Virus record (IMG/VR): IMGVR_UViG_3300023171_000009
Span: 34,477-98,476 of that record
From: a virus
DNA length: 64,000 nt
Direction: 5' to 3' (one strand)
Below the pieces are notes generated by a model. It did no database searches and had not been told where the DNA came from. It was given only the letters and a program-made list of their open reading frames with translations. The translations under genes were made by a program, and so were the position numbers. Positions 1-64,000 of the stretch are shown in pieces. Every line of letters starts with the position of its first letter. Position 1 is the stretch's first letter.

Positions 1-25
1 TAAAAAAATGAAATCATTGCAACTT

Positions 26-766
26 TTATTCCGGCTCCACGTCAATTGTTCGCCCCGTAGCTTGTCGTGACCGGTTTTCTTGAATTTGCTGAACCCTGTC
101 CCCGATTGACGCAAGCATTTCAAGTGTTGCGTTTTGATCATTCATCCTATTCATGACTAAAGAATTAGGTTTAACCTCGTTAATCGATTCGATTTCTTTA
201 GGGGTTAGTCCGTAAAGCACCATTTTTTTGTCGAAAAGGTCTAAAAGATTTTTTGCAACAAGCTGCCTTATTTTTGCCTCTCCTCTTGTATTTAGCTTGC
301 TAAAGTCATCATATAACATAGTTTCAAGGAACGACAACTTTCCAAGCATTAACCCACGTGCTTGTTTAACGTTAGAGACTCCCCCCGCAACCTCCATGCG
401 TAGCATACATTCGGCTAACAAAGATTTAGCCTCTGTATTAGATAATCCGTATACGAAAGATATTTCAGCAGTAGAAGTTACTCCTTGCATTGCTAATAAA
501 TCGATACCTTGAATCAATTGTTCTTTTTTGGTTGCGGGATCGTCGCTAAAGTCTGTTAAAGCTTTAACAAGGGTTTTTCTATCAGACAAACAAACTTCTG
601 TTGTAGTTGCCTGATATATATCCATTCCGGGGAGGTTAGCCTCATTCTCAAGGACGGGGAATTCTGGAATTTGTCCAGGCTCGGGCGGACCTATAGGAAC
701 ATTAGCCGGAACTTGCCTAATAACTGTTGCGGCCCTGCGAATGGAGTTGCGGCGAGTAAGCTTCAT
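26..766 (-). CDS. putative small terminase subunit or other DNA-binding protein
   Basis: A 246-residue protein. I chose ATG at 766 (protein MKLTRR...) because a longer frame to 802 would run through the terminator hairpin at 783-820. The N-terminal 60 residues are basic then Pro-rich. Residues about 75-190 look helical, with a region (GVTSTAEISFVYGLSNTEAK) that reads like a helix-turn-helix, followed by a helical C-terminal part. Size and architecture fit a phage small terminase subunit, but I recognise no diagnostic motif. It is the last gene before the left edge, where a large terminase would be expected. The dispersed 13-mer at 771-783 lies 4 bp upstream of the start, and a second copy (9-21) lies just past the stop. 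Confidence 0.5.
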   Translation of the reverse strand: MKLTRRNSIRRAATVIRQVPANVPIGPPEPGQIPEFPVLENEANLPGMDIYQATTTEVCLSDRKTLVKALTDFSDDPATKKEQLIQGIDLLAMQGVTSTAEISFVYGLSNTEAKSLLAECMLRMEVAGGVSNVKQARGLMLGKLSFLETMLYDDFSKLNTRGEAKIRQLVAKNLLDLFDKKMVLYGLTPKEIESINEVKPNSLVMNRMNDQNATLEMLASIGDRVQQIQENRSRQATGRTIDVEPE

Positions 767-782
767 AAAGTGAAATCGTTGC

Positions 783-820
783 ACAAAAACCGCCGCCTCC
801 AATCACGGAAAGCGGCGGTT
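783..820 (-). terminator. Rho-independent terminator after the 852-2066 gene
   Basis: On the minus strand the 9-bp stem AACCGCCGC/GCGGCGGTT encloses a 15-nt loop and is followed by TTTTTG. It starts 31 bp after the stop codon at 852 and separates that gene from the one starting at 766. Confidence 0.85.
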
Positions 821-851
821 AATGAGTTAGGGGTAACTTTTAAACTACCGC

Positions 852-2066
852 TTATTTTGCTTTTGCAGCCACTTTTTTAGCGGCTCCGGGGCGGGTAGCA
901 GTAGCAGCCTTAGCTACAGGCTTGGTTCCGGCTTCAGAAGAACTAACAGCCAAGAAGGTATCAACAATTTTGAGCCAGATTTTACCATCCTTGTTAGGGG
1001 TTTCATCGGTAATACCTTCCTGTTCCTTCACCAAAGCAACAGCGCGGTTGACTAGCGCCTCTTCATCCGGCCCCATGGCAAAAAAGCTGAACTTTGTGCG
1101 AGCTTCGCGCGGTGAGTTTGTCGCGGTAGCGGCAGCTTCCCCATCCTCGGTTTCTTCCGCCACGCTGATATATTCCTTTTCCCGGATTTCGTCCTGAATA
1201 TCGGCAACAGTATGCTTGGTATTTTTGGAGAATTCCACCAAAGGAGCGATGTAATCTGTTAGCTCCTTGACCTTCATTCCCTTACTAGCAAGCACAACGC
1301 GGGCAAGTTCCTTAGCTTTTGGCCAACCAAGAGATAGGATTTCAGGGAACGCCTTAAGCAGAGGCTTAAGGTTCTGGACGATTTGCACCCAATACTGCGC
1401 GGTCCGGTATTTGATCCCAAGTTCTTGATCCACGAAAGCGGCGAATCCGCCTTTTTCGGCATACAGGGGAGCGCCGTTTTCGTCCAGAATAGAAGTATAG
1501 GATTTGTTAGCTTTGATAGCGACAAGAGCTAAACCGATATCAAAATAGGTTTCGTTGGAACGATCCGCCAGCACGCGAACGGCTGCGATAATGTCGCCGC
1601 CCTGCTCGCTAATCAGGCCGTCAAGAGTCGGGGACAAAACAAGAGCTTTCCCTTTTCCCTTGACCTTTCCTTTTCCCTTGCCTTTAGCCTTGGCTTTAGG
1701 TGTAGTAGTGGCTTCTCCTTCAGCGGCTTCCTCCGACGCTTCAACTTCGCCAGCGCCTTCTTCATCTTCCTCAGACGCGTAAGTTTCATTGAGGTAAGCT
1801 TGCTGCTCTTCGTTAGGCTCGACAAGCTCGTCGTGACTAGCACAACCGATGCGGGCACCATCTTCGTTATCCTCAAGAGCGGAAACGTCGTAAAACTGAA
1901 CGCCGTCAATTTCGTCAGAAAGTCCTGTAATAGTAACATATTCGCCAGCCTTAAGAGGCTCCGGAATCTCGCCCTCCAGAACCATCACGTCGTCGACTTC
2001 ATAGAGCACGATTTCAGGTTCTGATTTTTTTGGTGCGGGACGGGACGGGGTTTTTTTAGCAGCCAT
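852..2066 (-). CDS. DUF3102-like DNA-associated protein with basic and acidic linkers
   Basis: 404 residues. Residues 1-95 are a small domain. Residues about 96-140 are an acidic stretch followed by a KGKGKGK-type basic run. A helical core at about 150-290 contains a pattern typical of DUF3102-like phage proteins (FVDQELGIKYRTAQYWVQI). The C-terminus is histone-like (PGAAKKVAAKAK). The core probably contains a helix-turn-helix, and the basic arms suggest DNA binding. It has its own terminator downstream (783-820) and a candidate promoter upstream (2133-2160), so it is probably an independent transcription unit. Exact function is unknown. A role in binding the dispersed 13-bp sites is only speculation. 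Confidence 0.75.
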   Translation of the reverse strand: MAAKKTPSRPAPKKSEPEIVLYEVDDVMVLEGEIPEPLKAGEYVTITGLSDEIDGVQFYDVSALEDNEDGARIGCASHDELVEPNEEQQAYLNETYASEEDEEGAGEVEASEEAAEGEATTTPKAKAKGKGKGKVKGKGKALVLSPTLDGLISEQGGDIIAAVRVLADRSNETYFDIGLALVAIKANKSYTSILDENGAPLYAEKGGFAAFVDQELGIKYRTAQYWVQIVQNLKPLLKAFPEILSLGWPKAKELARVVLASKGMKVKELTDYIAPLVEFSKNTKHTVADIQDEIREKEYISVAEETEDGEAAATATNSPREARTKFSFFAMGPDEEALVNRAVALVKEQEGITDETPNKDGKIWLKIVDTFLAVSSSEAGTKPVAKAATATRPGAAKKVAAKAK

Positions 2067-2229
2067 GATGTTTTTGATTTGGGTTGGTTAGTTTATGTTA
2101 TTGAATTTTAGCGCCTTTTCTGGCGACGGATTAGATTACTTTATTCAAGGAGGATTGCAAGTCGTTTTATTCCCAAAGGTGAAATCATTGCAATATGTTA
2201 AATGTTATAAATAGGGTATTGACATATAC
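2067..2229. other. non-coding gap with promoter and one 13-bp site
   Basis: This gap, together with the small gene at 2230-2388, makes up the longest stretch between large genes (2067-2422). It holds the promoter candidate at 2133-2160, the 13-mer variant at 2180-2192 and a weak GC hairpin near 2111-2127. I see no tRNA or further gene. Confidence 0.6.
2133..2160 (-). promoter_or_regulatory. candidate sigma70-like promoter for the 852-2066 gene
   Basis: On the minus strand TTGCAA (2155-2160), a 16-bp spacer and TAATCT (2133-2138). The -35, the 16-bp spacing and the TANNNT pattern match other promoter candidates in the window (9195, 22355, 25084, 59729). It would give a 5' leader of about 60 nt, longer than those. 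A copy of the 13-bp motif lies at 2180-2192, just upstream. Confidence 0.5.
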
Positions 2230-2388
2230 CTATCTGACAATAATCGACTTTGTAAAATGCCCGCGAATTCTCAATAAATACGCGTCCGCGTTAAAGGGTA
2301 TCCGTCGCCATTTACCTTTCAGCTTCCCATATTGACAAAAATATAGATTTAGTTTCCTTACCGGTTTGGGCTTAAGTCTAATTTTCAT
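2230..2388 (-). CDS. small basic protein, 52 residues
   Basis: A short open frame with an ATG at 2388 and TAG at 2230. The protein begins MKIRLKPKPVRKLNLYF and is strongly basic, with Arg and Lys spread through the length and one Cys. MK starts are common in this phage. It fills the otherwise empty space between the RuvC-like gene and the promoter at 2133. I recognise no family. It could be a small nucleic-acid-binding protein. Evidence is only the frame, its composition and its position. Confidence 0.45.
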   Translation of the reverse strand: MKIRLKPKPVRKLNLYFCQYGKLKGKWRRIPFNADAYLLRIRGHFTKSIIVR

Positions 2389-2422
2389 GTAAATCGGACA
2401 AATCCGCCAGATTTGAAATAAA

Positions 2423-3028
2423 TCAAGTCGATTTTTGCAACGATTTCACTTTTTTGGGTTTATTTGGCTTTATCAGGCAATTTTTTACAGTTTCTATCTG
2501 AAAAAGTTGAAATTTTGGCGTCAAGCCTGCGGATAACATGCTCCAAACTCTTGTCATTTGTGCCAAAATAAATGCATCCGCTAAATCATTGTCCTCCGTG
2601 TCATACCCAAACCAGTGTTTTACGTTTAACATAACCTCATCTTTATCCGCGTTTCCTATTCCTACAAAACTTTTGACGGCAGTAGGGGGAGCCTCAAAGT
2701 AATTACCTAGCTTTTCGTATAACTCCATTCGAACAATCCCACCGATTTCAGCCATTTGCAGCTTTCTGGAGCCTAACGCTCTAATAGCGTAACCTTCAAC
2801 TCCAGCATAATTAATTCCCGGTAACATTTCTCTCACTGCATCGCGAATATATTGCCACCTTAAAGTGCCTTCCAGCCTATTTTTACCTTTACCCGGAATA
2901 ACCACACGTTCAGTTATTTTAGGGCTTTTGCTTGATAAATCCGTGCTAGGAACTTCTAAGACTATTAGGCCAGTGCGGTTCAAGGAAAGGTCAATCCCCA
3001 AATATTTGATAGGTTTGGAAAGCTTCAT
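2423..3028 (-). CDS. RuvC-like Holliday junction resolvase
   Basis: 201 residues with the RNase H-fold pattern of RuvC-type resolvases: D13 in YLGIDLSL, E78 in AGVEGYAI, and D148/D151 in DNDLADAF. The KSFVGIGNADKDEV segment resembles the RuvC DNA-binding loop. It would cleave four-way junctions left by recombination or before packaging. ATG 3028 overlaps the TGA of the upstream nuclease gene (ATGA), which decides the start and implies translational coupling. A copy of the 13-mer (2436-2448) lies in the last codons. A second junction-type nuclease is encoded at 3872-4243. Confidence 0.88.
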   Translation of the reverse strand: MKLSKPIKYLGIDLSLNRTGLIVLEVPSTDLSSKSPKITERVVIPGKGKNRLEGTLRWQYIRDAVREMLPGINYAGVEGYAIRALGSRKLQMAEIGGIVRMELYEKLGNYFEAPPTAVKSFVGIGNADKDEVMLNVKHWFGYDTEDNDLADAFILAQMTRVWSMLSAGLTPKFQLFQIETVKNCLIKPNKPKKVKSLQKST

Positions 3029-3888
3029 GGCGGTAAAGTGAAACATCCTTGGCATTGATCGCAACCTTTTGCACGGGACGACTCGTTAGTATTACAAATT
3101 CTTGTTGGAAGTTTAGAAGTATCAAAAACGGATGCAGCCTGTCGTTTTAAAGAATCAGCCAAGGTGCGATAAATTGAGTCTTTACTTAAATCCAATTCAA
3201 AATATTTATACGGAGAATTGAACCTGTATTCTTTCCTTGCATAAATATTCAAACCATAATCAGCCACGGGAAAAGGCAATTTATCATCAGGTAATAATAC
3301 TCCATAAAGTGCTAATTGCGTAGCATGACTACCTATCGCCTTTTTTAAAGATGAAAATCCTTTATTAGTCTTGTTGCCTGAATCACTATCAGTAATTGAT
3401 TTAATCTCAATTGGAACAATGATCCCGTTTTCTACGATGGCAAAATCCATGCTTCCTGTTATTCTCCATGTCCAGTTTTCAATAACATATTCTGAATAAT
3501 TGTTGAATGGAGTATCACAACACGCGGAAATCATTCCGGGTTTATAAACGTTATCGTAGTAACTTTTGCCACATCGGCAACGCCATCGACCAAAACAATT
3601 TTCAGGGCCGTAGCCGTCTATCAAGGAGCGTCTAATGTGTCGTTCAACTTCACGGCCAATTGCCCATACTAGCCTGTCCGCGCCAGTGGGTTTCCATGTT
3701 CTAGCTCCATGTTGCAGGTATTTTAGAGATAGAGCATAAGCGCGGGCGCACCAGTCAACTAATGTGCTAACATGGACAAGGTCAGGGTTAGTGCGTATTT
3801 CCTCCGGAGCCGAATCTTGCGCCCACAAAACATTACCAATATCGCGCCTTAGATTTAAAGCGTTTTCTAGGTTAGACGATAAGCTCAT
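3025..3888 (-). CDS. Cas4/RecB-like PD-(D/E)XK exonuclease with Cys cluster
   Basis: 287 residues. The nuclease core shows GSMDF...PIEIKS, which gives the D-(E)xK catalytic set, followed by a glutamine-bearing helix (HATQLALYG). Four cysteines near the C-terminus (CNTNESS...GCDQCQGC) resemble the Fe-S cluster end of Cas4/AddB-type nucleases, and an N-terminal Cys lies in VDWCARAYAL. A further Cys-rich insertion (WRCRCGKSY...SACC) looks like a zinc ribbon. Such phage nucleases resect DNA for recombination. It overlaps both neighbours within a RecA-nuclease-resolvase operon. No CRISPR array or cas1/cas2 is present, so a role in adaptation is not indicated. Confidence 0.82.
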   Translation of the reverse strand: MSLSSNLENALNLRRDIGNVLWAQDSAPEEIRTNPDLVHVSTLVDWCARAYALSLKYLQHGARTWKPTGADRLVWAIGREVERHIRRSLIDGYGPENCFGRWRCRCGKSYYDNVYKPGMISACCDTPFNNYSEYVIENWTWRITGSMDFAIVENGIIVPIEIKSITDSDSGNKTNKGFSSLKKAIGSHATQLALYGVLLPDDKLPFPVADYGLNIYARKEYRFNSPYKYFELDLSKDSIYRTLADSLKRQAASVFDTSKLPTRICNTNESSRAKGCDQCQGCFTLPP

Positions 3889-4243
3889 TTAATTTTTGCA
3901 ATAGTTGCAGTAAATCTTCTACAGGGATTACAGCAAATCCGCTCTCTATTGTTCCGCGTTCATTTAAAAACTCCACTATTAAAGCGGGAATTTCACTGGC
4001 ACTTGCGGCGGCAGTTTGAATTTTATACAAAGTTTCACGGGTGACGCTAAAAGACTTCAAAGAAGTTGCTTTGCATTCAAGCCTATATATACCATTCTTT
4101 CTAACATCGCCTTTCTCTTGCTTAGCTCCGGAAGCTTTAGTGGTTCTGGCTCCTAGTTTCTTTGCAAGGGAGGATTCTTGTTTGTTAGAATGTTTATAGG
4201 CTACTCCCTGTTTTATCAAAGTATGCCTAGGACGTTTTAACAT
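3872..4243 (-). CDS. PD-(D/E)XK Holliday-junction-type endonuclease
   Basis: 123 residues. The segment GARTTKASGAKQEKGDVRK followed by YRLECKATSLKSFSV gives the D...ExK pattern seen in small archaeal/phage Hjc-like resolvases and related endonucleases. The next helix (IQTAAASASEIPALIVEF) fits the fold. Its start overlaps the recA-like stop by 17 bp and its stop overlaps the Cas4-like gene. The 13-mer variant TGCAATAGTTGCA lies at 3897-3909. Together with the RuvC-like protein it makes two different resolvase families in one operon. Confidence 0.75.
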   Translation of the reverse strand: MLKRPRHTLIKQGVAYKHSNKQESSLAKKLGARTTKASGAKQEKGDVRKNGIYRLECKATSLKSFSVTRETLYKIQTAAASASEIPALIVEFLNERGTIESGFAVIPVEDLLQLLQKLNELIV

Positions 4244-5423
4244 GTCTTACGGGTAACTTAAATTTAGGCTTAGCAGGACTTGCCGCAGGTTTGGCGGCAT
4301 GTGTTGAAGCGGTGGTTTTTAGTGGTGCCAGTTTTTTAGCGCCTCCTAGATAATTATCGATAGGAAACGGCGTCATTCCTTTTATTTCCCTGAACTTAGC
4401 AAGAGTAGCCTGCCGCATGTAGAGATTGAATTCTTTGTCAGTTTGCAACAAAGAGGACACTTCAGCGCCGGTTCTAAAATGATAGTCAAACATAGGAACA
4501 TACAGCTTAGGTGCTCGCCCTTCCATAATGCCCATTTGTGCCGCATAATTACGGATTTGATCGAACTCCACAACCGTTCCATAACCGTATTTATTCTGAG
4601 GATCAGTTACCATTTCAAAAGCACCCTCTTTAAGGCCGGACGATCCTTTGCTCTTCCAGATTTTAAATCCACCTTCATAGGCGTCATTTTTATCAGTTAT
4701 TTTTCCGTTCTCCATGTTAATCTTTTTAGCGAATAACTCTACCTTAGTTTGATGGAAGAAATTGCTAAGCACTCCACCGGGCAAAACACGATTATCCATT
4801 TTAGGATTTTGAACTTGTTTATACCGCCATTGATTAGTGCTAAGGACGGTTAGTTTATTGCCGATTTTAGCGCGTTCAAGCATGTATATACGCATCTTAG
4901 TGCAAAGCCGCGTAATCTGGTTAGCCATGTAAGCGTAATTTGCCCCATCTTCCGCAGACTTTTCCACAATATCAGAATGCACAATACCAGATAGCGGATC
5001 AACAATAATTAATGAGATTTCTTCAGTATGCGCAGCTACATCAGCTAAATCCACCGCTGCCTGCCCACTTGGTGCTTGCAGCAGTTCAACCTTTGTCATG
5101 TCCGCCCCTTGTGCCGCTGCCCATTCTTGCTGGATACCCATAGGGTCAAGGTCAATCCAAGCAACCCGCTTATTTGGGTATTTTTTTTGGAATTCTCCAA
5201 TTACCCGATAGCAATTAGTAGTCTTCCCCACGCTTTCCCAGCCTAAAAACATGTTAGCAGTTGACTCACATATTCCACCACAAAGAGCCAAATCCAACAT
5301 AAATATGCCAGTAGGAATAATAGTAAAAGGTTCAAGAGTGCTGGCGGTCCTCATTGTCTTTTCCCCATACGCTGCGCTAACTTGCTGGCGCGTATCAGTC
5401 AATTTTTGCATTTCAAAAGCCAT
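4227..5423 (-). CDS. RecA/UvsX-like recombinase
   Basis: 398 residues with a RecA core. Walker A is GWESVGKTT (61-69). Walker B is ISLIIVDPLSG with D142. Downstream, LTVLSTNQWR and PGGVLSNFFHQTKVELF match the family. The C-terminus is a Lys/Pro/Ala-rich tail. It would form filaments on single-stranded DNA and promote strand exchange with the SSB-like and nuclease products of this operon. ATG 5423 is separated by one base from the upstream stop. Confidence 0.92.
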   Translation of the reverse strand: MAFEMQKLTDTRQQVSAAYGEKTMRTASTLEPFTIIPTGIFMLDLALCGGICESTANMFLGWESVGKTTNCYRVIGEFQKKYPNKRVAWIDLDPMGIQQEWAAAQGADMTKVELLQAPSGQAAVDLADVAAHTEEISLIIVDPLSGIVHSDIVEKSAEDGANYAYMANQITRLCTKMRIYMLERAKIGNKLTVLSTNQWRYKQVQNPKMDNRVLPGGVLSNFFHQTKVELFAKKINMENGKITDKNDAYEGGFKIWKSKGSSGLKEGAFEMVTDPQNKYGYGTVVEFDQIRNYAAQMGIMEGRAPKLYVPMFDYHFRTGAEVSSLLQTDKEFNLYMRQATLAKFREIKGMTPFPIDNYLGGAKKLAPLKTTASTHAAKPAASPAKPKFKLPVRHVKTS

Positions 5424-5424
5424 A

Positions 5425-5757
5425 TTAGTTTCCGCAGATTAAGTTAAAGTTTTGGCGTGTTATTGACATTTCATCAATTAAATATTGCTGCCCTTCAGCG
5501 CTCGCTTGTTGTATAGCGGCAGAACGAGCATCCACAGAATTTTCACAAGGGATGTGGACGCTTACATTTACTTTTATTGAGTAAAAATCACCCATGTTTT
5601 GAGTCGCGCCTATAGAAAGTGTTACTCCGGAGTCCAATTCGCTTTGTTCAACTCCTGCTTTTTTTGCAACGATTTCATTATCCTTCTCGGCTATTACCTT
5701 TCCATGGCTGTGAATAGAACTTCCTACTGAGATAGCTTTTACCTTGGCTAACTTCAT
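5425..5757 (-). CDS. small protein of unknown function in the recombination operon
   Basis: 110 residues, start MKLAKVKAIS. Contains a predicted beta region (SIKVNVSVHIPC) and a helical stretch (DARSAAIQQASAEGQQYLIDEM). The 13-mer at 5665-5677 is in frame and encodes NEIVAKKAG. The start overlaps the upstream stop (5754). I recognise no family. Position next to recA suggests an accessory in recombination or replication, but this is inferred from context only. Confidence 0.7.
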   Translation of the reverse strand: MKLAKVKAISVGSSIHSHGKVIAEKDNEIVAKKAGVEQSELDSGVTLSIGATQNMGDFYSIKVNVSVHIPCENSVDARSAAIQQASAEGQQYLIDEMSITRQNFNLICGN

Positions 5758-6275
5758 AAGATAACACCTTTCTCTAAATCAAGTTTTCTAGCTATTTTAA
5801 GATGATAATTAATTAGAGATTTGAGTCTATCCTTCGTGATGGCAGTCCAACGTTGGCGCTGTCCAAAATCGTAATAATCGATAAAAGTTTCTTGAATAGC
5901 TAGACACTCTCTAACTGTTAAAAATTGAGTCCTTACATAGTAGCCATCAAGACGCATTGTGTTTGATGGCCTACGTCGTTTCCACCATATGTCAAAAAAT
6001 TTAACCTTTCCAACCATTTCCGAGATTCTAAGGGTGGAATACCACATAGTGTGCTTATTATTGAACGTTCTCAGAGATAATCCCCTAACTGGCAAATACG
6101 TAAATTTACATAATGGATTTTCTCCAAATGGATACCCAAAAGTGTTAATGCACATATCTTCCACTTCAGCCAAGCTAACGAGTGGCGTTTTGTGTATAAC
6201 TTTAACTTTTGGCTTCCATTCACGCCGCTGGCCTCTTCTGCAATTGATAGGATTGATTAAGGTTGTAAGACACAT
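5754..6275 (-). CDS. hypothetical protein
   Basis: 173 residues from ATG 6275. An in-frame ATG at 6305 would overlap the helicase stop by 23 bp, so I prefer 6275. The protein is basic and aromatic-rich (WWKRRRPSN, MWYSTLRISEMVGK, YYDFGQRQRW). No motif recognised. It lies between the SF2 helicase and the recA region. Confidence 0.65.
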   Translation of the reverse strand: MCLTTLINPINCRRGQRREWKPKVKVIHKTPLVSLAEVEDMCINTFGYPFGENPLCKFTYLPVRGLSLRTFNNKHTMWYSTLRISEMVGKVKFFDIWWKRRRPSNTMRLDGYYVRTQFLTVRECLAIQETFIDYYDFGQRQRWTAITKDRLKSLINYHLKIARKLDLEKGVIL

Positions 6276-6282
6276 AAGAGTT

Positions 6283-7602
6283 TCAAAGGTTTGCCACAGT
6301 AACACCCTTTATCTGTTCGCACAAGGAGAGTCGTTTAGTTGAAATAGCTCTTAAAAATGGTATAGCGGTATCGATAGGCGTAATCCAAATAGGGTCTAAT
6401 TTATCAGGGAATAAGCGTCTAACCCGCCCTAACTCCTGTTCCGGTTCTGAACTTGGGGTTAAATCTATACCTGCGTTAAGCCGTGGTATATTCTTAGCTC
6501 TGCGAAAGGTTCCCCTTGTTGCTAGTATTACCCTTGCTTCAGTTTCAATAAATTGTTTTTCTTTATCGGTAAGTTTTGCTTTATACACAAAACAAGTAAT
6601 ACCCATTGCAGTCAACAAATCTCTCAAAGTCTCAAGTTGAGATATCCGGTCAGAGACTCCTAAAACATGGCGTCCGCGATTTATCATCCATCTTAAATAA
6701 CCGGCTATCCAGTGGTTTCTAGCACCGTCAGTAGCAACAGCCGTGATAACTTTACCTAAACTATAAGATCGTTGAATATGTAGCGGGTATTTACCAGTAT
6801 ACACAATAGGCTTAACGGTCAACGGCATTACATCCTGACCGCTAACTACAAAATCACTTCCAAATTGATTGATGAATAAACCTTGGCAACCGTCTTTACG
6901 TTTCCAAGTAGCGGACAAGGCGAGCTTGTATTTTGCGGGGAATAATCCTATCGCTTTACTAAAACTTCTTGCCCCTAGAACGTCGCACTCATCAAACGAA
7001 ATAAAACCAAAAGCATTGTAAAATTCTCTAGGATACCTCCTTTGAACTAACGAATGCACCATCGCAATTGAGATAGGCTTATTGTATTCACATTTATCAG
7101 ATTGGATTATCCCGATGTGATCTTCAGCCAATCCAAGATGTTTTGTTATCTCAAGTTTCCACTGCCTTATAAGACTATCTTCTGGAACTACTATCAAAGT
7201 TCTAAGCTTCAAGGAGGACGCTATTTTAAGCGCCGACACGGTTTTTCCACTCCCGGTTTGAGCATTACCAAAAGCGACACCTTTAGTCTTGAGCCTTGAA
7301 AATAGGCCGTCAAAAAACTGTTGCTGTGCTTCGTCGCGTGCAACGATTTCACTTTTTGCTAGCTGGGGAATTACAGGCCCTTTATAGCGTAAATCTAACG
7401 AATTCTCGTTTTGGAAATACTCTTGCGACCACGCTATAGGCAAGAAAATGTGAGTTCCAGAAATCCGATACCCTAAAATAGAGTCTGGCTCTTTTTTAGA
7501 AAAAGATTTAGGCGTATATGTATGAATTCGCTTTATCCTAGCAAGCTCGCTTTTTTCAATCTCAAATAAAGGCTTGGATGCCCATGAGCGAAGTGTATAC
7601 AT
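6283..7602 (-). CDS. superfamily II DNA helicase (UvsW/DEAD-like)
   Basis: 439 residues. Walker A NAQTGSGKT (113-121), DECD box (204-207), motif III LALSATWKRKDG (227-238), and a C-terminal arginine motif QELGRVRRLF. The compact layout fits UvsW-type branch-migration or reannealing helicases of phages, which act with RecA/UvsX. A copy of the 13-mer (7339-7351) falls at residues 85-88 and encodes SEIVAR, just before the helicase core. Confidence 0.88.
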   Translation of the reverse strand: MYTLRSWASKPLFEIEKSELARIKRIHTYTPKSFSKKEPDSILGYRISGTHIFLPIAWSQEYFQNENSLDLRYKGPVIPQLAKSEIVARDEAQQQFFDGLFSRLKTKGVAFGNAQTGSGKTVSALKIASSLKLRTLIVVPEDSLIRQWKLEITKHLGLAEDHIGIIQSDKCEYNKPISIAMVHSLVQRRYPREFYNAFGFISFDECDVLGARSFSKAIGLFPAKYKLALSATWKRKDGCQGLFINQFGSDFVVSGQDVMPLTVKPIVYTGKYPLHIQRSYSLGKVITAVATDGARNHWIAGYLRWMINRGRHVLGVSDRISQLETLRDLLTAMGITCFVYKAKLTDKEKQFIETEARVILATRGTFRRAKNIPRLNAGIDLTPSSEPEQELGRVRRLFPDKLDPIWITPIDTAIPFLRAISTKRLSLCEQIKGVTVANL

Positions 7603-7618
7603 ATACGCCTAATTGTTA

Positions 7619-8755
7619 TCAACCAAAAGCTTCGGGTTTGCCTACGCTTCTAGGCGCGGGCCTAGTAACGAGTGCGGGCCTTGATGTTGACGGTATAGCT
7701 GTTGGTTTAGCGGTGGTCGGAGCCGTTTTAGGCTGTGGCCTGCCCGGCATACTAGCAGGAGGCCTAGAAGTGGGAGGCTTAGGTGGGGTTTTTTCAAGGC
7801 CGGGGATTTCTTCACCGTCTGCCGGAGCCTCTTGATTTTCGTAAGCGGCCCATTGTTCTTGAGCGCTCTGACGGCTTCCAGCAACTTTCCCTCTACCCTC
7901 TTCCGCCTTACTGAAAACTTCTTCGATATTAGGTTCACCGAATATGCTAGCATAGTCCATAGGCCACATATGTTCACCCTCTTCAATGTAGACTTTCCCT
8001 TCCTCATTTTTGACTTCAGGGTTGTTAGCCCATCCTTCGATATCCTCTTCAGTGGCGAAAGTGTAAGAAACTGGCTCACCGGTTTCAGGATCGGCAAAAT
8101 CAATCGGAAATCCAGTGCGAAAACTTTTTTCTGAAGAACTTCGTTCCATCATCAAAGTCATTCCCCGCAACGTTTTACCGCGCTTTACCGCCATAGCCTC
8201 TTTTTTAAGAAGCTCAGTAGCTAAGTCTCCACTAACAGGCAGCAACGTATGCCGGTATGCATGTTTTACTTTCTGCCCTTCCTTACCAGTTTCATACTCT
8301 TGGAAAGCTAGGATTGTGAGAAAATTAACAAGTTGCCCTTTCTTTCCTAACTCACGGCATTTAGGGCAAGGGCCGATGCCCATATCCATGAAACACCATG
8401 AATAATTACCCCATTTTCCATCCTCACCGGGCTCGTTGTGCTCGCGCCGATAAAAACTGGTAGGGCCATTAAGACTTTCGTCCAGTATAACGATAAAACA
8501 GGAGTTTGCAGGCTCTAGCCAAAAACGGTATTTGGCTTTCCGTTGCGGAGAATTTCTTTCTTCCGCCTCTTTCTTCCTACGGGCATTATCCGCTGCTAGT
8601 GCGTCAGCGTAAGACATTTGATTTCCCATAGGAGGACGCGGGCTAACGCTAGCAGTATTCGGCCTCGACGACGGGACTGGTCTTGCGGCGGGTCGTTGTC
8701 CGGGCAGCGGTCGGGCTGTCGGAGCGGTTGTTTTTGGGAGTGGTCTTGATGGCAT
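7619..8755 (-). CDS. putative single-stranded DNA-binding protein
   Basis: 378 residues. Residues 1-45 and 315-378 are Pro/Arg/Ala/Thr-rich, low-complexity tails of similar composition. The core (about 70-290) has a beta-rich start (KYRFWLEPANSCFIVILDE), a CxxC zinc-like motif (GPCPKCREL) and an acidic region before the tail. This matches phage proteins usually annotated as ssDNA-binding, and its position between primase and helicase genes fits. Start: ATG 8755 overlaps the previous gene by 107 bp. ATG 8629 (MGNQMSY) would avoid the overlap. I keep 8755 because the N-terminal tail resembles the C-terminal one. Confidence 0.7.
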   Translation of the reverse strand: MPSRPLPKTTAPTARPLPGQRPAARPVPSSRPNTASVSPRPPMGNQMSYADALAADNARRKKEAEERNSPQRKAKYRFWLEPANSCFIVILDESLNGPTSFYRREHNEPGEDGKWGNYSWCFMDMGIGPCPKCRELGKKGQLVNFLTILAFQEYETGKEGQKVKHAYRHTLLPVSGDLATELLKKEAMAVKRGKTLRGMTLMMERSSSEKSFRTGFPIDFADPETGEPVSYTFATEEDIEGWANNPEVKNEEGKVYIEEGEHMWPMDYASIFGEPNIEEVFSKAEEGRGKVAGSRQSAQEQWAAYENQEAPADGEEIPGLEKTPPKPPTSRPPASMPGRPQPKTAPTTAKPTAIPSTSRPALVTRPAPRSVGKPEAFG

Positions 8756-9185
8756 TTGATTTAGTGGTTTTTTGTTTTTTAGTTTTTACTTTTTTAGCAA
8801 GTCTTTTGCATAATTGGCCGATTTTTCGGCCGGGCCAGTCTAACATTCTATCATAATTAAGTGGATTTTTGGGAGCCTTAACTGGAAAAAATATAGCACA
8901 AAGAAAGGCATAAACTATACCTGCTTCCCTCATTGGAAAGCCTTGAATAACAAGTTTTAAAGCGTTTCTAGGCGGGTTATTATAGTCAAAGATAAAACTT
9001 CCAGCTTGGGCATAAGAGCCTTTAGCTTCAAGGTTTACAAGTATTTGTGTTGATTTTTGGTTAGTAAAAAAAGAGAGGGGTGTTAAGTATAAGTTTCGAT
9101 TATCTTGTTTTAGTAGAGGGAATATTATTCCCTTGTTGTGTTTTAGTTTGTTTCTAAAATCGGAATACCGATCAAATGCTATCAT
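8649..9185 (-). CDS. hypothetical protein with very basic C-terminal tail
   Basis: 178 residues. The first 130 residues look globular. The last 50 are Lys/Arg/Thr-rich (KKVKTKKQKTTKS...TTTRRKTS). The tail is encoded by the same DNA as the Pro-rich start of the SSB-like protein, a 107-bp overlap in different frames. Preceded by a good promoter (9195-9222) whose -10 ends only 9 bp from the ATG. Function unknown. The basic tail suggests nucleic-acid binding. Confidence 0.7.
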   Translation of the reverse strand: MIAFDRYSDFRNKLKHNKGIIFPLLKQDNRNLYLTPLSFFTNQKSTQILVNLEAKGSYAQAGSFIFDYNNPPRNALKLVIQGFPMREAGIVYAFLCAIFFPVKAPKNPLNYDRMLDWPGRKIGQLCKRLAKKVKTKKQKTTKSNAIKTTPKNNRSDSPTAARTTTRRKTSPVVEAEYC

Positions 9186-9194
9186 AGCAAAGTT

Positions 9195-9222
9195 ACTATA
9201 GGTAGGGTTGGTAATAGGTCAA
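9195..9222 (-). promoter_or_regulatory. sigma70-like promoter, nearly leaderless
   Basis: On the minus strand TTGACC (9217-9222), 16 bp, TATAGT (9195-9200). The -10 ends 9 bp before ATG 9185, so the expected transcript start is about 3 nt before the start codon. The -35 overlaps one copy of the polar word CAAGGGCAG. Confidence 0.7.
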
Positions 9223-9230
9223 GGGCAGCT

Positions 9231-10274
9231 TTAGTTTGCCATTATCGAATGTTCCATCATTTGTGAAATCGTTGCAGATTCTAACTGGTCGGGATCGGTC
9301 AAAGGTTCATTGCTTTCCGCATTAACCGGCCATGGTGGAATAAATAATGGATGTCCTTTTAACAGGTCGACTACGCCTTTTACCCGCCTTCCTGATTCAG
9401 TGGTATACCCATTGATACCTTTCTTTCCGGCTTCATCGTTATCATAAAATGCATAAACAGGTAAACCCCAATCAACTAAAGTTTCAGCCTGCCACTGACT
9501 TAGCCGGGCTCCAAGAGTGGCTATAGGATGGCCAAATCTATCGGCCCCGACTTCATACATTGAAGCATATGCAAAAAGACCTTCCACCAACAAGATAGGC
9601 TTTTTAGTTTCAGAAGGTATCAAGTCAGCGCCTAAAAGATTGAATTCTTTATGAAGTCCTAGCATGTCCTGAATCTTAACTTTGCTGTCATGACGAATTG
9701 AGCGACCACTAAAACCAAATAATTCACCTTTCCGATTCTTAACAGGAAACATTATTCTTTTGTGGCTGATAACATCCTGCCCCAATGTTCCAGAATAACA
9801 TAAGCCTAACATTGTGGCCGTCGATTCGGAAATAAGTCTCTCCTTCAAATATTGCCTAGCTTCAGGAACTTCCCAAGCCGGTTTATACATTCCTTTTATT
9901 TGTCCGGGAGATATAGGCTCTGGCCTTTCTACCTGAGTAAATTCGCCAAACTCAAAGTTTTGAACAACTTCAGATTCCGCAAGCATTATATCATGAACTA
10001 AAGAAATATAGTCAAGTCGACGATACCCCCCTAACATAGTGGCAAGGTCAACTATGCTGCCTGAGCGACCACACACGTAACAATTAAAACCTGAACGCTT
10101 TTTATTATCAGCTTTTACATGAAATTTATTACCTTGTGCCCTTAAATCCCCTTTTGATTTGTGTCCTCCAAATGGAGCAAAAGGGCATTTACCATACATC
10201 CAACCGTCATCGCGGGGAGCACCTATTTGTATTTCAAGGAGAGCTAAAATTGGCCTTAATTTTGATATATGCAT
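9231..10274 (-). CDS. DnaG-like primase with zinc finger and TOPRIM domain
   Basis: 347 residues. CHC2-type zinc finger (C30, H38, C65, C68 in KCPF...GGHK and NCYVC) and a TOPRIM domain with E231 (ILLVEGLFA) and D278/D280 (AFYDNDEAGKKG). It would lay down RNA primers for the phage replisome with the DnaB-type helicase. Two copies of the 13-mer flank the gene: one 3 bp upstream of ATG (10278-10290) and one in the last codons (9264-9276, encoding ATIS). Confidence 0.9.
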   Translation of the reverse strand: MHISKLRPILALLEIQIGAPRDDGWMYGKCPFAPFGGHKSKGDLRAQGNKFHVKADNKKRSGFNCYVCGRSGSIVDLATMLGGYRRLDYISLVHDIMLAESEVVQNFEFGEFTQVERPEPISPGQIKGMYKPAWEVPEARQYLKERLISESTATMLGLCYSGTLGQDVISHKRIMFPVKNRKGELFGFSGRSIRHDSKVKIQDMLGLHKEFNLLGADLIPSETKKPILLVEGLFAYASMYEVGADRFGHPIATLGARLSQWQAETLVDWGLPVYAFYDNDEAGKKGINGYTTESGRRVKGVVDLLKGHPLFIPPWPVNAESNEPLTDPDQLESATISQMMEHSIMAN

Positions 10275-10291
10275 AAGTGAAATCGTTGCAA

Positions 10292-13165
10292 TTAATCACC
10301 AGAAGTAAACCAACATGGCTTTTGTGCTACTATGTCTTTCCTCTTAACTAGGTCTTTTAAATTATAACCCATTTCTATATCCGCGACAATCGGCAAAGGA
10401 GGGGTGATACCAAACCATTCTTGAAAAGGTATATTCTCCAGATACCATCTTGCAGCGGAGGCGTAATGTTCCGCTTTACTTATAATAACTTCAAAAATGA
10501 TAGCGTCATGAATTGGTGCTAAAACACACGCTTCCTCTTTAGGGGCATCACGATCAAATCTGATAGCTCCCATCAAACAAATATCACTAGAAAAACCCTG
10601 AACCGTGCTGTTAATAGCTTGTCTTTCCGCCTCCTGACGAATCATCTTATCGTAAGAACGTATATTAGGAAGATGCCGTATACGCCCGTGCAAAGAACGA
10701 ACGTATCCTGTCTGATTAACAAATTCCCGCTTTTTCTTATGCCAATTTACTAATCCTTTATAAAGATCGAAATAGGCATCATAGCTTTCTTTAGCTTGTT
10801 CGTCTGTAAATTCCACATGGTAAGTAGTTTTAGCATATGTTTTGAATTTCTTCCACCACATCCCGAATAAATATCCGAAATTAACGGCTTTAGCTCCTTG
10901 TCGTTTTTCATCTTGAATATCTTCTGCCATTAATAAAAAAGCTTCTACACTTACGTGCATTGTTCTGGCAGCCGTTGCTTGATGCAAATCTTTACCTTCA
11001 TTATACAACCGCAGCATAGTTTTTTCTCTAGCTTCCCAAGCCGCAACTCTCAATTCAGCCTGAGATAAGTCTACAGATATTAAAATTCTACCCGGCCTAG
11101 CTACATAAATAGCCCGATATGCTTTAGCAAGCTTTCCATGTTTAGGAACATTTTGTCCATTAGGGTTTGCACTAGCAACACGGCCTGTCACAGTCCTATG
11201 TAAAAAATAACTAGCATGAACGCACCCATCAGGAGCAATATACTTCCAAATACCTTTGGCATCTTTTTTATCGACACCTACTTCTAAAATTTCAGAATTA
11301 ACATCTTCTTCTTCAGTATTATATCCTTCACAACCTGCTAGCGTCAGCATGGTTTTAAACTTATTGTATGCGATATAATCAGCGACCCAAGGAACATCTT
11401 CGAAATAAGGCAAATGTTCCTTAGCAGAAGTCATAGGAACTTTTTGATCATCAGGAAGCTTTCGAGTTCCTTTTGTAAACATTACCGGTGTAAGTCTTAA
11501 TCCTTTTTCGTGAGTAAATAAAATATCTCTAACAAAATCATGTCTGGTAAACGATAACCCTTTTTTAGGTTTCTTTTCGTCCCACCATTTGTTTCTGATT
11601 TCAGGATCTATACTTCCTATCAATTTGTCATATTTATTTTTACCCTCTTTTTCGGTAATTCGAGTGAAATCACGAATCTTTTCTTTATCAATCAACATGC
11701 CGCGTTTCTCCATCCCATAGAACATTCTAAGGGCAGGCATTTGAATTCTCTTATAACAATTCCAATGCCTATCATCTTTACTGCAAAGCCCTACCAAATA
11801 GTTAGTCATTCTCAAGCTGGCGTCACTATCCGCAGCCGAATAAAAAAGCATGTCGTCCGGATTTTCTCTAGGCATTTCTGCATAGTTTGCTTTTTCTTCA
11901 AACGCGTCTGAATACCCACTAAGTGCGGGAACGTAAAGGCGAGCACCTGTTGCCAAATCTTTTGATAACGTGTTTTCATCCCTGACAAACATTAGCTGCA
12001 TGGAATCATGCATCCAATTTTCTAAGTTAGGCCGGACTCCTACATTTTCCATTACGTGCCAGTCATAAGCTAGGTTATGGCCTGTGAATTGATATTTATC
12101 GCTTTCAAGGACGCTCTTAACCGCTGCCAGATTTTTTGCTGCTTCCTGTTCTGATACCGTCCAATAATCGTATTGTCCTTTTGGTATAGTCTTTCTTGTT
12201 TCAAATTGTTTCCAGCTTTGAATGGGGATAACGTAGGACTCCCCTTTCTTCCAGCTTATTTGAAAGATGAAAGGTTTACTTCCAGCCCACCATGAATTAC
12301 TTCCGCCGTCATTGTAAGTTTCAGTATCGAACGCAATAGCAACAGGCTTATCTTTTTGCAACTTTTTCAATAACTCTTCACCGGAGATATATTGATAGTT
12401 TACATCTTGAATTGCTAATTCTGCCGCTTTTAAATCATATTCATACTGCCGCAAACGGCATACCATATCAAAATCCACCCTAAAGGATTCCTCAAAGCCA
12501 GGCTGTCTAAAGACTTGGGCCGGGGATACCATAGGAATGCAAGGCAGATTGAATTCTTCCAAGTGCCTAATCTGTCCGCGAACCTTTGTTATCTTTAGGG
12601 GTTTGTTGAACGTCTGTTTTGTGGCGTGTAAACCTAGCGTCAAGACCGCTCGTGGTAATCCTCCTTCGGATTCCATAATCCTGTGAAAGTCATGTAAGAA
12701 ACCGTCGCGGTTATCCTTTAGCCACTTGGTTTCTCTTGAGTCGCTTCCTGTCATTTCTTCCGGTATTGGCGGACAGGGGGAGACAAACCTAAAAATGCTT
12801 GTGGGTAAGTTTTTATCGTTAGCGGTGTTTAAGAATAAAGATTTGGATTTCTTACCTAGTCCCAAATTCTTTGCGTAAACTTCATGGCTTGGAATATCAC
12901 AAACTACAATAATATATTCGCCCTTTGCGGCCTCTGTAAACTCGCGTTCGTCTAACTCTGAGCGCGTTATAACAACATCAGCGGCAACATCAACATCCTT
13001 TTTTTCTTTAGCTCTCGCCCCATAAGCTTTGCTTGAGGCTGCTAGTATTGCGGCTAACCCTCTAGGTTTTTGTGCAACGATTTCACTTTCCGGAGTCTTA
13101 ACAGCAGGAATAACTGGTTCTGGCTTACGTAATTTTAGTTTCATGTTAGGTAATTTTAGTTTCAT
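10292..13165 (-). CDS. family A DNA polymerase with N-terminal UDG-like domain
   Basis: 957 residues. Residues about 60-240 resemble the family-4/5 uracil-DNA glycosylase fold (VLTLGLHATKQTF, VRGQIRHLEEFNLPCIPM, SPAQVFRQPGFEESF), but the catalytic HP is replaced by SP, so glycosylase activity is doubtful. The 3'-5' exonuclease has D280, E282, D369 and Y442/D446. Polymerase motif A has D699 (ISVDLSQAELRV), motif B is KRQGAKAVNFGYLFG, and motif C is H886-D887. It is the replicative polymerase. The first 14 residues are encoded by a tandem 21-bp duplication, giving two in-frame ATGs (13165, 13144). The 13-mer at 13073 encodes SEIVAQKP in the N-terminal linker. Confidence 0.93.
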   Translation of the reverse strand: MKLKLPNMKLKLRKPEPVIPAVKTPESEIVAQKPRGLAAILAASSKAYGARAKEKKDVDVAADVVITRSELDEREFTEAAKGEYIIVVCDIPSHEVYAKNLGLGKKSKSLFLNTANDKNLPTSIFRFVSPCPPIPEEMTGSDSRETKWLKDNRDGFLHDFHRIMESEGGLPRAVLTLGLHATKQTFNKPLKITKVRGQIRHLEEFNLPCIPMVSPAQVFRQPGFEESFRVDFDMVCRLRQYEYDLKAAELAIQDVNYQYISGEELLKKLQKDKPVAIAFDTETYNDGGSNSWWAGSKPFIFQISWKKGESYVIPIQSWKQFETRKTIPKGQYDYWTVSEQEAAKNLAAVKSVLESDKYQFTGHNLAYDWHVMENVGVRPNLENWMHDSMQLMFVRDENTLSKDLATGARLYVPALSGYSDAFEEKANYAEMPRENPDDMLFYSAADSDASLRMTNYLVGLCSKDDRHWNCYKRIQMPALRMFYGMEKRGMLIDKEKIRDFTRITEKEGKNKYDKLIGSIDPEIRNKWWDEKKPKKGLSFTRHDFVRDILFTHEKGLRLTPVMFTKGTRKLPDDQKVPMTSAKEHLPYFEDVPWVADYIAYNKFKTMLTLAGCEGYNTEEEDVNSEILEVGVDKKDAKGIWKYIAPDGCVHASYFLHRTVTGRVASANPNGQNVPKHGKLAKAYRAIYVARPGRILISVDLSQAELRVAAWEAREKTMLRLYNEGKDLHQATAARTMHVSVEAFLLMAEDIQDEKRQGAKAVNFGYLFGMWWKKFKTYAKTTYHVEFTDEQAKESYDAYFDLYKGLVNWHKKKREFVNQTGYVRSLHGRIRHLPNIRSYDKMIRQEAERQAINSTVQGFSSDICLMGAIRFDRDAPKEEACVLAPIHDAIIFEVIISKAEHYASAARWYLENIPFQEWFGITPPLPIVADIEMGYNLKDLVKRKDIVAQKPCWFTSGD
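13125..13165 (-). repeat. 21-bp tandem duplication at the polymerase start
   Basis: The first 21 bp of the gene (ATGAAACTAAAATTACCTAA and one more base) are followed at once by a near-identical copy starting at 13144, so the protein begins MKLKLPNMKLKLRK. Either ATG could be the start. Confidence 0.85.
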
Positions 13166-13166
13166 G

Positions 13167-14567
13167 TTAGCGCATATAATCAGTTACTTCTTCGTCTGAA
13201 TCATTGTCGTCCGAACCCATGATTGTTTCAATTGGGAACTCGCTAAAGTCCATGGTATCAAAATCCATACTAACAGCAAATCTTTCTGCCGCACCGTCGC
13301 GGGTTTTCATAGGGTCGATAATCCTATGACTTAACTGATAAGGGGAAGGAGCGTATAACATCGCGGCTACAATATCAGCGTCTTTACCTACTGCATCCGT
13401 TCCCGCGATTGAACTTAAATCTGCCCGATGCTTCTTTCCTTGTGAGGAGTTTTTTTCAGTTCGATTTAGTTGATAGGTTACAAAACCCGGAAGCTTTCTA
13501 TCAAGCAATAATCCTTTAATTTCTCTAACTACTTGTTCCTGCATATCGGCTTGCTGTTGCCTGTTAGTTATTCCGCTTGCTTTAACCAAGTAAGCAGCAT
13601 CAATAAATAAAGCGTCAGGGCCAAAATTAGCACAACTACGTTCAAGATCAGGAATAGTCTGATTAAACGAGCCGGATATAACATCGGTATCAGGGCCGCG
13701 AGCTATTTGTTCAGCAACTGCGTATAATCGACGCTCACCATGCGTGGAAACCTCGCCTTTCTTGATCAAAGAATGATTTATCCCTGCCTTACGTCCAAGC
13801 CATCTTCTAACAAGTTGCTTGCCCGGCATTTCGTTTGAACAAACAACGCAACGCAATCCAGCGGCATGACAGGCTAAGAAAGCTTCAGATAGTAAAATTG
13901 TTTTACCAACTCCGGGACGGCCAACATAGGCAGTTAATTCTCCAGGCATAATGCCTCCTGTAGCCATGTCTAAAGACTCATAGCCCGTAGGAACACCGAT
14001 TAATCCGACAGTTCTTCTAGCAAGTTGAAAGTCAACTAATACTTCCTGAGCAAGAGTTGAAAAGGTATCCGTTCTTTGATTGCGGGTTACCGCAAGCATA
14101 TCAGAAAGTTGTTTTCTAACAATAGCAAGGAGGGTTGCTTGATCTGCTTTACCGGCTAATGCCTTAATAAGTAGCTTTTGGTTTTCTTGGATAGCAACGT
14201 GCGTTTCCCGCTCCGCAATTCTATTAATGAAATAATCCGCTGTTTCGTTAGATACTACATCTAAAGCATGCCCGCTTGATCGTGCGGTGTCTGGCTCCGG
14301 CAATCTGCCGTATTGTCTTAAGTGCGCTTTAGAAAATTCGTAAAGAGCTATCTCTTGTTCATGTAAATGCCGTGTTTCTATGTTCTGAAAGGTGGGAATG
14401 TCGTTACCTTGCAAAACTACTTTCAACAGCTTTAACCCAAGGTCAGGGTTGAATTGTGGTTTCTCTGCTACCAATAAGGATTGTGCCGGTCTTGCGCGTG
14501 GCGCTGAATTTTCTTCTGAGGGGGCGGGTTTCGCCGTGCTTGTAAGCAATTTTGATAGTGCGGACAT
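13167..14567 (-). CDS. DnaB-like replicative helicase
   Basis: 466 residues. Low-complexity N-terminus (to about 35), a helical N-domain, then a RecA-fold core starting GVPTGYESLDMATGG. Walker A is GRPGVGKT (216-223) and Walker B is ALFIDAAYLV with D323. Family downstream motifs include YQLNRTEKNSS and SSIAGTDAVGKDADIV. ATG 14567 follows the stop of the preceding gene closely, and the 13-mer sits between them (14573-14585). It would unwind DNA at the phage fork. Confidence 0.9.
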   Translation of the reverse strand: MSALSKLLTSTAKPAPSEENSAPRARPAQSLLVAEKPQFNPDLGLKLLKVVLQGNDIPTFQNIETRHLHEQEIALYEFSKAHLRQYGRLPEPDTARSSGHALDVVSNETADYFINRIAERETHVAIQENQKLLIKALAGKADQATLLAIVRKQLSDMLAVTRNQRTDTFSTLAQEVLVDFQLARRTVGLIGVPTGYESLDMATGGIMPGELTAYVGRPGVGKTILLSEAFLACHAAGLRCVVCSNEMPGKQLVRRWLGRKAGINHSLIKKGEVSTHGERRLYAVAEQIARGPDTDVISGSFNQTIPDLERSCANFGPDALFIDAAYLVKASGITNRQQQADMQEQVVREIKGLLLDRKLPGFVTYQLNRTEKNSSQGKKHRADLSSIAGTDAVGKDADIVAAMLYAPSPYQLSHRIIDPMKTRDGAAERFAVSMDFDTMDFSEFPIETIMGSDDNDSDEEVTDYMR

Positions 14568-14568
14568 A

Positions 14569-15090
14569 TTATTGCAACGATTTCACTACTTCAACATTGC
14601 TAGTATAGAAAGACCGGAAATCCTTAGAAAACCAAGGTAGCGTTTCATCAGTAGTCCGAATTATAACCGTTTTATCGTATTGATTGATCATCATTCTAAC
14701 AAAAGATTCTATTTTATGTGTCTGCCCTTGAGTATAGGGCGAGGCTTTACCTGTTTCAGCGCTGCAAAAAGAAAGCAACGTTAGTATCTCACAATTGTAG
14801 ATTGGAGATAGTTTTTCAGCGTCATTATTTTCCAAATAATGGAGCATCATGGCCGTTTCTACGGCAAATAAGTCTTTTCTCAATAGAGCCAATGCCGCAG
14901 AAAACACTAAGGCTCCGATATCATTAGGGCCTTCAATTATCAGATTAGTTTCATCTGCAATTATCTGATTAATCCTATCATATGGTTTAAGCATACTAGG
15001 AAAATCTTTAGAAATTCTGAAGTCCGCATATCTTGCCCCTACTCCACAACTGAGCAAGACATTTCTAATCTGAACAGGAGTCATTGCCAT
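14569..15090 (-). CDS. degenerate DnaC/DnaI-like helicase loader
   Basis: 173 residues from ATG 15090 (MAMTPVQIRN). Starts further upstream would overlap the previous gene. The pattern VGARYADFRISKDFP...NLIIEGPNDIGALVFSAALAL is what a DnaC/IstB ATPase would show, but the Walker A GxxGxGKT has become EGPNDIGAL, without Lys or Thr. A later segment (VIIRTTDETLPWF) resembles sensor I. Position just upstream of the DnaB gene supports a loader, possibly acting without ATP hydrolysis. Moderate confidence, since the similarity is only by pattern. Confidence 0.55.
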   Translation of the reverse strand: MAMTPVQIRNVLLSCGVGARYADFRISKDFPSMLKPYDRINQIIADETNLIIEGPNDIGALVFSAALALLRKDLFAVETAMMLHYLENNDAEKLSPIYNCEILTLLSFCSAETGKASPYTQGQTHKIESFVRMMINQYDKTVIIRTTDETLPWFSKDFRSFYTSNVEVVKSLQ

Positions 15091-15094
15091 AACG

Positions 15095-16561
15095 CTAATT
15101 ACTAAAATTATCAAATATAGGTATTTGCTGGAATATTATATTTCCCTCATCATCATACTCTGTCGGAGGCAAATCTTCAGCTAGTTTTTCCAACAATTGC
15201 CGCTCTTGTTCCCGACGTTCTTTGTAGGTTACAAGGGGACTGACGGGGTTGTAAAATTCTTGGACGTTGGTTTTCCGTTCCTCTTTTCTAACGGCTTTGG
15301 CGTCTCTCGGGCTAAGTTTACCCGTGGCTTCAAACCGCCGCATTCTCAGCGCGTCACGCTTATCTTTAACCACTTCGCGGTATTCTTCCGCCTTCTCCTT
15401 CACGATAGCGCTTCTATTTTTGTAGTCACGGAAGCCTGTAAAGCATTGCACAAATAGCCCCAGCGAGGGTTGCACCGCTTGATGCAATTTCATGGAAGAT
15501 GTTATTTGCGCCCATTGGGTTATGGAATCCGTGATCAATTCCAGAAAGTCTTCAATGGTTCCGCCTCCGGCTTTCCATTTTGTTATTAGGCATTTCATCT
15601 GCCCTCTTTGTTTTTTGCCCCATGCCATGACGGGAGAAAGCCGCGCTCCATTTTGAGCCGTGACATATTCCTTTTCAAGTGACTGCCACAATTGCGCGGC
15701 TTGTTCGTAGTCGCTCAATTCTTTTTGCGGTCGGGCGGTCGGAATTTTCCCATACTCAAACTGGTATTTGCTAGGGGGCGCGGAACATTCCTCCTTATCT
15801 TCAAGGGTTTCAATCACCGGGGTAATTATCCTTCTATTCAAGGGCAGCTTAAATCTTCTCCTTGCCGGAATCGCGGCGCTTGCGTCGCAGTTCTTATTTA
15901 AATTATCTTCTCCTTTATAAACATCCTCTTTATACAGGTCGATCTTCGGCCCACTAACAGACTGAACTTCGGCCCCTTCGTTTAAGCTAGAGGGTTGATC
16001 GTCGTCCCTTCCAGTAATACGAAATACACGCTCTTTGTTGGATTTTTCATGTTGTTCATCCCACAGCGTTTCATATTTCAAATCCTCGGGATTATATTGT
16101 TTTTTAGCGCGGGCTCTTTTAAGCATATCGTTGTAAAGAAAATTGTGATTAGGTTCAAAACTGTGAGTCAGCCGTCCTGTATATTTGCTGCGCTTCCAAC
16201 TTATGAATAACAACTTGTTCCCCTTGTTGTCATAAGTTGAGTCTAGTTCTTTTATTTTAAGCTTAATTGTGGATAAGGCATACGGTAAGCCGTAGTTAGC
16301 CTTTACTCCATCTTTGCTGGTAACGCCGTCTAATAGATGACGCATAGGGATTACTTCAGAATCTTTTCCGTAACCCCATACCCTGTTTAAAATGGCTCTA
16401 AGAACTGCGCATAAAGTGGAGTCCCGGCAATTTTCTGTAAATGCCTCCATGCACTTATCCCGCTTCCTCATATACTCACCCGGAGTAACGGGCTTTAAAT
16501 TTTCAAGACGGGTGGTTGACTTTTTATAAGGTTCTTGTATGATACACATAATATATAGCAT
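15095..16561 (-). CDS. replication initiator-like winged-helix protein
   Basis: 488 residues. Residues about 30-130 resemble the helix-turn-helix region of phage replication proteins (TPGEYMRKRDKCMEAF, ILNRVWGYGKDSEVIPMRHLL, YGLPYALSTIKLKIKEL), followed by a charged, probably disordered middle. A helical C-terminal region (about 300-420) carries basic stretches. First gene of the helicase-polymerase-primase cluster, which is where O-like initiators lie. Two in-frame starts are close together (16561, 16549). A small hairpin with an AGGAG core is just upstream (16567-16582). Confidence 0.6.
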   Translation of the reverse strand: MLYIMCIIQEPYKKSTTRLENLKPVTPGEYMRKRDKCMEAFTENCRDSTLCAVLRAILNRVWGYGKDSEVIPMRHLLDGVTSKDGVKANYGLPYALSTIKLKIKELDSTYDNKGNKLLFISWKRSKYTGRLTHSFEPNHNFLYNDMLKRARAKKQYNPEDLKYETLWDEQHEKSNKERVFRITGRDDDQPSSLNEGAEVQSVSGPKIDLYKEDVYKGEDNLNKNCDASAAIPARRRFKLPLNRRIITPVIETLEDKEECSAPPSKYQFEYGKIPTARPQKELSDYEQAAQLWQSLEKEYVTAQNGARLSPVMAWGKKQRGQMKCLITKWKAGGGTIEDFLELITDSITQWAQITSSMKLHQAVQPSLGLFVQCFTGFRDYKNRSAIVKEKAEEYREVVKDKRDALRMRRFEATGKLSPRDAKAVRKEERKTNVQEFYNPVSPLVTYKERREQERQLLEKLAEDLPPTEYDDEGNIIFQQIPIFDNFSN

Positions 16562-16566
16562 GGATT

Positions 16567-16582
16567 AGGAGCGTTAACTCCT
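16567..16582 (-). promoter_or_regulatory. hairpin enclosing the only good AGGAG near a start
   Basis: On the minus strand AGGAG, a 6-nt loop TTAACG, then CTCCT, ending 5 nt before ATG 16561. The AGGAG is one of the few Shine-Dalgarno-like sequences upstream of a start here, and it is base-paired in the hairpin. It might control translation of the initiator, or be chance. Confidence 0.35.
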
Positions 16583-16593
16583 GATTTAAATTT

Positions 16594-16632
16594 AGCCCGC
16601 TTGGAACTGGTAATTCCTCGCGGGCTTTTTAT
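16594..16632 (+). terminator. hairpin with its T-tract on the plus strand
   Basis: Stem AGCCCGC (16594-16600)/GCGGGCT (16620-16626) with an inner GGAA/TTCC, followed by TTTTATT on the plus strand. On the minus strand no T-run follows. It therefore looks like a terminator for plus-strand (antisense) transcription, although no plus-strand gene is apparent. Confidence 0.5.
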
Positions 16633-16661
16633 TGGTTAGTTTTAATTTGAAATAGTTGCAA

Positions 16662-16973
16662 TTATTTTGAATTGAATAGCTCCTTAATTGCTTCAATTCT
16701 ATGTGTGTATCTTACTGCCAAAACAGAATTCAAGGAGCCTTCTGGAGCGTCTTTGCTAATTCTGGTAAACTCTTGGTCTAACAATAATAAATCCCTTTCA
16801 AGTTCGCGAATTGCTTTTGCGTATCGGTCAGAAGATACACTTCCTCCGGCTGATATCACTAAAATTAAAACAAAGACTAGCCATCCCCATCCCGCAATAT
16901 GGTTTATAGCCATCAAGGTAATTCCTGCCACTAAAGACAACGATATCAATAACTGTGCATGTATAACTCTCAT
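16662..16973 (-). CDS. small membrane protein with two TM segments
   Basis: 103 residues from ATG 16973 (MRVIHAQLL). The upstream in-frame codons would cross the 13-mer (16978-16990) and the previous gene. Two hydrophobic segments (about 6-23 and 28-43) are followed by a charged helical tail (about 50-103). Holin-like in shape, but placed among replication and accessory genes, so I make no call. A second 13-mer variant (16648-16660) lies just after the stop. Confidence 0.6.
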   Translation of the reverse strand: MRVIHAQLLISLSLVAGITLMAINHIAGWGWLVFVLILVISAGGSVSSDRYAKAIRELERDLLLLDQEFTRISKDAPEGSLNSVLAVRYTHRIEAIKELFNSK

Positions 16974-16974
16974 A

Positions 16975-17250
16975 TTATGAAATCGTTGCAGATTTAGAAC
17001 TAGAATTCTTAGAGGTTTCAATAAAGAAACAGCCGTCGTATATAGGCAAAGTCCGGTTGGGAGGAACAGCGATGATAAATATAAAAGGGCCTTCGTATTT
17101 TCTAAGTAATTTACGTTTATAGATTATATCCATAACGCCAATATCATTCGTTACCTCAAATGTAGAGTTAGGAGGCACTATCCTCCCATCAAGTGCTTGT
17201 GCTACCGTAGTTTTACCTGACCCCTGTGGTCCATATATGATAGTGTGCAT
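16975..17250 (-). CDS. minimal P-loop protein
   Basis: 91 residues. N-terminal Walker A IIYGPQGSGKTTVAQAL (4-20), then a short alpha/beta part (FIFIIAVPPNRTLPIYDGCFFIET). It is far shorter than usual kinases or AAA proteins and may be a truncated or single-sheet nucleotide binder. The C-terminus SSSKSATIS is encoded by the 13-mer at 16978-16990, as if the site had been added to the gene end. The structured RNA candidate (17269-17408) is directly upstream. Confidence 0.65.
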   Translation of the reverse strand: MHTIIYGPQGSGKTTVAQALDGRIVPPNSTFEVTNDIGVMDIIYKRKLLRKYEGPFIFIIAVPPNRTLPIYDGCFFIETSKNSSSKSATIS

Positions 17251-17268
17251 ATCTTTATATCTAGCAAT

Positions 17269-17408
17269 GAATAAAATTCCGCCTCCTTGGTAACTAAGTT
17301 ACTAGGCTACACAAAAGGCTCAATGGCTAACAAAACAACCTTTTACCTGCTACACAGATCGATTTTAGAAGAATCGACGGCAGGCACCAAAGAAGCGGAA
17401 TTTTATTC
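17269..17408 (-). ncRNA. multibranched structured RNA candidate (about 140 nt)
   Basis: The ends 17269-17290 and 17387-17408 form one uninterrupted 22-bp helix. Read on the minus strand all 22 positions pair, including two G-U wobbles. Read on the plus strand those two become C-A mismatches, so the RNA is likely transcribed from the minus strand. Inside are three hairpins: CCTGC/GCAGG (17346-17350 with 17380-17384) capped by TCGATT/AATCGA (17359-17364 with 17372-17377); CCTTTT/AAAAGG (17339-17344 with 17313-17318); and TAAC/GTTA (17291-17294 with 17298-17301). Together this makes a four-way junction. It lies between two small genes and 18 bp above ATG 17250. I do not recognise a known class. 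Alternatives are a leader regulator of the P-loop gene, or a DNA cruciform used in replication. Confidence 0.6.
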
Positions 17409-17479
17409 ATAAACTGTTTGTTGTTTTGTTATTATGTAACCTAGTTCAGTATAATAACCTAACTGTTTAAGATTGCAAG
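17409..17479. other. AT-rich spacer upstream of the structured RNA
   Basis: Seventy bases of AT-rich sequence between the stop at 17480 and the RNA candidate. It could hold the RNA promoter, but I see no clear -10/-35 pair. Confidence 0.4.
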
Positions 17480-17698
17480 TTAAAGTTTTTCAGGCGAAAA
17501 AGTGATAGTAGGGACTTCAAAACTTTGTGGAGGGCATATTGAAACGCCTTTAATTCCATTAGTAGTAGTAATTAATACGCACCAATCTTCAGGATGCTCA
17601 CTTAAAGCATTTTTTAGTTCCTTTGATAAATGGGGCAGTTCCAACGTTTGTTTAACTGTTAGAGTTATACGATTTAAAGGTAATAAATCTGTTTTCAT
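17480..17698 (-). CDS. small hypothetical protein
   Basis: 72 residues from ATG 17698 (MKTDLLPLNRITLTV). Longer in-frame starts would lie inside the upstream gene. Contains a beta-like stretch WCVLITTTNGIKGVSI. Not recognised. Confidence 0.55.
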   Translation of the reverse strand: MKTDLLPLNRITLTVKQTLELPHLSKELKNALSEHPEDWCVLITTTNGIKGVSICPPQSFEVPTITFSPEKL

Positions 17699-17702
17699 GA
17701 AG

Positions 17703-18002
17703 TTAAACCTTCCTTGCCTTAATCTCATCTTCTGATAGCTCTTCGATACCTGCGTTTTCTGTAGTTGCGCTATCGATTTGTTTTTCAAGATCATCCAATT
17801 TAACATGGACCGCTAGCCTATCTTTTCGACTATTTTCTAATGTTATCATCATGAGCATAGATGTTAAAACGCTGATTCCATAATCGAAAACATCAAAATT
17901 CACAAAAGGCATGATTATGCACCACAACAAAAATATACTAAATGAAGCAGGACGGCTTAGCGCTTTTTCAAACGCGTCCGCTACCTTTGAAAAGTGGGAC
18001 AT
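17703..18002 (-). CDS. low-affinity iron permease family-like small membrane protein
   Basis: 99 residues from ATG 18002 (MSHFSKVADAFEKAL). Two hydrophobic segments (about 20-33 and 38-50) are followed by ITLENSRKDRLAVHVKLDDLEKQ and a Glu-rich end (GIEELSEDEIK). This order matches the conserved C-terminal part of the low-affinity iron permease/membrane family PF04120 (QNTQNRD, KLDEL). Phage copies are of unknown function and transport is not shown. The start overlaps the preceding gene by 35 bp. Confidence 0.6.
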   Translation of the reverse strand: MSHFSKVADAFEKALSRPASFSIFLLWCIIMPFVNFDVFDYGISVLTSMLMMITLENSRKDRLAVHVKLDDLEKQIDSATTENAGIEELSEDEIKARKV

Positions 18003-18249
18003 AACTATTGATGTGTGAAGTTCTATCAACGTTTAGGTATCCAGCATCTTCTAACTCTTTAATTGCTTTAGTTAGGGTAGGACGTGAGGAATTTGCATTC
18101 TTTGCAAGGGACGACAAAGATTCTTGAACCGGGGACATACTGCCATCGTATTGATTGCAGATATAAGACAACAATTTAAAAGCACTTGGTTGAACTTTCG
18201 TTATAACCAATCGCAAAAATAAATCAGTAGGGGTATTAAGATTACTCAT
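17968..18249 (-). CDS. winged-helix DNA-binding protein
   Basis: 93 residues. The pattern FKLLSYICNQYDGSMSPVQESLSSLAKNANSSRPTLTKAIKELEDAGYLNV is a clear helix-turn-helix plus wing, like the small regulators or replication-associated proteins that recognise DNA with one winged helix. It could be a regulator of the neighbouring small genes, and is one of few candidates in the window for binding the dispersed 13-mer. The target is unknown. Confidence 0.7.
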   Translation of the reverse strand: MSNLNTPTDLFLRLVITKVQPSAFKLLSYICNQYDGSMSPVQESLSSLAKNANSSRPTLTKAIKELEDAGYLNVDRTSHINSYVPLFKGSGRV

Positions 18250-18251
18250 GA

Positions 18252-18620
18252 TTAATATTCCTCGTATCCATCCCGGTTGCGCAAAAATGGAATTATAACA
18301 TTCTCAAAATCAACGGCGTCTTCGTAGGATTCAAATCCGGCTTTAAAGTCATCCACTATTTTGATACTTTGATAAATTTTCCAGATTTTATCAGAGACTT
18401 CCGATATGTTCCACCAGCTTTCTATTTCTTTTAAATGCCAGTAACAAACATATTTCGCGGCTTTCACCATGTAAATAACAAAACGCCTTGAATCACAACG
18501 AAATTCAATAACGCTGGTGCGCTCCATCTTGACCGTCCCTTCCATGGTAGGTAATAATGTATGATCAAGGGCAGCTATTTTGCCCGTGGGAAAGATTGTT
18601 ATTTCTAGTGGAACGGACAT
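18252..18620 (-). CDS. hypothetical protein
   Basis: 122 residues from ATG 18620 (MSVPLEITIFPTGKIAALDH). It overlaps the end of the upstream gene by 56 bp. The opening (ITIFPTGKIAALDHTLLP) resembles the beta-strand start of DUF2997-like small proteins, followed by an aromatic-rich helical part. Function unknown. Confidence 0.55.
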   Translation of the reverse strand: MSVPLEITIFPTGKIAALDHTLLPTMEGTVKMERTSVIEFRCDSRRFVIYMVKAAKYVCYWHLKEIESWWNISEVSDKIWKIYQSIKIVDDFKAGFESYEDAVDFENVIIPFLRNRDGYEEY

Positions 18621-18816
18621 ATTTTTTATACGCTTTACTATGAATTTCTGCAACCTTCCTAGCGGACGTTAGCTTGTTAAATACGCCTAAAGGTATATGA
18701 TTTCCAGTAGGACGACAAGATAGAGTAAATTCTTTAGCCTGGTGACTGATTACATAAGGTCCGGATATGGAAAGCTGGCATACATTTTCGGTAGCAGGAA
18801 TGTTAGTCCATTTCAT
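18565..18816 (-). CDS. MKWxNIPAT family small protein, copy 1
   Basis: 83 residues, beginning MKWTNIPATENVCQL. The same opening (MKWVNIPAT), length class and a shared middle (GPYVISHQAKEFTLS versus EPYKIAYFNKKYHLT) occur in the gene at 19874-20077, so the two are paralogues. Unknown family. The last third overlaps the next gene. Confidence 0.65.
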   Translation of the reverse strand: MKWTNIPATENVCQLSISGPYVISHQAKEFTLSCRPTGNHIPLGVFNKLTSARKVAEIHSKAYKKYVRSTRNNNLSHGQNSCP

Positions 18817-18819
18817 ATA

Positions 18820-18960
18820 TCAATATTTATGGATCATTAGTAACCAAACCGGAGTCTTAAATTTAGCCTCCAAAGATTTTAAATACTCCATAGGATCTTC
18901 GTTAATAACAACAGTGCAAGGATTGATTATATCAGTCTGGTATGTGATTAGGTATTTCAT
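18820..18960 (-). CDS. small protein, 46 residues
   Basis: A short frame from ATG 18960 to TGA 18820, sitting exactly between two genes (3 bp and 7 bp gaps). The protein starts MKYLITYQTDIINPCTVVI and contains a helix (EYLKSLEAKFKTPVWLL). The 13-mer variant TGCAACTATTTCA (18963-18975) is 3 bp upstream of the ATG. No family recognised. Confidence 0.5.
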   Translation of the reverse strand: MKYLITYQTDIINPCTVVINEDPMEYLKSLEAKFKTPVWLLMIHKY

Positions 18961-18967
18961 TTTGCAA

Positions 18968-19222
18968 CTATTTCAAAAATTCAAGCCTTACTGATATTAC
19001 AAAATAGTCAGTATCTGAAAAGTCTTTCGTTTCAGGCTCTCCTTTCAAATTGTATATACAGCCCGATATGTCTATTTGAGTTGAGCCACAGCCCTTAAGA
19101 TCACCTTTAACCGTAATAGGGGTTTCATACGTAACTTTAACAGGAAGACTAGCACCTAAAGGATGGGGCTTAGCCGCTTCGTATAATTCGTCTAAAAGAT
19201 TTTGTAAGGTAAGGAAGTTCAT
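18968..19222 (-). CDS. hypothetical protein
   Basis: 84 residues. An N-terminal helix (LTLQNLLDELYEAAKPHPLG) is followed by beta-rich sequence. Its opening resembles small phage proteins that carry an amphipathic helix then a sandwich. Not recognised. Confidence 0.6.
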   Translation of the reverse strand: MNFLTLQNLLDELYEAAKPHPLGASLPVKVTYETPITVKGDLKGCGSTQIDISGCIYNLKGEPETKDFSDTDYFVISVRLEFLK

Positions 19223-19223
19223 A

Positions 19224-19409
19224 TTATTTAGCTTTGTTAGTTACTTTTGCGGCTGGTTTATTAAAGCCAGCTTGCTCTTTTCTCTTAAGCTTTCCTTTCA
19301 GAGCATCTTCAAAAGGCTTTGTATCGCTGGCGCACTTGTTGTCTTTATAGCCCTGAGCTTCTATGACAACGGCTCCGTTAGGTTTGATAGTAATTTCGAT
19401 TGCTTCCAT
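19224..19409 (-). CDS. DUF2997 family protein
   Basis: 61 residues: EAIEITIKPNGAVVIEAQGYKDNKC followed by a helix (TKPFEDALKG) and a Lys/Ala tail. This is the DUF2997 pattern (I-x-I-x-x-G...G-x-x-C). In many genomes DUF2997 sits beside DUF1257/Ycf35 and a Ycf46-like ATPase, as here. Biochemical role unknown. Confidence 0.75.
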   Translation of the reverse strand: MEAIEITIKPNGAVVIEAQGYKDNKCASDTKPFEDALKGKLKRKEQAGFNKPAAKVTNKAK

Positions 19410-19412
19410 AAA

Positions 19413-19877
19413 TTAACGTTTTGGGGCATGGCAAAGAATTTTAATTTCACCATTGGATTTTCTAACCGGCGCTCCTTCCAAAGTATAACCACGGTCTTTA
19501 ATTACTTTCATTTGAAGCGCGTAATTATATTCAACTGTCAAAGCTCTAAAATGATCACTCTTTACCTTAGAATCAAAACCATCATATAGCTTGTTTCCAA
19601 GGACGGATGAAACGTATCCGCAAAAATCATCGAATACAGGGATAAACTTACCGTCCTTCTTTATAAATCCTATGTCATATGGGCAGTCTTTCAGCTTTAA
19701 CACTAAGTCTGCCGGTGTTCCGTATTTATCCATAAACTGGTCAGGGTAATACATACGGGGAACCGCGTTTTCTTCCAGTTCACACTCAACGCCTTGTTTT
19801 TTAAGACTATCAACAGCCTGTCTTAGCACGGCTTCGCTAGTAAATGGAACATCTTCGCAAGTGGTAGTATGACTCAT
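19413..19877 (-). CDS. DUF1257 (Ycf35-like) protein
   Basis: 154 residues beginning MSHTTTCEDVPFTSEAVLRQA, the MSH start and spacing typical of DUF1257/Ycf35. This is followed by DLVLKLKDCPYDIGFIKKDG and a C-terminal helix. The start overlaps the upstream stop (ATGA-like). With the DUF2997 gene next to it and the Ycf46-like ATPase 0.8 kb upstream it forms a conserved set whose molecular function is unknown. Confidence 0.75.
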   Translation of the reverse strand: MSHTTTCEDVPFTSEAVLRQAVDSLKKQGVECELEENAVPRMYYPDQFMDKYGTPADLVLKLKDCPYDIGFIKKDGKFIPVFDDFCGYVSSVLGNKLYDGFDSKVKSDHFRALTVEYNYALQMKVIKDRGYTLEGAPVRKSNGEIKILCHAPKR

Positions 19878-20077
19878 GATTTAGTTGTTTGTTTACTATG
19901 CTTGACGGCAGCGTCCATAGCATCGTAAGAACTGTTGTAACTATCTATAGGGATAAAAAATCCACCTTCGTCTCTATAGGTTAGGTGATATTTTTTGTTA
20001 AAATACGCTATTTTATACGGCTCGCATCGTAATAAAGGCGGAGAGTATTTTGTTGCTGGTATATTTACCCATTTCAT
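19874..20077 (-). CDS. MKWxNIPAT family small protein, copy 2
   Basis: 67 residues beginning MKWVNIPATKYSPPL, a paralogue of the protein at 18565-18816. The middle (YKIAYFNKKYHLTYRDEGGFFIPI) suggests a small beta domain. Lies between the DUF1257 gene and the 212-residue protein. Confidence 0.65.
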   Translation of the reverse strand: MKWVNIPATKYSPPLLRCEPYKIAYFNKKYHLTYRDEGGFFIPIDSYNSSYDAMDAAVKHSKQTTKS

Positions 20078-20078
20078 A

Positions 20079-20717
20079 TTAGCGCCTTCCTATTTTGATA
20101 ACTGGTTTTGCAATGATTACTTGATTAGTATTTTTAGCGTTAGCAATAGTAGTAATAGCGGTCATTTCCACATCACGAATAGACTCTTTTTCTGGCTCCA
20201 ATATATGCTCATCGAACGCTTTTGCAACCATTCCGGAATCCGCAAATTGTATAAAATGACGGGGAATGACTACTCCGGCGGCAGCAACTTGATCAACGGT
20301 TAGAACATCGTAATTACCGCGTATGTAAGCGAATAGATTCAAGGAACGGTCTTGCGCGGTTAGCTTGAGTCTACGCTCTCTCAAAGCCGCTTTATCGCGG
20401 ATTTGAATATACATACTAGCCATTACTTCAATATTACCTTTTATGGATCTTTTAGCAAAGAACTTGATAATCTGCCCCTCCGGTATCATAAAACGGGCAC
20501 TAGTCCATTCACCGCAAAGAGTTTTAAGCCCTCTAAAAGCCGGTCCTTTTTCAGCGTTACTTCTACTAATATTGCCGTGCTTATATTGCGCAGCCATATC
20601 AAGAATAGTCTCTTTTAAGCCGATGTCCTCAGACTTAGGGCACCAATAAGCTTGTAGAGAGGCGGTTTTGCCGTCGTAATTTTCGCTTCCTGTTAGTATA
20701 TCGATTGGTAGTCTCAT
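20079..20717 (-). CDS. hypothetical protein linked to the Ycf46-like ATPase
   Basis: 212 residues. ATG 20717 overlaps the ATPase stop (20714), so the two are translationally coupled. The N-terminal two thirds has mixed alpha/beta sequence (FMIPEGQIIKFFAKRSIKGN), and the C-terminus ends VIIAKPVIKIGRR. I do not recognise a family. Coupling suggests a partner of the ATPase. Confidence 0.65.
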   Translation of the reverse strand: MRLPIDILTGSENYDGKTASLQAYWCPKSEDIGLKETILDMAAQYKHGNISRSNAEKGPAFRGLKTLCGEWTSARFMIPEGQIIKFFAKRSIKGNIEVMASMYIQIRDKAALRERRLKLTAQDRSLNLFAYIRGNYDVLTVDQVAAAGVVIPRHFIQFADSGMVAKAFDEHILEPEKESIRDVEMTAITTIANAKNTNQVIIAKPVIKIGRR

Positions 20718-22336
20718 CGTTTAGTGATTGTTGGACGTGCTAACGGTCTAGATGGCGGTAAAGGTCTAGGCTTTGCTGCAACGATTTCATTTTTATCCTC
20801 TTTTAAGGTAGAGGCATTCACCGCATGCATATCGCCCCATTTACGCATGGCTTCAAATCGTTCTTTGTGTGAATTGCTTATAGGATTAATAGCTTTAGCG
20901 TGCTGTAACAATAGGTCAGAAGTAGGCAGTTTACCATTGTTAAGGCAAAAAGTGATAGTATCAACCACGCATTTTTCAATCTCAGCACCAATAAAGCCAG
21001 TAGTGGCTAGATCAAATGCATTCATGGGCACACTAGGCGCAGTATATCCCCGTTTTTTAAGGTGGATTTTAAGGATGTCCCATCGGTCTTGAACATTAGG
21101 AATATCCACAAAAAACTTTTCATCAAGACGCCCTGGCCGTAAAAGCTCAATGGGAATTTGAGTTACATCATTTGCGGTCAAAACGAAAAACGCGCCTTCG
21201 TTCATTTCTTGCATGTTAAATAACAATTGCTGAAGGACGCGGCTAGATGCTCCACTGTCCCCGTTAGCGCCAGAAGATAAACCTGCCTTATCGATTTCAT
21301 CAATCCATATAATGCATTGACCTAATGCTTTCAATGTTTTGAAAGTAGCTGTGGTTTTAGCTTCTGATTCCCCTACTATCCCGCCAAAACACATGCCGAC
21401 ATCAAACCTAATCAAGGGCAGGCTTAGCTTAGCTGCGATGGCTTTTGCGATAAGGCTTTTACCGTTTCCAGGCGGTCCCACTACTAGGACACCCTTCATA
21501 GGGTCGGCTCCTTTGGCAATAGCTGCGGATTCTAGTCTGATTTTATTGAAGTCTAGCCACTGTTTTAAGCCGTGTAAACCGCCTACTGTATCCATGTTAA
21601 CTGGCGGGTAAAGTTCCAAAGTTTCAGATTTTCGAATGATTTCCTCCTTGGACTGAAGAACATCACTAACTAAAATTCCTATATCCGTTGACGTGATAGC
21701 GTCGATATTTTTAGCGGCAGCACGCGAAAAGGCTTTCTCTGCTTCAAATTGTGTCATTCCAGCGCCAGAATGCGAAAGTGCAACGATTTCACTTGAGGGT
21801 AAATCACGAGATTGCCCTATCTTATCAAGCGCTATTTGGGCCATAGCGGCAACATCGGGTAACTCCAAATCAATGATTGTTATCTCCGGCTCAATCTCTA
21901 CTGGAATTTTACAGGCTTCCGGGATTACAAAAACCAACGTATGCCCGGTTGATGGGAATATATGGCAGTATTCGCTAATTATCGCCTGAGCGGTAGGCGA
22001 GTCAAAATGCGGATGCGGATGCGTCATTACTGCAATTGCATTATCCGCAAACTTTTCCACAGCCAGCAAAGCAGCTATAAACCCATTATCTGGCTCATAA
22101 TCTGTATACTTCTCCCAAACACTTATCAAAACGCCATGGGCATCTGGTTTACCGTATTTCAACACCTCCCATCCCTTAGCTGCATCCCAGCGGTAAAACG
22201 GTTGTGGCTTTTGTTCTCCATTAGCTGCAAACGCTTGAAGCAAGTTTTGAGTTCTGCGAGCCTCCCTTGTCCGGGTAGCAATAACACCCACTCTAGCGAT
22301 ACGGGATAAGTTGAATTCAGATAAGTAATCAGACAT
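20714..22336 (-). CDS. Ycf46-like AAA+ ATPase
   Basis: 540 residues. An N-terminal domain (1-235) with FPSTGHTLVFVIPEACKIP, as in Ycf46, precedes an AAA+ module with Walker A GPPGNGKS (287-294), Walker B CIIWIDEID (341-349), sensor TANDV, and LLRPGRLDE (398-406) with the arginine fingers. A Pro/Arg tail ends the protein. The family is close to FtsH/CDC48 AAA domains but lacks a protease. Two in-frame copies of the 13-mer encode SEIVAL (183-186) and NEIVAAKP (517-520). A good promoter precedes it. Confidence 0.85.
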   Translation of the reverse strand: MSDYLSEFNLSRIARVGVIATRTREARRTQNLLQAFAANGEQKPQPFYRWDAAKGWEVLKYGKPDAHGVLISVWEKYTDYEPDNGFIAALLAVEKFADNAIAVMTHPHPHFDSPTAQAIISEYCHIFPSTGHTLVFVIPEACKIPVEIEPEITIIDLELPDVAAMAQIALDKIGQSRDLPSSEIVALSHSGAGMTQFEAEKAFSRAAAKNIDAITSTDIGILVSDVLQSKEEIIRKSETLELYPPVNMDTVGGLHGLKQWLDFNKIRLESAAIAKGADPMKGVLVVGPPGNGKSLIAKAIAAKLSLPLIRFDVGMCFGGIVGESEAKTTATFKTLKALGQCIIWIDEIDKAGLSSGANGDSGASSRVLQQLLFNMQEMNEGAFFVLTANDVTQIPIELLRPGRLDEKFFVDIPNVQDRWDILKIHLKKRGYTAPSVPMNAFDLATTGFIGAEIEKCVVDTITFCLNNGKLPTSDLLLQHAKAINPISNSHKERFEAMRKWGDMHAVNASTLKEDKNEIVAAKPRPLPPSRPLARPTITKR

Positions 22337-22354
22337 AGGTTAAGTTTCTTTACC

Positions 22355-22382
22355 AGTATAGCCTAAACACTAGAACTTGCAA
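22355..22382 (-). promoter_or_regulatory. sigma70-like promoter for the Ycf46-like operon
   Basis: On the minus strand TTGCAA (22377-22382), 16 bp, TATACT (22355-22360), 18 bp above ATG 22336. It overlaps the last codons of the preceding gene and would start a short leader of about 12 nt. Confidence 0.7.
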
Positions 22383-22788
22383 CAGGAACCATATTTAAAA
22401 GTTTATTTAACTTATTGAGTGACGTTAACGTAGATTTTAAATCAAGTATAGCACGCTCTAATGCCTCTTCAGTCACATTGTAATTATATGCCAACGAGAC
22501 TCCACCCTCGGTTACGCACTTTACCCGCTCCTGCCCCCCCTCCCCCTCTTGGCCTAATAATCCAAAATGCCCCCCTAATCCATTTTCTCTATAGTATAGA
22601 ACATTCGATCTAAAAGGCCCATTAGGCTCTGTGCCAGCCAATAGTTTGCCTGTTTTAGTAAAATAAAGGCAGAAGACGCCACATCCTTCATACAAAAAAT
22701 ATACTTTGTTTTTAACAACTCGAATATTTTTAATACTTTCGATGGGGAAACCTGCTACTTTTGCTATTTGTTCAACTGTAAAGTTCAT
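22363..22788 (-). CDS. hypothetical protein
   Basis: 141 residues, starting MNFTVEQIAKVAGFPIESI. The region after it (VVKNKVYFLYEGCGVFCLYF) is beta-rich, then there is a Gly-rich loop (GGHFGLLGQEGEGGQE) and a C-terminal helix (LERAILDLKSTLTSLNKLNKLL). No family recognised. The leader is a run of AT-rich direct repeats. Confidence 0.65.
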   Translation of the reverse strand: MNFTVEQIAKVAGFPIESIKNIRVVKNKVYFLYEGCGVFCLYFTKTGKLLAGTEPNGPFRSNVLYYRENGLGGHFGLLGQEGEGGQERVKCVTEGGVSLAYNYNVTEEALERAILDLKSTLTSLNKLNKLLNMVPVASSSV

Positions 22789-22794
22789 ATGATG

Positions 22795-22833
22795 TTATTT
22801 TATTTATTTTATTTATTTTAATTTACCCTTCAA
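22795..22833 (-). promoter_or_regulatory. candidate promoter on an AT-rich repeat
   Basis: On the plus strand 22795-22820 is about three copies of the 9-bp unit TTTATTTTA. On the minus strand TTGAAG (22828-22833), 16 bp and TAAAAT (22806-22811) lie inside or next to it, ending 17 bp before ATG 22788. Low sequence complexity makes the call weak. Confidence 0.4.
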
Positions 22834-22835
22834 TC

Positions 22836-23000
22836 TTACATTCCACGGGTAATTTTTTTAACAAGACCGCATTTATAACGATATACAAGGGCGGACCGGC
22901 CATTGTTCAACTTTACCATAAAAGCTTCAATGTCGCGAACCATACCTTTTGAAAGGATTGGGTAAGTTTGGCCGGAAGTTGTAGTGATTGTTTCGTTCAT
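22836..23000 (-). CDS. small protein behind a repeated leader
   Basis: 54 residues from ATG 23000 (MNETITTTSGQTYP). The longer frame to 23057 runs through the conserved 29-bp leader element at 23006-23034, so the shorter start is preferred. The protein is a small beta-type domain with basic end (CGLVKKITRG). Unknown. Confidence 0.55.
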   Translation of the reverse strand: MNETITTTSGQTYPILSKGMVRDIEAFMVKLNNGRSALVYRYKCGLVKKITRGM

Positions 23001-23005
23001 GCGTG

Positions 23006-23034
23006 GATGATGGACCATAAAAAAGATTCTGCAA
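23006..23034 (-). promoter_or_regulatory. 29-bp leader element, copy a
   Basis: On the minus strand TTGCAG...TTTTTTATGGTCC...ATCATC. Three more copies of exactly 29 bp occur at 23564-23592, 23897-23925 and 24601-24629. Here it ends 5 bp before ATG 23000. Reads as a promoter (TTGCNN, about 16-17 bp, CATNNT) placed so that the message would be almost leaderless. Confidence 0.6.
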
Positions 23035-23062
23035 GCTGTTTTCTTCAGATTTTGCAATTATT

Positions 23063-23356
23063 TCACTTTTTACAGTCTCCTTTTTCATGATGACTTACAG
23101 TCGTAAACCATATTTGCCCTCCGCAGTTGGTGCAATAGTCAACAGGAAAAAGAGGCGTTTCACCCGGATAACAAACAATTAGCTGCCCCGCTGTTTTGTT
23201 TTTATTTTTCTTCCGATTAAAATCTATTGATGTTGTTAAAGGTTCGGAAATTCTTATTCCATTAGGCATTTCATAAAGGTTACGAACAAAGCCAAATCCG
23301 TTTCCAATTCCTACAATTTGCTTTTCAGCAATCAATTTCATTTCACTAGTGGTCAT
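23063..23356 (-). CDS. small zinc-binding-like protein
   Basis: 97 residues. The C-terminus has CTNCGGQIWFTTVSHHEKGDC, a Cys/His arrangement that could bind one zinc. The N-terminal part has EMPNGIRISEP. The 13-mer variant (23053-23065) overlaps the end of the gene. Function unknown. Confidence 0.6.
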   Translation of the reverse strand: MTTSEMKLIAEKQIVGIGNGFGFVRNLYEMPNGIRISEPLTTSIDFNRKKNKNKTAGQLIVCYPGETPLFPVDYCTNCGGQIWFTTVSHHEKGDCKK

Positions 23357-23357
23357 A

Positions 23358-23558
23358 TCAATCTTTAAATTTAATACAAATTATCCGTTTTCCTGCTAAT
23401 GCTAGATCGCGAGCAGCTTTAATTCCCTTACGGGTAATTACAGAGTAAGAAATGTTTTCATAATCGAAACTAACACAACCTGTATAGCTATCCACTATCG
23501 CTTTAGCTTTTTTTATAATTTCAGGAGTAAGGACTGGCAGAAGAGCGGTTTCGTTCAT
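23358..23558 (-). CDS. small protein behind a repeated leader
   Basis: 66 residues from ATG 23558 (MNETALLPVLTPEIIKKAK). The same MNET start as the gene at 22836-23000, and the same leader element 5 bp upstream. Alpha/beta with a basic helix. Not recognised. Confidence 0.55.
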   Translation of the reverse strand: MNETALLPVLTPEIIKKAKAIVDSYTGCVSFDYENISYSVITRKGIKAARDLALAGKRIICIKFKD

Positions 23559-23563
23559 GGGAG

Positions 23564-23592
23564 GACAATGGACCATAAAAAAGCATTCGCAA
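23564..23592 (-). promoter_or_regulatory. 29-bp leader element, copy b
   Basis: On the minus strand TTGCGA...TTTTTTATGGTCC...ATTGTC, nearly identical to copy a over its central 13 bp, 5 bp before ATG 23558. A 13-mer variant (23610-23622) lies 17 bp upstream of it. Confidence 0.6.
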
Positions 23593-23614
23593 GCCTTTTT
23601 TCGAAATTTTGCAA

Positions 23615-23857
23615 TTATTTCAATTTTTCTAAAATATCATTGTTTGAATCTGTAGAAGGGTAGACTCTTCCGCTTTTGTGCCAACGATCACGGATAGGGG
23701 TTTCTTCTCCCGTATCATAAAAACCGCATCGGTCACAGCCTCCACCTTGTTGGATATGAGTAATCACAACCGTTTCTCCGCAGCGAGTCCGATATTTACC
23801 CGGCCCATCAATAATAACTGGAAGCGTAACAGAATAGTAATGAGGGAGAATTTTCAT
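23615..23857 (-). CDS. small hypothetical protein with CxxC
   Basis: 80 residues (MKILPHYYSVTLPVIIDGP). Contains the pattern YRTRCGETVVITHIQ, then CDRCGFYDTG, then a Trp/Gly motif RDRWHKSGRV, as in small phage proteins that begin with a regular beta part. The leader element d is 40 bp upstream. Function unknown. Confidence 0.6.
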   Translation of the reverse strand: MKILPHYYSVTLPVIIDGPGKYRTRCGETVVITHIQQGGGCDRCGFYDTGEETPIRDRWHKSGRVYPSTDSNNDILEKLK

Positions 23858-23896
23858 TTTTGGAAGGATTGGGTTACCGCTTGTTTGCGATGTGGT

Positions 23897-23925
23897 GACA
23901 ATGGGCGATAAAAAACACTATGCAA
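23897..23925 (-). promoter_or_regulatory. 29-bp leader element, copy d
   Basis: On the minus strand TTGCAT...TTTTTTATCGCCC...ATTGTC. Unlike the other three it lies 40 bp before its ATG (23857), just after the terminator at 23938-23982. Confidence 0.55.
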
Positions 23926-23937
23926 GCGATTTTTCGT

Positions 23938-23982
23938 CAAAAAAACAAAATCCCCGGAATTCTTTAAGAAAACCGAGGATTT
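23938..23982 (-). terminator. Rho-independent terminator
   Basis: On the minus strand AAATCCTCGG pairs with CCGGGGATTT (one G-U pair) across a 15-nt loop, then TGTTTTTTTG. It follows the stop at 24009 and precedes the leader element d, so it closes the 24009-24239 unit. Confidence 0.8.
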
Positions 23983-24008
23983 CATTAAGTTTAGTTTTTG
24001 CAACGATT

Positions 24009-24239
24009 TCAAGCTTGTGTCAAAAGCCCAATTTTATAGTTAAGCGTATCTATTTCTTTTTTAGCTTCTTGCAATAAATCTTCTAAAACCAAGCGTTTCG
24101 CAAGTTCGCGCAATGCTTGAGCTTTAAAAGTGTCAGGTATTGTAGGAAGCTGCGAATGCCCCTTTCTAGGGTATCCATAGTCTGTCAACATTGAACGCTC
24201 TTTAGCGACTTCATTGGACCACATATTCCAATTTTTCAT
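24009..24239 (-). CDS. small helical protein
   Basis: 76 residues from ATG 24239 (MKNWNMWSNEVAKERSML). The upstream in-frame codons overlap the previous gene. C-terminal half is one long amphipathic helix (RELAKRLVLEDLLQEAKKE). The 13-mer (23999-24011) overlaps the stop. Unknown. Confidence 0.6.
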   Translation of the reverse strand: MKNWNMWSNEVAKERSMLTDYGYPRKGHSQLPTIPDTFKAQALRELAKRLVLEDLLQEAKKEIDTLNYKIGLLTQA

Positions 24240-24280
24240 AAAACAGCGCCGGTTTTTAAAGGACCGGTAACCTTTTAATT

Positions 24281-24595
24281 TTATCGAATTGACGCTGGAA
24301 AGTAAATGTAAGGCGTTACGCTCCATTTTTCCCAAACGATTTCACCATCCGCGTTTTCATCTATTCCTACGTAAGCCACGGTTTTAAGGAGTTTGGCGGG
24401 GCGGGTTCCTTTACCTAAACCCGCACCACAATAAAGAGTATGGGTTGCACCACGCTCTTCGCTCCACTCACAAGGAGCGCTAGTGTAAAACTCATGGCTA
24501 TTTTTAAATTCCGTGTCCTTTACAATTAACAAATCGCGGGTTTTGACATTAGGGATGGCGGCTACTAAGGCTTTGTTGGCTTCGATTGCGTTCAT
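24281..24595 (-). CDS. small protein behind a repeated leader
   Basis: 104 residues from ATG 24595 (MNAIEANKALVAAIP). A longer frame to 24673 would encode the leader element and the 13-mer, so I reject it. Mixed alpha/beta, with Cys in CEWSEERGATHTLYCG. Not recognised. Confidence 0.6.
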   Translation of the reverse strand: MNAIEANKALVAAIPNVKTRDLLIVKDTEFKNSHEFYTSAPCEWSEERGATHTLYCGAGLGKGTRPAKLLKTVAYVGIDENADGEIVWEKWSVTPYIYFPASIR

Positions 24596-24600
24596 GCCTT

Positions 24601-24629
24601 GACAATGACACACGAAGAACGCTGCGCAA
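24601..24629 (-). promoter_or_regulatory. 29-bp leader element, copy c
   Basis: On the minus strand TTGCGC...ATTGTC, the most diverged copy (the central T-run is TTCTTC), again 5 bp before ATG. The 13-mer (24638-24650) is 8 bp above it. Confidence 0.5.
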
Positions 24630-24647
24630 CCTATTTTTGCAACGATT

Positions 24648-25073
24648 TCACTTTTTCGGTTTTTTACGGGCAAAAAAGAAGCCGATAACCAATAATCCGA
24701 TCAAAATCATAATATCAGGCTCCGGAATAGCGCACGTTCCTGGAACAGGAACCGTAGAAACACTTATAAATTGCGGTCCCTCATACCCTAAAACCACGGA
24801 TTGCACTGGCACGAAGGGCGAATCAAATCGGATACTCGTTACGCTTGGCGTATAATTTCGTGTTCCCATGTATTGATACCCGTTAGAAATCGTTCCTACG
24901 TTCGGCATCCCTTGGATTGGCCCGTCAGAAAGACTTGAAAAAGAAGAAACATAAGCTTCCAGAAATACAATCTCCGTTCCCGCAGGAAACATGTAATCGT
25001 AAGTGTAAGTATCACCGTTTAAGAAGGCGGAACCTGTAACGGTATCGAATTGCAGAGTAAGTATAGTGTCCAT
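24648..25073 (-). CDS. PEP-CTERM-like sorting-signal protein
   Basis: 141 residues. The C-terminus has the three parts of a PEP-CTERM signal: PEP (117-119), a hydrophobic segment (121-134) and a basic end (ARKKPKK). PEP-CTERM signals direct surface sorting in some Gram-negative bacteria with exosortase, including Verrucomicrobiota. An N-terminal signal peptide is not obvious (MDTILTLQFDTVTGS), which is odd for this class. It could instead be a C-terminally anchored membrane or lysis protein. The preceding promoter (25084-25111) is strong. The 13-mer covers its stop region. Confidence 0.7.
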   Translation of the reverse strand: MDTILTLQFDTVTGSAFLNGDTYTYDYMFPAGTEIVFLEAYVSSFSSLSDGPIQGMPNVGTISNGYQYMGTRNYTPSVTSIRFDSPFVPVQSVVLGYEGPQFISVSTVPVPGTCAIPEPDIMILIGLLVIGFFFARKKPKK

Positions 25074-25083
25074 AGGGTTATAT

Positions 25084-25111
25084 AGTATAGGCTAGATTAT
25101 AAGTTTTTCAA
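25084..25111 (-). promoter_or_regulatory. sigma70-like promoter, nearly leaderless
   Basis: On the minus strand TTGAAA (25106-25111), 16 bp, TATACT (25084-25089), which ends 10 bp before ATG 25073. The predicted transcript begins about 4 nt before the start codon. It lies just downstream of the terminator at 25117-25150. Confidence 0.75.
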
Positions 25112-25116
25112 TGCAC

Positions 25117-25150
25117 GAAAAAACCCGGACTCCATGACAGAATCCGGGTT
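25117..25150 (-). terminator. Rho-independent terminator
   Basis: On the minus strand AACCCGGA/TCCGGGTT stem, then a TTTTTT tract (A-run 25117-25123 on the plus strand). Follows the lipoprotein gene (stop 25172) and precedes the 25073 promoter. A 13-mer copy (25155-25167) lies between the stop and the hairpin. Confidence 0.85.
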
Positions 25151-25171
25151 AAAGTGAAATCGTTGCAGAAT

Positions 25172-25600
25172 TTATGCCGCCGTTGACTTTGCCTGTTCGG
25201 CAATAGCTTTGATCAACTCGGAATAAGGAACTTTCACACGATTTTGATCGTAAGCCACGCTAATCGCCGCGCCTAGCAAAATCCAATGCTCCTTGTCCCC
25301 AGCAATGGACAAAACAAGCTTGTTAATATCGGCTCCCGTGGTGCTTTCATCGGTGGCTACAAGGAGCGTATCCGCTACTTGGGTAATCACGGCAGCTTTT
25401 GCGGCGCGATCTTCAGGAGATTTTGCCTTGCTGAGAACTTTAGTAACAGCCAGCGAAGTTGCGGTTTGTGCTAAAAACGTATAATCCGCAGGGTTTTTGG
25501 TGCCGTCCGGGTTGGTAGTTTGACACGCCGTGAAAAACGGCATGATGGCAAAGACCAGAAGCAGGCAAAGCAGATTTTGAAGCATTTTAGGGAATTTCAT
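25172..25600 (-). CDS. lipoprotein, possibly a lysis component
   Basis: 142 residues with a signal peptide and lipobox (LVFAIMPFFTAC, Cys26). The mature part is helical (AQTATSLAVTKVLSKAK, ADTLLVATDE). The end of the late operon after a holin-like gene is where o-spanin-like or lysis-regulating lipoproteins often lie, but no spanin motif is visible. Confidence 0.7.
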   Translation of the reverse strand: MKFPKMLQNLLCLLLVFAIMPFFTACQTTNPDGTKNPADYTFLAQTATSLAVTKVLSKAKSPEDRAAKAAVITQVADTLLVATDESTTGADINKLVLSIAGDKEHWILLGAAISVAYDQNRVKVPYSELIKAIAEQAKSTAA

Positions 25601-25655
25601 AGGTTGTTTTAGGTTAGGTTTTGCAATAGTTGCAATTTTTTAACGAGGCTGAACC

Positions 25656-26051
25656 CTACTCCTTTTTAAGCTCCGGATCAACTGGAATAATCACATCTGA
25701 ATTAGCTTCCGCCGTTTGTTTGATAGTATCAGCAGCTTCGTTAGTGTCAGGACCGGCAAAACCATCCTCATCAAGCGGCTGCGTAGCGATAGGTGTTTGA
25801 TTGATAGTTTTTTGCAATTCCTTAACCCCCGCTCTGTTCTGAGAGCCTACCCAATCCGCTATAATAGCCCATGCAGTTGCGCCGAAAAACGCGGCCCATC
25901 CTAAAATAGTTTCTTGTGGAATGTTTAAATTCAGCGCAATTACAGCTTTAGTTAATGCAATAGTAGCTAAACTAATAAGAGCCTTCAAAACAAGGCCTTT
26001 TGCCCCCATCAGAGAAGTAATGAGGATTGTTTTAATTGGTTTTGGGTTCAT
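25656..26051 (-). CDS. holin-like membrane protein
   Basis: 131 residues. Two hydrophobic segments (about 8-40, 46-66) with a short turn, then an acidic soluble tail ending PVDPELKKE. Size and topology fit a class II holin. The 13-mer variant TGCAATAGTTGCA (25622-25634) is downstream of its stop. No endolysin gene is recognisable nearby. Confidence 0.6.
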   Translation of the reverse strand: MNPKPIKTILITSLMGAKGLVLKALISLATIALTKAVIALNLNIPQETILGWAAFFGATAWAIIADWVGSQNRAGVKELQKTINQTPIATQPLDEDGFAGPDTNEAADTIKQTAEANSDVIIPVDPELKKE

Positions 26052-26076
26052 GTCTACGATTTTATATGTTATTTTA

Positions 26077-26832
26077 TCACTGTCCTAACGGTTTATTCTG
26101 CGAAATATCTGGAAAATAGTTAATAGGCGGGAGCGTTTGCTCAAAAACCTTAGCCCAAAGTAATCCAGTCATTTGAGAATTATGCGCCCTTGTTAAATTA
26201 AGGACTTGAGATTGTGCTCTAAATTGCGTTTCAACTTCTTTAAGCTTTTCTCCTACTGACGTTTTCAATACTGCCAGTTCATGGGCTTGATTGTTATATT
26301 CTGATTTCAACTCTGCTATGTCACGGCCTTTATCGCCTCTATCAACTTCAGAAGCCGTAGCTTTCTGGTTCAAGGAGGCTAGAATTCCGGACGCATTAAA
26401 TAAGTCCTGAGCATTTCTACTAACGGTTGAATCAAGTCTTGAAATATCAGCACGTAAAGGGATTCCATAACTATCAACGTAGCTTCTAACGGTAGAGACG
26501 CCCCAAGTCATTAACCCACCAGCCACTAAACCAAGGACGGCTATTCCTGTTTGAATCGTAAACTTTTTGTTATCGTCCTGCCCTTTAGTTTTGGAATTTA
26601 TAGTTTGCGCCAAGCTTTCATGACTTTGGTGAATTGCTTTTTCCAGATTTTCCTGATTGCTTCGCTGGATTCTGGAAAGATTCTCCATCCCTTCCTTAGT
26701 ATTAGCGGCTAAATCAGCTAAATTTTTAGCAAACGTATTCTGTTGGAGTTCCAGTAAAACTAACCGCTCTCCTAATGCGTAATTACTTACTCTTTTTTCA
26801 GTAGTGGTTGGACTATCCGATTCATTAGACAT
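26077..26832 (-). CDS. coiled-coil membrane protein of the lysis/tail region
   Basis: 251 residues. N-terminal coiled coil (about 20-80), one transmembrane segment (about 92-112, IQTGIAVLGLVAGGLMTWGV), then a second coiled coil (about 130-225). Could be an inner-membrane spanin-like or tail-associated protein. Nothing specific recognised. Confidence 0.6.
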   Translation of the reverse strand: MSNESDSPTTTEKRVSNYALGERLVLLELQQNTFAKNLADLAANTKEGMENLSRIQRSNQENLEKAIHQSHESLAQTINSKTKGQDDNKKFTIQTGIAVLGLVAGGLMTWGVSTVRSYVDSYGIPLRADISRLDSTVSRNAQDLFNASGILASLNQKATASEVDRGDKGRDIAELKSEYNNQAHELAVLKTSVGEKLKEVETQFRAQSQVLNLTRAHNSQMTGLLWAKVFEQTLPPINYFPDISQNKPLGQ

Positions 26833-26846
26833 AATAATCTTAAAGT

Positions 26847-28019
26847 TTATAAAGTTTTTCGCTTTGCCTTGTTATCCGCTTTTATGATAGCCTTGTTAGT
26901 GGCTTTGAGTTGTTTTCTCATCGCGGCAGCCGCTTCATTAGCGGCCTTTCGTTCAGCTTCTGTAGCGTTTTCTCCTAACCCATTAACTTGGACAGCAGGC
27001 TTATCACACTCTGCTGAAGTCACGTATCCTCCGGTTTTATCAAAAGAATGAGTTACACTCTTTAAATGCCAGTATGACGGCATCTTAATGCCCGTTTCCA
27101 CATCATAAAACCCTTCGGTTTTTATCATCGTCTCTGCCTTAAGCTTAGGGTTTCCTCTATAAAGAGAAAACTCAAAAGAATGCCCCTCTACTTCCAGCAT
27201 CGAAGCCCGTCCCGCCGCTGCCGCGTTTGCCAACTCTTCTGTAGCATACACCCCCGGTAAGGCTAGTCTAGCATTTTCTTTGCGATCTGCTTCGCCTGAA
27301 TCAGTTCTAACAACTTTTACGGCATATGAATATTTGCCAGTATCTTTATTATATACATTAGCCACTACTGCCCCGTAATTACTTGTGCTCTGATTTAACC
27401 AACTCCAACTAGAACAAGCGTCTTCTTTTACGGTATCTGATAGTGCTTGGATAGTTCCGACTTTTGCAAATAATAAAGTTTTACCACTAACTTTAAAGCT
27501 GGCACCATAACGTAACCCAAGGGCAGTTAAGAACGATTGATCGGACTCGTTGCGTTGAATCATCGAACTTGCAATAATACCATAAAATTCAGGATCAATT
27601 ATGGGCGTCATTTCGTTGCGCTGAGCAACGTGTTCAACAATATCAGCTAATGATTGATTATCGTAAGTAGTGTTATGAGTTTCTTTCCACATTCCTCCGG
27701 TAGCCAAAGCGTGAAAATGAAAAGCAACCTCTCTTCCTCCGGATTTACTTTTTTGAACGCTGGACTCATCAAAGATAAAATCGCCCATGTTAACCATGCC
27801 TTCGTATTTAGGCATGTTGGACGCTTCCTGATAGCCTAAAAATAACGTAGCTTTGGCTCCTCTTTTGGGGATTTGAATAGCGGGAACGGCATCCAATCTA
27901 ACAACTAACCTATCGTTGTTAAAGCCATAAGTATCTTGTAAAGTTAACCCTATGAAGCGATCCTGTAAACGGTCTGTATAGTCAATTCCGTTTATGTAAA
28001 ATATGTATCCGGGTTTCAT
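26847..28019 (-). CDS. gpD-like tail hub (late control protein D)
   Basis: 390 residues, with the order of P2 gpD/T4 gp27 hub proteins: YINGIDYTDRLQDRFIGLTLQDTYG, a beta-rich first barrel, SLADIVEHVAQRNEM, QSFLTALGLRYGASF, and a Lys/Ala-rich helical end. It would form the trimeric hub between tail tube and baseplate spike. The stop of gpU overlaps its ATG (28019/28016). Confidence 0.85.
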   Translation of the reverse strand: MKPGYIFYINGIDYTDRLQDRFIGLTLQDTYGFNNDRLVVRLDAVPAIQIPKRGAKATLFLGYQEASNMPKYEGMVNMGDFIFDESSVQKSKSGGREVAFHFHALATGGMWKETHNTTYDNQSLADIVEHVAQRNEMTPIIDPEFYGIIASSMIQRNESDQSFLTALGLRYGASFKVSGKTLLFAKVGTIQALSDTVKEDACSSWSWLNQSTSNYGAVVANVYNKDTGKYSYAVKVVRTDSGEADRKENARLALPGVYATEELANAAAAGRASMLEVEGHSFEFSLYRGNPKLKAETMIKTEGFYDVETGIKMPSYWHLKSVTHSFDKTGGYVTSAECDKPAVQVNGLGENATEAERKAANEAAAAMRKQLKATNKAIIKADNKAKRKTL

Positions 28020-28528
28020 TTAAAGAATTCTGTTAACCCACCAACAAAAGATTTTATTTGCGACTGCCATTGCGAAATGTCAAAAGCGCCGCTTGAAACT
28101 ATACCATCACCACCAATAACATCAGTAGTGTAATGCAATAAATCTATGGAATAGGAACTTGTTTGATGATCGCCATTCCTTAGAAAGTCTTCTTGTTCAT
28201 CAGATATATCAAGAATAGCAAATAAGCCATAAGAAACGCCACTACCATCAACTAATGGAAAAGGCACTCCTTGTTTCTGAAGTGCAACGATTTCATTTAT
28301 TTGGTTTAGCCCCGCAGCTTGAAGACCATATGCTGCTCCTAACGCGCTAAAGGTAACACCCGTAAGGCTGATAGAATGATTCTTAAATCCTGTAAACTGT
28401 AAAGGATCTTCGCTGCCAATGCGAGACATAGCAACCCATGAAGCTGAATTCTTGATAGACTTTTTAAGCAAGGGCCGCATCTTTGCCGTAAAGGTTACCC
28501 CTCCTAACGTGTATAATATTTCGTCCAT
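28016..28528 (-). CDS. gpU-like tail protein
   Basis: 170 residues from ATG 28528 (MDEILYTLGGVTFTAKMRPLL). The longer in-frame extension would overlap the tape measure by over 120 bp. It contains WVAMSRIGSEDPLQFTGFKNHSISLTGVTF as in P2 gpU proteins, which attach the tail to the hub. The 13-mer (28283-28295) encodes NEIVALQK. Confidence 0.8.
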   Translation of the reverse strand: MDEILYTLGGVTFTAKMRPLLKKSIKNSASWVAMSRIGSEDPLQFTGFKNHSISLTGVTFSALGAAYGLQAAGLNQINEIVALQKQGVPFPLVDGSGVSYGLFAILDISDEQEDFLRNGDHQTSSYSIDLLHYTTDVIGGDGIVSSGAFDISQWQSQIKSFVGGLTEFFK

Positions 28529-28529
28529 T

Positions 28530-31082
28530 TTAGTAAGGGCTAGTAGCGTTATCTTGACCCGTCCGGGCAGCATGGTCAGAGTCGGCTTGTTGCTCCGTAT
28601 TCTTCTCATCAAGTTTTGCCTTAATGGCTGTAGCCAAGGCTTCCGCATTATCAAGCGGAACTCCAGTTATCGTAATACTAACGTCTCTGATAGCTTGTAA
28701 CTGTTTCTTCTCAGAACTAGTCATCGCTGAAGGCTGCTTAGCCTCAAGTCGTTTTTGATCATCAATCAATCTAGCATTGGCATCCGCTGCTTGTTTTAAC
28801 GCGTCTTGATCACCTGCCTTAAATTTAGTAGCATAATCGATAATGCCTAGTTTACTTTCAAGAGCGGCCTTTTCGGAGTCCATCCTAGAAATTGCTCCTT
28901 TGACTTGATCAAGTTGCGAGGGAGCGTTTTCATATATTTTTGCATCCAAACTTCTAGGAGCTAGCCAGCTTTTATCAGCGGTCGCCGCATTATATTTATC
29001 AACGTATCCTTGCTGTGTTGCCTGCTGTTGAAGCATTAATGGCTTCTTCGCTTCAATATCAGCAATTGATTTTCGGATTTCATCCTTAACATAAGGATTA
29101 TCTACTAGCTTTTTATAAGCAGCATTCCTATCTTCAGGGTTAGCAGAACGTGTATTAGATAGTTCGTTAGCTAAATTATCGAATTTACTACCTTTAAGAA
29201 GCCCAGCACCACCATCAAGGGCAGCGTTGCTCTTTTCCTTCATCCCGTTAGCTATACCTTCACCAATTAAACTGCCGACTCCATATCCTATAGATACTAA
29301 CGCCGCACCGCCAAGTAAAGTTGCGAAAGGTCCACCGGCAGCAAAGAACCCTCCTACTTTAGAGGATACTCCACTGTTAATTCCAGTTCCAAGAGCGGTG
29401 CCCGCCGCTTGACCGGCTGCGGGGGCAATACCAGTCATATAACGTAGAGCATTACTAAAACCGCTTAACGCTAGTTGACCTGTTTGAAAAAGTTTAACTG
29501 CCGGGCCGACGGCTAAGTTTAACGCGGTTATTGCAGCCACATACTTGATTGTTGTGGAAACCGCCTGCGGATTTTGCGCGATAAATTGGCTTACAGAATT
29601 AACAAAAGGTCTGATATCCGCTACTATATCTTTAATAGCCGGGGCAAGAGTTGTTCCAACCTCAGTTGCTAGGTTTAAAACTGAAATCGTTGCAGTTTTT
29701 AATTGCTCCTGCGTAGTGCGCAAAGTCCTTTCAAAGTCTCTATTGAATTCGCCCGCGCTGTTTGTAGCAGCTTTGAATGCCGCATCAAACTTATCCATGT
29801 TGTTCATTGCAGCCATCAGTCCATTTCGGAACTGAGTGTCTGTGGCGATTCGGCTAACATTCTCAATCTTCCCTTGCGTAAGTTCTCTAGTTTTATCGAT
29901 AAACGACTTAATAACGTTCCCACCTTGCGCTCTAACTTCCTGCAAATAGCCGGGCAAATCAAATCCTAGTTTTTCTTCATATGCTTTAGATACTTCAGGA
30001 GAATCAATATGCCCTCTAAGATTTTCAAAGTTAGTATAAGCTGTTGCGGAGTCAGGAGCACCTACCCGGATAGCTTGCATCAAAGAAGCTAAATACTTAG
30101 CACCTTCAACACCTTGAACTCCAAATTCCTTCATATTAGCGGACATACCGCCAAAGCTTGCAGCAAAATCTTTAGCTTCATACTGACCAACTTTACCAGC
30201 CGCTGCTAGCACATCAAGAAAATTACCAATCTGTTCAGGCTTAATGGCCAGATTCGACATTGCCGCTGCATTGGTAGTCGCGATATCTTGAATTTGAATA
30301 CCGTAAGCTGTCGCGGCTTTCCCACTATCCTCTAAAGCACCAAGACCTTCACGCAAAGGATTTAAACCAGCGCTAACGTATACTTCAAGGGCGGATTGAA
30401 GCTCTTTAGTCGTCTGATTTGTTCTCTCTCTACCAGACATTTCCTTAATCTGGCGTGCCATGTTATCACGGTCCTTGTCGCTCAGGTTACCAGTGTTAGC
30501 TATAAGCTGATTACGGTAATCGAAACCGGAGCTTTGTAATACACTTCCGGCAATACCGGAACCAATAGCGGCGGAACCAATCGGGAAGCTAGCAGAATTC
30601 CCCCTATTCGCTAGATACCCGCCAAGTCCACTTCCGCCGCTATTGTTCCCACCGGTAGCAACTCCGTTTCCAACCCTACCGGAATTACGGATAGCCTCAC
30701 GGCTAGCTGTTCTGTTGGCAGATTGGAGAGCACGTTCTCTGGCGGCAATAGAAGCCGCTACTTTCCTTTGTGCTATAGATTCTTGTTCGGCTAGCCCTAT
30801 GGCTCGCCTAGTGGTTGCCATTTCTCTATTTCTGGCAGCATATAAAGCGTCAGTCCGTTTTAGACTAACGCCTAAAGTTCTCCCTAATGTAGCTAATGAT
30901 TTGTTTAATGACGTGGTAGAAGCTGCCGCAACTGTAGTAAGTTTTTCAAAACTTGTTAAATTTTTAAGGACGGCTGAAAGTCCCTTGTCTAAACTAGCAA
31001 TCCGCGAATCAAGAGTCTTGAACGCGGAAAGTAGCTTAGGATCAAGGGAAGCTCCAATCTCAATGGAAATAGCTTCACTCAT
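28530..31082 (-). CDS. tail tape measure protein
   Basis: 850 residues. Helical N-terminus, Gly/Ser-rich region (GGNNSGGSGLGGYLANRG), long helical stretch with TNAAAMSNLAIKPEQIGNFLD, hydrophobic segments in the middle third (LNLAVGPAVKLF, ALVSIGYGVGSLIGEGIAN) and a charged C-terminus. Order after the chaperone pair and before gpU and gpD fits P2-like tails and it sets tail length. ATG 31082 overlaps the TGA of the frameshift product. A 13-mer (29682-29694) encodes ATIS. Confidence 0.88.
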   Translation of the reverse strand: MSEAISIEIGASLDPKLLSAFKTLDSRIASLDKGLSAVLKNLTSFEKLTTVAAASTTSLNKSLATLGRTLGVSLKRTDALYAARNREMATTRRAIGLAEQESIAQRKVAASIAARERALQSANRTASREAIRNSGRVGNGVATGGNNSGGSGLGGYLANRGNSASFPIGSAAIGSGIAGSVLQSSGFDYRNQLIANTGNLSDKDRDNMARQIKEMSGRERTNQTTKELQSALEVYVSAGLNPLREGLGALEDSGKAATAYGIQIQDIATTNAAAMSNLAIKPEQIGNFLDVLAAAGKVGQYEAKDFAASFGGMSANMKEFGVQGVEGAKYLASLMQAIRVGAPDSATAYTNFENLRGHIDSPEVSKAYEEKLGFDLPGYLQEVRAQGGNVIKSFIDKTRELTQGKIENVSRIATDTQFRNGLMAAMNNMDKFDAAFKAATNSAGEFNRDFERTLRTTQEQLKTATISVLNLATEVGTTLAPAIKDIVADIRPFVNSVSQFIAQNPQAVSTTIKYVAAITALNLAVGPAVKLFQTGQLALSGFSNALRYMTGIAPAAGQAAGTALGTGINSGVSSKVGGFFAAGGPFATLLGGAALVSIGYGVGSLIGEGIANGMKEKSNAALDGGAGLLKGSKFDNLANELSNTRSANPEDRNAAYKKLVDNPYVKDEIRKSIADIEAKKPLMLQQQATQQGYVDKYNAATADKSWLAPRSLDAKIYENAPSQLDQVKGAISRMDSEKAALESKLGIIDYATKFKAGDQDALKQAADANARLIDDQKRLEAKQPSAMTSSEKKQLQAIRDVSITITGVPLDNAEALATAIKAKLDEKNTEQQADSDHAARTGQDNATSPY

Positions 31083-31243
31083 AGAGTCGGTTTAGAAATT
31101 TCTCTATATGTTTTTATCCACTCTAATATTTCATCTTCAGTTTGTTCCATGAAATAAGAAACAGGAGTGCAAAGACCGATTGCAACCATTGCAATTTCCC
31201 TGCGTAACCTACTTAAAGAACTGAACCTACAAATTCGAAAAAA
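31079..31243 (-). CDS. -1 frameshift extension of the tail chaperone (E+E'-type)
   Basis: After the slippery heptamer TTTTTTC (31243-31237 read on the minus strand), which falls in frame as T TTT TTC in codons 107-109, the -1 frame stays open for 52 residues (RICRFSSLSRLRREIAMV...EILEWIKTYREI) and stops at TGA 31079-31081. The stop overlaps the tape measure ATG. This gives a fused product of about 161 residues, as in P2 E/E' and lambda G/GT. The extension has no good start of its own. Confidence 0.85.
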   Translation of the reverse strand, partial: FFRICRFSSLSRLRREIAMVAIGLCTPVSYFMEQTEDEILEWIKTYREISKPTL

Positions 31244-31563
31244 CGGTTTTCAAGAGTGTGTGAGTCCTTCCATGACAGAGTATAATACGCATCCCTAGTA
31301 ATTGAAATATCTTTTCCAAGCGTCGGATGTTTAACGCTGGCGCAAAGCAAAATACCTTCCATCACTACCAAAGCAGCCGGGGCGTTAGAGCCTGCATTTG
31401 CAAGGGCAGTAAACCGGTCCTTGGCTTTAGGCTTGCGGATATACAGCTTGGTATATTCTCTTTTGTCTAGGGTTAGAGGTTCTGTAAGTTCAAATTCCAG
31501 AACATCGGATATAATCGGGCTTTCAGATTCTGAAGTCTCCGGAGTAGGGGTGTCTTTCTTCAT
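31213..31563 (-). CDS. tail assembly chaperone (gpE-like)
   Basis: 116 residues. Acidic Ser/Thr-rich start, then FELTEPLTLDKREYTKLYIRKPKAKD and an MEGILLCASVK helix, typical of the small chaperone that precedes the tape measure gene in P2-like phages. Both its short form and the frameshifted long form are likely made. ATG 31563 lies 25 bp after the tube stop. Confidence 0.85.
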   Translation of the reverse strand: MKKDTPTPETSESESPIISDVLEFELTEPLTLDKREYTKLYIRKPKAKDRFTALANAGSNAPAALVVMEGILLCASVKHPTLGKDISITRDAYYTLSWKDSHTLENRFFEFVGSVL

Positions 31564-31588
31564 GGATTGGGGTTTTAGTTAATAGAAA

Positions 31589-32095
31589 TCAGTGGCCTAG
31601 CGCTTCACGCATTCCGGCAGCAAGATCGACGCCACCCATAATATATTTTCCGTTGATTACGTCGATATCACAAGCCGCTTGTCCGTCAATTTCCAGCGCG
31701 TAGTGCGTGGGAGACATAGAGAACATTAGGGTATACTCACCGTCTCCCGGTTTGTGCTCCATACCCGTTGCCCCTAGCACCATGCCCGTTGCATAAGCCA
31801 CAACAGTCTGTTCCGATCCGTCAAGCCCTCTAGCGTATCCTCGGAAAGTAAACTGAGTCTGCCCTTTTCCGATAGTGCCAACAAGGGCGGCATTATACTC
31901 AACTACTCCGAAAGAAAGAGTTAGTTTTTCACCGCCGATAACAATATCGGAAGCATTCCACATGCCTCCTCCGGAATGCTCCTTAGTGCGTAGGCTTAGG
32001 TCAGGAAGTTTAACATCAACGTGAGACGCGGCTAGTCCTACGCCGTCAATATACACATCCGAATTTTGAAGAATTCTAGGCGTTTTGTTACTCAT
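31589..32095 (-). CDS. tail tube protein (P2 FII-like)
   Basis: 168 residues. RILQNSDVYIDGVGLAASHVDVKLPDL is typical of P2-family tube proteins. A Gly-rich middle and a C-terminal ALEIDGQAACDIDVINGKYIM follow. It forms the inner tube inside the sheath encoded upstream. A 13-mer (32120-32132) sits between it and the sheath gene. Confidence 0.88.
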   Translation of the reverse strand: MSNKTPRILQNSDVYIDGVGLAASHVDVKLPDLSLRTKEHSGGGMWNASDIVIGGEKLTLSFGVVEYNAALVGTIGKGQTQFTFRGYARGLDGSEQTVVAYATGMVLGATGMEHKPGDGEYTLMFSMSPTHYALEIDGQAACDIDVINGKYIMGGVDLAAGMREALGH

Positions 32096-32135
32096 GAAAA
32101 TAGATAGTTTAAAGTTAGTTGCAACGATTTCACTT

Positions 32136-33815
32136 TTAGTTTACCGCAATATTCTTAACGAAGTCCGTCAAGTAATCACGGGTAATGTGGCTGGTGAATG
32201 TGATATCCGTCATTAAAGGAATCGGGTTAATACGGAAACTGAAAGCGATCTTGCCTTGTGCAACTCGCTCAGGGCTGTTAAGGCTAGGATCAATCCAGAT
32301 ATCAGGCCGTTTGTCAGGGGAAGGATTAGGGACAAGAACCCCGTCAGCTTCCAGAAGCCGGAAAAGCGTGCGGCACTGTTGCATGATTTGACGGGCGCGC
32401 TCCTTGGTAAACGGTTTATCAAGTGCCTCACGGTTAGCTTGAACGATACCGATATTAACCGCATCTGCAATTCGCAGCATAGAAAGAACCTCGCCGTTAG
32501 GCTGCCAAACGCCATGCGCTTTGAAATATCCAGCTTCCGCCACAATAACCACGCCACCGCGCTCATTGATATAATCGGATTCTGTTCCGGCAGTGATAAG
32601 CGAATGTGTAACTGGTTTAGTCACAGAAAGCACGCCTTCCAACTTGTTATTGGAGAAGGTTTCGTGGAATCCTTTACGTGCATCAACCCCAGCCTGACAA
32701 CCTGCAATACGTGCGTCTGCGGGTTGATCAACAATAGTGCCGTCAGGGCCAAGAACCTTAACGTTAGGCCATGCAAGGACGCCTACGCGGCTATCTGGAC
32801 TTCCGTAATGTGTGCAATCTGTCGCAAATTCCACGTAGTTTCTGGAATCTTCCGTTGCGGCAATAACGCGTCCTCCAAGAATCTTAGCCGCTGCCTCCAT
32901 AGCATTAATAACCGGACTCGCTAAGTTAGTATCAGTCGCCGCACGGGCAGTTAACCGTGGGCAGATAATAAGCTTTGGAGAGACGTTAAGGAGGGCTTCA
33001 ATCGATTCAGCCAATTTAAGACCGGTCTTAACCCCGTCAGAGTTAATCTGTCCAACCACATTGGAGATTACATCATTGATAGTCCAAGCGGTAGAAGTGT
33101 CAGGGTAAGAATAAGTAATCGAACCCATTTCCATTTCTGGAAGCATACGACTTCCCGCACGTAGAGTAAGCGTCCCCGCTAACGCGTCGTAAATGTAGTC
33201 CGTAGTTGCGGACCATGTAGCCTCAAAGGTTATGTTGATAGTAGCACCCAAGGGGACGGAAGCGTCTGTAACAGTCAGAAGTCCGGTAGTGGCATTGTAA
33301 GTATGCGTTGCAACTCCACTTGGAATTTTATTAACAACTACGCTGGTTAAGTTTTTAGGAAGCGTTAGCGTTTTTGTGCCAGTGCTGGGAAGCTGGCGCT
33401 GAATGGAGCCGAAATTAACAAGAGTCAGCGGAGTATCTGCCGTGTGTTGAGTCTTCGTAAGTTGAAGAACGCCGCGACGATCAAACTTAATGTTAAGATC
33501 GGTTTGGTTTTTAAATACACCAGTGGCAGGCAAGACGTTAATTACGGCAACCGTAGCGTTAGACTGGTCATAAATGCCTTGCAAAGCTTCGGGAATAGTA
33601 ATGCCAGCGGCTTTGTGCCACGGCTCCCATTTACCAAAAGTTTTGATAGCATCAGCAGGATTACCCACAATAAGATATGGGGAATTGATAGGACCAATAG
33701 GCGCGGTCCCTACAAGAAGAATAACCCCCAAGGCGGGTATTTTAATAGGAGGCACTTGATCCTGCTCAATGAATAAGCGTAGACCATGATGGAATGGGAC
33801 AATAGAAACGGCCAT
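32136..33815 (-). CDS. tail sheath protein (P2 FI-like)
   Basis: 559 residues. Start MAVSIVPFHHGLRLFIEQDQVPPIKIPALGVI with LVGTAPIGP, later AGCQAGVDARKGFHETFSNN and a C-terminal EKARIMQQ-type helix followed by KIAFSFRINPIPLMTDITF, as in contractile sheaths. About 90 residues (roughly 130-230) of beta-rich insert (TLPKNLTSVVVNKIPSG...VTDASVPLGATINI) are extra compared with P2 and probably form an outer domain. Establishes a contractile tail. Confidence 0.9.
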   Translation of the reverse strand: MAVSIVPFHHGLRLFIEQDQVPPIKIPALGVILLVGTAPIGPINSPYLIVGNPADAIKTFGKWEPWHKAAGITIPEALQGIYDQSNATVAVINVLPATGVFKNQTDLNIKFDRRGVLQLTKTQHTADTPLTLVNFGSIQRQLPSTGTKTLTLPKNLTSVVVNKIPSGVATHTYNATTGLLTVTDASVPLGATINITFEATWSATTDYIYDALAGTLTLRAGSRMLPEMEMGSITYSYPDTSTAWTINDVISNVVGQINSDGVKTGLKLAESIEALLNVSPKLIICPRLTARAATDTNLASPVINAMEAAAKILGGRVIAATEDSRNYVEFATDCTHYGSPDSRVGVLAWPNVKVLGPDGTIVDQPADARIAGCQAGVDARKGFHETFSNNKLEGVLSVTKPVTHSLITAGTESDYINERGGVVIVAEAGYFKAHGVWQPNGEVLSMLRIADAVNIGIVQANREALDKPFTKERARQIMQQCRTLFRLLEADGVLVPNPSPDKRPDIWIDPSLNSPERVAQGKIAFSFRINPIPLMTDITFTSHITRDYLTDFVKNIAVN

Positions 33816-33849
33816 AAGATTAATGTATAAGAAGTTTTGATTATAAGTT

Positions 33850-34149
33850 TCACTTTAGCGGATACACCCGCCCTTGCTGAGAGTAGTAATTCATAGCGCC
33901 GGAAATCACCTGCTTACCTACATATATTCCTATTCCCCCTAAGATATCTCCTACCACTTGCGCTTTACTTTCCTTCTTCAGCCTAACTAATGGAATATTA
34001 CCACTTGTTTGAACCGACGCAAGCTCTTTTTCCCTAACTTTTAAGGTTTCAACGCCGTTCTTATCATATAGGCTAGCAATAGGTGAATTATCAGAACTTG
34101 CACAACCTATGTGGAGAAGTGAAATCGTTGCAATAAATAAAGCTTTCAT
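33850..34149 (-). CDS. small lipoprotein
   Basis: 99 residues, signal peptide MKALFIATISLLHIGC with lipobox Cys16. A 13-mer (34120-34132) is inside it and encodes the ATIS of the signal peptide. The mature part is helical with a Gly-rich IGGIGIYVGKQ segment. Placed among tail genes. Could be a surface-exclusion or host-membrane protein. Unknown. Confidence 0.6.
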   Translation of the reverse strand: MKALFIATISLLHIGCASSDNSPIASLYDKNGVETLKVREKELASVQTSGNIPLVRLKKESKAQVVGDILGGIGIYVGKQVISGAMNYYSQQGRVYPLK

Positions 34150-34150
34150 A

Positions 34151-35578
34151 CTAGGTAGTCGTTACGGACCATCCTTTACCAGTCGCTACAGTAGTAGAAG
34201 CTCCGGCACCGGGGTTACCTTTAACGTTGATGTTTTTAGTATCGCCTGTAGGAGAAGCCCCAACCGCATTATACAAAGCCAATATTGTTGCAGATTGCAA
34301 AGCGTTATCATTTAGTTTCAAGGACGACACAAGCCCTGTGTTAGCCTCGGGGAAATTAGTAATAGTTTTGAAAGAACCGCACCCATAAAGCTCCAATCGT
34401 GTAATACTTCTTAGGTCACTTCCATCAAACGCCTGTAACGTTGTTATATTTCCTCCCACTAATTCCGCTAAGCTAAATAATCCGGAACCGCCAAAGAATA
34501 TCAAATGCGTTGAGGATATGTTTAGCGCTGTTAGGGCAGGCATCCCCGCGCCGCTGAAGAAAACTAGACTAGGCGTATTTTGTAGTTCCAACAAGCCAAG
34601 ACGATTAAATCCCGCTCCGCTAAAGGTCACTAGCTGCGTATTCGTGGCAGTCAAAATAAGAAGACTGGAAAGACCCGTCCCTTCCAAAACAGTAATGAGC
34701 GTGTTAGACAGATTCAGATTGATTAGCTTTTTCAAGTTAGAAAGATCAACAGAAGTAATAGGGTTAGTTGATAGATTTAAGGTAGTTAAATCGTCAAAGC
34801 CCGTTCCTTTAAATGAAGTTAAGCTATTAGAAGATGCGTTAAGGGTAGTCAGTCCTTTAGCATTAAATCCGGATATGCCGGTAACAACCATTCCCGGAAT
34901 TTGCAAATTTGTAATCACCCCCGCCGCAGCCCATACACGAATTATCTTTACGCTGCTACTGGTGGTCGTCTTGCTAGCGTCAGTATTACTTGTATGCTGC
35001 GTGATTGTATTATCCCACCATTGAACACAGTAAGCGCCAAGATTCGTAAGACAGCGGAACAGAACGCTTCCGGTATCTTTGGTGGTAGTAAACTCAATAT
35101 AACTTCGGACAGGAGGCTTAGAAGTTATAAATCGGTTTAAAGAACTAGCTGTTAACTCTATACTCTCCATGTATTTTTCAAGAGTGATAGGAGCACCAAT
35201 TCCATCGATTAAAACGGCAGTCCCGCCACTAAATCCGGGTTTGATGGAAACCAAGCCCTCTAAAGCCGCATTAACCAAAGTAGTGCGGTATTTCGCTGAT
35301 AAATTTACAGGAATATTAATAACCTTAACATCTTCTTCCCGTGTAAGGTTAACGATCTTTTCGTTATAAGACAAGGGCAGCGTTAAGGTGTCCGTTCCAT
35401 CGGAAACTCTCTGTTCATCTTTTAGCAAAGATGCCGGAGCCTGTTTATCAATTCCTCCTTGTGCTATGTGTAACATGTCCCCCGGATTTACTACTGTAGC
35501 GACGGGAAAAGAAATAATTTGGTTAGGTCCGGGCATAAAAAGAGTTTTAAAAAAGTTAACTAAAGGGGGTAAGTTCAT
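34151..35578 (-). CDS. leucine-rich-repeat tail protein
   Basis: 475 residues from ATG 35578 (MNLPPLVNFF). N-terminal structural-type region (VVNPGDMLHIAQGGIDKQAPASLL). From about residue 220 a run of roughly 22-24-residue repeats (LTTLNASSNSLTSFKGTGFDDL, LTTLNLSTNPITSV, LINLNLSNTLITV) forms an LRR solenoid. The end returns to a beta-type cap. LRR in a tail fibre suggests host-surface binding. The 13-mer (35609-35621) lies upstream of the start. Confidence 0.75.
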   Translation of the reverse strand: MNLPPLVNFFKTLFMPGPNQIISFPVATVVNPGDMLHIAQGGIDKQAPASLLKDEQRVSDGTDTLTLPLSYNEKIVNLTREEDVKVINIPVNLSAKYRTTLVNAALEGLVSIKPGFSGGTAVLIDGIGAPITLEKYMESIELTASSLNRFITSKPPVRSYIEFTTTKDTGSVLFRCLTNLGAYCVQWWDNTITQHTSNTDASKTTTSSSVKIIRVWAAAGVITNLQIPGMVVTGISGFNAKGLTTLNASSNSLTSFKGTGFDDLTTLNLSTNPITSVDLSNLKKLINLNLSNTLITVLEGTGLSSLLILTATNTQLVTFSGAGFNRLGLLELQNTPSLVFFSGAGMPALTALNISSTHLIFFGGSGLFSLAELVGGNITTLQAFDGSDLRSITRLELYGCGSFKTITNFPEANTGLVSSLKLNDNALQSATILALYNAVGASPTGDTKNINVKGNPGAGASTTVATGKGWSVTTT

Positions 35579-35644
35579 AAAAACAATATAACGGATAGAA
35601 CGAAATATTGCAACGATTTCACATATCAAATCTTAGATAGATAT

Positions 35645-37680
35645 TGCCGACGGTCAGGCCTCTGGTGACGGACTCGGGATGCTCATGGTGTTAGAACGGC
35701 ACCGGGATTTCCGCCCGGACTTTGACGGCCCGCGCGGCATACCCGGCGTCGGAGTAGTGGACGCCGTCGGTCCATGCGGCGGCGTTGTTAGGCGTCCAGA
35801 CCGGCCCCACCATGGTGTATCCCAGGAAGGGGTCGGCACCCAAATCCACAAGATAATGCACCCTGCCTCCGCTCACTGCATTGGCTCTTAGGTAGGCGTT
35901 AAAGGCGTCTAACTCAGCCGCTTGTGCGTTAGTGCGGCTTAGTGCTGAGACGGTATATGCCACGCGCTTGCCAGTTCCTGTGCCGATGTTAGCGGCAATG
36001 GCTGCGTCCCAATATTGCTCCCAGCGCGCAATCATTGTCGCCGCAGTCGCTCCTGCGGTGTCGTCATTTACGGCAGCTAGAAAAAATAGCCAGTCGGCGG
36101 GGCCAAGACCATCCCATGCGGCAACTCGGCTCGCGTAGCACTCATCTATCCGTCTCCCGCTTTGTCGGTAGACGCGGGGCCGCCAGTTGGCGGCAACATT
36201 CATCCGGGTCAGTTCGTTTTTAAGCAAGGTGTCACCCTGCCCAAACATGGTGCTGTCCCCATGGTGGGTGACCCGACCAACAATGCTCCCCGTTGGCAGG
36301 TAAACTACGCCGTAGGTGGTCTGCGCATAAGTCAGGGCGGCGGTGATTTCCGGGGCAGTCAGCACCCGATCCCAGATTATTGTCTCAATATGCGGATTGC
36401 TGAAGGTTTGGGGCAGTTCAATATCTGTCCGGACTACGGCGGCACACGCGGAAAATGTTGCCGTATTCGCCACGTCGTTCACGTAAATGTTCAGCGCGGA
36501 GGCCCCGAAGGTTACCAGAATGGCGAATGGCCTGCCTCCGCTCGGGACTTTGAGGGCTGATGATTTGAGCGTCACGCCATCAAACACCGTCACCACCCCG
36601 GTTCCGCCGTAAAGAGACACGCTGACAGCCCCTCCGCCTGCCCGGAAAATCTGGGTCGATGAAGCGGCTCCATTCTCTTGGTTGATCCGGCCAATCAACA
36701 AGAGCGTCTGATTTCGCTGGTCGAAGTTCCTTGTTAGAAGCAACGAGTTGGCGTGAAAAGCATTCACCTCGTTCGAGGAAAGCACCTCACCGTCTGTTGC
36801 ATTCCAGGTTGGTCCGAAGCCGCTAATGGAAAGCGGGGTGCCTGCGTGCTGATCAGGCCACAGGTTCACTGTAGCCAGATTAGCGGCCCCTGTCAGGCTT
36901 GACGCCTTAAACACGCTGGTCATGCCGGGAACCGTCGCCGACAGGGCGGACGATGCCGAAAACCGGGTCTGCGCCAGCGCGGGGGATGCCAGCGTGAGCC
37001 CTGGACCTTGCGCGGCGGCAGGCAGCATAGCGCCCAGCAACGCCATAATGATTCGGAGAATATTCATGGCGGTTAGGGCTCGATGGCTGAGTAAACCCGG
37101 CAGGCTGCGTCCGTTGTTCCGAGCGGGACGATGGTGATGGTGGCGGTCTTCCCCGCCGCAAGGCTGACTGGCAGGGCAGAGCCTTGAGGCTTCCAGGCCG
37201 GCCATGTGAGAGTGAAGGTCGATACCCCGCCCGTGAGGTAAAGAGTTAGCGGCTTTCCTGACGCCAGATTATTCGTCGTAAACGTGGTGTTGCCCGCCAA
37301 AGTATAGGTTTTCCCCGGATCGCCCGCGAAATCCAATACTGTCCCGCCGGTCAGCGCTGAAATTGTATACGTATTATTCCCGATGGTTGTTCCCGCGATG
37401 GTGCCGCCCGTGATCGCAACGGCGGCGGCGGATTGGGTGGCTATGGTGCCGGTCCCGGCGGCGGCGCGGAGGGCGGCGGCATCAGCCAGCGCCAGCACGG
37501 CGCGACCGTAACTGGTGGTGGATAGCGCCGCGATGGCGGTTAAGTCGGAATCAAGCGGCTGGGACGCGGCAATAGCGGCGGCCTGCGCGGCTGCTATTGC
37601 CGTGGCCTGCGCGGTGCTGACCGGCTTATTCGCGTCAGTGGTGGCGTCCAGTATGCCTAATTTCGTGAAGTCCGCAGGAG
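35645..37680. other. high-GC block inserted in the fibre region
   Basis: From about 35645 to 37680 the sequence is far richer in G+C than its neighbours (for example GGCGGCGGCGCGGAGGGCGG near 37463). It covers the SGNH gene and the 3' two thirds of the fibre gene at 37073-37984, so its right edge is inside a gene. The block has no copy of the 13-mer or of CAAGGRCRG. It looks like a recently acquired fibre cassette. Limits are by eye. Confidence 0.75.
35691..37067 (-). CDS. secreted SGNH/GDSL esterase-type fibre protein
   Basis: 458 residues from ATG 37067 (MNILRIIMALLGAMLPAAAQG), a signal peptide. Residues about 50-250 look like a LamG/concanavalin beta-sandwich. The rest has SGNH motifs: block I HHGDSTMFGQGD with Ser272, AAVND near 331-335, and DGVHYSDAGYA with D434 and H437. 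Probably an esterase that deacetylates surface polysaccharide. Longer in-frame starts to 37205 lie in the next gene and give a nonsensical His-rich sequence. High GC. Confidence 0.75.
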   Translation of the reverse strand: MNILRIIMALLGAMLPAAAQGPGLTLASPALAQTRFSASSALSATVPGMTSVFKASSLTGAANLATVNLWPDQHAGTPLSISGFGPTWNATDGEVLSSNEVNAFHANSLLLTRNFDQRNQTLLLIGRINQENGAASSTQIFRAGGGAVSVSLYGGTGVVTVFDGVTLKSSALKVPSGGRPFAILVTFGASALNIYVNDVANTATFSACAAVVRTDIELPQTFSNPHIETIIWDRVLTAPEITAALTYAQTTYGVVYLPTGSIVGRVTHHGDSTMFGQGDTLLKNELTRMNVAANWRPRVYRQSGRRIDECYASRVAAWDGLGPADWLFFLAAVNDDTAGATAATMIARWEQYWDAAIAANIGTGTGKRVAYTVSALSRTNAQAAELDAFNAYLRANAVSGGRVHYLVDLGADPFLGYTMVGPVWTPNNAAAWTDGVHYSDAGYAARAVKVRAEIPVPF

Positions 37681-37984
37681 CTAAAAGACCAGCATTTGTT
37701 CCTGTAGCCAAGGACAGCGTAACTCCTGTTCCGTTAGAATTGGCCATTACGTAATTCGTAGGTGAAGCCGTGCCTGTCAGGTTAGAGGCAGTTAGCGTCC
37801 TCATTTCCGTAGGCGTTATCTGCCTCGCCCTTGCACCAGAAGCCTGACTGGCATCATAAACGGAAAAGTAATCCGCTGTTAGATCAAGGGCGGATGCTGT
37901 TGTTACAGGAGCCGGATAAATAGGCTCATCGGATTTTGCAATCGTTGCAAAAAGAAGTGTGAGTAGGAATAGTGTGTATTTCAT
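37073..37984 (-). CDS. fibre protein with signal peptide, chimeric base composition
   Basis: 303 residues, signal peptide MKYTLFLLTLLFATIAKS. The N-terminal half (SNLTGTASPTNYVMANSNGTG, TNAGLLAPADFTKL) matches the gene at 41207-42334. The C-terminal half is Ala/Gly/Thr-rich beta sequence. The 5' third (to about 37680) is AT-rich, the rest GC-rich, so the gene is a recombinant. The 13-mer (37937-37949) sits in the signal peptide region. Confidence 0.7.
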   Translation of the reverse strand: MKYTLFLLTLLFATIAKSDEPIYPAPVTTASALDLTADYFSVYDASQASGARARQITPTEMRTLTASNLTGTASPTNYVMANSNGTGVTLSLATGTNAGLLAPADFTKLGILDATTDANKPVSTAQATAIAAAQAAAIAASQPLDSDLTAIAALSTTSYGRAVLALADAAALRAAAGTGTIATQSAAAVAITGGTIAGTTIGNNTYTISALTGGTVLDFAGDPGKTYTLAGNTTFTTNNLASGKPLTLYLTGGVSTFTLTWPAWKPQGSALPVSLAAGKTATITIVPLGTTDAACRVYSAIEP

Positions 37985-38013
37985 TGTATGGTAAAAAGGT
38001 GTTAGTTTATTTA

Positions 38014-39951
38014 TCAGTTTATAGTGGCATTACCGCCGTCAATGAGCGCTCTTTGCCCATCAATAGTTCCATAACTTACAGTCGGAGGAGTTGTGGATTT
38101 TGTGCGGATCGTTACTTTGCCAATACTTATGTTATCACTAGTGTGTCCGACTTTTGGGACAAGCGAGATTGAGTTGCTAAATGAAGAAGAAACTGTCTGT
38201 GTATATGCTATGGACCTACTAAACGATAAAATCTCCATTCGTTTAGCCTGCGGATAATAGCGTATTCCTACGTCTTGGGTTGTAGGTTGATCAATTTGAA
38301 TAGGCGTAACCGTTTGGCTCAAATAAGCATTAGCTTGCCTAACTACAGCATTAAGATTATAGCTGGTAGAACTGGCACAAAGTCCAGCAATAGCTTCTGT
38401 TCCTACAGAAGCGGTAGCGGCATTAGCAAAGCCTATAGTAAATGAACCTCCCTTGATGGTGACTCCTTCACAGTAGATTTCAACCATTGAATAATCCGCC
38501 AAATTAAGCGGAGTAGTTCCCTGAAGTTCGAATCTACGTCCGCTTTGATTGCCTGCGGAAGTAATACCGTTAGTCGAATTAAAACTATAAGTTACAGGAC
38601 CGGTTGTAAAAGCTTGCGTAAGAAACGAAGGAAGGGCGGATACGGCCTTGAAGTTAACAGTATTCTCTACAGTATAAGAGCCATCATATGTCCTAGCAGC
38701 AGGGACAGGACTTGTTTCCGCAAACGCTACCGTTCCCATCATAGTTGTATTTTCATTGGCAATAGTAACGCCTTGATAGTTTAAAACGTTTACAGAGCCA
38801 TATGGCACGATTTGAGGGTTTGCGGCCTGTGATTCGTCGCCCTCGCCGGTCCCGCCTTTAGCTACAACTAAACGGCCTTGAGAGATAGGGGTAACACCGT
38901 CCGGAGCTAGCACAAACTCATAGATAGCAGCGTCACGCGCCGCGCCTTGTGTGCCTACTCCACCACACTCTACTAGCCCCAATAAACTACCGTCTGATAA
39001 AGTTCTAAAGCAATTGCTAGGCCATGTGATGGTATAACCTGCTGGAAGCCCTTCAGGAATAGCACTATCGTATAGCGCGGCTCTTGTCCAAGTTTTGCCA
39101 TTATTAGATCCCCACATGGCGACATACCCTTGACCGCCACCACCATAAAGACTACGCCCCACATACGCATAAGGCCAATAGGACAGGGTATTAGGCCACC
39201 AAACAAAATAGCCAGTATGTCCGCCTCCCGGTTCATCCAAAGCCACTGGAAGAATGATAGCACTACCGCTTTGATCCTGACGTGTAAAGTTTACGCCGTC
39301 GGTAGAAAGAGCCATCATTGTTTTCTGACCATCAGGGCTAGGATCGCCTACAATATCTTTATTATGATAAGTAAGAATCCATTCTCCACCAATAATATTC
39401 ACCCATGGAGTTTCAGAACCGGTGCCTTCCGTTGTATCTGCATAAATAGGGTTAGCGGAAGGTTTAGTAGTTAGATATGCGAATTCACCAGCGGCAAGGG
39501 CAGCGTTGTAGCTTTTCCAGTTAGCTAAAACTGTAGGATCACCGTTAGCTACTTGCAGATAAATGCCTCCCGCTCCGTGGTCAGTAGAAGTATAACGATA
39601 CCAATCATGCCCTTGATTACTATGAGAAGCTTTCCACGCCCTACGGTCTACTAAACAAGGGTAATAGTTAGGGAATGAAGTTGGCGAGAAAGTTCCTAGC
39701 TTCGTTGCAGTAAACGCTCCGTTTACGGTAGGCGTGACTACTTCCCCTCCACCTGAATAATAATAGCTTACGGGGACTCCATTTGCCTGTTTAACCGTAA
39801 CTCCATTTGCTTGTTTAACCGTTATTAAAGTGCCTACAGGACGCAAGCGTGCCTGTGTAATGGCTTTTAGTAAAGGCCCTGCCCATACGGTTGCAAGCCC
39901 CACAAAGGTAATGCATACCGCAAGTATGGTAAGTTTTTTATAGGGTTTCAT
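38014..39951 (-). CDS. large fibre-like protein with signal anchor
   Basis: 645 residues. N-terminal hydrophobic segment (KLTILAVCITFVGLATVWAG). Tandem 8-residue unit VKQANGVT/VKQANGVP (DNA repeat 39776-39823). Then a long beta region (residues about 90-420) with aromatic blocks (YFVWWPNTLSYWPYAYVGRS) reminiscent of a sialidase-like or six-bladed propeller fold (WxxSxDGxNFTR, MWGSNNGKTWTR are Asp-box-like). C-terminal beta-sandwich. Possibly a glycan-binding or cleaving tail protein. The exact fold is inferred. Confidence 0.65.
   Translation of the reverse strand: MKPYKKLTILAVCITFVGLATVWAGPLLKAITQARLRPVGTLITVKQANGVTVKQANGVPVSYYYSGGGEVVTPTVNGAFTATKLGTFSPTSFPNYYPCLVDRRAWKASHSNQGHDWYRYTSTDHGAGGIYLQVANGDPTVLANWKSYNAALAAGEFAYLTTKPSANPIYADTTEGTGSETPWVNIIGGEWILTYHNKDIVGDPSPDGQKTMMALSTDGVNFTRQDQSGSAIILPVALDEPGGGHTGYFVWWPNTLSYWPYAYVGRSLYGGGGQGYVAMWGSNNGKTWTRAALYDSAIPEGLPAGYTITWPSNCFRTLSDGSLLGLVECGGVGTQGAARDAAIYEFVLAPDGVTPISQGRLVVAKGGTGEGDESQAANPQIVPYGSVNVLNYQGVTIANENTTMMGTVAFAETSPVPAARTYDGSYTVENTVNFKAVSALPSFLTQAFTTGPVTYSFNSTNGITSAGNQSGRRFELQGTTPLNLADYSMVEIYCEGVTIKGGSFTIGFANAATASVGTEAIAGLCASSTSYNLNAVVRQANAYLSQTVTPIQIDQPTTQDVGIRYYPQAKRMEILSFSRSIAYTQTVSSSFSNSISLVPKVGHTSDNISIGKVTIRTKSTTPPTVSYGTIDGQRALIDGGNATIN
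39776..39823 (-). repeat. 24-bp tandem repeat inside the fibre gene
   Basis: Two adjacent copies of ACTCCATTTGCYTGTTTAAC plus four bases, encoding VKQANGVT and VKQANGVP. Confidence 0.75.
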
Positions 39952-39981
39952 TTATTTTGCAATGATTTCACTGTTGCTTTC

Positions 39982-41166
39982 TTATTCAGTTATAAGGTAA
40001 GCAACAGTGCTGGTATCAGTGTTAGAAGAAGAAGTAATGGTAAAGCTAGTCGCGGCAGTTCTAGCGGATATGCGAAGCCAGCCGGGGGTGCCTCCATCAA
40101 CCTGTGACGTAACTTGAATATTGCTGTTTGCAGTAGTGGTAGTATCTGAAATCGTAACCGTGCCTCCTACAAGGACAGCCCGCCCTTGTTTAATCCTAGC
40201 GATATTACTTCCGTTAGCTCCACTACCTACTTTTAAGTTACCGCTAAGTGTTGCGTCTCCTACGGTGATAGGTGCATCTGTTCCAGTAGAAGTCTTAAAT
40301 ACTAAGGTAGTATCACTATTAGCGGTAATACGGCTTCGGCCAGTCCACCCTATGGTTCCGTCAGCGCCCGCAAAGATGTTATTTGTGATTCCCATATTAC
40401 CAGTAGAACCAATACTACCAACTTCCGCCCAAGCTCCTCCGTTTGTCCTAGTGGAAAAGGTAAGGGCAGCGTTAGGGGCAGTCGTTCCGTTACTGGTTTT
40501 AACATACATTCTGAAGTCTGTGACCTGACTGCCTGCGGTGCTGTTAGTTTTCCATCCGCTACCGGTCCATTGAATGGCGGGCGAAAATTGACTAACTGTT
40601 GAAGTGGACGCCGTGGTATTGTTTAACAACACTCCTGAAGTAGGAACGTCGGCAGTGTTGCTGAAGTTATGGGATACCGCCCCTGTAGTTGTGTCAGCAG
40701 TAAAGCTAGGCAAACCCGCAAATGCTGACGCCGCGTTAAATTGAACTTGAGTATCAGCGCCTCCGGGTGTTCCAGAACCGCCACCGCTGCCGGAAGCGTT
40801 AATAGTCTGGTTAGGCCAACTTCCGGTTATGGTTACGTTAGTTCCCGCTACAAGTGCGGGCGTTGCCGTGCCTGTTCCACCATTTGCCTTGCTTAACGGA
40901 GCCGACAGTGTAGGCGTTCCGCTAATGGTAGGGCTATTTAACGTATTGCTATTTGCAAGCGCGGTTAAGTCAGCGTCTAAAGGCTGATACAGGCTATCGG
41001 TTTGCAGCAAGTTCAACCAAACAGAACGTTCTGGAGTAGTTAGAGTTTCTTCATACAGCAAAGATAAGATAGCTTCACTTGCTATTCCAGTAGTTCGGTC
41101 AGCCAGTGCGGAAGTTAAGGGTGAGAAAATTGCACAAATTGCAATGAATGTGGTAAGAAATTTCAT
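39982..41166 (-). CDS. fibre protein with signal peptide (GTGTATPALVAGT type)
   Basis: 394 residues, signal peptide MKFLTTFIAICAIFSPLTSALA. Then ASEAILSLLYEETLTTPERSVW, a motif shared with the collagen-like fibre at 61831. The middle contains NGGTGTATPALVAGTN and SWPNQTINAS, repeated in the gene at 41207. The rest is beta-rich with Gly/Ser/Thr. Likely trimeric fibre. A signal peptide on a fibre is unusual. Confidence 0.7.
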   Translation of the reverse strand: MKFLTTFIAICAIFSPLTSALADRTTGIASEAILSLLYEETLTTPERSVWLNLLQTDSLYQPLDADLTALANSNTLNSPTISGTPTLSAPLSKANGGTGTATPALVAGTNVTITGSWPNQTINASGSGGGSGTPGGADTQVQFNAASAFAGLPSFTADTTTGAVSHNFSNTADVPTSGVLLNNTTASTSTVSQFSPAIQWTGSGWKTNSTAGSQVTDFRMYVKTSNGTTAPNAALTFSTRTNGGAWAEVGSIGSTGNMGITNNIFAGADGTIGWTGRSRITANSDTTLVFKTSTGTDAPITVGDATLSGNLKVGSGANGSNIARIKQGRAVLVGGTVTISDTTTTANSNIQVTSQVDGGTPGWLRISARTAATSFTITSSSNTDTSTVAYLITE

Positions 41167-41206
41167 AGGTGAGTTAATAAACGATTTTTGTCAGTAAGTG
41201 GGTATA

Positions 41207-42334
41207 TTAATTGAAGTCCCAAGTATCGGTTGCTACTTTCTTGATACAGAAGGTTCCGTTAGTGGTTACCGTTGTAGATGTGGAGCCTCCTTCAACCGTA
41301 GCTCCAGAAAGAGTAATAGTTCCGCCTGAACTAGTTCTGCGAATGTATATTTCTGTTCCAATAGGGAACGCTACAGAAGCATTAGTCGGAACAACAATAG
41401 TGGTGGCACTAGCGTTTGTGCAACGAATATAAGCATTAGCATCACTTAAAATAAGTGTGCGACTAGTTGTCGTTTCAGTTACAACAGAACCAAGAGTTCC
41501 AGTAGCCGTGGAGTTGATCGTTTGGTTAGGCCAAGTTCCACTAATTGTGATATTAGTTCCAGCTACAAGGGCAGGTGTCGCGGTGCCGGTTCCGCCTCCA
41601 CTTACTGGAGTAATACCCGTATGCGTTGTGCGGTCGCGCAAAGCGGCATCAGTGCTGTTTGCAGTTGCACCAGCGGCAATTCCGTTAAGCTTAGTAAAGA
41701 AAGCGGGGTTTAGCAAACCTGCATTAGTCCCATCCGCTAACGGAATAGTAAAACCTGTTCCATTAGTGTTGGAAACAACATTATTAGTGCTTGAGGCCGT
41801 TAGTGTCAAATTGGAGATTACTCCTGTAGGAGTTCCCCAGCTTACCGCGCTTCCGTTGGTAGTTAGAAACTTACCGGACTGCCCCGCCTGATTCGGAAAG
41901 CTTGATGCACCTACTGGAATCCAGTTAAAGCCACCTACTCCATCAGAAGTCCATACACCCGCAACCGCGCTTGAGTTAGCAAGGGCAACCAGATTGGCGG
42001 GAATAGTAGATGGATTTAGCGCGCTCCATGGATCATTGCCGTAATGGTTAGCCCGATTGGCCGGGTCGAAAGCCAGCTTGCTCATGGGAATAGCAGCGTT
42101 AGCCGCGATATTCTCATTGAATATGAAACCGGGCGCAATTGCGCTAGTTCCGGGAGTGCCTGTGGATTTAAGAACCTGTCCGGCAGAAGAACTAGGCAAA
42201 GGAATGATAGCGGGAACGGAACTAGTTCCTCCTATAACAGAAGTCAGCCCTCGAATATCTCCGGTTTCGCCGTAAGATATACTCCCTAAAAGTGAAATCG
42301 TTGCACCGATTAAAAGTGCCAGTTTGTTTTTCAT
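41207..42334 (-). CDS. fibre protein with signal peptide (paralogue)
   Basis: 375 residues from ATG 42334 (MKNKLALLIGATISLLGSISYG), a signal peptide whose ATIS is encoded by the 13-mer at 42293-42305. Longer in-frame starts run into the previous gene. Contains GTGTATPALVAGTN and TWPNQTINST like its downstream neighbour, NGTGFTIPLADGTNAGLLNPAFF like 37073-37984, and a C-terminal beta domain (VTETTTSRTLILSDANAYIRC) with a typical fibre end. Confidence 0.72.
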   Translation of the reverse strand: MKNKLALLIGATISLLGSISYGETGDIRGLTSVIGGTSSVPAIIPLPSSSAGQVLKSTGTPGTSAIAPGFIFNENIAANAAIPMSKLAFDPANRANHYGNDPWSALNPSTIPANLVALANSSAVAGVWTSDGVGGFNWIPVGASSFPNQAGQSGKFLTTNGSAVSWGTPTGVISNLTLTASSTNNVVSNTNGTGFTIPLADGTNAGLLNPAFFTKLNGIAAGATANSTDAALRDRTTHTGITPVSGGGTGTATPALVAGTNITISGTWPNQTINSTATGTLGSVVTETTTSRTLILSDANAYIRCTNASATTIVVPTNASVAFPIGTEIYIRRTSSGGTITLSGATVEGGSTSTTVTTNGTFCIKKVATDTWDFN

Positions 42335-42362
42335 GATAAATAAAATAAGATAGACTGTCGTG

Positions 42363-42629
42363 TTAGAACGAATTGGCAAAACCGTTAGAAACAACCCATT
42401 TATGAAGCCCGACTTTGTAATAAAAACGTCCGGTGTCGTCAGTATCATCAAAGAAAGCCCCAACCCCTCCCCTTGTGTCACCGGGTGTTGTTGGCGGGCT
42501 ATCGATTTCAACAGAGCTTGTTATTCCAAGGGATGTTGTAATTTGTGCTTTTTCTGACGTAGTTAAAGGAATGCCGGTAATGAATTTACTTATGGCAACT
42601 CCTAACGTCACATTAGGTATTTCAGGCAT
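42363..42629 (-). CDS. small structural protein
   Basis: 88 residues. MPEIPNVTLGVAISKFITGIPLTTSEKAQITTSLG resembles the N-terminal motif of the fibres (helix then TTSEK). The end has GGVGAFFDDTDDTGRFYYKVG and KWVVSN, a small beta domain seen in phage tail-fibre attachments. Likely a fibre accessory. Confidence 0.6.
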   Translation of the reverse strand: MPEIPNVTLGVAISKFITGIPLTTSEKAQITTSLGITSSVEIDSPPTTPGDTRGGVGAFFDDTDDTGRFYYKVGLHKWVVSNGFANSF

Positions 42630-42669
42630 GATATAAGGTAAGTTATGACTTAATAAAGCACGGTAATGA

Positions 42670-43062
42670 TTAAGGAGCCAAAGGTTGCCAAGGAGCGCCT
42701 AAAAGAACGGAGACAGGGCCAGTAGTTACGTCAAATGACGTTAACGCAATTGGATGCATAATATTGGCTGCTAGACTTAGAGAAGTAACGACACTCCCAG
42801 CGGCGTTCCTTACTTCTTTTCCTACTTGAAAAACGCAATTCGCTAATACCATTGCACTACTTGAGTAGACATATAAGGTAGGCACTTTTGCAGCCAATGG
42901 GTTAGCTGTAGGATCACGATACTTCTCAGTAGCAACAAGGTTTACTTGACCACAACCACCAGTTGCGGCGGCGAGTTGCATTCTAGTGATATTTTCATCC
43001 CCCTTTCCCGGAAAAAGTGTTCTAGGGAAATCAGCAGGATTAACATAATCGGTGACAGGCAT
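42670..43062 (-). CDS. hypothetical structural protein (decoration- or fibre-type)
   Basis: 130 residues, beta-rich with a Cys in GGCGQVNLV and another in LANCVFQVGKE. Residues VPTLYVYSSSAMVLANCVF and SFDVTTGPVSVLLGAPW suggest an Ig-like or decoration domain. It sits between the glycosyltransferase and the fibres. Nothing specific recognised. Confidence 0.55.
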   Translation of the reverse strand: MPVTDYVNPADFPRTLFPGKGDENITRMQLAAATGGCGQVNLVATEKYRDPTANPLAAKVPTLYVYSSSAMVLANCVFQVGKEVRNAAGSVVTSLSLAANIMHPIALTSFDVTTGPVSVLLGAPWQPLAP

Positions 43063-43107
43063 ATAATTATAAGTTTATGTGTGAGTTAAGAAGTGAAATT
43101 ATTGCAA

Positions 43108-43890
43108 TTAACAGTCCCAAGGTATGTGCCTTGTTTTATCAGCCCAATCCATTTTATTTAAATGATGGCATACCGATTTCTTCCACGGCTGCCCCATATC
43201 ATGCACTTGCCATAAAAAATAATATGGCGGCAGAGTAATTACCCTTCCTTCCAATTGCTTTGCACTCGCTTTAAGATAACGACTAATAGCCAAAGGTCCA
43301 GCGAAAGCTAGGACTTTTTCGTTAACGTTCCTTAGTGTATTTTGAATTAAGTCAACTAATAAGGGTGCTCCGGCTTTACCCCACATAACCGTATTTGCTA
43401 TAGGATAGCCCCCTAACGAGGCATTTGGACAATGTTCACGGCTAAGAATCAATTCATACCGGCTAAAATCAGTAGCTATTGGAAATGCCTCCGTGTCTTT
43501 CAACGTGCTAGGAAAGGATGAATTCCGGCTATACTTGAAATTGGTAAAAGTGTGCTCAACCTGCGCTCCTTCCCACAATGAACGTATAGGTTTTAATGGT
43601 ATACAGTCTAAATCAATATACCCGCCTCCGAATGCATGGAGTATTAACAAACGTGAAAAGTCGCATTTTTTTATAATGCTAATTTTTTTATCTTGGCCTA
43701 ATCCGATATCACAAAAGAAACGAAAATACTTAGGATAAACTCTGCCGATAAACGTAAGTATTGCAACTTCATCCCAAACCTTTACTTGATATTCGGGGTT
43801 CATTTCCTGCCATTTTCTAGGCACGTCCTGAAGTTCTGAAGGTGCGGAAGACAGCCCTTGCCACCACATAAAATGTAAAATCTTTTCCAT
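43108..43890 (-). CDS. GT32-type glycosyltransferase (DXD)
   Basis: 260 residues. KILHFMWWQGLSSAPSEL...W...NPEYQVKVWD and FSRLLILHAFGGGYIDLDCIPLKPI with DLD (93-95) are the marks of the Och1/capsular GT32 (Gly_transf_sug) family. It would transfer a sugar from a nucleotide donor using a metal at the DXD. In a tail-gene neighbourhood it may glycosylate phage fibres or alter host surface glycans. The 13-mer variant (43094-43106) is right after the stop. Confidence 0.85.
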   Translation of the reverse strand: MEKILHFMWWQGLSSAPSELQDVPRKWQEMNPEYQVKVWDEVAILTFIGRVYPKYFRFFCDIGLGQDKKISIIKKCDFSRLLILHAFGGGYIDLDCIPLKPIRSLWEGAQVEHTFTNFKYSRNSSFPSTLKDTEAFPIATDFSRYELILSREHCPNASLGGYPIANTVMWGKAGAPLLVDLIQNTLRNVNEKVLAFAGPLAISRYLKASAKQLEGRVITLPPYYFLWQVHDMGQPWKKSVCHHLNKMDWADKTRHIPWDC

Positions 43891-43895
43891 AATAG

Positions 43896-44375
43896 TTATC
43901 TAAGATTTACAAGTATGTCAGTGAATAGGCTATAAGGATCATCTAACTCTTCGTAATCCATAGCAGCGCTATAACTAGGCAAGGGCGGTCTAGGTTCCGG
44001 TGGTTCTTCATCTATAACAGGTGTTATTTTACTACGGCGATAGGCGTCAAGAGAAGCTAGAAGCTTTACAGTAGGAACTCGCGTTGGATTCTTTTTTACA
44101 GGAACTTTATTAGCTGTTTCCACGTAAGCTAAGTTATCCCATAAGGCATACTCTCTGGTTGTGGAAGCCGTGGACGTTGGCGCTTTAGGAAATACCACAA
44201 TATCCCCACCGTCAAAAGTAAGCTTGCTAAGGATATACGGATTTTTATTAGCCACTATTGTAATAATATCACTATCTGACCTTCCATAATAGTTATGACA
44301 AACCTGCCGCAACGTCTCGCCTTGCGATGCGATGTAGGTTGTTGCAACGATTGCAAAATTTCCTAACGTAGACAT
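43896..44375 (-). CDS. LysM/gpX-like tail protein
   Basis: 159 residues. Residues 15-65 (YIASQGETLRQVCHNYYGRSDSDIITIVANKNPYI) form a LysM-type domain, as in P2 gpX, which binds peptidoglycan or the baseplate hub. The rest is Pro-rich and acidic. The palindromic 13-mer TGCAACGATTGCA (44343-44355) encodes AIVATT near its start. Confidence 0.75.
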   Translation of the reverse strand: MSTLGNFAIVATTYIASQGETLRQVCHNYYGRSDSDIITIVANKNPYILSKLTFDGGDIVVFPKAPTSTASTTREYALWDNLAYVETANKVPVKKNPTRVPTVKLLASLDAYRRSKITPVIDEEPPEPRPPLPSYSAAMDYEELDDPYSLFTDILVNLR

Positions 44376-44395
44376 AAATAGGGGTTTATAAAAGG

Positions 44396-47300
44396 TTAGA
44401 TAGATTTTGTAGTTACGCGAAGCTGGCGCACGTATAAACGATTAGCAGGGCTTCCCGCTCCTTCAATTTGAATGCGTGTAGTGTAGTCAGGAGCTACAGC
44501 ATGTGCTTTAAGCAAGTTAGCAGGACCGGACGAACCGGCCACGGCGGGCAATACCCATTCCGCTTCATACCAGCCATCTTCTAAAGCCCGTTCTAGCTTA
44601 AGCTCCATAGGACGCCATTCCGTAACCGCTACTCCACTAGCGTAAAGCGGTGTTCCTCCGCTATCCCTTACATGAGATAACATCTTAGGTGTTGCAGTAG
44701 CTCCGGCTTGCTTTCTGTATTCAAAAACACACGTTGCACCAAAGAAATCCGTTATATTGATAAGGTCGCGGGCATTGAACTTTTTGCTAATGTAATTACC
44801 CGTGTCCAACATCGTCCCCTTAACAACCTGCGGGCGGGAATAAATAATAGGGGACAAGTTAGGGTTAGTGATAACATTCGCGGTTAGAATAACGTCCAGA
44901 ATGATATCACCGGTAATACGCAAGGGCAGCGTTAGAGGGGTTTCTTCAGATACTTCATAGACAACACCCGTAGAAGTAGGAGTGAACCGGAACTTTACAT
45001 CGCATTCCGCATTAGGGCGTAAGACTGTGGCTCTTGCTACCAAATCACTTATGTTTGTAGCGGAAACGTTACCCATGGGCACCGTAAAGGAGCTTGTGGT
45101 AAATTTCGCAGCGATAAGCCTAAACGTTAGATCCTGTTTAGGGTGCGGTGTCCAAGTGGAAGCATTAGAGGAAGACAACATTTCCCCTCCTTGATATGGC
45201 TGACCTGTAACAAATCCAGCAATACCACCGTTTAAAGCAGGGGTCATATATTCCCCAATACCAGCAATACAAATGCTATGATCGGGATCATCTGTCATTA
45301 CAACAATAGCATATTCTTTTCCTCCGATGACGTGCGCTTCGATTTCAAAATTAATACGTGTCCAAACATTAAGCGGTATGCCGTTGGTATCCACGGTGAG
45401 GCTAGACATATCAAATATGCCTTCAGCAAATACCTCTTGGTTAGGAAACCCTACCGTAGTTTCTCTTAACTGGACATACACAATTTGCGGACCGCTTCCA
45501 CGTTTACAGAATTTAAGATCGACGCCAGTTAAGATACGATCTTCATCAAGAGTAAAGGTTTCCGCTAAAGGATCACAACGCTTTTTCTTTTTGCGCCTTC
45601 CGGAACGTGTAGCCTGACGAACAATAACAGGATATGATATCTGGCTCATGCCAATAAATGAGCAATCCCCATAACTGCTATTGCCGATAAACTCCACTGC
45701 TTTTTCTCCGGTAGGAATACCGGCAGGTATAGAAAAGCTACCTGTAATTTTACCGTTAGCGTCAGCAGGACTTGTGCTTGTGAAGGGCAGCGCTCCAGCA
45801 ATAATGTTGCTAAAGACTATGCCGTCAAAACGAATCTCCACTAGCTGTTCTCCGGGGCCAAACCCTTCCACAAGGAACGTGATAGGTTGTGGCCTTATGG
45901 TATCCCCTGCATTTACTTGAGTTGTTACAACACTGTTAGCAACAGTCAGGTTATTTATTGAAGGTGTCGCATTCTGGTCTTGGTCTACGGTAACCCGCAA
46001 AAAGTTAGATATAATCTGCGTGTTCCAGTTACTTGAGCTAACAATCCAGTTGTCGCTGGCAGGTGAAATCGTTGCACGCGCCGGAATAGGTTCAAACGCT
46101 TGATAAGGGTTAATCTTGCTGCAAGCGGTTACTTTGCTTTGATCAATAACAATCTCATCGGTGTAAGGCAGTAGATGATGCTTTAAGCTATTAGTGTAGT
46201 AGTTAGGAACTTCTGCGGTCCCTGAAATAGGTAGCGTAAGCAAACCGTCAATAATCGCCATGTCATTAGGCAGAAGGTTCTCGCGCAAATCGTTATCAAA
46301 AAACGGGTCGACAAACTGTCCGCGCCTATCCGCAGGAACCCGCGCCGTCAGATCATTACGCAATCGCGATTGTGCCACTAAATCATATAAATCATCGACA
46401 CGATTAACAAGCTTCTGTTGATCGTCAAAGTTGATAGGAACAGTGCGAATGTCCTTAACTTCGGGATCGGTATACCAATTATACACTATAAGAGCCAGCT
46501 TTGTATGCGTGTCAGGAATAGGAGGCGCTGCGGGATTAATCAAGGACGGCCTTCCCTTGATTACATGGAACGATCCTTCACGGTCGATAGTGATAGCATC
46601 AACCCTTTGTAGCTTGTAGGTGTAGCTTACGTAGACGATGGAAGGTGTTGTGCTGGTGTTAGGAACTAAGCCGGTTAAGGTTATAGTTTTAAAGTCCTGT
46701 GCAACGATGTTACCACGTCCGTTAGTAAGCAAATTCTCACGAACCGCAACCTTTACCGTATAGCTTCCGGATGTTGGCTCTGTTGCTCCGCTTCCTGACG
46801 GTGACCAGTCTATTTTACCATCAACCAATAAATAGTCTCTTGGCGATTGATATACTGTAGCGCCCTGCTTGACTTCAGTTACATACTCAACACTGGAGTT
46901 TACAAGAGAATCCTGCCCACCAGTGGAGCCTTTTGTAAGGGTTTCAGTCAATTCCACAAGCCCGTTGATAGCCTGCAAAGTCGCTTTAGGGAATCTGTTA
47001 AGTGTCAGAATATACTGACCGCCATTAGGCACGTAAGTTTCTGATTCAGTTTCGCTAGTAGCGACATCGTAATTAATATCAATAGCAAGGGGCGTGTCGA
47101 TAGTTCGGCCTACGTTATAGCCCCTTACATGAACCGTTCCTTGAGAAATCGTAAAGATGTATTGATCACTGGCGTGTTGCGCATTCGCGGCCTCAAATCG
47201 TGAATACCTAACTTTAAAACCATCAACTGCATAGTTTCCGTGCGCTGTGTAGTCATACCCTGCCACTGTGTCAATGATCGCGGTGACTGCGGGCGGCAAA

Positions 47301-47869
47301 TCTTTGATAATAATGTTACCGTTATCTATGTCATAGATAGGGTAAAAAACACCTTCTGGTGCGGTTTCATCCTGCAATCCTGTAGCGTCTGCCCATCCCC
47401 ATTTAACAAGAGTTTGGACAACCGCCGCGCCGGGTTCCATGTAGTTATCGAATCCGATAGCGGGATCTTTAAGAAGCGGATCTTCTTGGTCTGTAACGGT
47501 CTTGATAACCGTTCTAATACCAACGCTAACCCGGCTATTCATGGGAATAGTCAAAGTGCTTTCCCCCATGAAGAACACTTTTCCCAGCAAATACAGCCGC
47601 CCTTCTGCAATCCTAAGATTACCCGCAGAACTGCCCTCAAGTATAGAGGGGGCAAGACCTTCTAAAATGTCCCCATTGTTATAAAGACCGTCAGCCACTC
47701 CTTGAATCACATCGTAGAAATGGCCCTGCATAGCCATTAATTCCGCAGATTGAATAGCTCTGCCCGCTCTAAATAAAGGCGCTCCGTAGCCCTTAGCTTT
47801 GCGGGCGGCAGAGTTGTTAAAATAATTGTCAGGAAGACCGGGACCGGATTCTGGTATAAAGTCAGACAT
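44396..47869 (-). CDS. giant DUF4815 baseplate/tail protein
   Basis: 1157 residues. N-terminal NYFNNSAARKAKGYGAPLFRAGRAIQSAELMAMQGHFYD is typical of DUF4815 tail proteins (first about 400 residues), followed by beta-rich domains with GxxxVxxG repeats, SFSIPAGIPTGEKAVEFIG (about 700-730) and a Lys/Arg run (SGRRKKKKRCD) at about 760, then a C-terminal beta domain with adhesin-like repeats. It probably links baseplate and fibres. A 13-mer (46064-46076) lies in the middle. Confidence 0.8.
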   Translation of the reverse strand: MSDFIPESGPGLPDNYFNNSAARKAKGYGAPLFRAGRAIQSAELMAMQGHFYDVIQGVADGLYNNGDILEGLAPSILEGSSAGNLRIAEGRLYLLGKVFFMGESTLTIPMNSRVSVGIRTVIKTVTDQEDPLLKDPAIGFDNYMEPGAAVVQTLVKWGWADATGLQDETAPEGVFYPIYDIDNGNIIIKDLPPAVTAIIDTVAGYDYTAHGNYAVDGFKVRYSRFEAANAQHASDQYIFTISQGTVHVRGYNVGRTIDTPLAIDINYDVATSETESETYVPNGGQYILTLNRFPKATLQAINGLVELTETLTKGSTGGQDSLVNSSVEYVTEVKQGATVYQSPRDYLLVDGKIDWSPSGSGATEPTSGSYTVKVAVRENLLTNGRGNIVAQDFKTITLTGLVPNTSTTPSIVYVSYTYKLQRVDAITIDREGSFHVIKGRPSLINPAAPPIPDTHTKLALIVYNWYTDPEVKDIRTVPINFDDQQKLVNRVDDLYDLVAQSRLRNDLTARVPADRRGQFVDPFFDNDLRENLLPNDMAIIDGLLTLPISGTAEVPNYYTNSLKHHLLPYTDEIVIDQSKVTACSKINPYQAFEPIPARATISPASDNWIVSSSNWNTQIISNFLRVTVDQDQNATPSINNLTVANSVVTTQVNAGDTIRPQPITFLVEGFGPGEQLVEIRFDGIVFSNIIAGALPFTSTSPADANGKITGSFSIPAGIPTGEKAVEFIGNSSYGDCSFIGMSQISYPVIVRQATRSGRRKKKKRCDPLAETFTLDEDRILTGVDLKFCKRGSGPQIVYVQLRETTVGFPNQEVFAEGIFDMSSLTVDTNGIPLNVWTRINFEIEAHVIGGKEYAIVVMTDDPDHSICIAGIGEYMTPALNGGIAGFVTGQPYQGGEMLSSSNASTWTPHPKQDLTFRLIAAKFTTSSFTVPMGNVSATNISDLVARATVLRPNAECDVKFRFTPTSTGVVYEVSEETPLTLPLRITGDIILDVILTANVITNPNLSPIIYSRPQVVKGTMLDTGNYISKKFNARDLINITDFFGATCVFEYRKQAGATATPKMLSHVRDSGGTPLYASGVAVTEWRPMELKLERALEDGWYEAEWVLPAVAGSSGPANLLKAHAVAPDYTTRIQIEGAGSPANRLYVRQLRVTTKSI

Positions 47870-47890
47870 AAGATAAGTAAAAACTAAAAG

Positions 47891-49174
47891 TTAAAGGCTA
47901 ACAACGCGTGTCATTATGTGGGCGATAGCAGAAGAATGAACAATACCCATCGAATCCTCTAAAACAAGGGGCGTGCCTTCTGCGGAAATAGCATTAATGG
48001 GAATGTTTTCTATGCCGTTTGCAATCGTTGCAGCGGCTCCACCTACGAATATTCCCATTTGGTTAATAGGCGTTGCATCTGCTATATCATCGGCTTGGAC
48101 AACACTATTAAAAATAACGGCTCCAGTAGGTTCCGCTGTAATGTAATAACGATTTGATGATAAATCAGTATAGACGGCAGGCGCGCTAGACTTCCTAAGA
48201 TGACTTTGCCTTATTATGGCACCTGTGGCTATATCAAATACGTCCCAAACAAGCGCTTTTTCTGTGGCGTAAATCATTGTTGCGCATCTGCTAGTATCGT
48301 TGCTCCAAAGTTTTACCGCATTAACCACCGCGCCTTCTAAACTACCACTAGCTAAAGTCTCAACTCTGGAACTGACATTTAACACTCTAACAGTTCCGGA
48401 AATATCAATCTCTTCATTTACGTGTTGATGGCCACATAGAACTAAATCCCATGTTCCGTCCAATAAATGGGCCAATTCCGCTAACCAACCCGGACGGCCT
48501 GACACTGGTGGATAATGAACAGCCAATACCTTCCAAGGAGAGCTTGAAGCATTAGCCGCTGCTTTCAACGCTAGGGATTGCACACTCTCAATGCCTGTTC
48601 CATCCGGCTCTGTATCTACTCCCAAGCTATTCTTACCGGCATGATAAGAACTAAAATGAACCGGAGGGACTTTTCCAGAAATTGGAGTGTCGTAATCGAT
48701 TGTCCTTGAATAATAACGAGCGTTGCTAAGATAAGTAAACTTAGCGAGCATATTTGCTAGCCCTAAGTCATCTTGATCAAGATTTCCGTAAGCAGGAAAG
48801 AGTTTTTGAGTAGAAAACCACGGGTTAAACGCGGCTAACGCCGCATTTATGTTACTAGTTGTAGGGCTTAAACTAACTAGGTTGCCAGCATAAATAACGC
48901 TTTTAGCTACAGCAGACGTAAACTTAGCTACAATTTGATTTTGTCCCGTTCCAGTTAAGCCTGCATCAGAAGTATAGCCGATACTGGCTTTAGGTTGATC
49001 CATAACCTTAGAAGCATAACCTTTATTGAATACTCGCTTACGAAGAAACCTTGAAGCAAGGGCGGTTGAATCCGCAGTCAGGGGCGCAACACTGGAGCTA
49101 AATTCAAAGTGTATCTCAGAATCCAGTAAAGCTTTTAAGAGTGCGGCTTTGCCCGCTTTTGGAAAGGTTACCAT
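47891..49174 (-). CDS. metallophosphoesterase-like protein
   Basis: 427 residues. In the calcineurin-like pattern it has SVIYAGNLVSLS (GD replaced by GN), PAYGNLDQDD (GNHD replaced by GNLD), VLAVHYPP (H220) and LVLCGHQHVNEE (GHxH at 248-251). Several metal ligands are altered, so activity is uncertain. It follows the gpI gene and precedes DUF4815 in the baseplate cluster. The 13-mer variant TGCAATCGTTGCA (48020-48032) encodes AATIANGIE. Confidence 0.7.
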   Translation of the reverse strand: MVTFPKAGKAALLKALLDSEIHFEFSSSVAPLTADSTALASRFLRKRVFNKGYASKVMDQPKASIGYTSDAGLTGTGQNQIVAKFTSAVAKSVIYAGNLVSLSPTTSNINAALAAFNPWFSTQKLFPAYGNLDQDDLGLANMLAKFTYLSNARYYSRTIDYDTPISGKVPPVHFSSYHAGKNSLGVDTEPDGTGIESVQSLALKAAANASSSPWKVLAVHYPPVSGRPGWLAELAHLLDGTWDLVLCGHQHVNEEIDISGTVRVLNVSSRVETLASGSLEGAVVNAVKLWSNDTSRCATMIYATEKALVWDVFDIATGAIIRQSHLRKSSAPAVYTDLSSNRYYITAEPTGAVIFNSVVQADDIADATPINQMGIFVGGAAATIANGIENIPINAISAEGTPLVLEDSMGIVHSSAIAHIMTRVVSL

Positions 49175-49229
49175 AGGTGTTGTATATTAGCAGTTTTTAC
49201 TAACTAGGCCAGGAAATATTGCAACGATT

Positions 49230-50021
49230 TCACTCTACCGATCTAGCAGATACATAATCAATGGTTACTCCGTCAATATCGGTTATTTCGTCAGTGTTAT
49301 TGTCAATAATAGGCCCTGTGGTGATTCCGTAGTCTTTATATGCAAATTTACTAAGAGTCAGCCCGCTTCCTCCGATAGCATAACTGTTTAAATTAGGGCT
49401 ATATACCGCTATCCATAAGTCTTTATTGTGTGCGCTAGGTCTTCCGGAAAAATGCCCTAAAAGTTGCCTTCCTAGAGTGCCGTTTTGAATACCTTTCTTT
49501 TTCGATAGCACCATTCTACGGATATCAGTATCAAATCCGTTATAAATACGCCTAAAACGACAACGTAAAGGTTTTATAAACTTGAGCGCTTTTTCAAGTC
49601 TAACCAAGGTATCTTGTTCAAGCCTAGTTACAGGCCCTAGACCTATTTGAAATTCGGAAAAATGGATAGTCTGCCATTCATGTTCCCATACTCTAACGCC
49701 TATAAATCCAAACATTTCACAAATACGAATGATAGCCGCAACAGTGCCGCGATGCTCCTTTAAATAGATAGAATTTTCAAGGATTACGTCCATATCATCA
49801 AAAGCTTCCAACAAGGGCAATTGTCCTCTTTGCTGAAGAATCCATATACGCCAGTCCGTGGGGATTTCAGTCTCCCCTACGGTATTCATATCAGACACTA
49901 TTGCCTGAAGAATGCCGCTGTAAGGCACTAGCTTTAACAAGTCCTGCTCTAGCTTGGTAGCATTAGGAGGCAGGAGCGTATAAAGAGGGTCGATTTCCCT
50001 AGTTGGTTCAGGTAATGGCAT
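49230..50021 (-). CDS. gpI-like baseplate protein
   Basis: 263 residues from ATG 50021 (MPLPEPTREIDPLYTLL). A TTG at 50045 would extend it by eight residues into the gpJ gene, so I prefer ATG. Contains LPPNATKLEQDLLKL, FDDMDVILENSIYLKEHRGTVAAIIRI, and WQTIHFSEFQIGLG, as in P2 gpI tail proteins. It joins baseplate wedges to fibres. The stop is followed by a 13-mer (49220-49232). Confidence 0.8.
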   Translation of the reverse strand: MPLPEPTREIDPLYTLLPPNATKLEQDLLKLVPYSGILQAIVSDMNTVGETEIPTDWRIWILQQRGQLPLLEAFDDMDVILENSIYLKEHRGTVAAIIRICEMFGFIGVRVWEHEWQTIHFSEFQIGLGPVTRLEQDTLVRLEKALKFIKPLRCRFRRIYNGFDTDIRRMVLSKKKGIQNGTLGRQLLGHFSGRPSAHNKDLWIAVYSPNLNSYAIGGSGLTLSKFAYKDYGITTGPIIDNNTDEITDIDGVTIDYVSARSVE

Positions 50022-51198
50022 TGTAAGCTGGTTGTAAAACTTCAAATATCAAGAACGCGATTTCATCTTCCGGAAGAACGACGTTAGTTGTTTGATTTAC
50101 TATCAGGTTTCCTATGCCTAACCATGTAGCGAATCCTACGGTAGTAGGTTGTATAATACCTTCCCTTGCCTCTTTATTTAAGTCCGCTGCGATATCAAAA
50201 GCGGAGCGCTTATACCTTACGCAAGAATCATAGTAATATCGGTATACACGGTCATAAATGCTAGTTTTTTCCGCGTCTGACAAACGATAATCGTCAACTT
50301 TATCAAATCCTCCAAACGTAAGCACAAGATTATGCAAGGACGGGAACTGAAATGGGCTTACCTTTATACTGGCTAAAGGTGCTTTGATTATAACGTCATG
50401 GACTCCGTCAATCGCCAGCGTTTTGATTATCCATCCTAAAGTTATGTCCTGTCCGAGAGCTAGTTGATTGTCAAAAGCATCAGTTATAATTGCGGATAAC
50501 TGATTGAACACATCAATTGGCGTAGTCTGCTTAAGTATGATAGTCGCTTGGATTGTTACTAGAACCGGCCTCGCGGCTTCCGCCTGAATAAGATCGCTAA
50601 CTACCTTAACATTGGGTTGTTGTAGTGCAAAGTTAACCTTTTCCAATAGATCAATGGAAGGAACTCCGGTTGATTCATAACTTAATACGGCAACGGACAC
50701 CCTTCCTCCCATATTATATCCATCAGGGAAATCAGGGCTATAAATATTAACGTCTCTAACTCTTGCGTCCGCTTTTAACGCTATTGCGCGATAATAAGCT
50801 TCCGAACCCGCACCATTTCTCCCTGCAATAGTTGCAAAAAGCCTATCACGTAGTCTATCATCTGGCTCATATACTGCCGGAATAGGAGGCTCTGAATCAG
50901 GATCACCAGAATCCACTAAAACGCGGGTAACCCCTTCTGACAACGCTAGATGCTCCAAGTCTCCTTCCGCAGCAAATGCAATAAGCCGTGAGCGCGCTAC
51001 TTTATTGATATACAAACGAAGTATCAATTCGCGCCAAGAACCATGTCTTAGCACTTTTGTTACCGGATCACTTTTAAGAAAGTAAGCGTAAGTAGGATCA
51101 AGTTCTTTAAAAAACTCAATGTCCCTTGTTTCAATAACAGCTAGATCCGGCTCTTCAAGGACGGTAGGCGCTGGAATAGTTGAGAAATCTAAAGCCAT
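50008..51198 (-). CDS. gpJ-like baseplate wedge protein
   Basis: 396 residues. LRHGSWRELILRLYINKVARSRLIAFAAEGDLEHLA, then LRDRLFATIAGRNGAGSEAYYRAIALKADARVRDVNIYSPDF...VSVAVLSYE, are gpJ/Baseplate_J motifs. The 13-mer variant (50824-50836) encodes ATIAG in the same region. It would form wedges with gpW and gpI. Confidence 0.9.
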   Translation of the reverse strand: MALDFSTIPAPTVLEEPDLAVIETRDIEFFKELDPTYAYFLKSDPVTKVLRHGSWRELILRLYINKVARSRLIAFAAEGDLEHLALSEGVTRVLVDSGDPDSEPPIPAVYEPDDRLRDRLFATIAGRNGAGSEAYYRAIALKADARVRDVNIYSPDFPDGYNMGGRVSVAVLSYESTGVPSIDLLEKVNFALQQPNVKVVSDLIQAEAARPVLVTIQATIILKQTTPIDVFNQLSAIITDAFDNQLALGQDITLGWIIKTLAIDGVHDVIIKAPLASIKVSPFQFPSLHNLVLTFGGFDKVDDYRLSDAEKTSIYDRVYRYYYDSCVRYKRSAFDIAADLNKEAREGIIQPTTVGFATWLGIGNLIVNQTTNVVLPEDEIAFLIFEVLQPAYNAIT

Positions 51199-51210
51199 AA
51201 ATAATGTAGG

Positions 51211-51636
51211 TTAAGCGGCGATTTGTTTTTTGAAATCCAGTTCCATGTTTTGAAATTTTAAAGCAGCGCCACCTAGTCTATAGGTAGCATAAAGATCCAA
51301 GTGGATCTTACCGTTTTTTGAATCAGCCATTTTAAACGACATCCTAGTTACTTGTAACCGTGGCTCATAACTACTCAGAGCCGTTACCGTGTAGTATGTT
51401 GCCTTGGCTCGCCAAGAGGCGTTAAATGGCCTATCTAAAAGCAAGTTTAAACTTGAACCGTAGTTAGGGTCATCAACTCTAGTTCCTATCGGCGTAGTTA
51501 GCAAGTCTACGATTGATTGTAATAAATGCCTGAATTCCGTTATGTCTTTACCATTAGAACGGCTCATTAAAGTATACGGATTATCGTATACAGATTGCTC
51601 TTCTGTATAAACAGATATTAATACTTCATCAGGCAT
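51211..51636 (-). CDS. gpW/gp25-like baseplate protein
   Basis: 141 residues from ATG 51636 (MPDEVLISVYTEEQ). Longer starts overlap the previous gene. Contains EFRHLLQSIVDLLTTPIGTRVDDPNYGSSLNLLLDRP, the gp25 signature, then a beta-rich end (TRMSFKMADSKNGKIHLD). Forms the baseplate inner ring with gpJ. Confidence 0.88.
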   Translation of the reverse strand: MPDEVLISVYTEEQSVYDNPYTLMSRSNGKDITEFRHLLQSIVDLLTTPIGTRVDDPNYGSSLNLLLDRPFNASWRAKATYYTVTALSSYEPRLQVTRMSFKMADSKNGKIHLDLYATYRLGGAALKFQNMELDFKKQIAA

Positions 51637-51640
51637 ATAA

Positions 51641-52771
51641 TTAAGAATGAATAGCCGGGTCAGTGGCAGGGATGTAAGGATCATTTCCCGGAATCATAGC
51701 AGGCCATGATTTAGGAACATAGGCATTGATAGCGGGAGCTGCGCTAGGATCGGGAGCCTGCCCCGCAGGATAAGTTACCGGAGAAGCAGGCATACTAAAC
51801 CAATCATAGGACGTGCCTTGAAGTGTAACTACAGAGCCAGTCATATCAAGGGCAGCACCATTTGAGGTTAGTGTAACATACCCTGAACTGCTTATTACTG
51901 CGGAAGTATTAGCGGTGTTAAGCGATATCCCTTGTGCATCAAGTATGGACTTAACCTGTTGATTAACTAGCTCCGAAATTATAGAGCTTGCGGTTAGCTC
52001 TTGAATAGTTTTTTCTACGCGTAACAATATCGCGTCTTGTGTTATTTTTAATTGAGCCGCTTCAGCAACTTGTGCGTTAATGCTAGTTTGATCAAGCTTA
52101 ACAAAAGAGGCTCCTTTAATTAGTGCAATGATTTCACTTTTGGATAACCGAATAGCAGTAGCGGCACCATCAACTTGAAGTTCAATCCTATCTTCGTAAA
52201 CCGCTATCGATGTATTCTTTACCCGTAAGCTTATTTGATCAATAGTGCCTTCAATACAGGCCCCCGGAGCCATTTCTTTACCTATAGTAACAAAGAATCT
52301 CCCGCCTTCAGGCAGATGTGTTCTAACGTGCTTCTGTCTTCTATCTATTTCATTTACAATAGCGTTGATAAGCTCTTTGTCCTCTCCGTAGGCCCATCGA
52401 CTTATTTCAGGATCAAGGGCAGCATGTGGTGCGTGGCCTTCTTTGTTTATACTGCAAAATATAAAGCCGTTTGTTATATCCCCGTTAGGTGAAAGAACGG
52501 CAACTTGATCGCCTAACTCATGAGCTTCCCAGCTTCTATTTTTACCGGCCCTAGAGACAGCTTGCGGAACCCAAAAAGACAGCACATCCGCCTTACCTTC
52601 TTTTTCATCAGGCATAGGCTCTTCACTTCCAATTCTAACACGGTATTTACCAGCGTCATGATCGACTTCCACCACTTCGCCAAAAGTAAGCATATCAGAT
52701 AGCCTCTTATTTAAGAGAGCTACTTGTGCATTTTGGTTAAAGCCTTTTGGCCTAGTGCTGCTGTTATTCAT
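51641..52771 (-). CDS. gpV-like baseplate spike
   Basis: 376 residues. Opening MNNSSTRPKGFNQNAQVAL with an OB-like region (GEVVEVDHDAGKYRVRIG) and GDQVAVLSPNGDITNGFIF, followed by beta-helix-type repeats (SQISLRVKNTSIAVYEDRIELQVDG, ISLNTANTSAVISSSGYVTLTSNGAALDM). This fits P2 gpV membrane-piercing spikes. A Pro-rich tail ends it. The 13-mer (52124-52136) encodes KSEIIALIK. Confidence 0.85.
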   Translation of the reverse strand: MNNSSTRPKGFNQNAQVALLNKRLSDMLTFGEVVEVDHDAGKYRVRIGSEEPMPDEKEGKADVLSFWVPQAVSRAGKNRSWEAHELGDQVAVLSPNGDITNGFIFCSINKEGHAPHAALDPEISRWAYGEDKELINAIVNEIDRRQKHVRTHLPEGGRFFVTIGKEMAPGACIEGTIDQISLRVKNTSIAVYEDRIELQVDGAATAIRLSKSEIIALIKGASFVKLDQTSINAQVAEAAQLKITQDAILLRVEKTIQELTASSIISELVNQQVKSILDAQGISLNTANTSAVISSSGYVTLTSNGAALDMTGSVVTLQGTSYDWFSMPASPVTYPAGQAPDPSAAPAINAYVPKSWPAMIPGNDPYIPATDPAIHS

Positions 52772-53691
52772 TGATTATCGGCGTATTGAATAGGAACTTG
52801 AATCAGTGCTGAATTGTAAGTCAGTGTAAGTAAATGGTCATTAGTGTATACAAGGGCGGTCCCGTAATCCGGTAATGGGGGAACGTCGTAATCGATATCC
52901 TCAAGTGCTGCCCTTAGCGAATTAACGCTAGGCAGTTGTGTTGTCGCGAAGAAAGCTCTAGTCTGCTTTGGAAATTCAGGGATCTTTTCGTATTTAGTTA
53001 GCTTTAGATTTTGGTCATAGATGCTGGCTACTCGTTTCCATTCATAAGCAATAGCCGTGCTTAGCAAAGCCGGAGGCTTAAGTTGCGGCCCATATATCCA
53101 TTCATCTTTAAATATAGGAATAGGGTTTTGACTGTATATAAGAGCTAATTCAGTAAATGGGATGGGGGTTTCTTCTTCGCTATCAAGCCAATCCGGTCCT
53201 TGTGCTAACCCTTTAAAGGCGGGGTTAAATACCGTATAGCCAAAACTCCAAACAACCTCATACCATAACTTAGCATTGTCAGAACCCAATGTCCCTTCAT
53301 CTATGTATAAAGGCGTATCCGATAACACGATTGTTACTGGCCTCCATCCTAAAATCGCGGCTTCTAATTCACCAACTAAAGGGTTAACAGAATCAACTAC
53401 TTTAACAGCGTCCTTACCCGCACCACTTCCTTTTTGTCTACTATTATCAACACAGACAACAAATGAAATCGTTGCAATTCTTGGTTGTGAACTACTAACC
53501 TTATTGTAAGCCTCGCCTGAACCTGACACTTTTGAAACTGCCAAGTAAGGTGTTTCTATGTTAAGACTTGGCAGCGTTACATTACTAAAAACGGAAAGAC
53601 CTGCTACGTTATTATTGAAGGAGGGGCATTTTGCCCTCAGCAAAAGCACAAGTTCTTCCATGCTAAAATCTCTTTTTGACGTAGCGCTCAT
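52768..53691 (-). CDS. DUF1834/gp37-like tail protein with C-terminal repeat
   Basis: 307 residues. The N-terminal 150 (MEELVLLLRAKCPSF...LYIDEGTLGSDNAKLWYEVVWSF) fits a tail terminator/gp37-like family. The last 30 residues (GTALVYTNDHLLTLTYNSALIQVP) match the C-terminal repeats of the gene at 54128-55168. Its ATG 53691 overlaps the next upstream stop. A 13-mer (53464-53476) encodes RIATISF. Confidence 0.65.
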   Translation of the reverse strand: MSATSKRDFSMEELVLLLRAKCPSFNNNVAGLSVFSNVTLPSLNIETPYLAVSKVSGSGEAYNKVSSSQPRIATISFVVCVDNSRQKGSGAGKDAVKVVDSVNPLVGELEAAILGWRPVTIVLSDTPLYIDEGTLGSDNAKLWYEVVWSFGYTVFNPAFKGLAQGPDWLDSEEETPIPFTELALIYSQNPIPIFKDEWIYGPQLKPPALLSTAIAYEWKRVASIYDQNLKLTKYEKIPEFPKQTRAFFATTQLPSVNSLRAALEDIDYDVPPLPDYGTALVYTNDHLLTLTYNSALIQVPIQYADNQ

Positions 53692-54125
53692 GTAGTTAGC
53701 TCAGAAAATATTTGTCTAATTTTGCTTTTATAAATCTCTCTATATCTATCAAACCCCGGTTTCATAAAAGGACGGGGTTCCATCTTACGGGTTCCGCGTT
53801 CTAGGAAATCAGGATAAGGTGCGCCGGTTTTACTCGTTACCCTTGGCGCTATACTTGCCCTCATCCCGCCGCTAGTATAACGCGGATTTAAATCCTTGTA
53901 AAGAGCACCTGACAATATTGCGGGATACTCACCCGGCGCACTGGCTTGATGTAGCCTGCCATTAATCTTATAGATGCGCCCATGTTTAGGCTTGCGCATC
54001 TCTCCTTGTATGTGTCTTTGAATCTCTCTAGCGTATTTACGTGTCCAGAATATAATCCTATTCCTAGCAGCTACAGGAATTTTAGAAAAGTTATTCGTAG
54101 GACGTAATACGCGAGCAACGGCCAT
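53688..54125 (-). CDS. head-tail joining/tail completion protein (gp10-like)
   Basis: 145 residues, very basic, with RNRIIFWTRKYAREIQRHIQGEMRKPKHGR and GALYKDLNPRYTSGGMRASIAP and PYPDFLERGTRKMEPRPFMKPGFD. The last part is a hallmark of HK97 gp10/P2 gpS-like phage virion morphogenesis proteins. It helps close the tail top. Confidence 0.8.
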   Translation of the reverse strand: MAVARVLRPTNNFSKIPVAARNRIIFWTRKYAREIQRHIQGEMRKPKHGRIYKINGRLHQASAPGEYPAILSGALYKDLNPRYTSGGMRASIAPRVTSKTGAPYPDFLERGTRKMEPRPFMKPGFDRYREIYKSKIRQIFSELTT

Positions 54126-54127
54126 AC

Positions 54128-55168
54128 CTAAAGATTAGTTGGAACAGTTACAAGGCTTCCTTCTGACGTATATACCATATCTCCATTTCTAGCATTAACT
54201 ATGGAATACCCATGTAGAACAGATAGACGTATATAAGAACCCACAATTTGAATCGCCCTTCCGTCATAGGTGTATACTTGCTGAGCATCCTTGGTATAGA
54301 CGAAAGAAGTTCCCGCTTGAGGGGTAGGCAAATCTATTATCTGTATTATGGCTCCATTGTTATCAAGGACGGGTAACCCTTCGTTTTCGTAAACAAACGC
54401 ATACCCTGTTTCAGGGGTATTAGTATAAAACCTAGGAATTCTTATAGCCGAACCGTCGTTTAGGAATGTCTGTTCCGCATTATTGGTATATACGTAAGAA
54501 AACCCTTCTTCCGGTATCATCACGCCAAGATCGGGAATCAGCGGATACTTATGATCATTTAAAACAACCACTCTGCCGTCTGCCAAATACAAGAAACTGT
54601 AATGCGTTCCTATCTGAATAGGTGTTCCGTTTTCGTCTCTTACTATCGTGGTTTCGTCTACAGTTAAGTAATTAAAGTCCTCAACTCCTGCGGGTGTATC
54701 ATCGGTCCAGTAAGGGTTAAATTCACGATTAAACGTAGTGTCGCCCGGCTCTGATACATCAATGTCCAAGTCCAAGGTAAAACCGCATTGTCCTACTTCT
54801 CCATACGGGTTACTGACAACTTCAAGGAAAGCGTTTATCTTTCGTTCGCGACGGGAACCGATTACCTTATAAACCCTCAAACCCCATACCACAAAATCAT
54901 TGAGCGTAACAAGCTGTCCTTCATCCCTTATAACGAATACAGTCTGTATTTTACTATCCGAATCAATGACGCCGTCCAGTCGTTCCTCTCCTTCATCAAC
55001 CGCCGCAAGCGTTTGGATAAACGGCTTAACACGTTCCTCAAATACAGCCGTTCCCTCTATGGCAACCTTTTTAGCGTGGATAAAGGCCACGGGTTCAACA
55101 AGTTCCCCCAGCCTGACTTTATTGTCAGCTTTCCACGCACCTTTACGGCCATTTGAATAACGTTTCAT
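54128..55168 (-). CDS. head-tail adaptor with five-fold C-terminal beta repeat
   Basis: 346 residues. Residues 1-130 contain VEPVAFIHAKKVAIEGTAVF and GLRVYKVIGSRRERKINAFLEVVSNP, as in head closure or head-tail connector proteins. Residues 160-346 hold five imperfect repeats of about 33 residues with the core G-x-S-F-V-Y-T-x-x...D-G-x-A-I-x-I (examples GFSYVYTNNAEQTFLNDGSA, GTSFVYTKDAQQVYTYDGRA). The end of 52768-53691 has one more copy. The repeats may be an exposed adhesive or decorating domain. Confidence 0.7.
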   Translation of the reverse strand: MKRYSNGRKGAWKADNKVRLGELVEPVAFIHAKKVAIEGTAVFEERVKPFIQTLAAVDEGEERLDGVIDSDSKIQTVFVIRDEGQLVTLNDFVVWGLRVYKVIGSRRERKINAFLEVVSNPYGEVGQCGFTLDLDIDVSEPGDTTFNREFNPYWTDDTPAGVEDFNYLTVDETTIVRDENGTPIQIGTHYSFLYLADGRVVVLNDHKYPLIPDLGVMIPEEGFSYVYTNNAEQTFLNDGSAIRIPRFYTNTPETGYAFVYENEGLPVLDNNGAIIQIIDLPTPQAGTSFVYTKDAQQVYTYDGRAIQIVGSYIRLSVLHGYSIVNARNGDMVYTSEGSLVTVPTNL

Positions 55169-55171
55169 CTA

Positions 55172-55816
55172 TTAAATAATACGGCGATTTACTTGGGAAC
55201 TCCAAAAGCCCGCTAACAATGATAGAGCACTCTGTGGTATAGCAAGGGCAGAATAATCGTTTACTTCTCCGGGGGTTGAAAGCCAATGTGCAATGATTTC
55301 AAAACATACATGAACCATCGAAGGTCTGTTAGGGTTTAGTTCGTCAAAACCGGCAGTGTATTTAACCGCTAGTTGTGATTTAATAGTGTAAGTAGTGCTA
55401 ACCCCATTTTCGTCGAGCCAAAGCAGGCTTGCGCTTGCCCTTCTATTGTCGGGCCTACTAAGCCTATATTTAGCGGGCAAAATAGACGTAGTGCCATCTA
55501 GCACTTCATCGATGCTGATAATAGGGCCGTTAGGTATAGCTATACCGTTTCTGGTTTGATCGCTGTCCACCCATTTTCCGTTAATCCCGTAAGGGTCGCA
55601 ACTGTAGCGAGGCTTATCGAAATAACTGATATACTGCGTAGGCAGAATAACACAACGGGCGGTCTGTCCTGCTAGTTGGACAGCCGCCCTTAACATGCGT
55701 TTCAGTTTATTATCAATCTTAGGACTGACAATTACTAAATCCGATTTGAGTTGTGCTAATGGATAGAAAGCCTCAAACGCCGTCTCCAGTGGAGGGGTTA
55801 AAAGCTCTGTAGTCAT
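55172..55816 (-). CDS. head-tail connector protein
   Basis: 214 residues. Start MTTELLTPPLETAFEAFYPLAQLKSDLVIV...LRAAVQLAGQTARCVILPTQYISYF is typical of small connector or gp6-like proteins of HK97-fold phages. A beta-rich centre and a C-terminal hydrophobic helix follow. The gene order (capsid, 126-residue protein, connector, adaptor, completion) is the usual one. The 13-mer variant (55289-55301) lies in the 3' part. Confidence 0.65.
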   Translation of the reverse strand: MTTELLTPPLETAFEAFYPLAQLKSDLVIVSPKIDNKLKRMLRAAVQLAGQTARCVILPTQYISYFDKPRYSCDPYGINGKWVDSDQTRNGIAIPNGPIISIDEVLDGTTSILPAKYRLSRPDNRRASASLLWLDENGVSTTYTIKSQLAVKYTAGFDELNPNRPSMVHVCFEIIAHWLSTPGEVNDYSALAIPQSALSLLAGFWSSQVNRRII

Positions 55817-55857
55817 AATGGTTAGTCATGCAAACAACTTTGAAATCGTTGCAATTC

Positions 55858-56238
55858 TTATTCAGGCTTTTTAGGCGCGGGACGGCTAGCAGCAGGACGG
55901 CCAACAGGGCGAACACCCGCCTTAGCTGCGATGTTAGGAGGCAGATGCCCGGCATCGTCGTCCCCGCCTTCTTCGCGTTCATCGTTGCTTTCTTCGAAAT
56001 CATCCTCAGCAATCTTTGCGGCGACTTTGGCGCTGGAAGTGATTTCGAATTTATAACGATTTTCGATCTTCCCTTCAACCGTAACCGGGTCGTAAACGTC
56101 TTTGAGAACCCTAGCGACTGCCGGACTGACAGGCTGCGGTTGATCACGCTGAAAAGTAAGAAAGCGGGGTTTATCGTCAGGAGTTTCAGGATCACGGAGG
56201 CTGAATTGATCGCCGCGAACAAGGATAGCAATTTGCAT
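55858..56238 (-). CDS. acidic/Pro-rich protein next to the capsid gene
   Basis: 126 residues. Beta-rich first 40 residues (AILVRGDQFSLRDPETPDD), helical middle, acidic run (EDDFEESNDEREEGGDDD) and an RPA-rich tail (RPVGRPAASRPAPKKPE). Tails of this type occur in several proteins here (SSB-like, Ycf46-like, RecA). Function unknown. A 13-mer (55841-55853) is just after the stop. Confidence 0.55.
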   Translation of the reverse strand: MQIAILVRGDQFSLRDPETPDDKPRFLTFQRDQPQPVSPAVARVLKDVYDPVTVEGKIENRYKFEITSSAKVAAKIAEDDFEESNDEREEGGDDDAGHLPPNIAAKAGVRPVGRPAASRPAPKKPE

Positions 56239-56274
56239 ATGGTTTTGTAGGTATTTAGATTTTGTTCAAAAGGT

Positions 56275-56328
56275 TATTATAAAAAGGCTGCTAGGTATAG
56301 AGGTTTTAAGTCCATACCTAACAGCCTT
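56275..56328 (-). terminator. terminator after the major capsid gene
   Basis: On the minus strand AAAGGCTG pairs with CAGCCTTT and, after one G-T wobble, TAGGTAT pairs with ATACCTA, a 16-bp stem, followed by TTTTATAAT. It lies between the capsid stop (56375) and the next gene, so it may reduce expression downstream of the capsid. Confidence 0.82.
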
Positions 56329-56374
56329 TGAACGACACCGGAAAGCAACCCCTAACTCTCCGATGTCAAGTATA

Positions 56375-57424
56375 TTAGGCGATACCGGTTGCCTTTACAA
56401 CGGCTTTTTCCTCTTCAATTTGGACGGCAACGCGGCAAGTCACAACGAACTTGAATTGACGGGTTTCAATGTCGCGGTCCACTTCCAGCGTAATCTTGCG
56501 GCGGATGCCGAAAATGATATTACGTGGATCGGTGAGGAACAAAGTGCCAGCGGCAAGGAGCGGAACTTCACGGGCAGGAATGCCGATAGGCGTCATGATA
56601 TCCCATCCGTTAACGGACAAGTCACCTAGACCGGTTGCCCTTGCGGCGTAAGCCATACGAAGATCAACTTCGTTATTAGGGTTAACCAAGAACCGCAACG
56701 CACCACGATTGCTGCGATACTTATTAGGCATTAATTTATAGATAGCTGCCAATAGCGTATGAGTCATTGGAGCGCTACCCGCAGCAAGAACGTTGCTAGT
56801 GGTGCGTTTGATAATACCGTCCTGAGCGGACAACAGACGATTAATCTGCGTGCTAGTGCCAAGGGTAGTGTCACCATAGAGAATCAGATTCTCCAAGTCG
56901 GCTGCGGATTGACCACCTACAAGGGCGAGCACGCTATCAACGAAGCCGTCCCCTTCAATGTTATCCTCTAGGGATTCATAAGGGATATTAACTTGGCCGA
57001 TAAGTTCCTCCGCATCAAGTTCAATGAAGCTAGCAACTGGCGTAGTGCGGTCACCGATAGGGACAGCGGTGTTTTCGATGCCGCGCACAAAAAACTGGTT
57101 ACCAATTCCGAGCTTAGGAATCTGGTATTTGTCAGTAGGCATCGGCTGAACGCGGCAGGAATTGAGAATGGTGGGACTCTCAATAAGGTCACGAATAAAA
57201 CGTGTTTCCTGCGTAGGGTTAAGCGTGCCTCCTTGGCTCCGCAGAGTGCTTGTTACAAGGTCAGCCTTGCGGACAAACTCCATGCGGGCGGAACGTTCGA
57301 AATCAGTTACCGAAATGTTATGCGCCTTCATCAAACGCATAAGTTCCTTCCGGCCTAGTTCGGCGTGCTGTAGAGATTTCTGAATGCGGCTAGCAGTCCC
57401 GGCTTTTTTCTTGATAATTGGCAT
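56375..57424 (-). CDS. major capsid protein, HK97-fold
   Basis: 349 residues. The order fits XkdG-like/HK97-fold phage capsids: N-terminal helical arm (KSLQHAELGRKELMRLMKAHN), RFIRDLIESPTILNSCRVQPM, a beta-region, GQVNIPYESLEDNIEGDGFVDSVLALVGG, and a C-terminal NIIFGIRRKITLEVDRDIETRQFKFVVTCRVAVQIEEEKAVV, typical of these capsids. Preceded by the acidic scaffold-like gene and followed by a strong terminator. The 13-mer (57460-57472) is upstream of the start. Confidence 0.85.
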   Translation of the reverse strand: MPIIKKKAGTASRIQKSLQHAELGRKELMRLMKAHNISVTDFERSARMEFVRKADLVTSTLRSQGGTLNPTQETRFIRDLIESPTILNSCRVQPMPTDKYQIPKLGIGNQFFVRGIENTAVPIGDRTTPVASFIELDAEELIGQVNIPYESLEDNIEGDGFVDSVLALVGGQSAADLENLILYGDTTLGTSTQINRLLSAQDGIIKRTTSNVLAAGSAPMTHTLLAAIYKLMPNKYRSNRGALRFLVNPNNEVDLRMAYAARATGLGDLSVNGWDIMTPIGIPAREVPLLAAGTLFLTDPRNIIFGIRRKITLEVDRDIETRQFKFVVTCRVAVQIEEEKAVVKATGIA

Positions 57425-57478
57425 ATAAATGGAATGTGAAATGTTTGTTGTGTTAGTTTTGAAATCGTTGCAAAGTTA

Positions 57479-58714
57479 TTAACGGCGTTTTTTGGTGTTA
57501 GCGTTCAATGGCATACAGCGTGCATTGAGCATTTTTTGAAGCGCGAAAGGATCACCCCTATCGTCTCCTTCTGTTTCGTTGTTGTCTTCTCCATCTTCAT
57601 CTTCCTCGTTAGCGTCTTCTCCATCCTCATCTTCATCCAATACAGGCGCGGGAGACTGGCCCAAACTTTTGCTCATCTTAATGACAAGTTCTTTAAGCGC
57701 AGCTAGCTCTTTACGAGTAGCGGAATCAGAAGCACTTTCCTTAACTTCAAGGAGGGCGGAAGCTTGTTTCTTAACCTTAACGGCAGGCGTGGACTTGGTA
57801 GGGGTTTCTTCGTCATCGTCCCCCAACAGTTCCTTAGCATATTCCGCCTTTTTAACTTTGGTAGGGGCAGATTTCCAAACACCAACTAGGGCACGAAGAT
57901 AATCGCCGTATTCAGTAATCAACCCGTCAACTTCTCCGTCAACGTCGTCAGACTTCATGAACACATTACGCAAACCAACGCGCATTGCGGCTTGAAGTTC
58001 ATTAAGCCCTAGCGGTCCTTTATCCTCGCTAGCCGCAATAACGGCTTCAATGGTTTTAGCGGCGGTGCCGACACTCCAAGAGTCAAACTTTTTGATGCGG
58101 TCAGCGACGGCGGCAGGAAGTTTTTTCGCTTTAGGCGTAAAGCTAGTGGCATCAGTAGCGGGAGCGTCCTTAGTCACTTCCTTTTTACCTTTAGCCTTAA
58201 CAACGGGTTTCACGTCTTCGGGCTTTGGCTTAACCACTTCTTCTTCCTCTTCCTCCGTTTCGGCATCGGCATCTTCCGAATCACTTTCAGCGTCGTCAGC
58301 GTCAGCGTCCTCCGCATCTTCCTCCGCATCTTCATCTGCGTCAGCGTCCTCCCCTTCCTCAGCGGCGTCAGCGTCATCTTCCACTGCTTCCTCCTTGGCT
58401 TTATCAGCCTTGGCAACTTTCTTAACAGGCTTCAATTCACCCGCGAAAATAACCATGCCTTCAACGTCGCTTCCGATGTTTTCAAGCTTGAGGAATTTGC
58501 TAGACGGAGAATCCACGACGACGAAGCGGTCAGCCTTCTCAAGGATAGTAACTCCTTCCATTTCGTATTTCTCATCAAGGACGGCCTGAACCGAATCTTG
58601 ATCTTCGAAATCCGATTTCAGGAATTCAATACGTTGAATAACCGGTTCTGGATTGGCCTTCTTAACAAGCTTTACGCGCCCGTTAGTAAGGCTAGATAGT
58701 TTTTTGAGTTTCAT
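57479..58714 (-). CDS. acidic scaffold-like protein
   Basis: 411 residues. Residues 1-95 contain a small domain (LKPVKKVAKADKAKEE after ILEKADRFVVVD). Residues about 105-180 are a dense Asp/Glu/Ala run (EDADADEDAEEDAED). Residues about 195-310 are helical with SVGTAAKTIEAVIAASEDKGPL. Near the end, basic-acidic alternation and SDSATRKELAALKELVIKMSK coiled coil follow. Position between protease and capsid is the scaffold position. The coiled coil near the end supports this. Confidence 0.6.
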   Translation of the reverse strand: MKLKKLSSLTNGRVKLVKKANPEPVIQRIEFLKSDFEDQDSVQAVLDEKYEMEGVTILEKADRFVVVDSPSSKFLKLENIGSDVEGMVIFAGELKPVKKVAKADKAKEEAVEDDADAAEEGEDADADEDAEEDAEDADADDAESDSEDADAETEEEEEEVVKPKPEDVKPVVKAKGKKEVTKDAPATDATSFTPKAKKLPAAVADRIKKFDSWSVGTAAKTIEAVIAASEDKGPLGLNELQAAMRVGLRNVFMKSDDVDGEVDGLITEYGDYLRALVGVWKSAPTKVKKAEYAKELLGDDDEETPTKSTPAVKVKKQASALLEVKESASDSATRKELAALKELVIKMSKSLGQSPAPVLDEDEDGEDANEEDEDGEDNNETEGDDRGDPFALQKMLNARCMPLNANTKKRR

Positions 58715-58744
58715 GTAATGTGTTTTATCAATAGTGGTTAGTAG

Positions 58745-59101
58745 TTAAGCCTTTACTCTTGGCATTTTGGTTCCAGAACGGCGATGATTTCGAACCATTC
58801 CTTTTGCCCCCGTCTTATCGTTTATGCGGGGTTTACGGTCCTCCGGCACAAAATAACGATTACCTCTCTTATCCCTTACCCATTTACCTTTAGGTTCTTT
58901 CGTAGCTGCTACCTTATTAATACTAGCAGGTTTAATAGCGCCGTCAAGCTGGATATCGGTAGGAGTTGTCTTGTTAGAGCGTTTTACGACGTGGAAAGCC
59001 AATCGATTAGCCGGACGATCTACAAGACTAACGTGAGTTACGTCCACGCTTTCCAACAATGAAACATTGCGCACAATCGTTTTCTTTTTTGGTGAAATCA
59101 T
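58745..59101 (-). CDS. XkdF-type C-terminal fragment
   Basis: 118 residues. VSLLESVDVTHVSLVDRPANRLAFHVVK resembles the V-x-H-V-S-L-V-D-x-P-A-N motif seen in the second part of XkdF-like prohead proteins. The rest is basic and disordered. The protease domain is in the gene just upstream (59121-59720), so the XkdF-type protein seems split in two. The 13-mer (59093-59105) overlaps its start region. Confidence 0.6.
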   Translation of the reverse strand: MISPKKKTIVRNVSLLESVDVTHVSLVDRPANRLAFHVVKRSNKTTPTDIQLDGAIKPASINKVAATKEPKGKWVRDKRGNRYFVPEDRKPRINDKTGAKGMVRNHRRSGTKMPRVKA

Positions 59102-59120
59102 TGCAAAGTTTAAGTGTTAG

Positions 59121-59720
59121 TTAGTATTCAAGATTAATCCTGTGTCGATGGCCTTTATCAAATTCGGTTATGGTGTTGTATAGAATTTCGTGTGTATGTC
59201 CGTTGGTTTCGCTAGTATGCCCTTTAATAACCCTTCCTCCTTCATCCAATTCCACAAACAACAAGTGTCTATGGCCATCCTCAGCGGGAGTTGTATAGGC
59301 TAGTTTATGTTGTTGATATATCACAGAGACTTTAGCGGCACGCTTCATCCCCGTTCCTTCAAAACTATAACCAGTCAACTCCCCCCTTTGGATCTTATCC
59401 CAAATCCCATCCTTTGTTATTTGCATCCCTACCACCCAAGCACCTACATCAGGAAAATCAGGAGTAGGCTCGCGAACGATGAAGCTTTCAATAATCTGGC
59501 TATACGTAGGTATATGATTATGATTCTCATCGGCGGCAATAGACAAATCAGCTTTCGCTAAAAATCCATGAGCCGCTTTCTCAATCTCCCCTTCCGTCAT
59601 TAGATCGCCATGCGCATCTATCATCATCGGAGCATAAACTACTCCCCAAACCTTTTTTTGCTTTTTATCTATCTTGCTAAACCTAACGAACGTCCGTTTT
59701 GAACGTTTTTTTATTAACAT
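59121..59720 (-). CDS. XkdF-like prohead protease
   Basis: 199 residues. RFSKIDKKQKKVWGVVYAPMMIDAHGDLMT, LSIAADENHNH, ESFIVREPTP...DVGAWVVGMQITKD and GELTGYSFEGTGMKR are the pattern of the XkdF/Peptidase_S78-type phage protease family. The C-terminal 50 residues are His-rich (DGHRHLLFVELDEGG...TNGHTHEILY...KGHRHRI). Cleaves or assembles the prohead with the capsid. Preceded by a promoter (59729-59756). Confidence 0.8.
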   Translation of the reverse strand: MLIKKRSKRTFVRFSKIDKKQKKVWGVVYAPMMIDAHGDLMTEGEIEKAAHGFLAKADLSIAADENHNHIPTYSQIIESFIVREPTPDFPDVGAWVVGMQITKDGIWDKIQRGELTGYSFEGTGMKRAAKVSVIYQQHKLAYTTPAEDGHRHLLFVELDEGGRVIKGHTSETNGHTHEILYNTITEFDKGHRHRINLEY

Positions 59721-59728
59721 CTTTAGCT

Positions 59729-59756
59729 ATACTAACACGACAAGGACGGCTATCAA
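59729..59756 (-). promoter_or_regulatory. sigma70-like promoter for the head genes, nearly leaderless
   Basis: On the minus strand TTGATA (59751-59756), 16 bp, TAGTAT (59729-59734), ending 8 bp before ATG 59720, so the RNA would start about 2 nt upstream. A copy of CAAGGACGG falls in the spacer, and a 13-mer lies 23 bp upstream (59780-59792). Confidence 0.7.
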
Positions 59757-59776
59757 GCTATATTTGTAAAATTATA

Positions 59777-61834
59777 CTATGCAACGATTTCACTTCTTAC
59801 CTTGGAGTCTCTTGGTATGATTTGGACTTCATTTGGCGGGCTAGGAGCGCCGCTTAAATCTATATAAAACAACCCGATATTTATTCTGCTATTCTGTAAC
59901 CCGGCCCTTGTCGCAAATGCTCTTACTTCCGTCGTTGTGTTGATCGTTATAGGGCCTGTATATAGTGTTGAAGCAGTAGTAGGATCGGTTCCGTTTAGGG
60001 TGTAGTAAATAGCACTAGCTCCTGTGCTGTCCAAGGTGACCACAACAGGCTCCTCATAGGTGTAAGGTTCTGGAGTAAACACTGGCACATAGGCTGCGGA
60101 GGCTGTGCCACCACTTCCTTCAATGGCTCCTTTAGTGGTGAATACACTTCTTGGATTGTTGTTACCGTCGAAAGGAATAAGGCTTCTATTTGTAAGGGCG
60201 GTGACCGCTGCCGGAGAAAGAACATAGTAATCATGCTCTATAGGATCACGGTATTTAACAGTCCCTAGCGTGTGCCCTTCACCGGGTGCAAAACCTGTAG
60301 TTCTTCTGTTATGATTTCCCATCCATTTGATGCCGGGAACAAGTTCAGGGAAGTTTTCATTAGTAACAACTACATCGCCCAATGTCTTCTTATTTAGAGT
60401 CATCCCCATTATGTTGTAAGCGAATGAACTATCTTCTGACAATTCAAAACCATTAGGGTCACCCGTGTCTTTAGCCGTTCTGCTTTCAAGCTTAACGCCG
60501 ATAACTTGGTTTCCGTAAGTATTATTCCAATGCACGCAACCCCTCATCCTGAAGAAATTGCTCTCCTTACCATCGCTAGCAAGTTTAAAGAACCTATTGT
60601 TTATGAGGGCATGCCTAATTATTTTCAGCGTGTCTGTCATGAATAGGCATTGCACTGCGGCATTATCCACAATGTTATTAACCCACATGCAGTTTTCTTT
60701 ATCAACGATGCTGAATTGAATAGCGTCTCCGTGAACACCGTCCAAGGGGCGTTGATCTGTATAACGGCAATCCCGCACCCATGGCACATTCATCAAGTCT
60801 CCAGTGATGTTGTTAACATCCATTCCTGACATATAGTGCGTTGCGGTGCATTCTGCTATGTTACCCCAATCACGTATTCTAGCCCTATAACGGTTAGTCT
60901 TTGTGATGTAAGCAATACCGCAACTTTGCCCTTTAAGTGAGGACACCTGCCCTTCGATTCGACCCTTGCCAAAAACGTCAGAACCGTCAATCCACATTAT
61001 GACTTTATCCCCGGTAGAGGCGCCTGCGAACGGTGAAGGATCGGTAGTTCTATCGATAGTAAGCTCTCTTAAACGTATTAATCGAAAGCTAGAGCGAACT
61101 CCGGTGGCTCCGATTTTTTCAGTTAAGACAACATTTTCGCGGTTACATCCGGGAGCCAAAGCCAAGGTTAGCCATCTGCTTTTCGCGGTGTAAGGCGCTC
61201 CTTCCATCGGCACTTGATAATGCCCATCCCTAATCAAAATGCACCCATTATCAAGCTGGCCGTTATAGCCTTTCTTAAAGCAATCGCTTAACGTCGTATA
61301 GGGCTTTGCTTCGCTTCCATCGGCAATTGCAGGGTTAGCAGTTTCATCAAGCCATAGTTTAGGCTTGGAATATGAATTAACAATAGAGGCGTTAGAATAA
61401 AGTATTAAGCAAGATTCACTGGTAGGAGGACCGCCAGTTGTTTTGAAGTTATCTTGCGCAATGAAGGGCGGTCCATCTTCCGGGTAGGCTATAACTCTAA
61501 CCTGAACGGCTCTATTTTCTGTAGTAGGCAGCAATCGACATATGTATTCAAAATACCCTGTGTCAGGGTTTTGTTCCATGCTAGTAACATCTATAGGAGT
61601 GCCGTTGTCCGCTATGAATCTAACTTTTTTAATGCCTGTGCTGTAATGCATGTGTCCAGTAGGATGCACGGCAAAAAAACCTATTATTACAGGCGCTTCA
61701 TAACTTTGGCATGACGGAGTGCTCCATCGTCCCATTGGCCTATATTTAGAACCCCACGCGCCCGGAACGCCTACCGATTCAGGTTGTGGTATAAGAGGCC
61801 AATTAAGATCATTGCCGGGGATTAAGTCTATCAT
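59777..61834 (-). CDS. beta-helix tail fibre with chitobiase-like C-domain
   Basis: 685 residues. Residues 30-130 are a beta domain ([18 protein letters not shown]). Residues about 165-560 read like a right-handed parallel beta-helix ([36 protein letters not shown]). The stretch 570-665 ([33 protein letters not shown]) is a chitobiase/CHB_HEX_C-type domain. The tail SKVRSEIVA is encoded by the 13-mer (59780-59792). Likely receptor-binding or glycan-degrading. Its ATG overlaps the collagen-like gene stop. Confidence 0.8.
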
Positions 61835-63954
61835 ACTAAAGTTGTGTAAGGGTTATTTCCTTTTCTATATACATCCATTATGTCTTCATCCGAGAACCAC
61901 GCCCCGCTAATCATAGCAAATTGCAGAGTGCCATAAAGACCGGAAGTCCCTGTAGAACTTTCAGCTTTAGAAGCCATTTTAGCACGCGTTGTTTCAATCG
62001 GCTCCGGAATAGTTACTGCTCCGGAAGTGTATACTAACTCTCCATCAATATATGCGCGTATTCTAGCACCATCCCAAGTCATCGCTAAGAAGTGCCATAA
62101 GCCATCATTACAAACTTTAGTGCTTTCATAGTTTACTAGCGTTATACCAGTATCACTATAAAGTCTAAACAAGGGGCATCTACCGTCTGAATTACCTGTC
62201 CGGATAGCGGCCCCTTTAGTTTTAGAATCATGCCCTACGTGCATGAAGACAGCGAAAGCCTTATTAACGGTCCATTTAGCCCATACGCCTATCGTAAATT
62301 GAGAGAGGTTTGTGATTTCGCCTAGCGAGCTAGTATTCCCGTTGCTGCCCGAATATGCGCTACCCGCAGTCGCACCAGAACCAAAACTAGTCGCAGGATC
62401 GGGTGAGCCTAGAATGCCAGTTATTCCATGCGTATATGCCCCTGAATATCCGCCAGATTCGTGAGAACCTGCTAGATCGATCATTGCGGCTCCGGTGTCG
62501 CTAAGAGGGAAAAACTGTCTAACGTCTGGTTTAACCTGTAATATATAGTCTATATAGGTGTATAGGGTTTCATTGGTTGTAACTATTGCAATCGTTGCAC
62601 TCCATTCCGATCCGCAAACCGTGGCGCTGGCATCATTCGAATTTATAGAGCGTATTCTAACCCAATGTGTTGTAGAACCCGTCCTTCCTGTAACAACGTA
62701 AGTATCAATAGAAGCAGGAATTATATCCTCTAAATCCTCCCACGTTTGTTTATTATCAGTAGATATGCTGATTTGATATCCGCCATTTATAGGAAGGATA
62801 GAAGGCGGGTTGAAATTAACTCTGAACTCAGTATCGCTTACCACCGTTGCACTAAGTGAAGACGGCGGAATGGTAGGGGGAGTATAAATAACTTGAGGCT
62901 GCTGAACTATGGATAGGCCAAAATCGTTCCACCCAACAATTCTCATTAGATAGCGCCTGTTAGACTTAAATCCACTAATAGTCTTAAATAGGTCTAGTCC
63001 TTTACCAGCAAGGGCGGCACTTGTCGCGACGGTTGTCCACGTTTCACCCTCATCAAGACTTACTTGATAGTAGAAACCGCGTTCCTTGCCGCTTGTATCT
63101 GTTGCGTAAAAATCGATATCCTCACCAATCCCGTTTTCAATAACGTGCCCTCCAAAACTTCGGGCAGTGACATCAAAAGTGTTTGCAGCCACTTGCAAAA
63201 TCTGAATAGAAGTTGCTGGACCGTTAGTATCTCGGGAGCCGTTAACAGTCCCGCCGGTAACGTGACCTACTCCGGCACCAATCTGTCTAACATTCCAGAT
63301 ATAGGCAGCAAAAGACGAGTAAGGCAGTCCATCCGCCATAAAAACAGACACATCAGCCCCTCCCAACAAACGAATAACCTTACCTAATCCTGCATTGCTA
63401 GCATCAAGCGTAACAGAAGTTCCACTAACATTAATGACTTCAATGGCTGTAGCACCTGCAATACCTTGGGAGCCAGTGTCCCCCTTGTCTCCTTTATCGC
63501 CTTTCAATCCTTGCGGCCCTTGAATGCCCTGCGCTCCTGTAGGCCCTGCAACTCCCTGCGGTCCAGTATTGCCAGTGTTACCTTTAGCTCCCGTAGCGCC
63601 AACCGGTCCTTGTGGTCCTTGTGGTCCTGCTGGACCAACCGGTCCTTGTGGTCCAGTAGCGCCTGTTAATCCTCTAGCACCGGTTGCCCCTGTAGGTCCG
63701 GCAGGTCCAGTATTACCTGTTGTCCCCTTATCTCCCTTTGCACCAGTAGCACCGATAGGGCCTTGTGGACCAACGGGGCCTTGCAATCCGCCGTCTTCTA
63801 CAATAGTAGCTAGAGCATCCCTAACGTCTTGAAGGTCGGCATTACTTGGAACATCTAGGGTTGTCTGAAAAGTTTCTTTTTCGTCCGGACTCAATGTCTC
63901 TTTAAATAACAAAGAAGATACGGCTTCATCAAGTTTTCCGTTATTGCGGCTCAT
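61831..63954 (-). CDS. collagen-like tail fibre with LamG-type end
   Basis: 707 residues. Residues 1-50 carry [19 protein letters not shown], also seen in 39982-41166. Residues about 55-165 are G-X-Y triplets ([19 protein letters not shown]) that form a triple helix. Then come two FN3-like repeats (about 275-455), and a LamG-like lectin domain near the C-terminus ([25 protein letters not shown]-type loop, [10 protein letters not shown]). Trimeric fibre binding surface sugars. The 13-mer (63984-63996) lies upstream of ATG 63954, and a variant (62587-62599) inside. Confidence 0.82.
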
Positions 63955-64000
63955 ATGTTTAAATTGTATAAGGGTTAGTATTTTGAAATCGTTGCAAAAA
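63955..64000. other. upstream edge of the collagen-like fibre gene
   Basis: The last 46 bases hold the 13-mer at 63984-63996, 29 bp above ATG 63954. The upstream gene is not included. Confidence 0.5.

Follow-up and report, generated by a model that had tools for sequence, protein, structure and literature searches.

What is the short repeat that extends a probable neck protein of an uncultured phage, and what may it do where head and tail meet? Phage heads and tails assemble on separate pathways and must then recognise each other. The source considered here is an uncultured virus infecting bacteria, and the window is a stretch of 64,000 nt, positions 34,477 to 98,476 of IMGVR_UViG_3300023171_000009, a virus record of 98,476 bases. 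As read from its genes, which include those for sheath, tube, gp25, J, and I, the virus is a contractile-tailed phage. Positions 54128–55168 are one gene of 346 codons on the minus strand, whose plus-strand frame is riddled with stops. Its product, P0001, and a second carrier of the repeat, P0002, are listed in Table 1 with their neighbors.

Table 1. Carriers of the repeat, repeat units, and adjacent neck genes, in positions of the window.
Feature	Positions	Strand	Basis and remarks
P0001, probable head-closure (Hc1/stopper) protein (346 aa) carrying the repeat array at its C-terminus	54128–55168	-	Gene order, HJ05 gp37 alignment
Head-closure-like domain, P0001 residues 20–155	54704–55111	-	Alignment spans almost the whole of HJ05 gp37
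Repeat unit 1, P0001 residues 189–221	54506–54604	-	Weak; leave-one-out 4.5 bits, p = 0.0055
Repeat unit 2, P0001 residues 222–254	54407–54505	-	Strong; leave-one-out 35.6 bits, p = 0.0005
Repeat unit 3, P0001 residues 255–285	54314–54406	-	Strong; leave-one-out 25.4 bits, p = 0.0005
Repeat unit 4, P0001 residues 286–318	54215–54313	-	Strong; leave-one-out 39.2 bits, p = 0.0005
Repeat unit 5, P0001 residues 320–343	54140–54211	-	Short, weaker; leave-one-out 9.5 bits, p = 0.0005
P0002, probable tail terminator (307 aa) ending in a repeat unit	52768–53691	-	PF23840, HJ05 gp39
P0002 C-terminal repeat unit, residues 277–307	52771–52863	-	Strong; leave-one-out 24.4 bits, p = 0.0005
Neck1/tail-completion protein, between both carriers	53688–54125	-	phrog_5, E = 2.4e-9; without repeat
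Head-tail adaptor	55172–55816	-	phrog_442, E = 2.8e-13; without repeat

The Repeat and its Units

When P0001 residues 121–346 were compared with themselves, ungapped diagonals scored 80 at lag 33, 76 at lag 64, and 55 at lag 31, all above 52, the top score among 1000 shuffles. In leave-one-out profiles, every withheld copy was scored against 2000 shuffles of itself (floor p = 0.0005). These scores divide the six copies into three strong and two weak ones in P0001 and one strong copy in P0002, and the repeat is confirmed as real. Five copies in one protein and one closing its neighbor had been counted in an earlier note on this DNA, and the count was borne out, with all six passing the leave-one-out test and two of them weak. 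The unit length of 33 residues given there is seen as a lag, but not as an exact period, the spacing being variable, from 31 to 34 residues.

A possible half-unit at about residues 164–187 of P0001, chosen by eye, gave p-values from 0.01 to 0.69 against the six other units. P0001 ranks fifth in internal repetition among 471 proteins, a set made of the two carriers and 469 proteins of 90–450 aa encoded downstream of the capsid genes of relatives. The array is acidic, and P0001 residues 159–346 contain two Lys and no Cys. A profile search of open frames from the whole 98.5-kb record, run in pieces, found no further copies; the scores of the source copies are circular in such a search, the absence elsewhere is not. 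A collinear C-terminal half common to P0001 and P0002 past the last unit was considered and dropped (p = 0.14 under standard gap costs and 0.014 when gaps were made cheaper).

From its sequence the unit reads as a short beta meander, three short strands with tight turns between them. The structure prediction proposed in the earlier note agreed in giving an all-beta model of two units, but with low confidence (mean pLDDT 58.4), and the full-length model of P0001 was useless (pLDDT 31.8). Foldseek searches with the weak two-unit model returned 511 matches, none at E ≤ 0.001. We infer a beta fold for the repeat array.

Identity of the Two Carriers

The capsid gene is followed, going downstream, by an unknown gene (55858), the adaptor gene (55172), P0001, the neck1 gene (53688), P0002, and a baseplate spike gene. 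The arrangement adaptor, P0001, neck1, P0002 is matched in Aeromonas phage HJ05 by gp36–gp39, of which gp36 passes Phage_connect_1 (2.1e-4) and gp38 resembles HK97-gp10 (0.0033). The P0001 gene thus sits between adaptor and neck1/terminator genes, as does its counterpart in HJ05.

Residues 20–155 of P0001 align weakly with HJ05 gp37 (E = 0.006 as a single comparison), and the score was equalled by 1 of 2000 shuffles (p = 0.001). HJ05 gp37 itself falls just short of Phage_HCP (PF05521; E = 6.9e-5, 23.8 bits, cut-off 25) and matches phrog_25 at E = 5.4e-4. P0001 has no significant match to PF05521 (E = 0.17) and none to phrog_25. Its assignment therefore draws on gene order and on gp37 as a single intermediate, and it is termed a probable head-closure (Hc1/stopper) ring protein, not an established member of the family. 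The protein had earlier been called a head-tail adaptor; a neck ring protein it seems to be, but the adaptor itself is the product of the adjoining gene (Table 1).

For P0002, the first half aligns with HJ05 gp39 with a score of 138, shuffles reaching at most 60. HJ05 gp39 passes Phage_tail_terminator (PF23840) at 6.1e-15, and P0002 reaches E = 3e-4 with 21.1 bits, under the cut-off of 27. Both proteins also match phrog_209, which is labeled as portal protein. On the HJ05 gene order and the two alignments, P0001 is read as head closure and P0002 as probably the tail terminator, a more exact reading of what had been described as a neighboring tail protein. In a contractile phage, these proteins would thus probably form the pair of adjoining rings at which head and tail are joined.

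Neither gp37 nor gp39 of HJ05 has the repeat array. Since gp37 stops about where the extension of P0001 starts, the array is, as judged from this alignment, an addition relative to the HJ05 proteins. Identity between pairs of copies is 12 to 50%, over at most 24 positions, and in the most similar pair the same codon is used at 5 of 12 identical residues. As identical residues are often encoded by different codons across copies, the duplication appears to be old, with the pattern kept at the protein level.

Other Genes in the Window

Several other genes, all on the minus strand, deserve mention. The 411-aa product of 57479–58714, between the protease and capsid genes, has a long acidic low-complexity run and is scaffold-like; it has no Pfam match at E ≤ 0.01 and is weakly similar to the proteins preceding the capsid genes in HJ05 and Agrobacterium phage JP1. 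The tail region encodes a 1157-aa protein (44396–47869) with a 588-residue match to DUF4815 (E = 8e-130), a 260-aa protein (43108–43890) with a match (E = 1.3e-11) to PF04488, a family of sugar-binding DXD glycosyltransferases, and, directly after tail protein I, a Calcineurin-like phosphoesterase (47891–49174; PF00149, E = 1.8e-7). The 707-aa product of 61831–63954 is fibre-like: it combines collagen-like repeats with a weak stretch of fibronectin III, and its C-terminal domain resembles laminin G. A 141-aa protein (24648–25073) ends in a sorting motif of the PEP-CTERM type, with a score above the cut-off of PF07589 (E = 8.5e-5); the motif may hint at the host group.

Relatives of the Repeat

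The array and its single units had no convincing match among Pfam, PHROGs, and NCBIfam models, the best being a 27-residue match to phrog_1453 (E = 0.0023) and one to PF08450 (SGL; E = 0.11, below the cut-off). The earlier note had recognised no family for the unit, and this holds for the libraries searched, in which no known common domain was convincingly matched. The phrog_1453 match was set aside after 10 records had been checked, one having a weak match in a gene at the expected protease site.

Searches of sequence collections gave a similar picture. Tblastn searches of 50,697 phage records with P0001, with the array, and with a single unit found nothing, and a search of 72,556 plasmid records with the array gave two matches only (E 2 to 3). 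Scanning of IMG/VR with P0001 and a scan with baseplate J found no relative, and a scan with the unit profile A2 returned six stretches, none of which was confirmed. A DNA pattern for VYT-x9-DG-x-AI was found in 30 stretches, 26 of which have the motif within an open frame; the best repeat-profile E among them was 0.44.

The array was not seen in any close relative. It is absent from 95 capsid-based loci (best repeat E = 0.15) and from 10 genome loci (best repeat E = 0.32), but many of these loci are short or distant, and a head-closure gene could be recognised in only a minority of them, so the absence there is weak evidence. Other internal repeats near the capsid genes of relatives look, by eye, unrelated to the P0001 unit. 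The literature covered on extended or repeated head-closure proteins, with most subscription journals outside this coverage, reports no such array.

A short stretch of the FlgF/FlgG rod hairpin resembles the repeat unit. The best match in 398 genomes had E = 2.7e-4 per genome, and ten matches were found at E ≤ 0.05, against a chance expectation of about 20; three of the ten read as FlgF/FlgG-type from sequence. The match count being under chance, the kinship is unsupported, and it was rejected as within chance (398 and 200 genomes).

Possible Roles of the Array

The reading preferred here, with a probability of about 40%, is a sleeve on the outside of the neck, covering or reinforcing the head-tail joint. 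P0001 would be a head-closure ring protein extended by five tandem units and P0002 a tail terminator ring protein with one unit at its end, the two rings, by analogy, stacking at the joint. If they do hold the stopper and terminator positions, the two rings at the joint share one kind of repeat. The array and the P0002 unit would then surround the neck from outside as an acidic, beta-rich cover over the stopper-terminator junction, built into the ring proteins themselves, whereas in phage 812 the job is done by separate decoration proteins. Both the exposure and the reinforcing role of the array are inferred from this analogy. The earlier suggestion of an exposed domain near the neck, for decoration or host attachment, is on the same grounds plausible.

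Attachment as such, with the array as an adhesive module at the neck that binds a polymer on the host surface or some other part of the cell, is a somewhat unlikely alternative. Beta units in tandem would suit such a role for a protein of the virion, and Ig-like domains carried by phage particles have been proposed to be adhesive. The neck is, however, distant from the tail tip, and no sugar-binding family was matched in the libraries searched. From known collars come two parallels: a domain of the Milano collar resembles glycan-interacting proteins, and host sensing is proposed for the collar spikes of XM1 (PMC10491603).

The Milano terminator buries a C-terminal arm, through which the topmost subunit of the sheath gains a beta strand (PMC10491603), and the extra beta-sandwich of the 812 terminator likewise binds the sheath (PMC12886913). 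The P0002 unit, also at the extreme C-terminus, could then be a docking arm adding strands to the top sheath ring, with the P0001 array as strand-exchange assembly joints. This is doubtful, as the sheath is without a copy of the unit in the profile search of the record, and the five units on P0001 are left unexplained.

A more specific version of contact at the joint, in which stopper and terminator units bind like with like as a beta-sheet zipper locking the separately assembled head and tail, is improbable; if true, it would be a head-tail joining device from one duplicated repeat common to both sides. That the array has no selected role, being an old expansion tolerated at an exposed C-terminus, agrees with its absence from the 95 capsid-based and 10 genome loci and with the degenerate outer units, but is very improbable given a residue pattern that persists despite differing codons for identical residues and the same unit on a second neck protein.

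Comparison with Known Neck Systems

For the proposed sleeve over the joint, a close likeness is with Staphylococcus phage 812; it is drawn from the published description, set beside the genes read here. In 812, the neck channel consists of portal, adaptor, stopper, and terminator rings, and stopper and terminator each have a beta-sandwich, which the counterparts in E217 and Pa193 are stated to lack (PMC12886913). The neck decoration proteins are gp164 and gp56, decoration proteins span the junctions, and necks without them are often deformed or broken (PMC12886913).

In Agrobacterium phage Milano, a beta-rich collar surrounds the neck (PMC10491603). As proposed here, a myophage neck has a beta-rich covering, and the C-terminal arm of the terminator touches the sheath. 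The Milano collar protein gp13 is a separate protein forming four 15-fold rings held by disulfides (PMC10491603), whereas the P0001 array has no cysteine and is part of a ring protein.

Stopper and terminator proteins with additional beta domains are already known; the unit described here has no named family in the libraries searched. Its limitation to two ring proteins that probably meet at the joint offers a defined site for studying how necks are strengthened, decorated, or locked. As in 812 (PMC12886913), a contractile phage would have extra beta-rich mass on both stopper and terminator. The extras of 812 are single beta-sandwich domains and separate proteins, whereas here one short tandem repeat would serve both rings.
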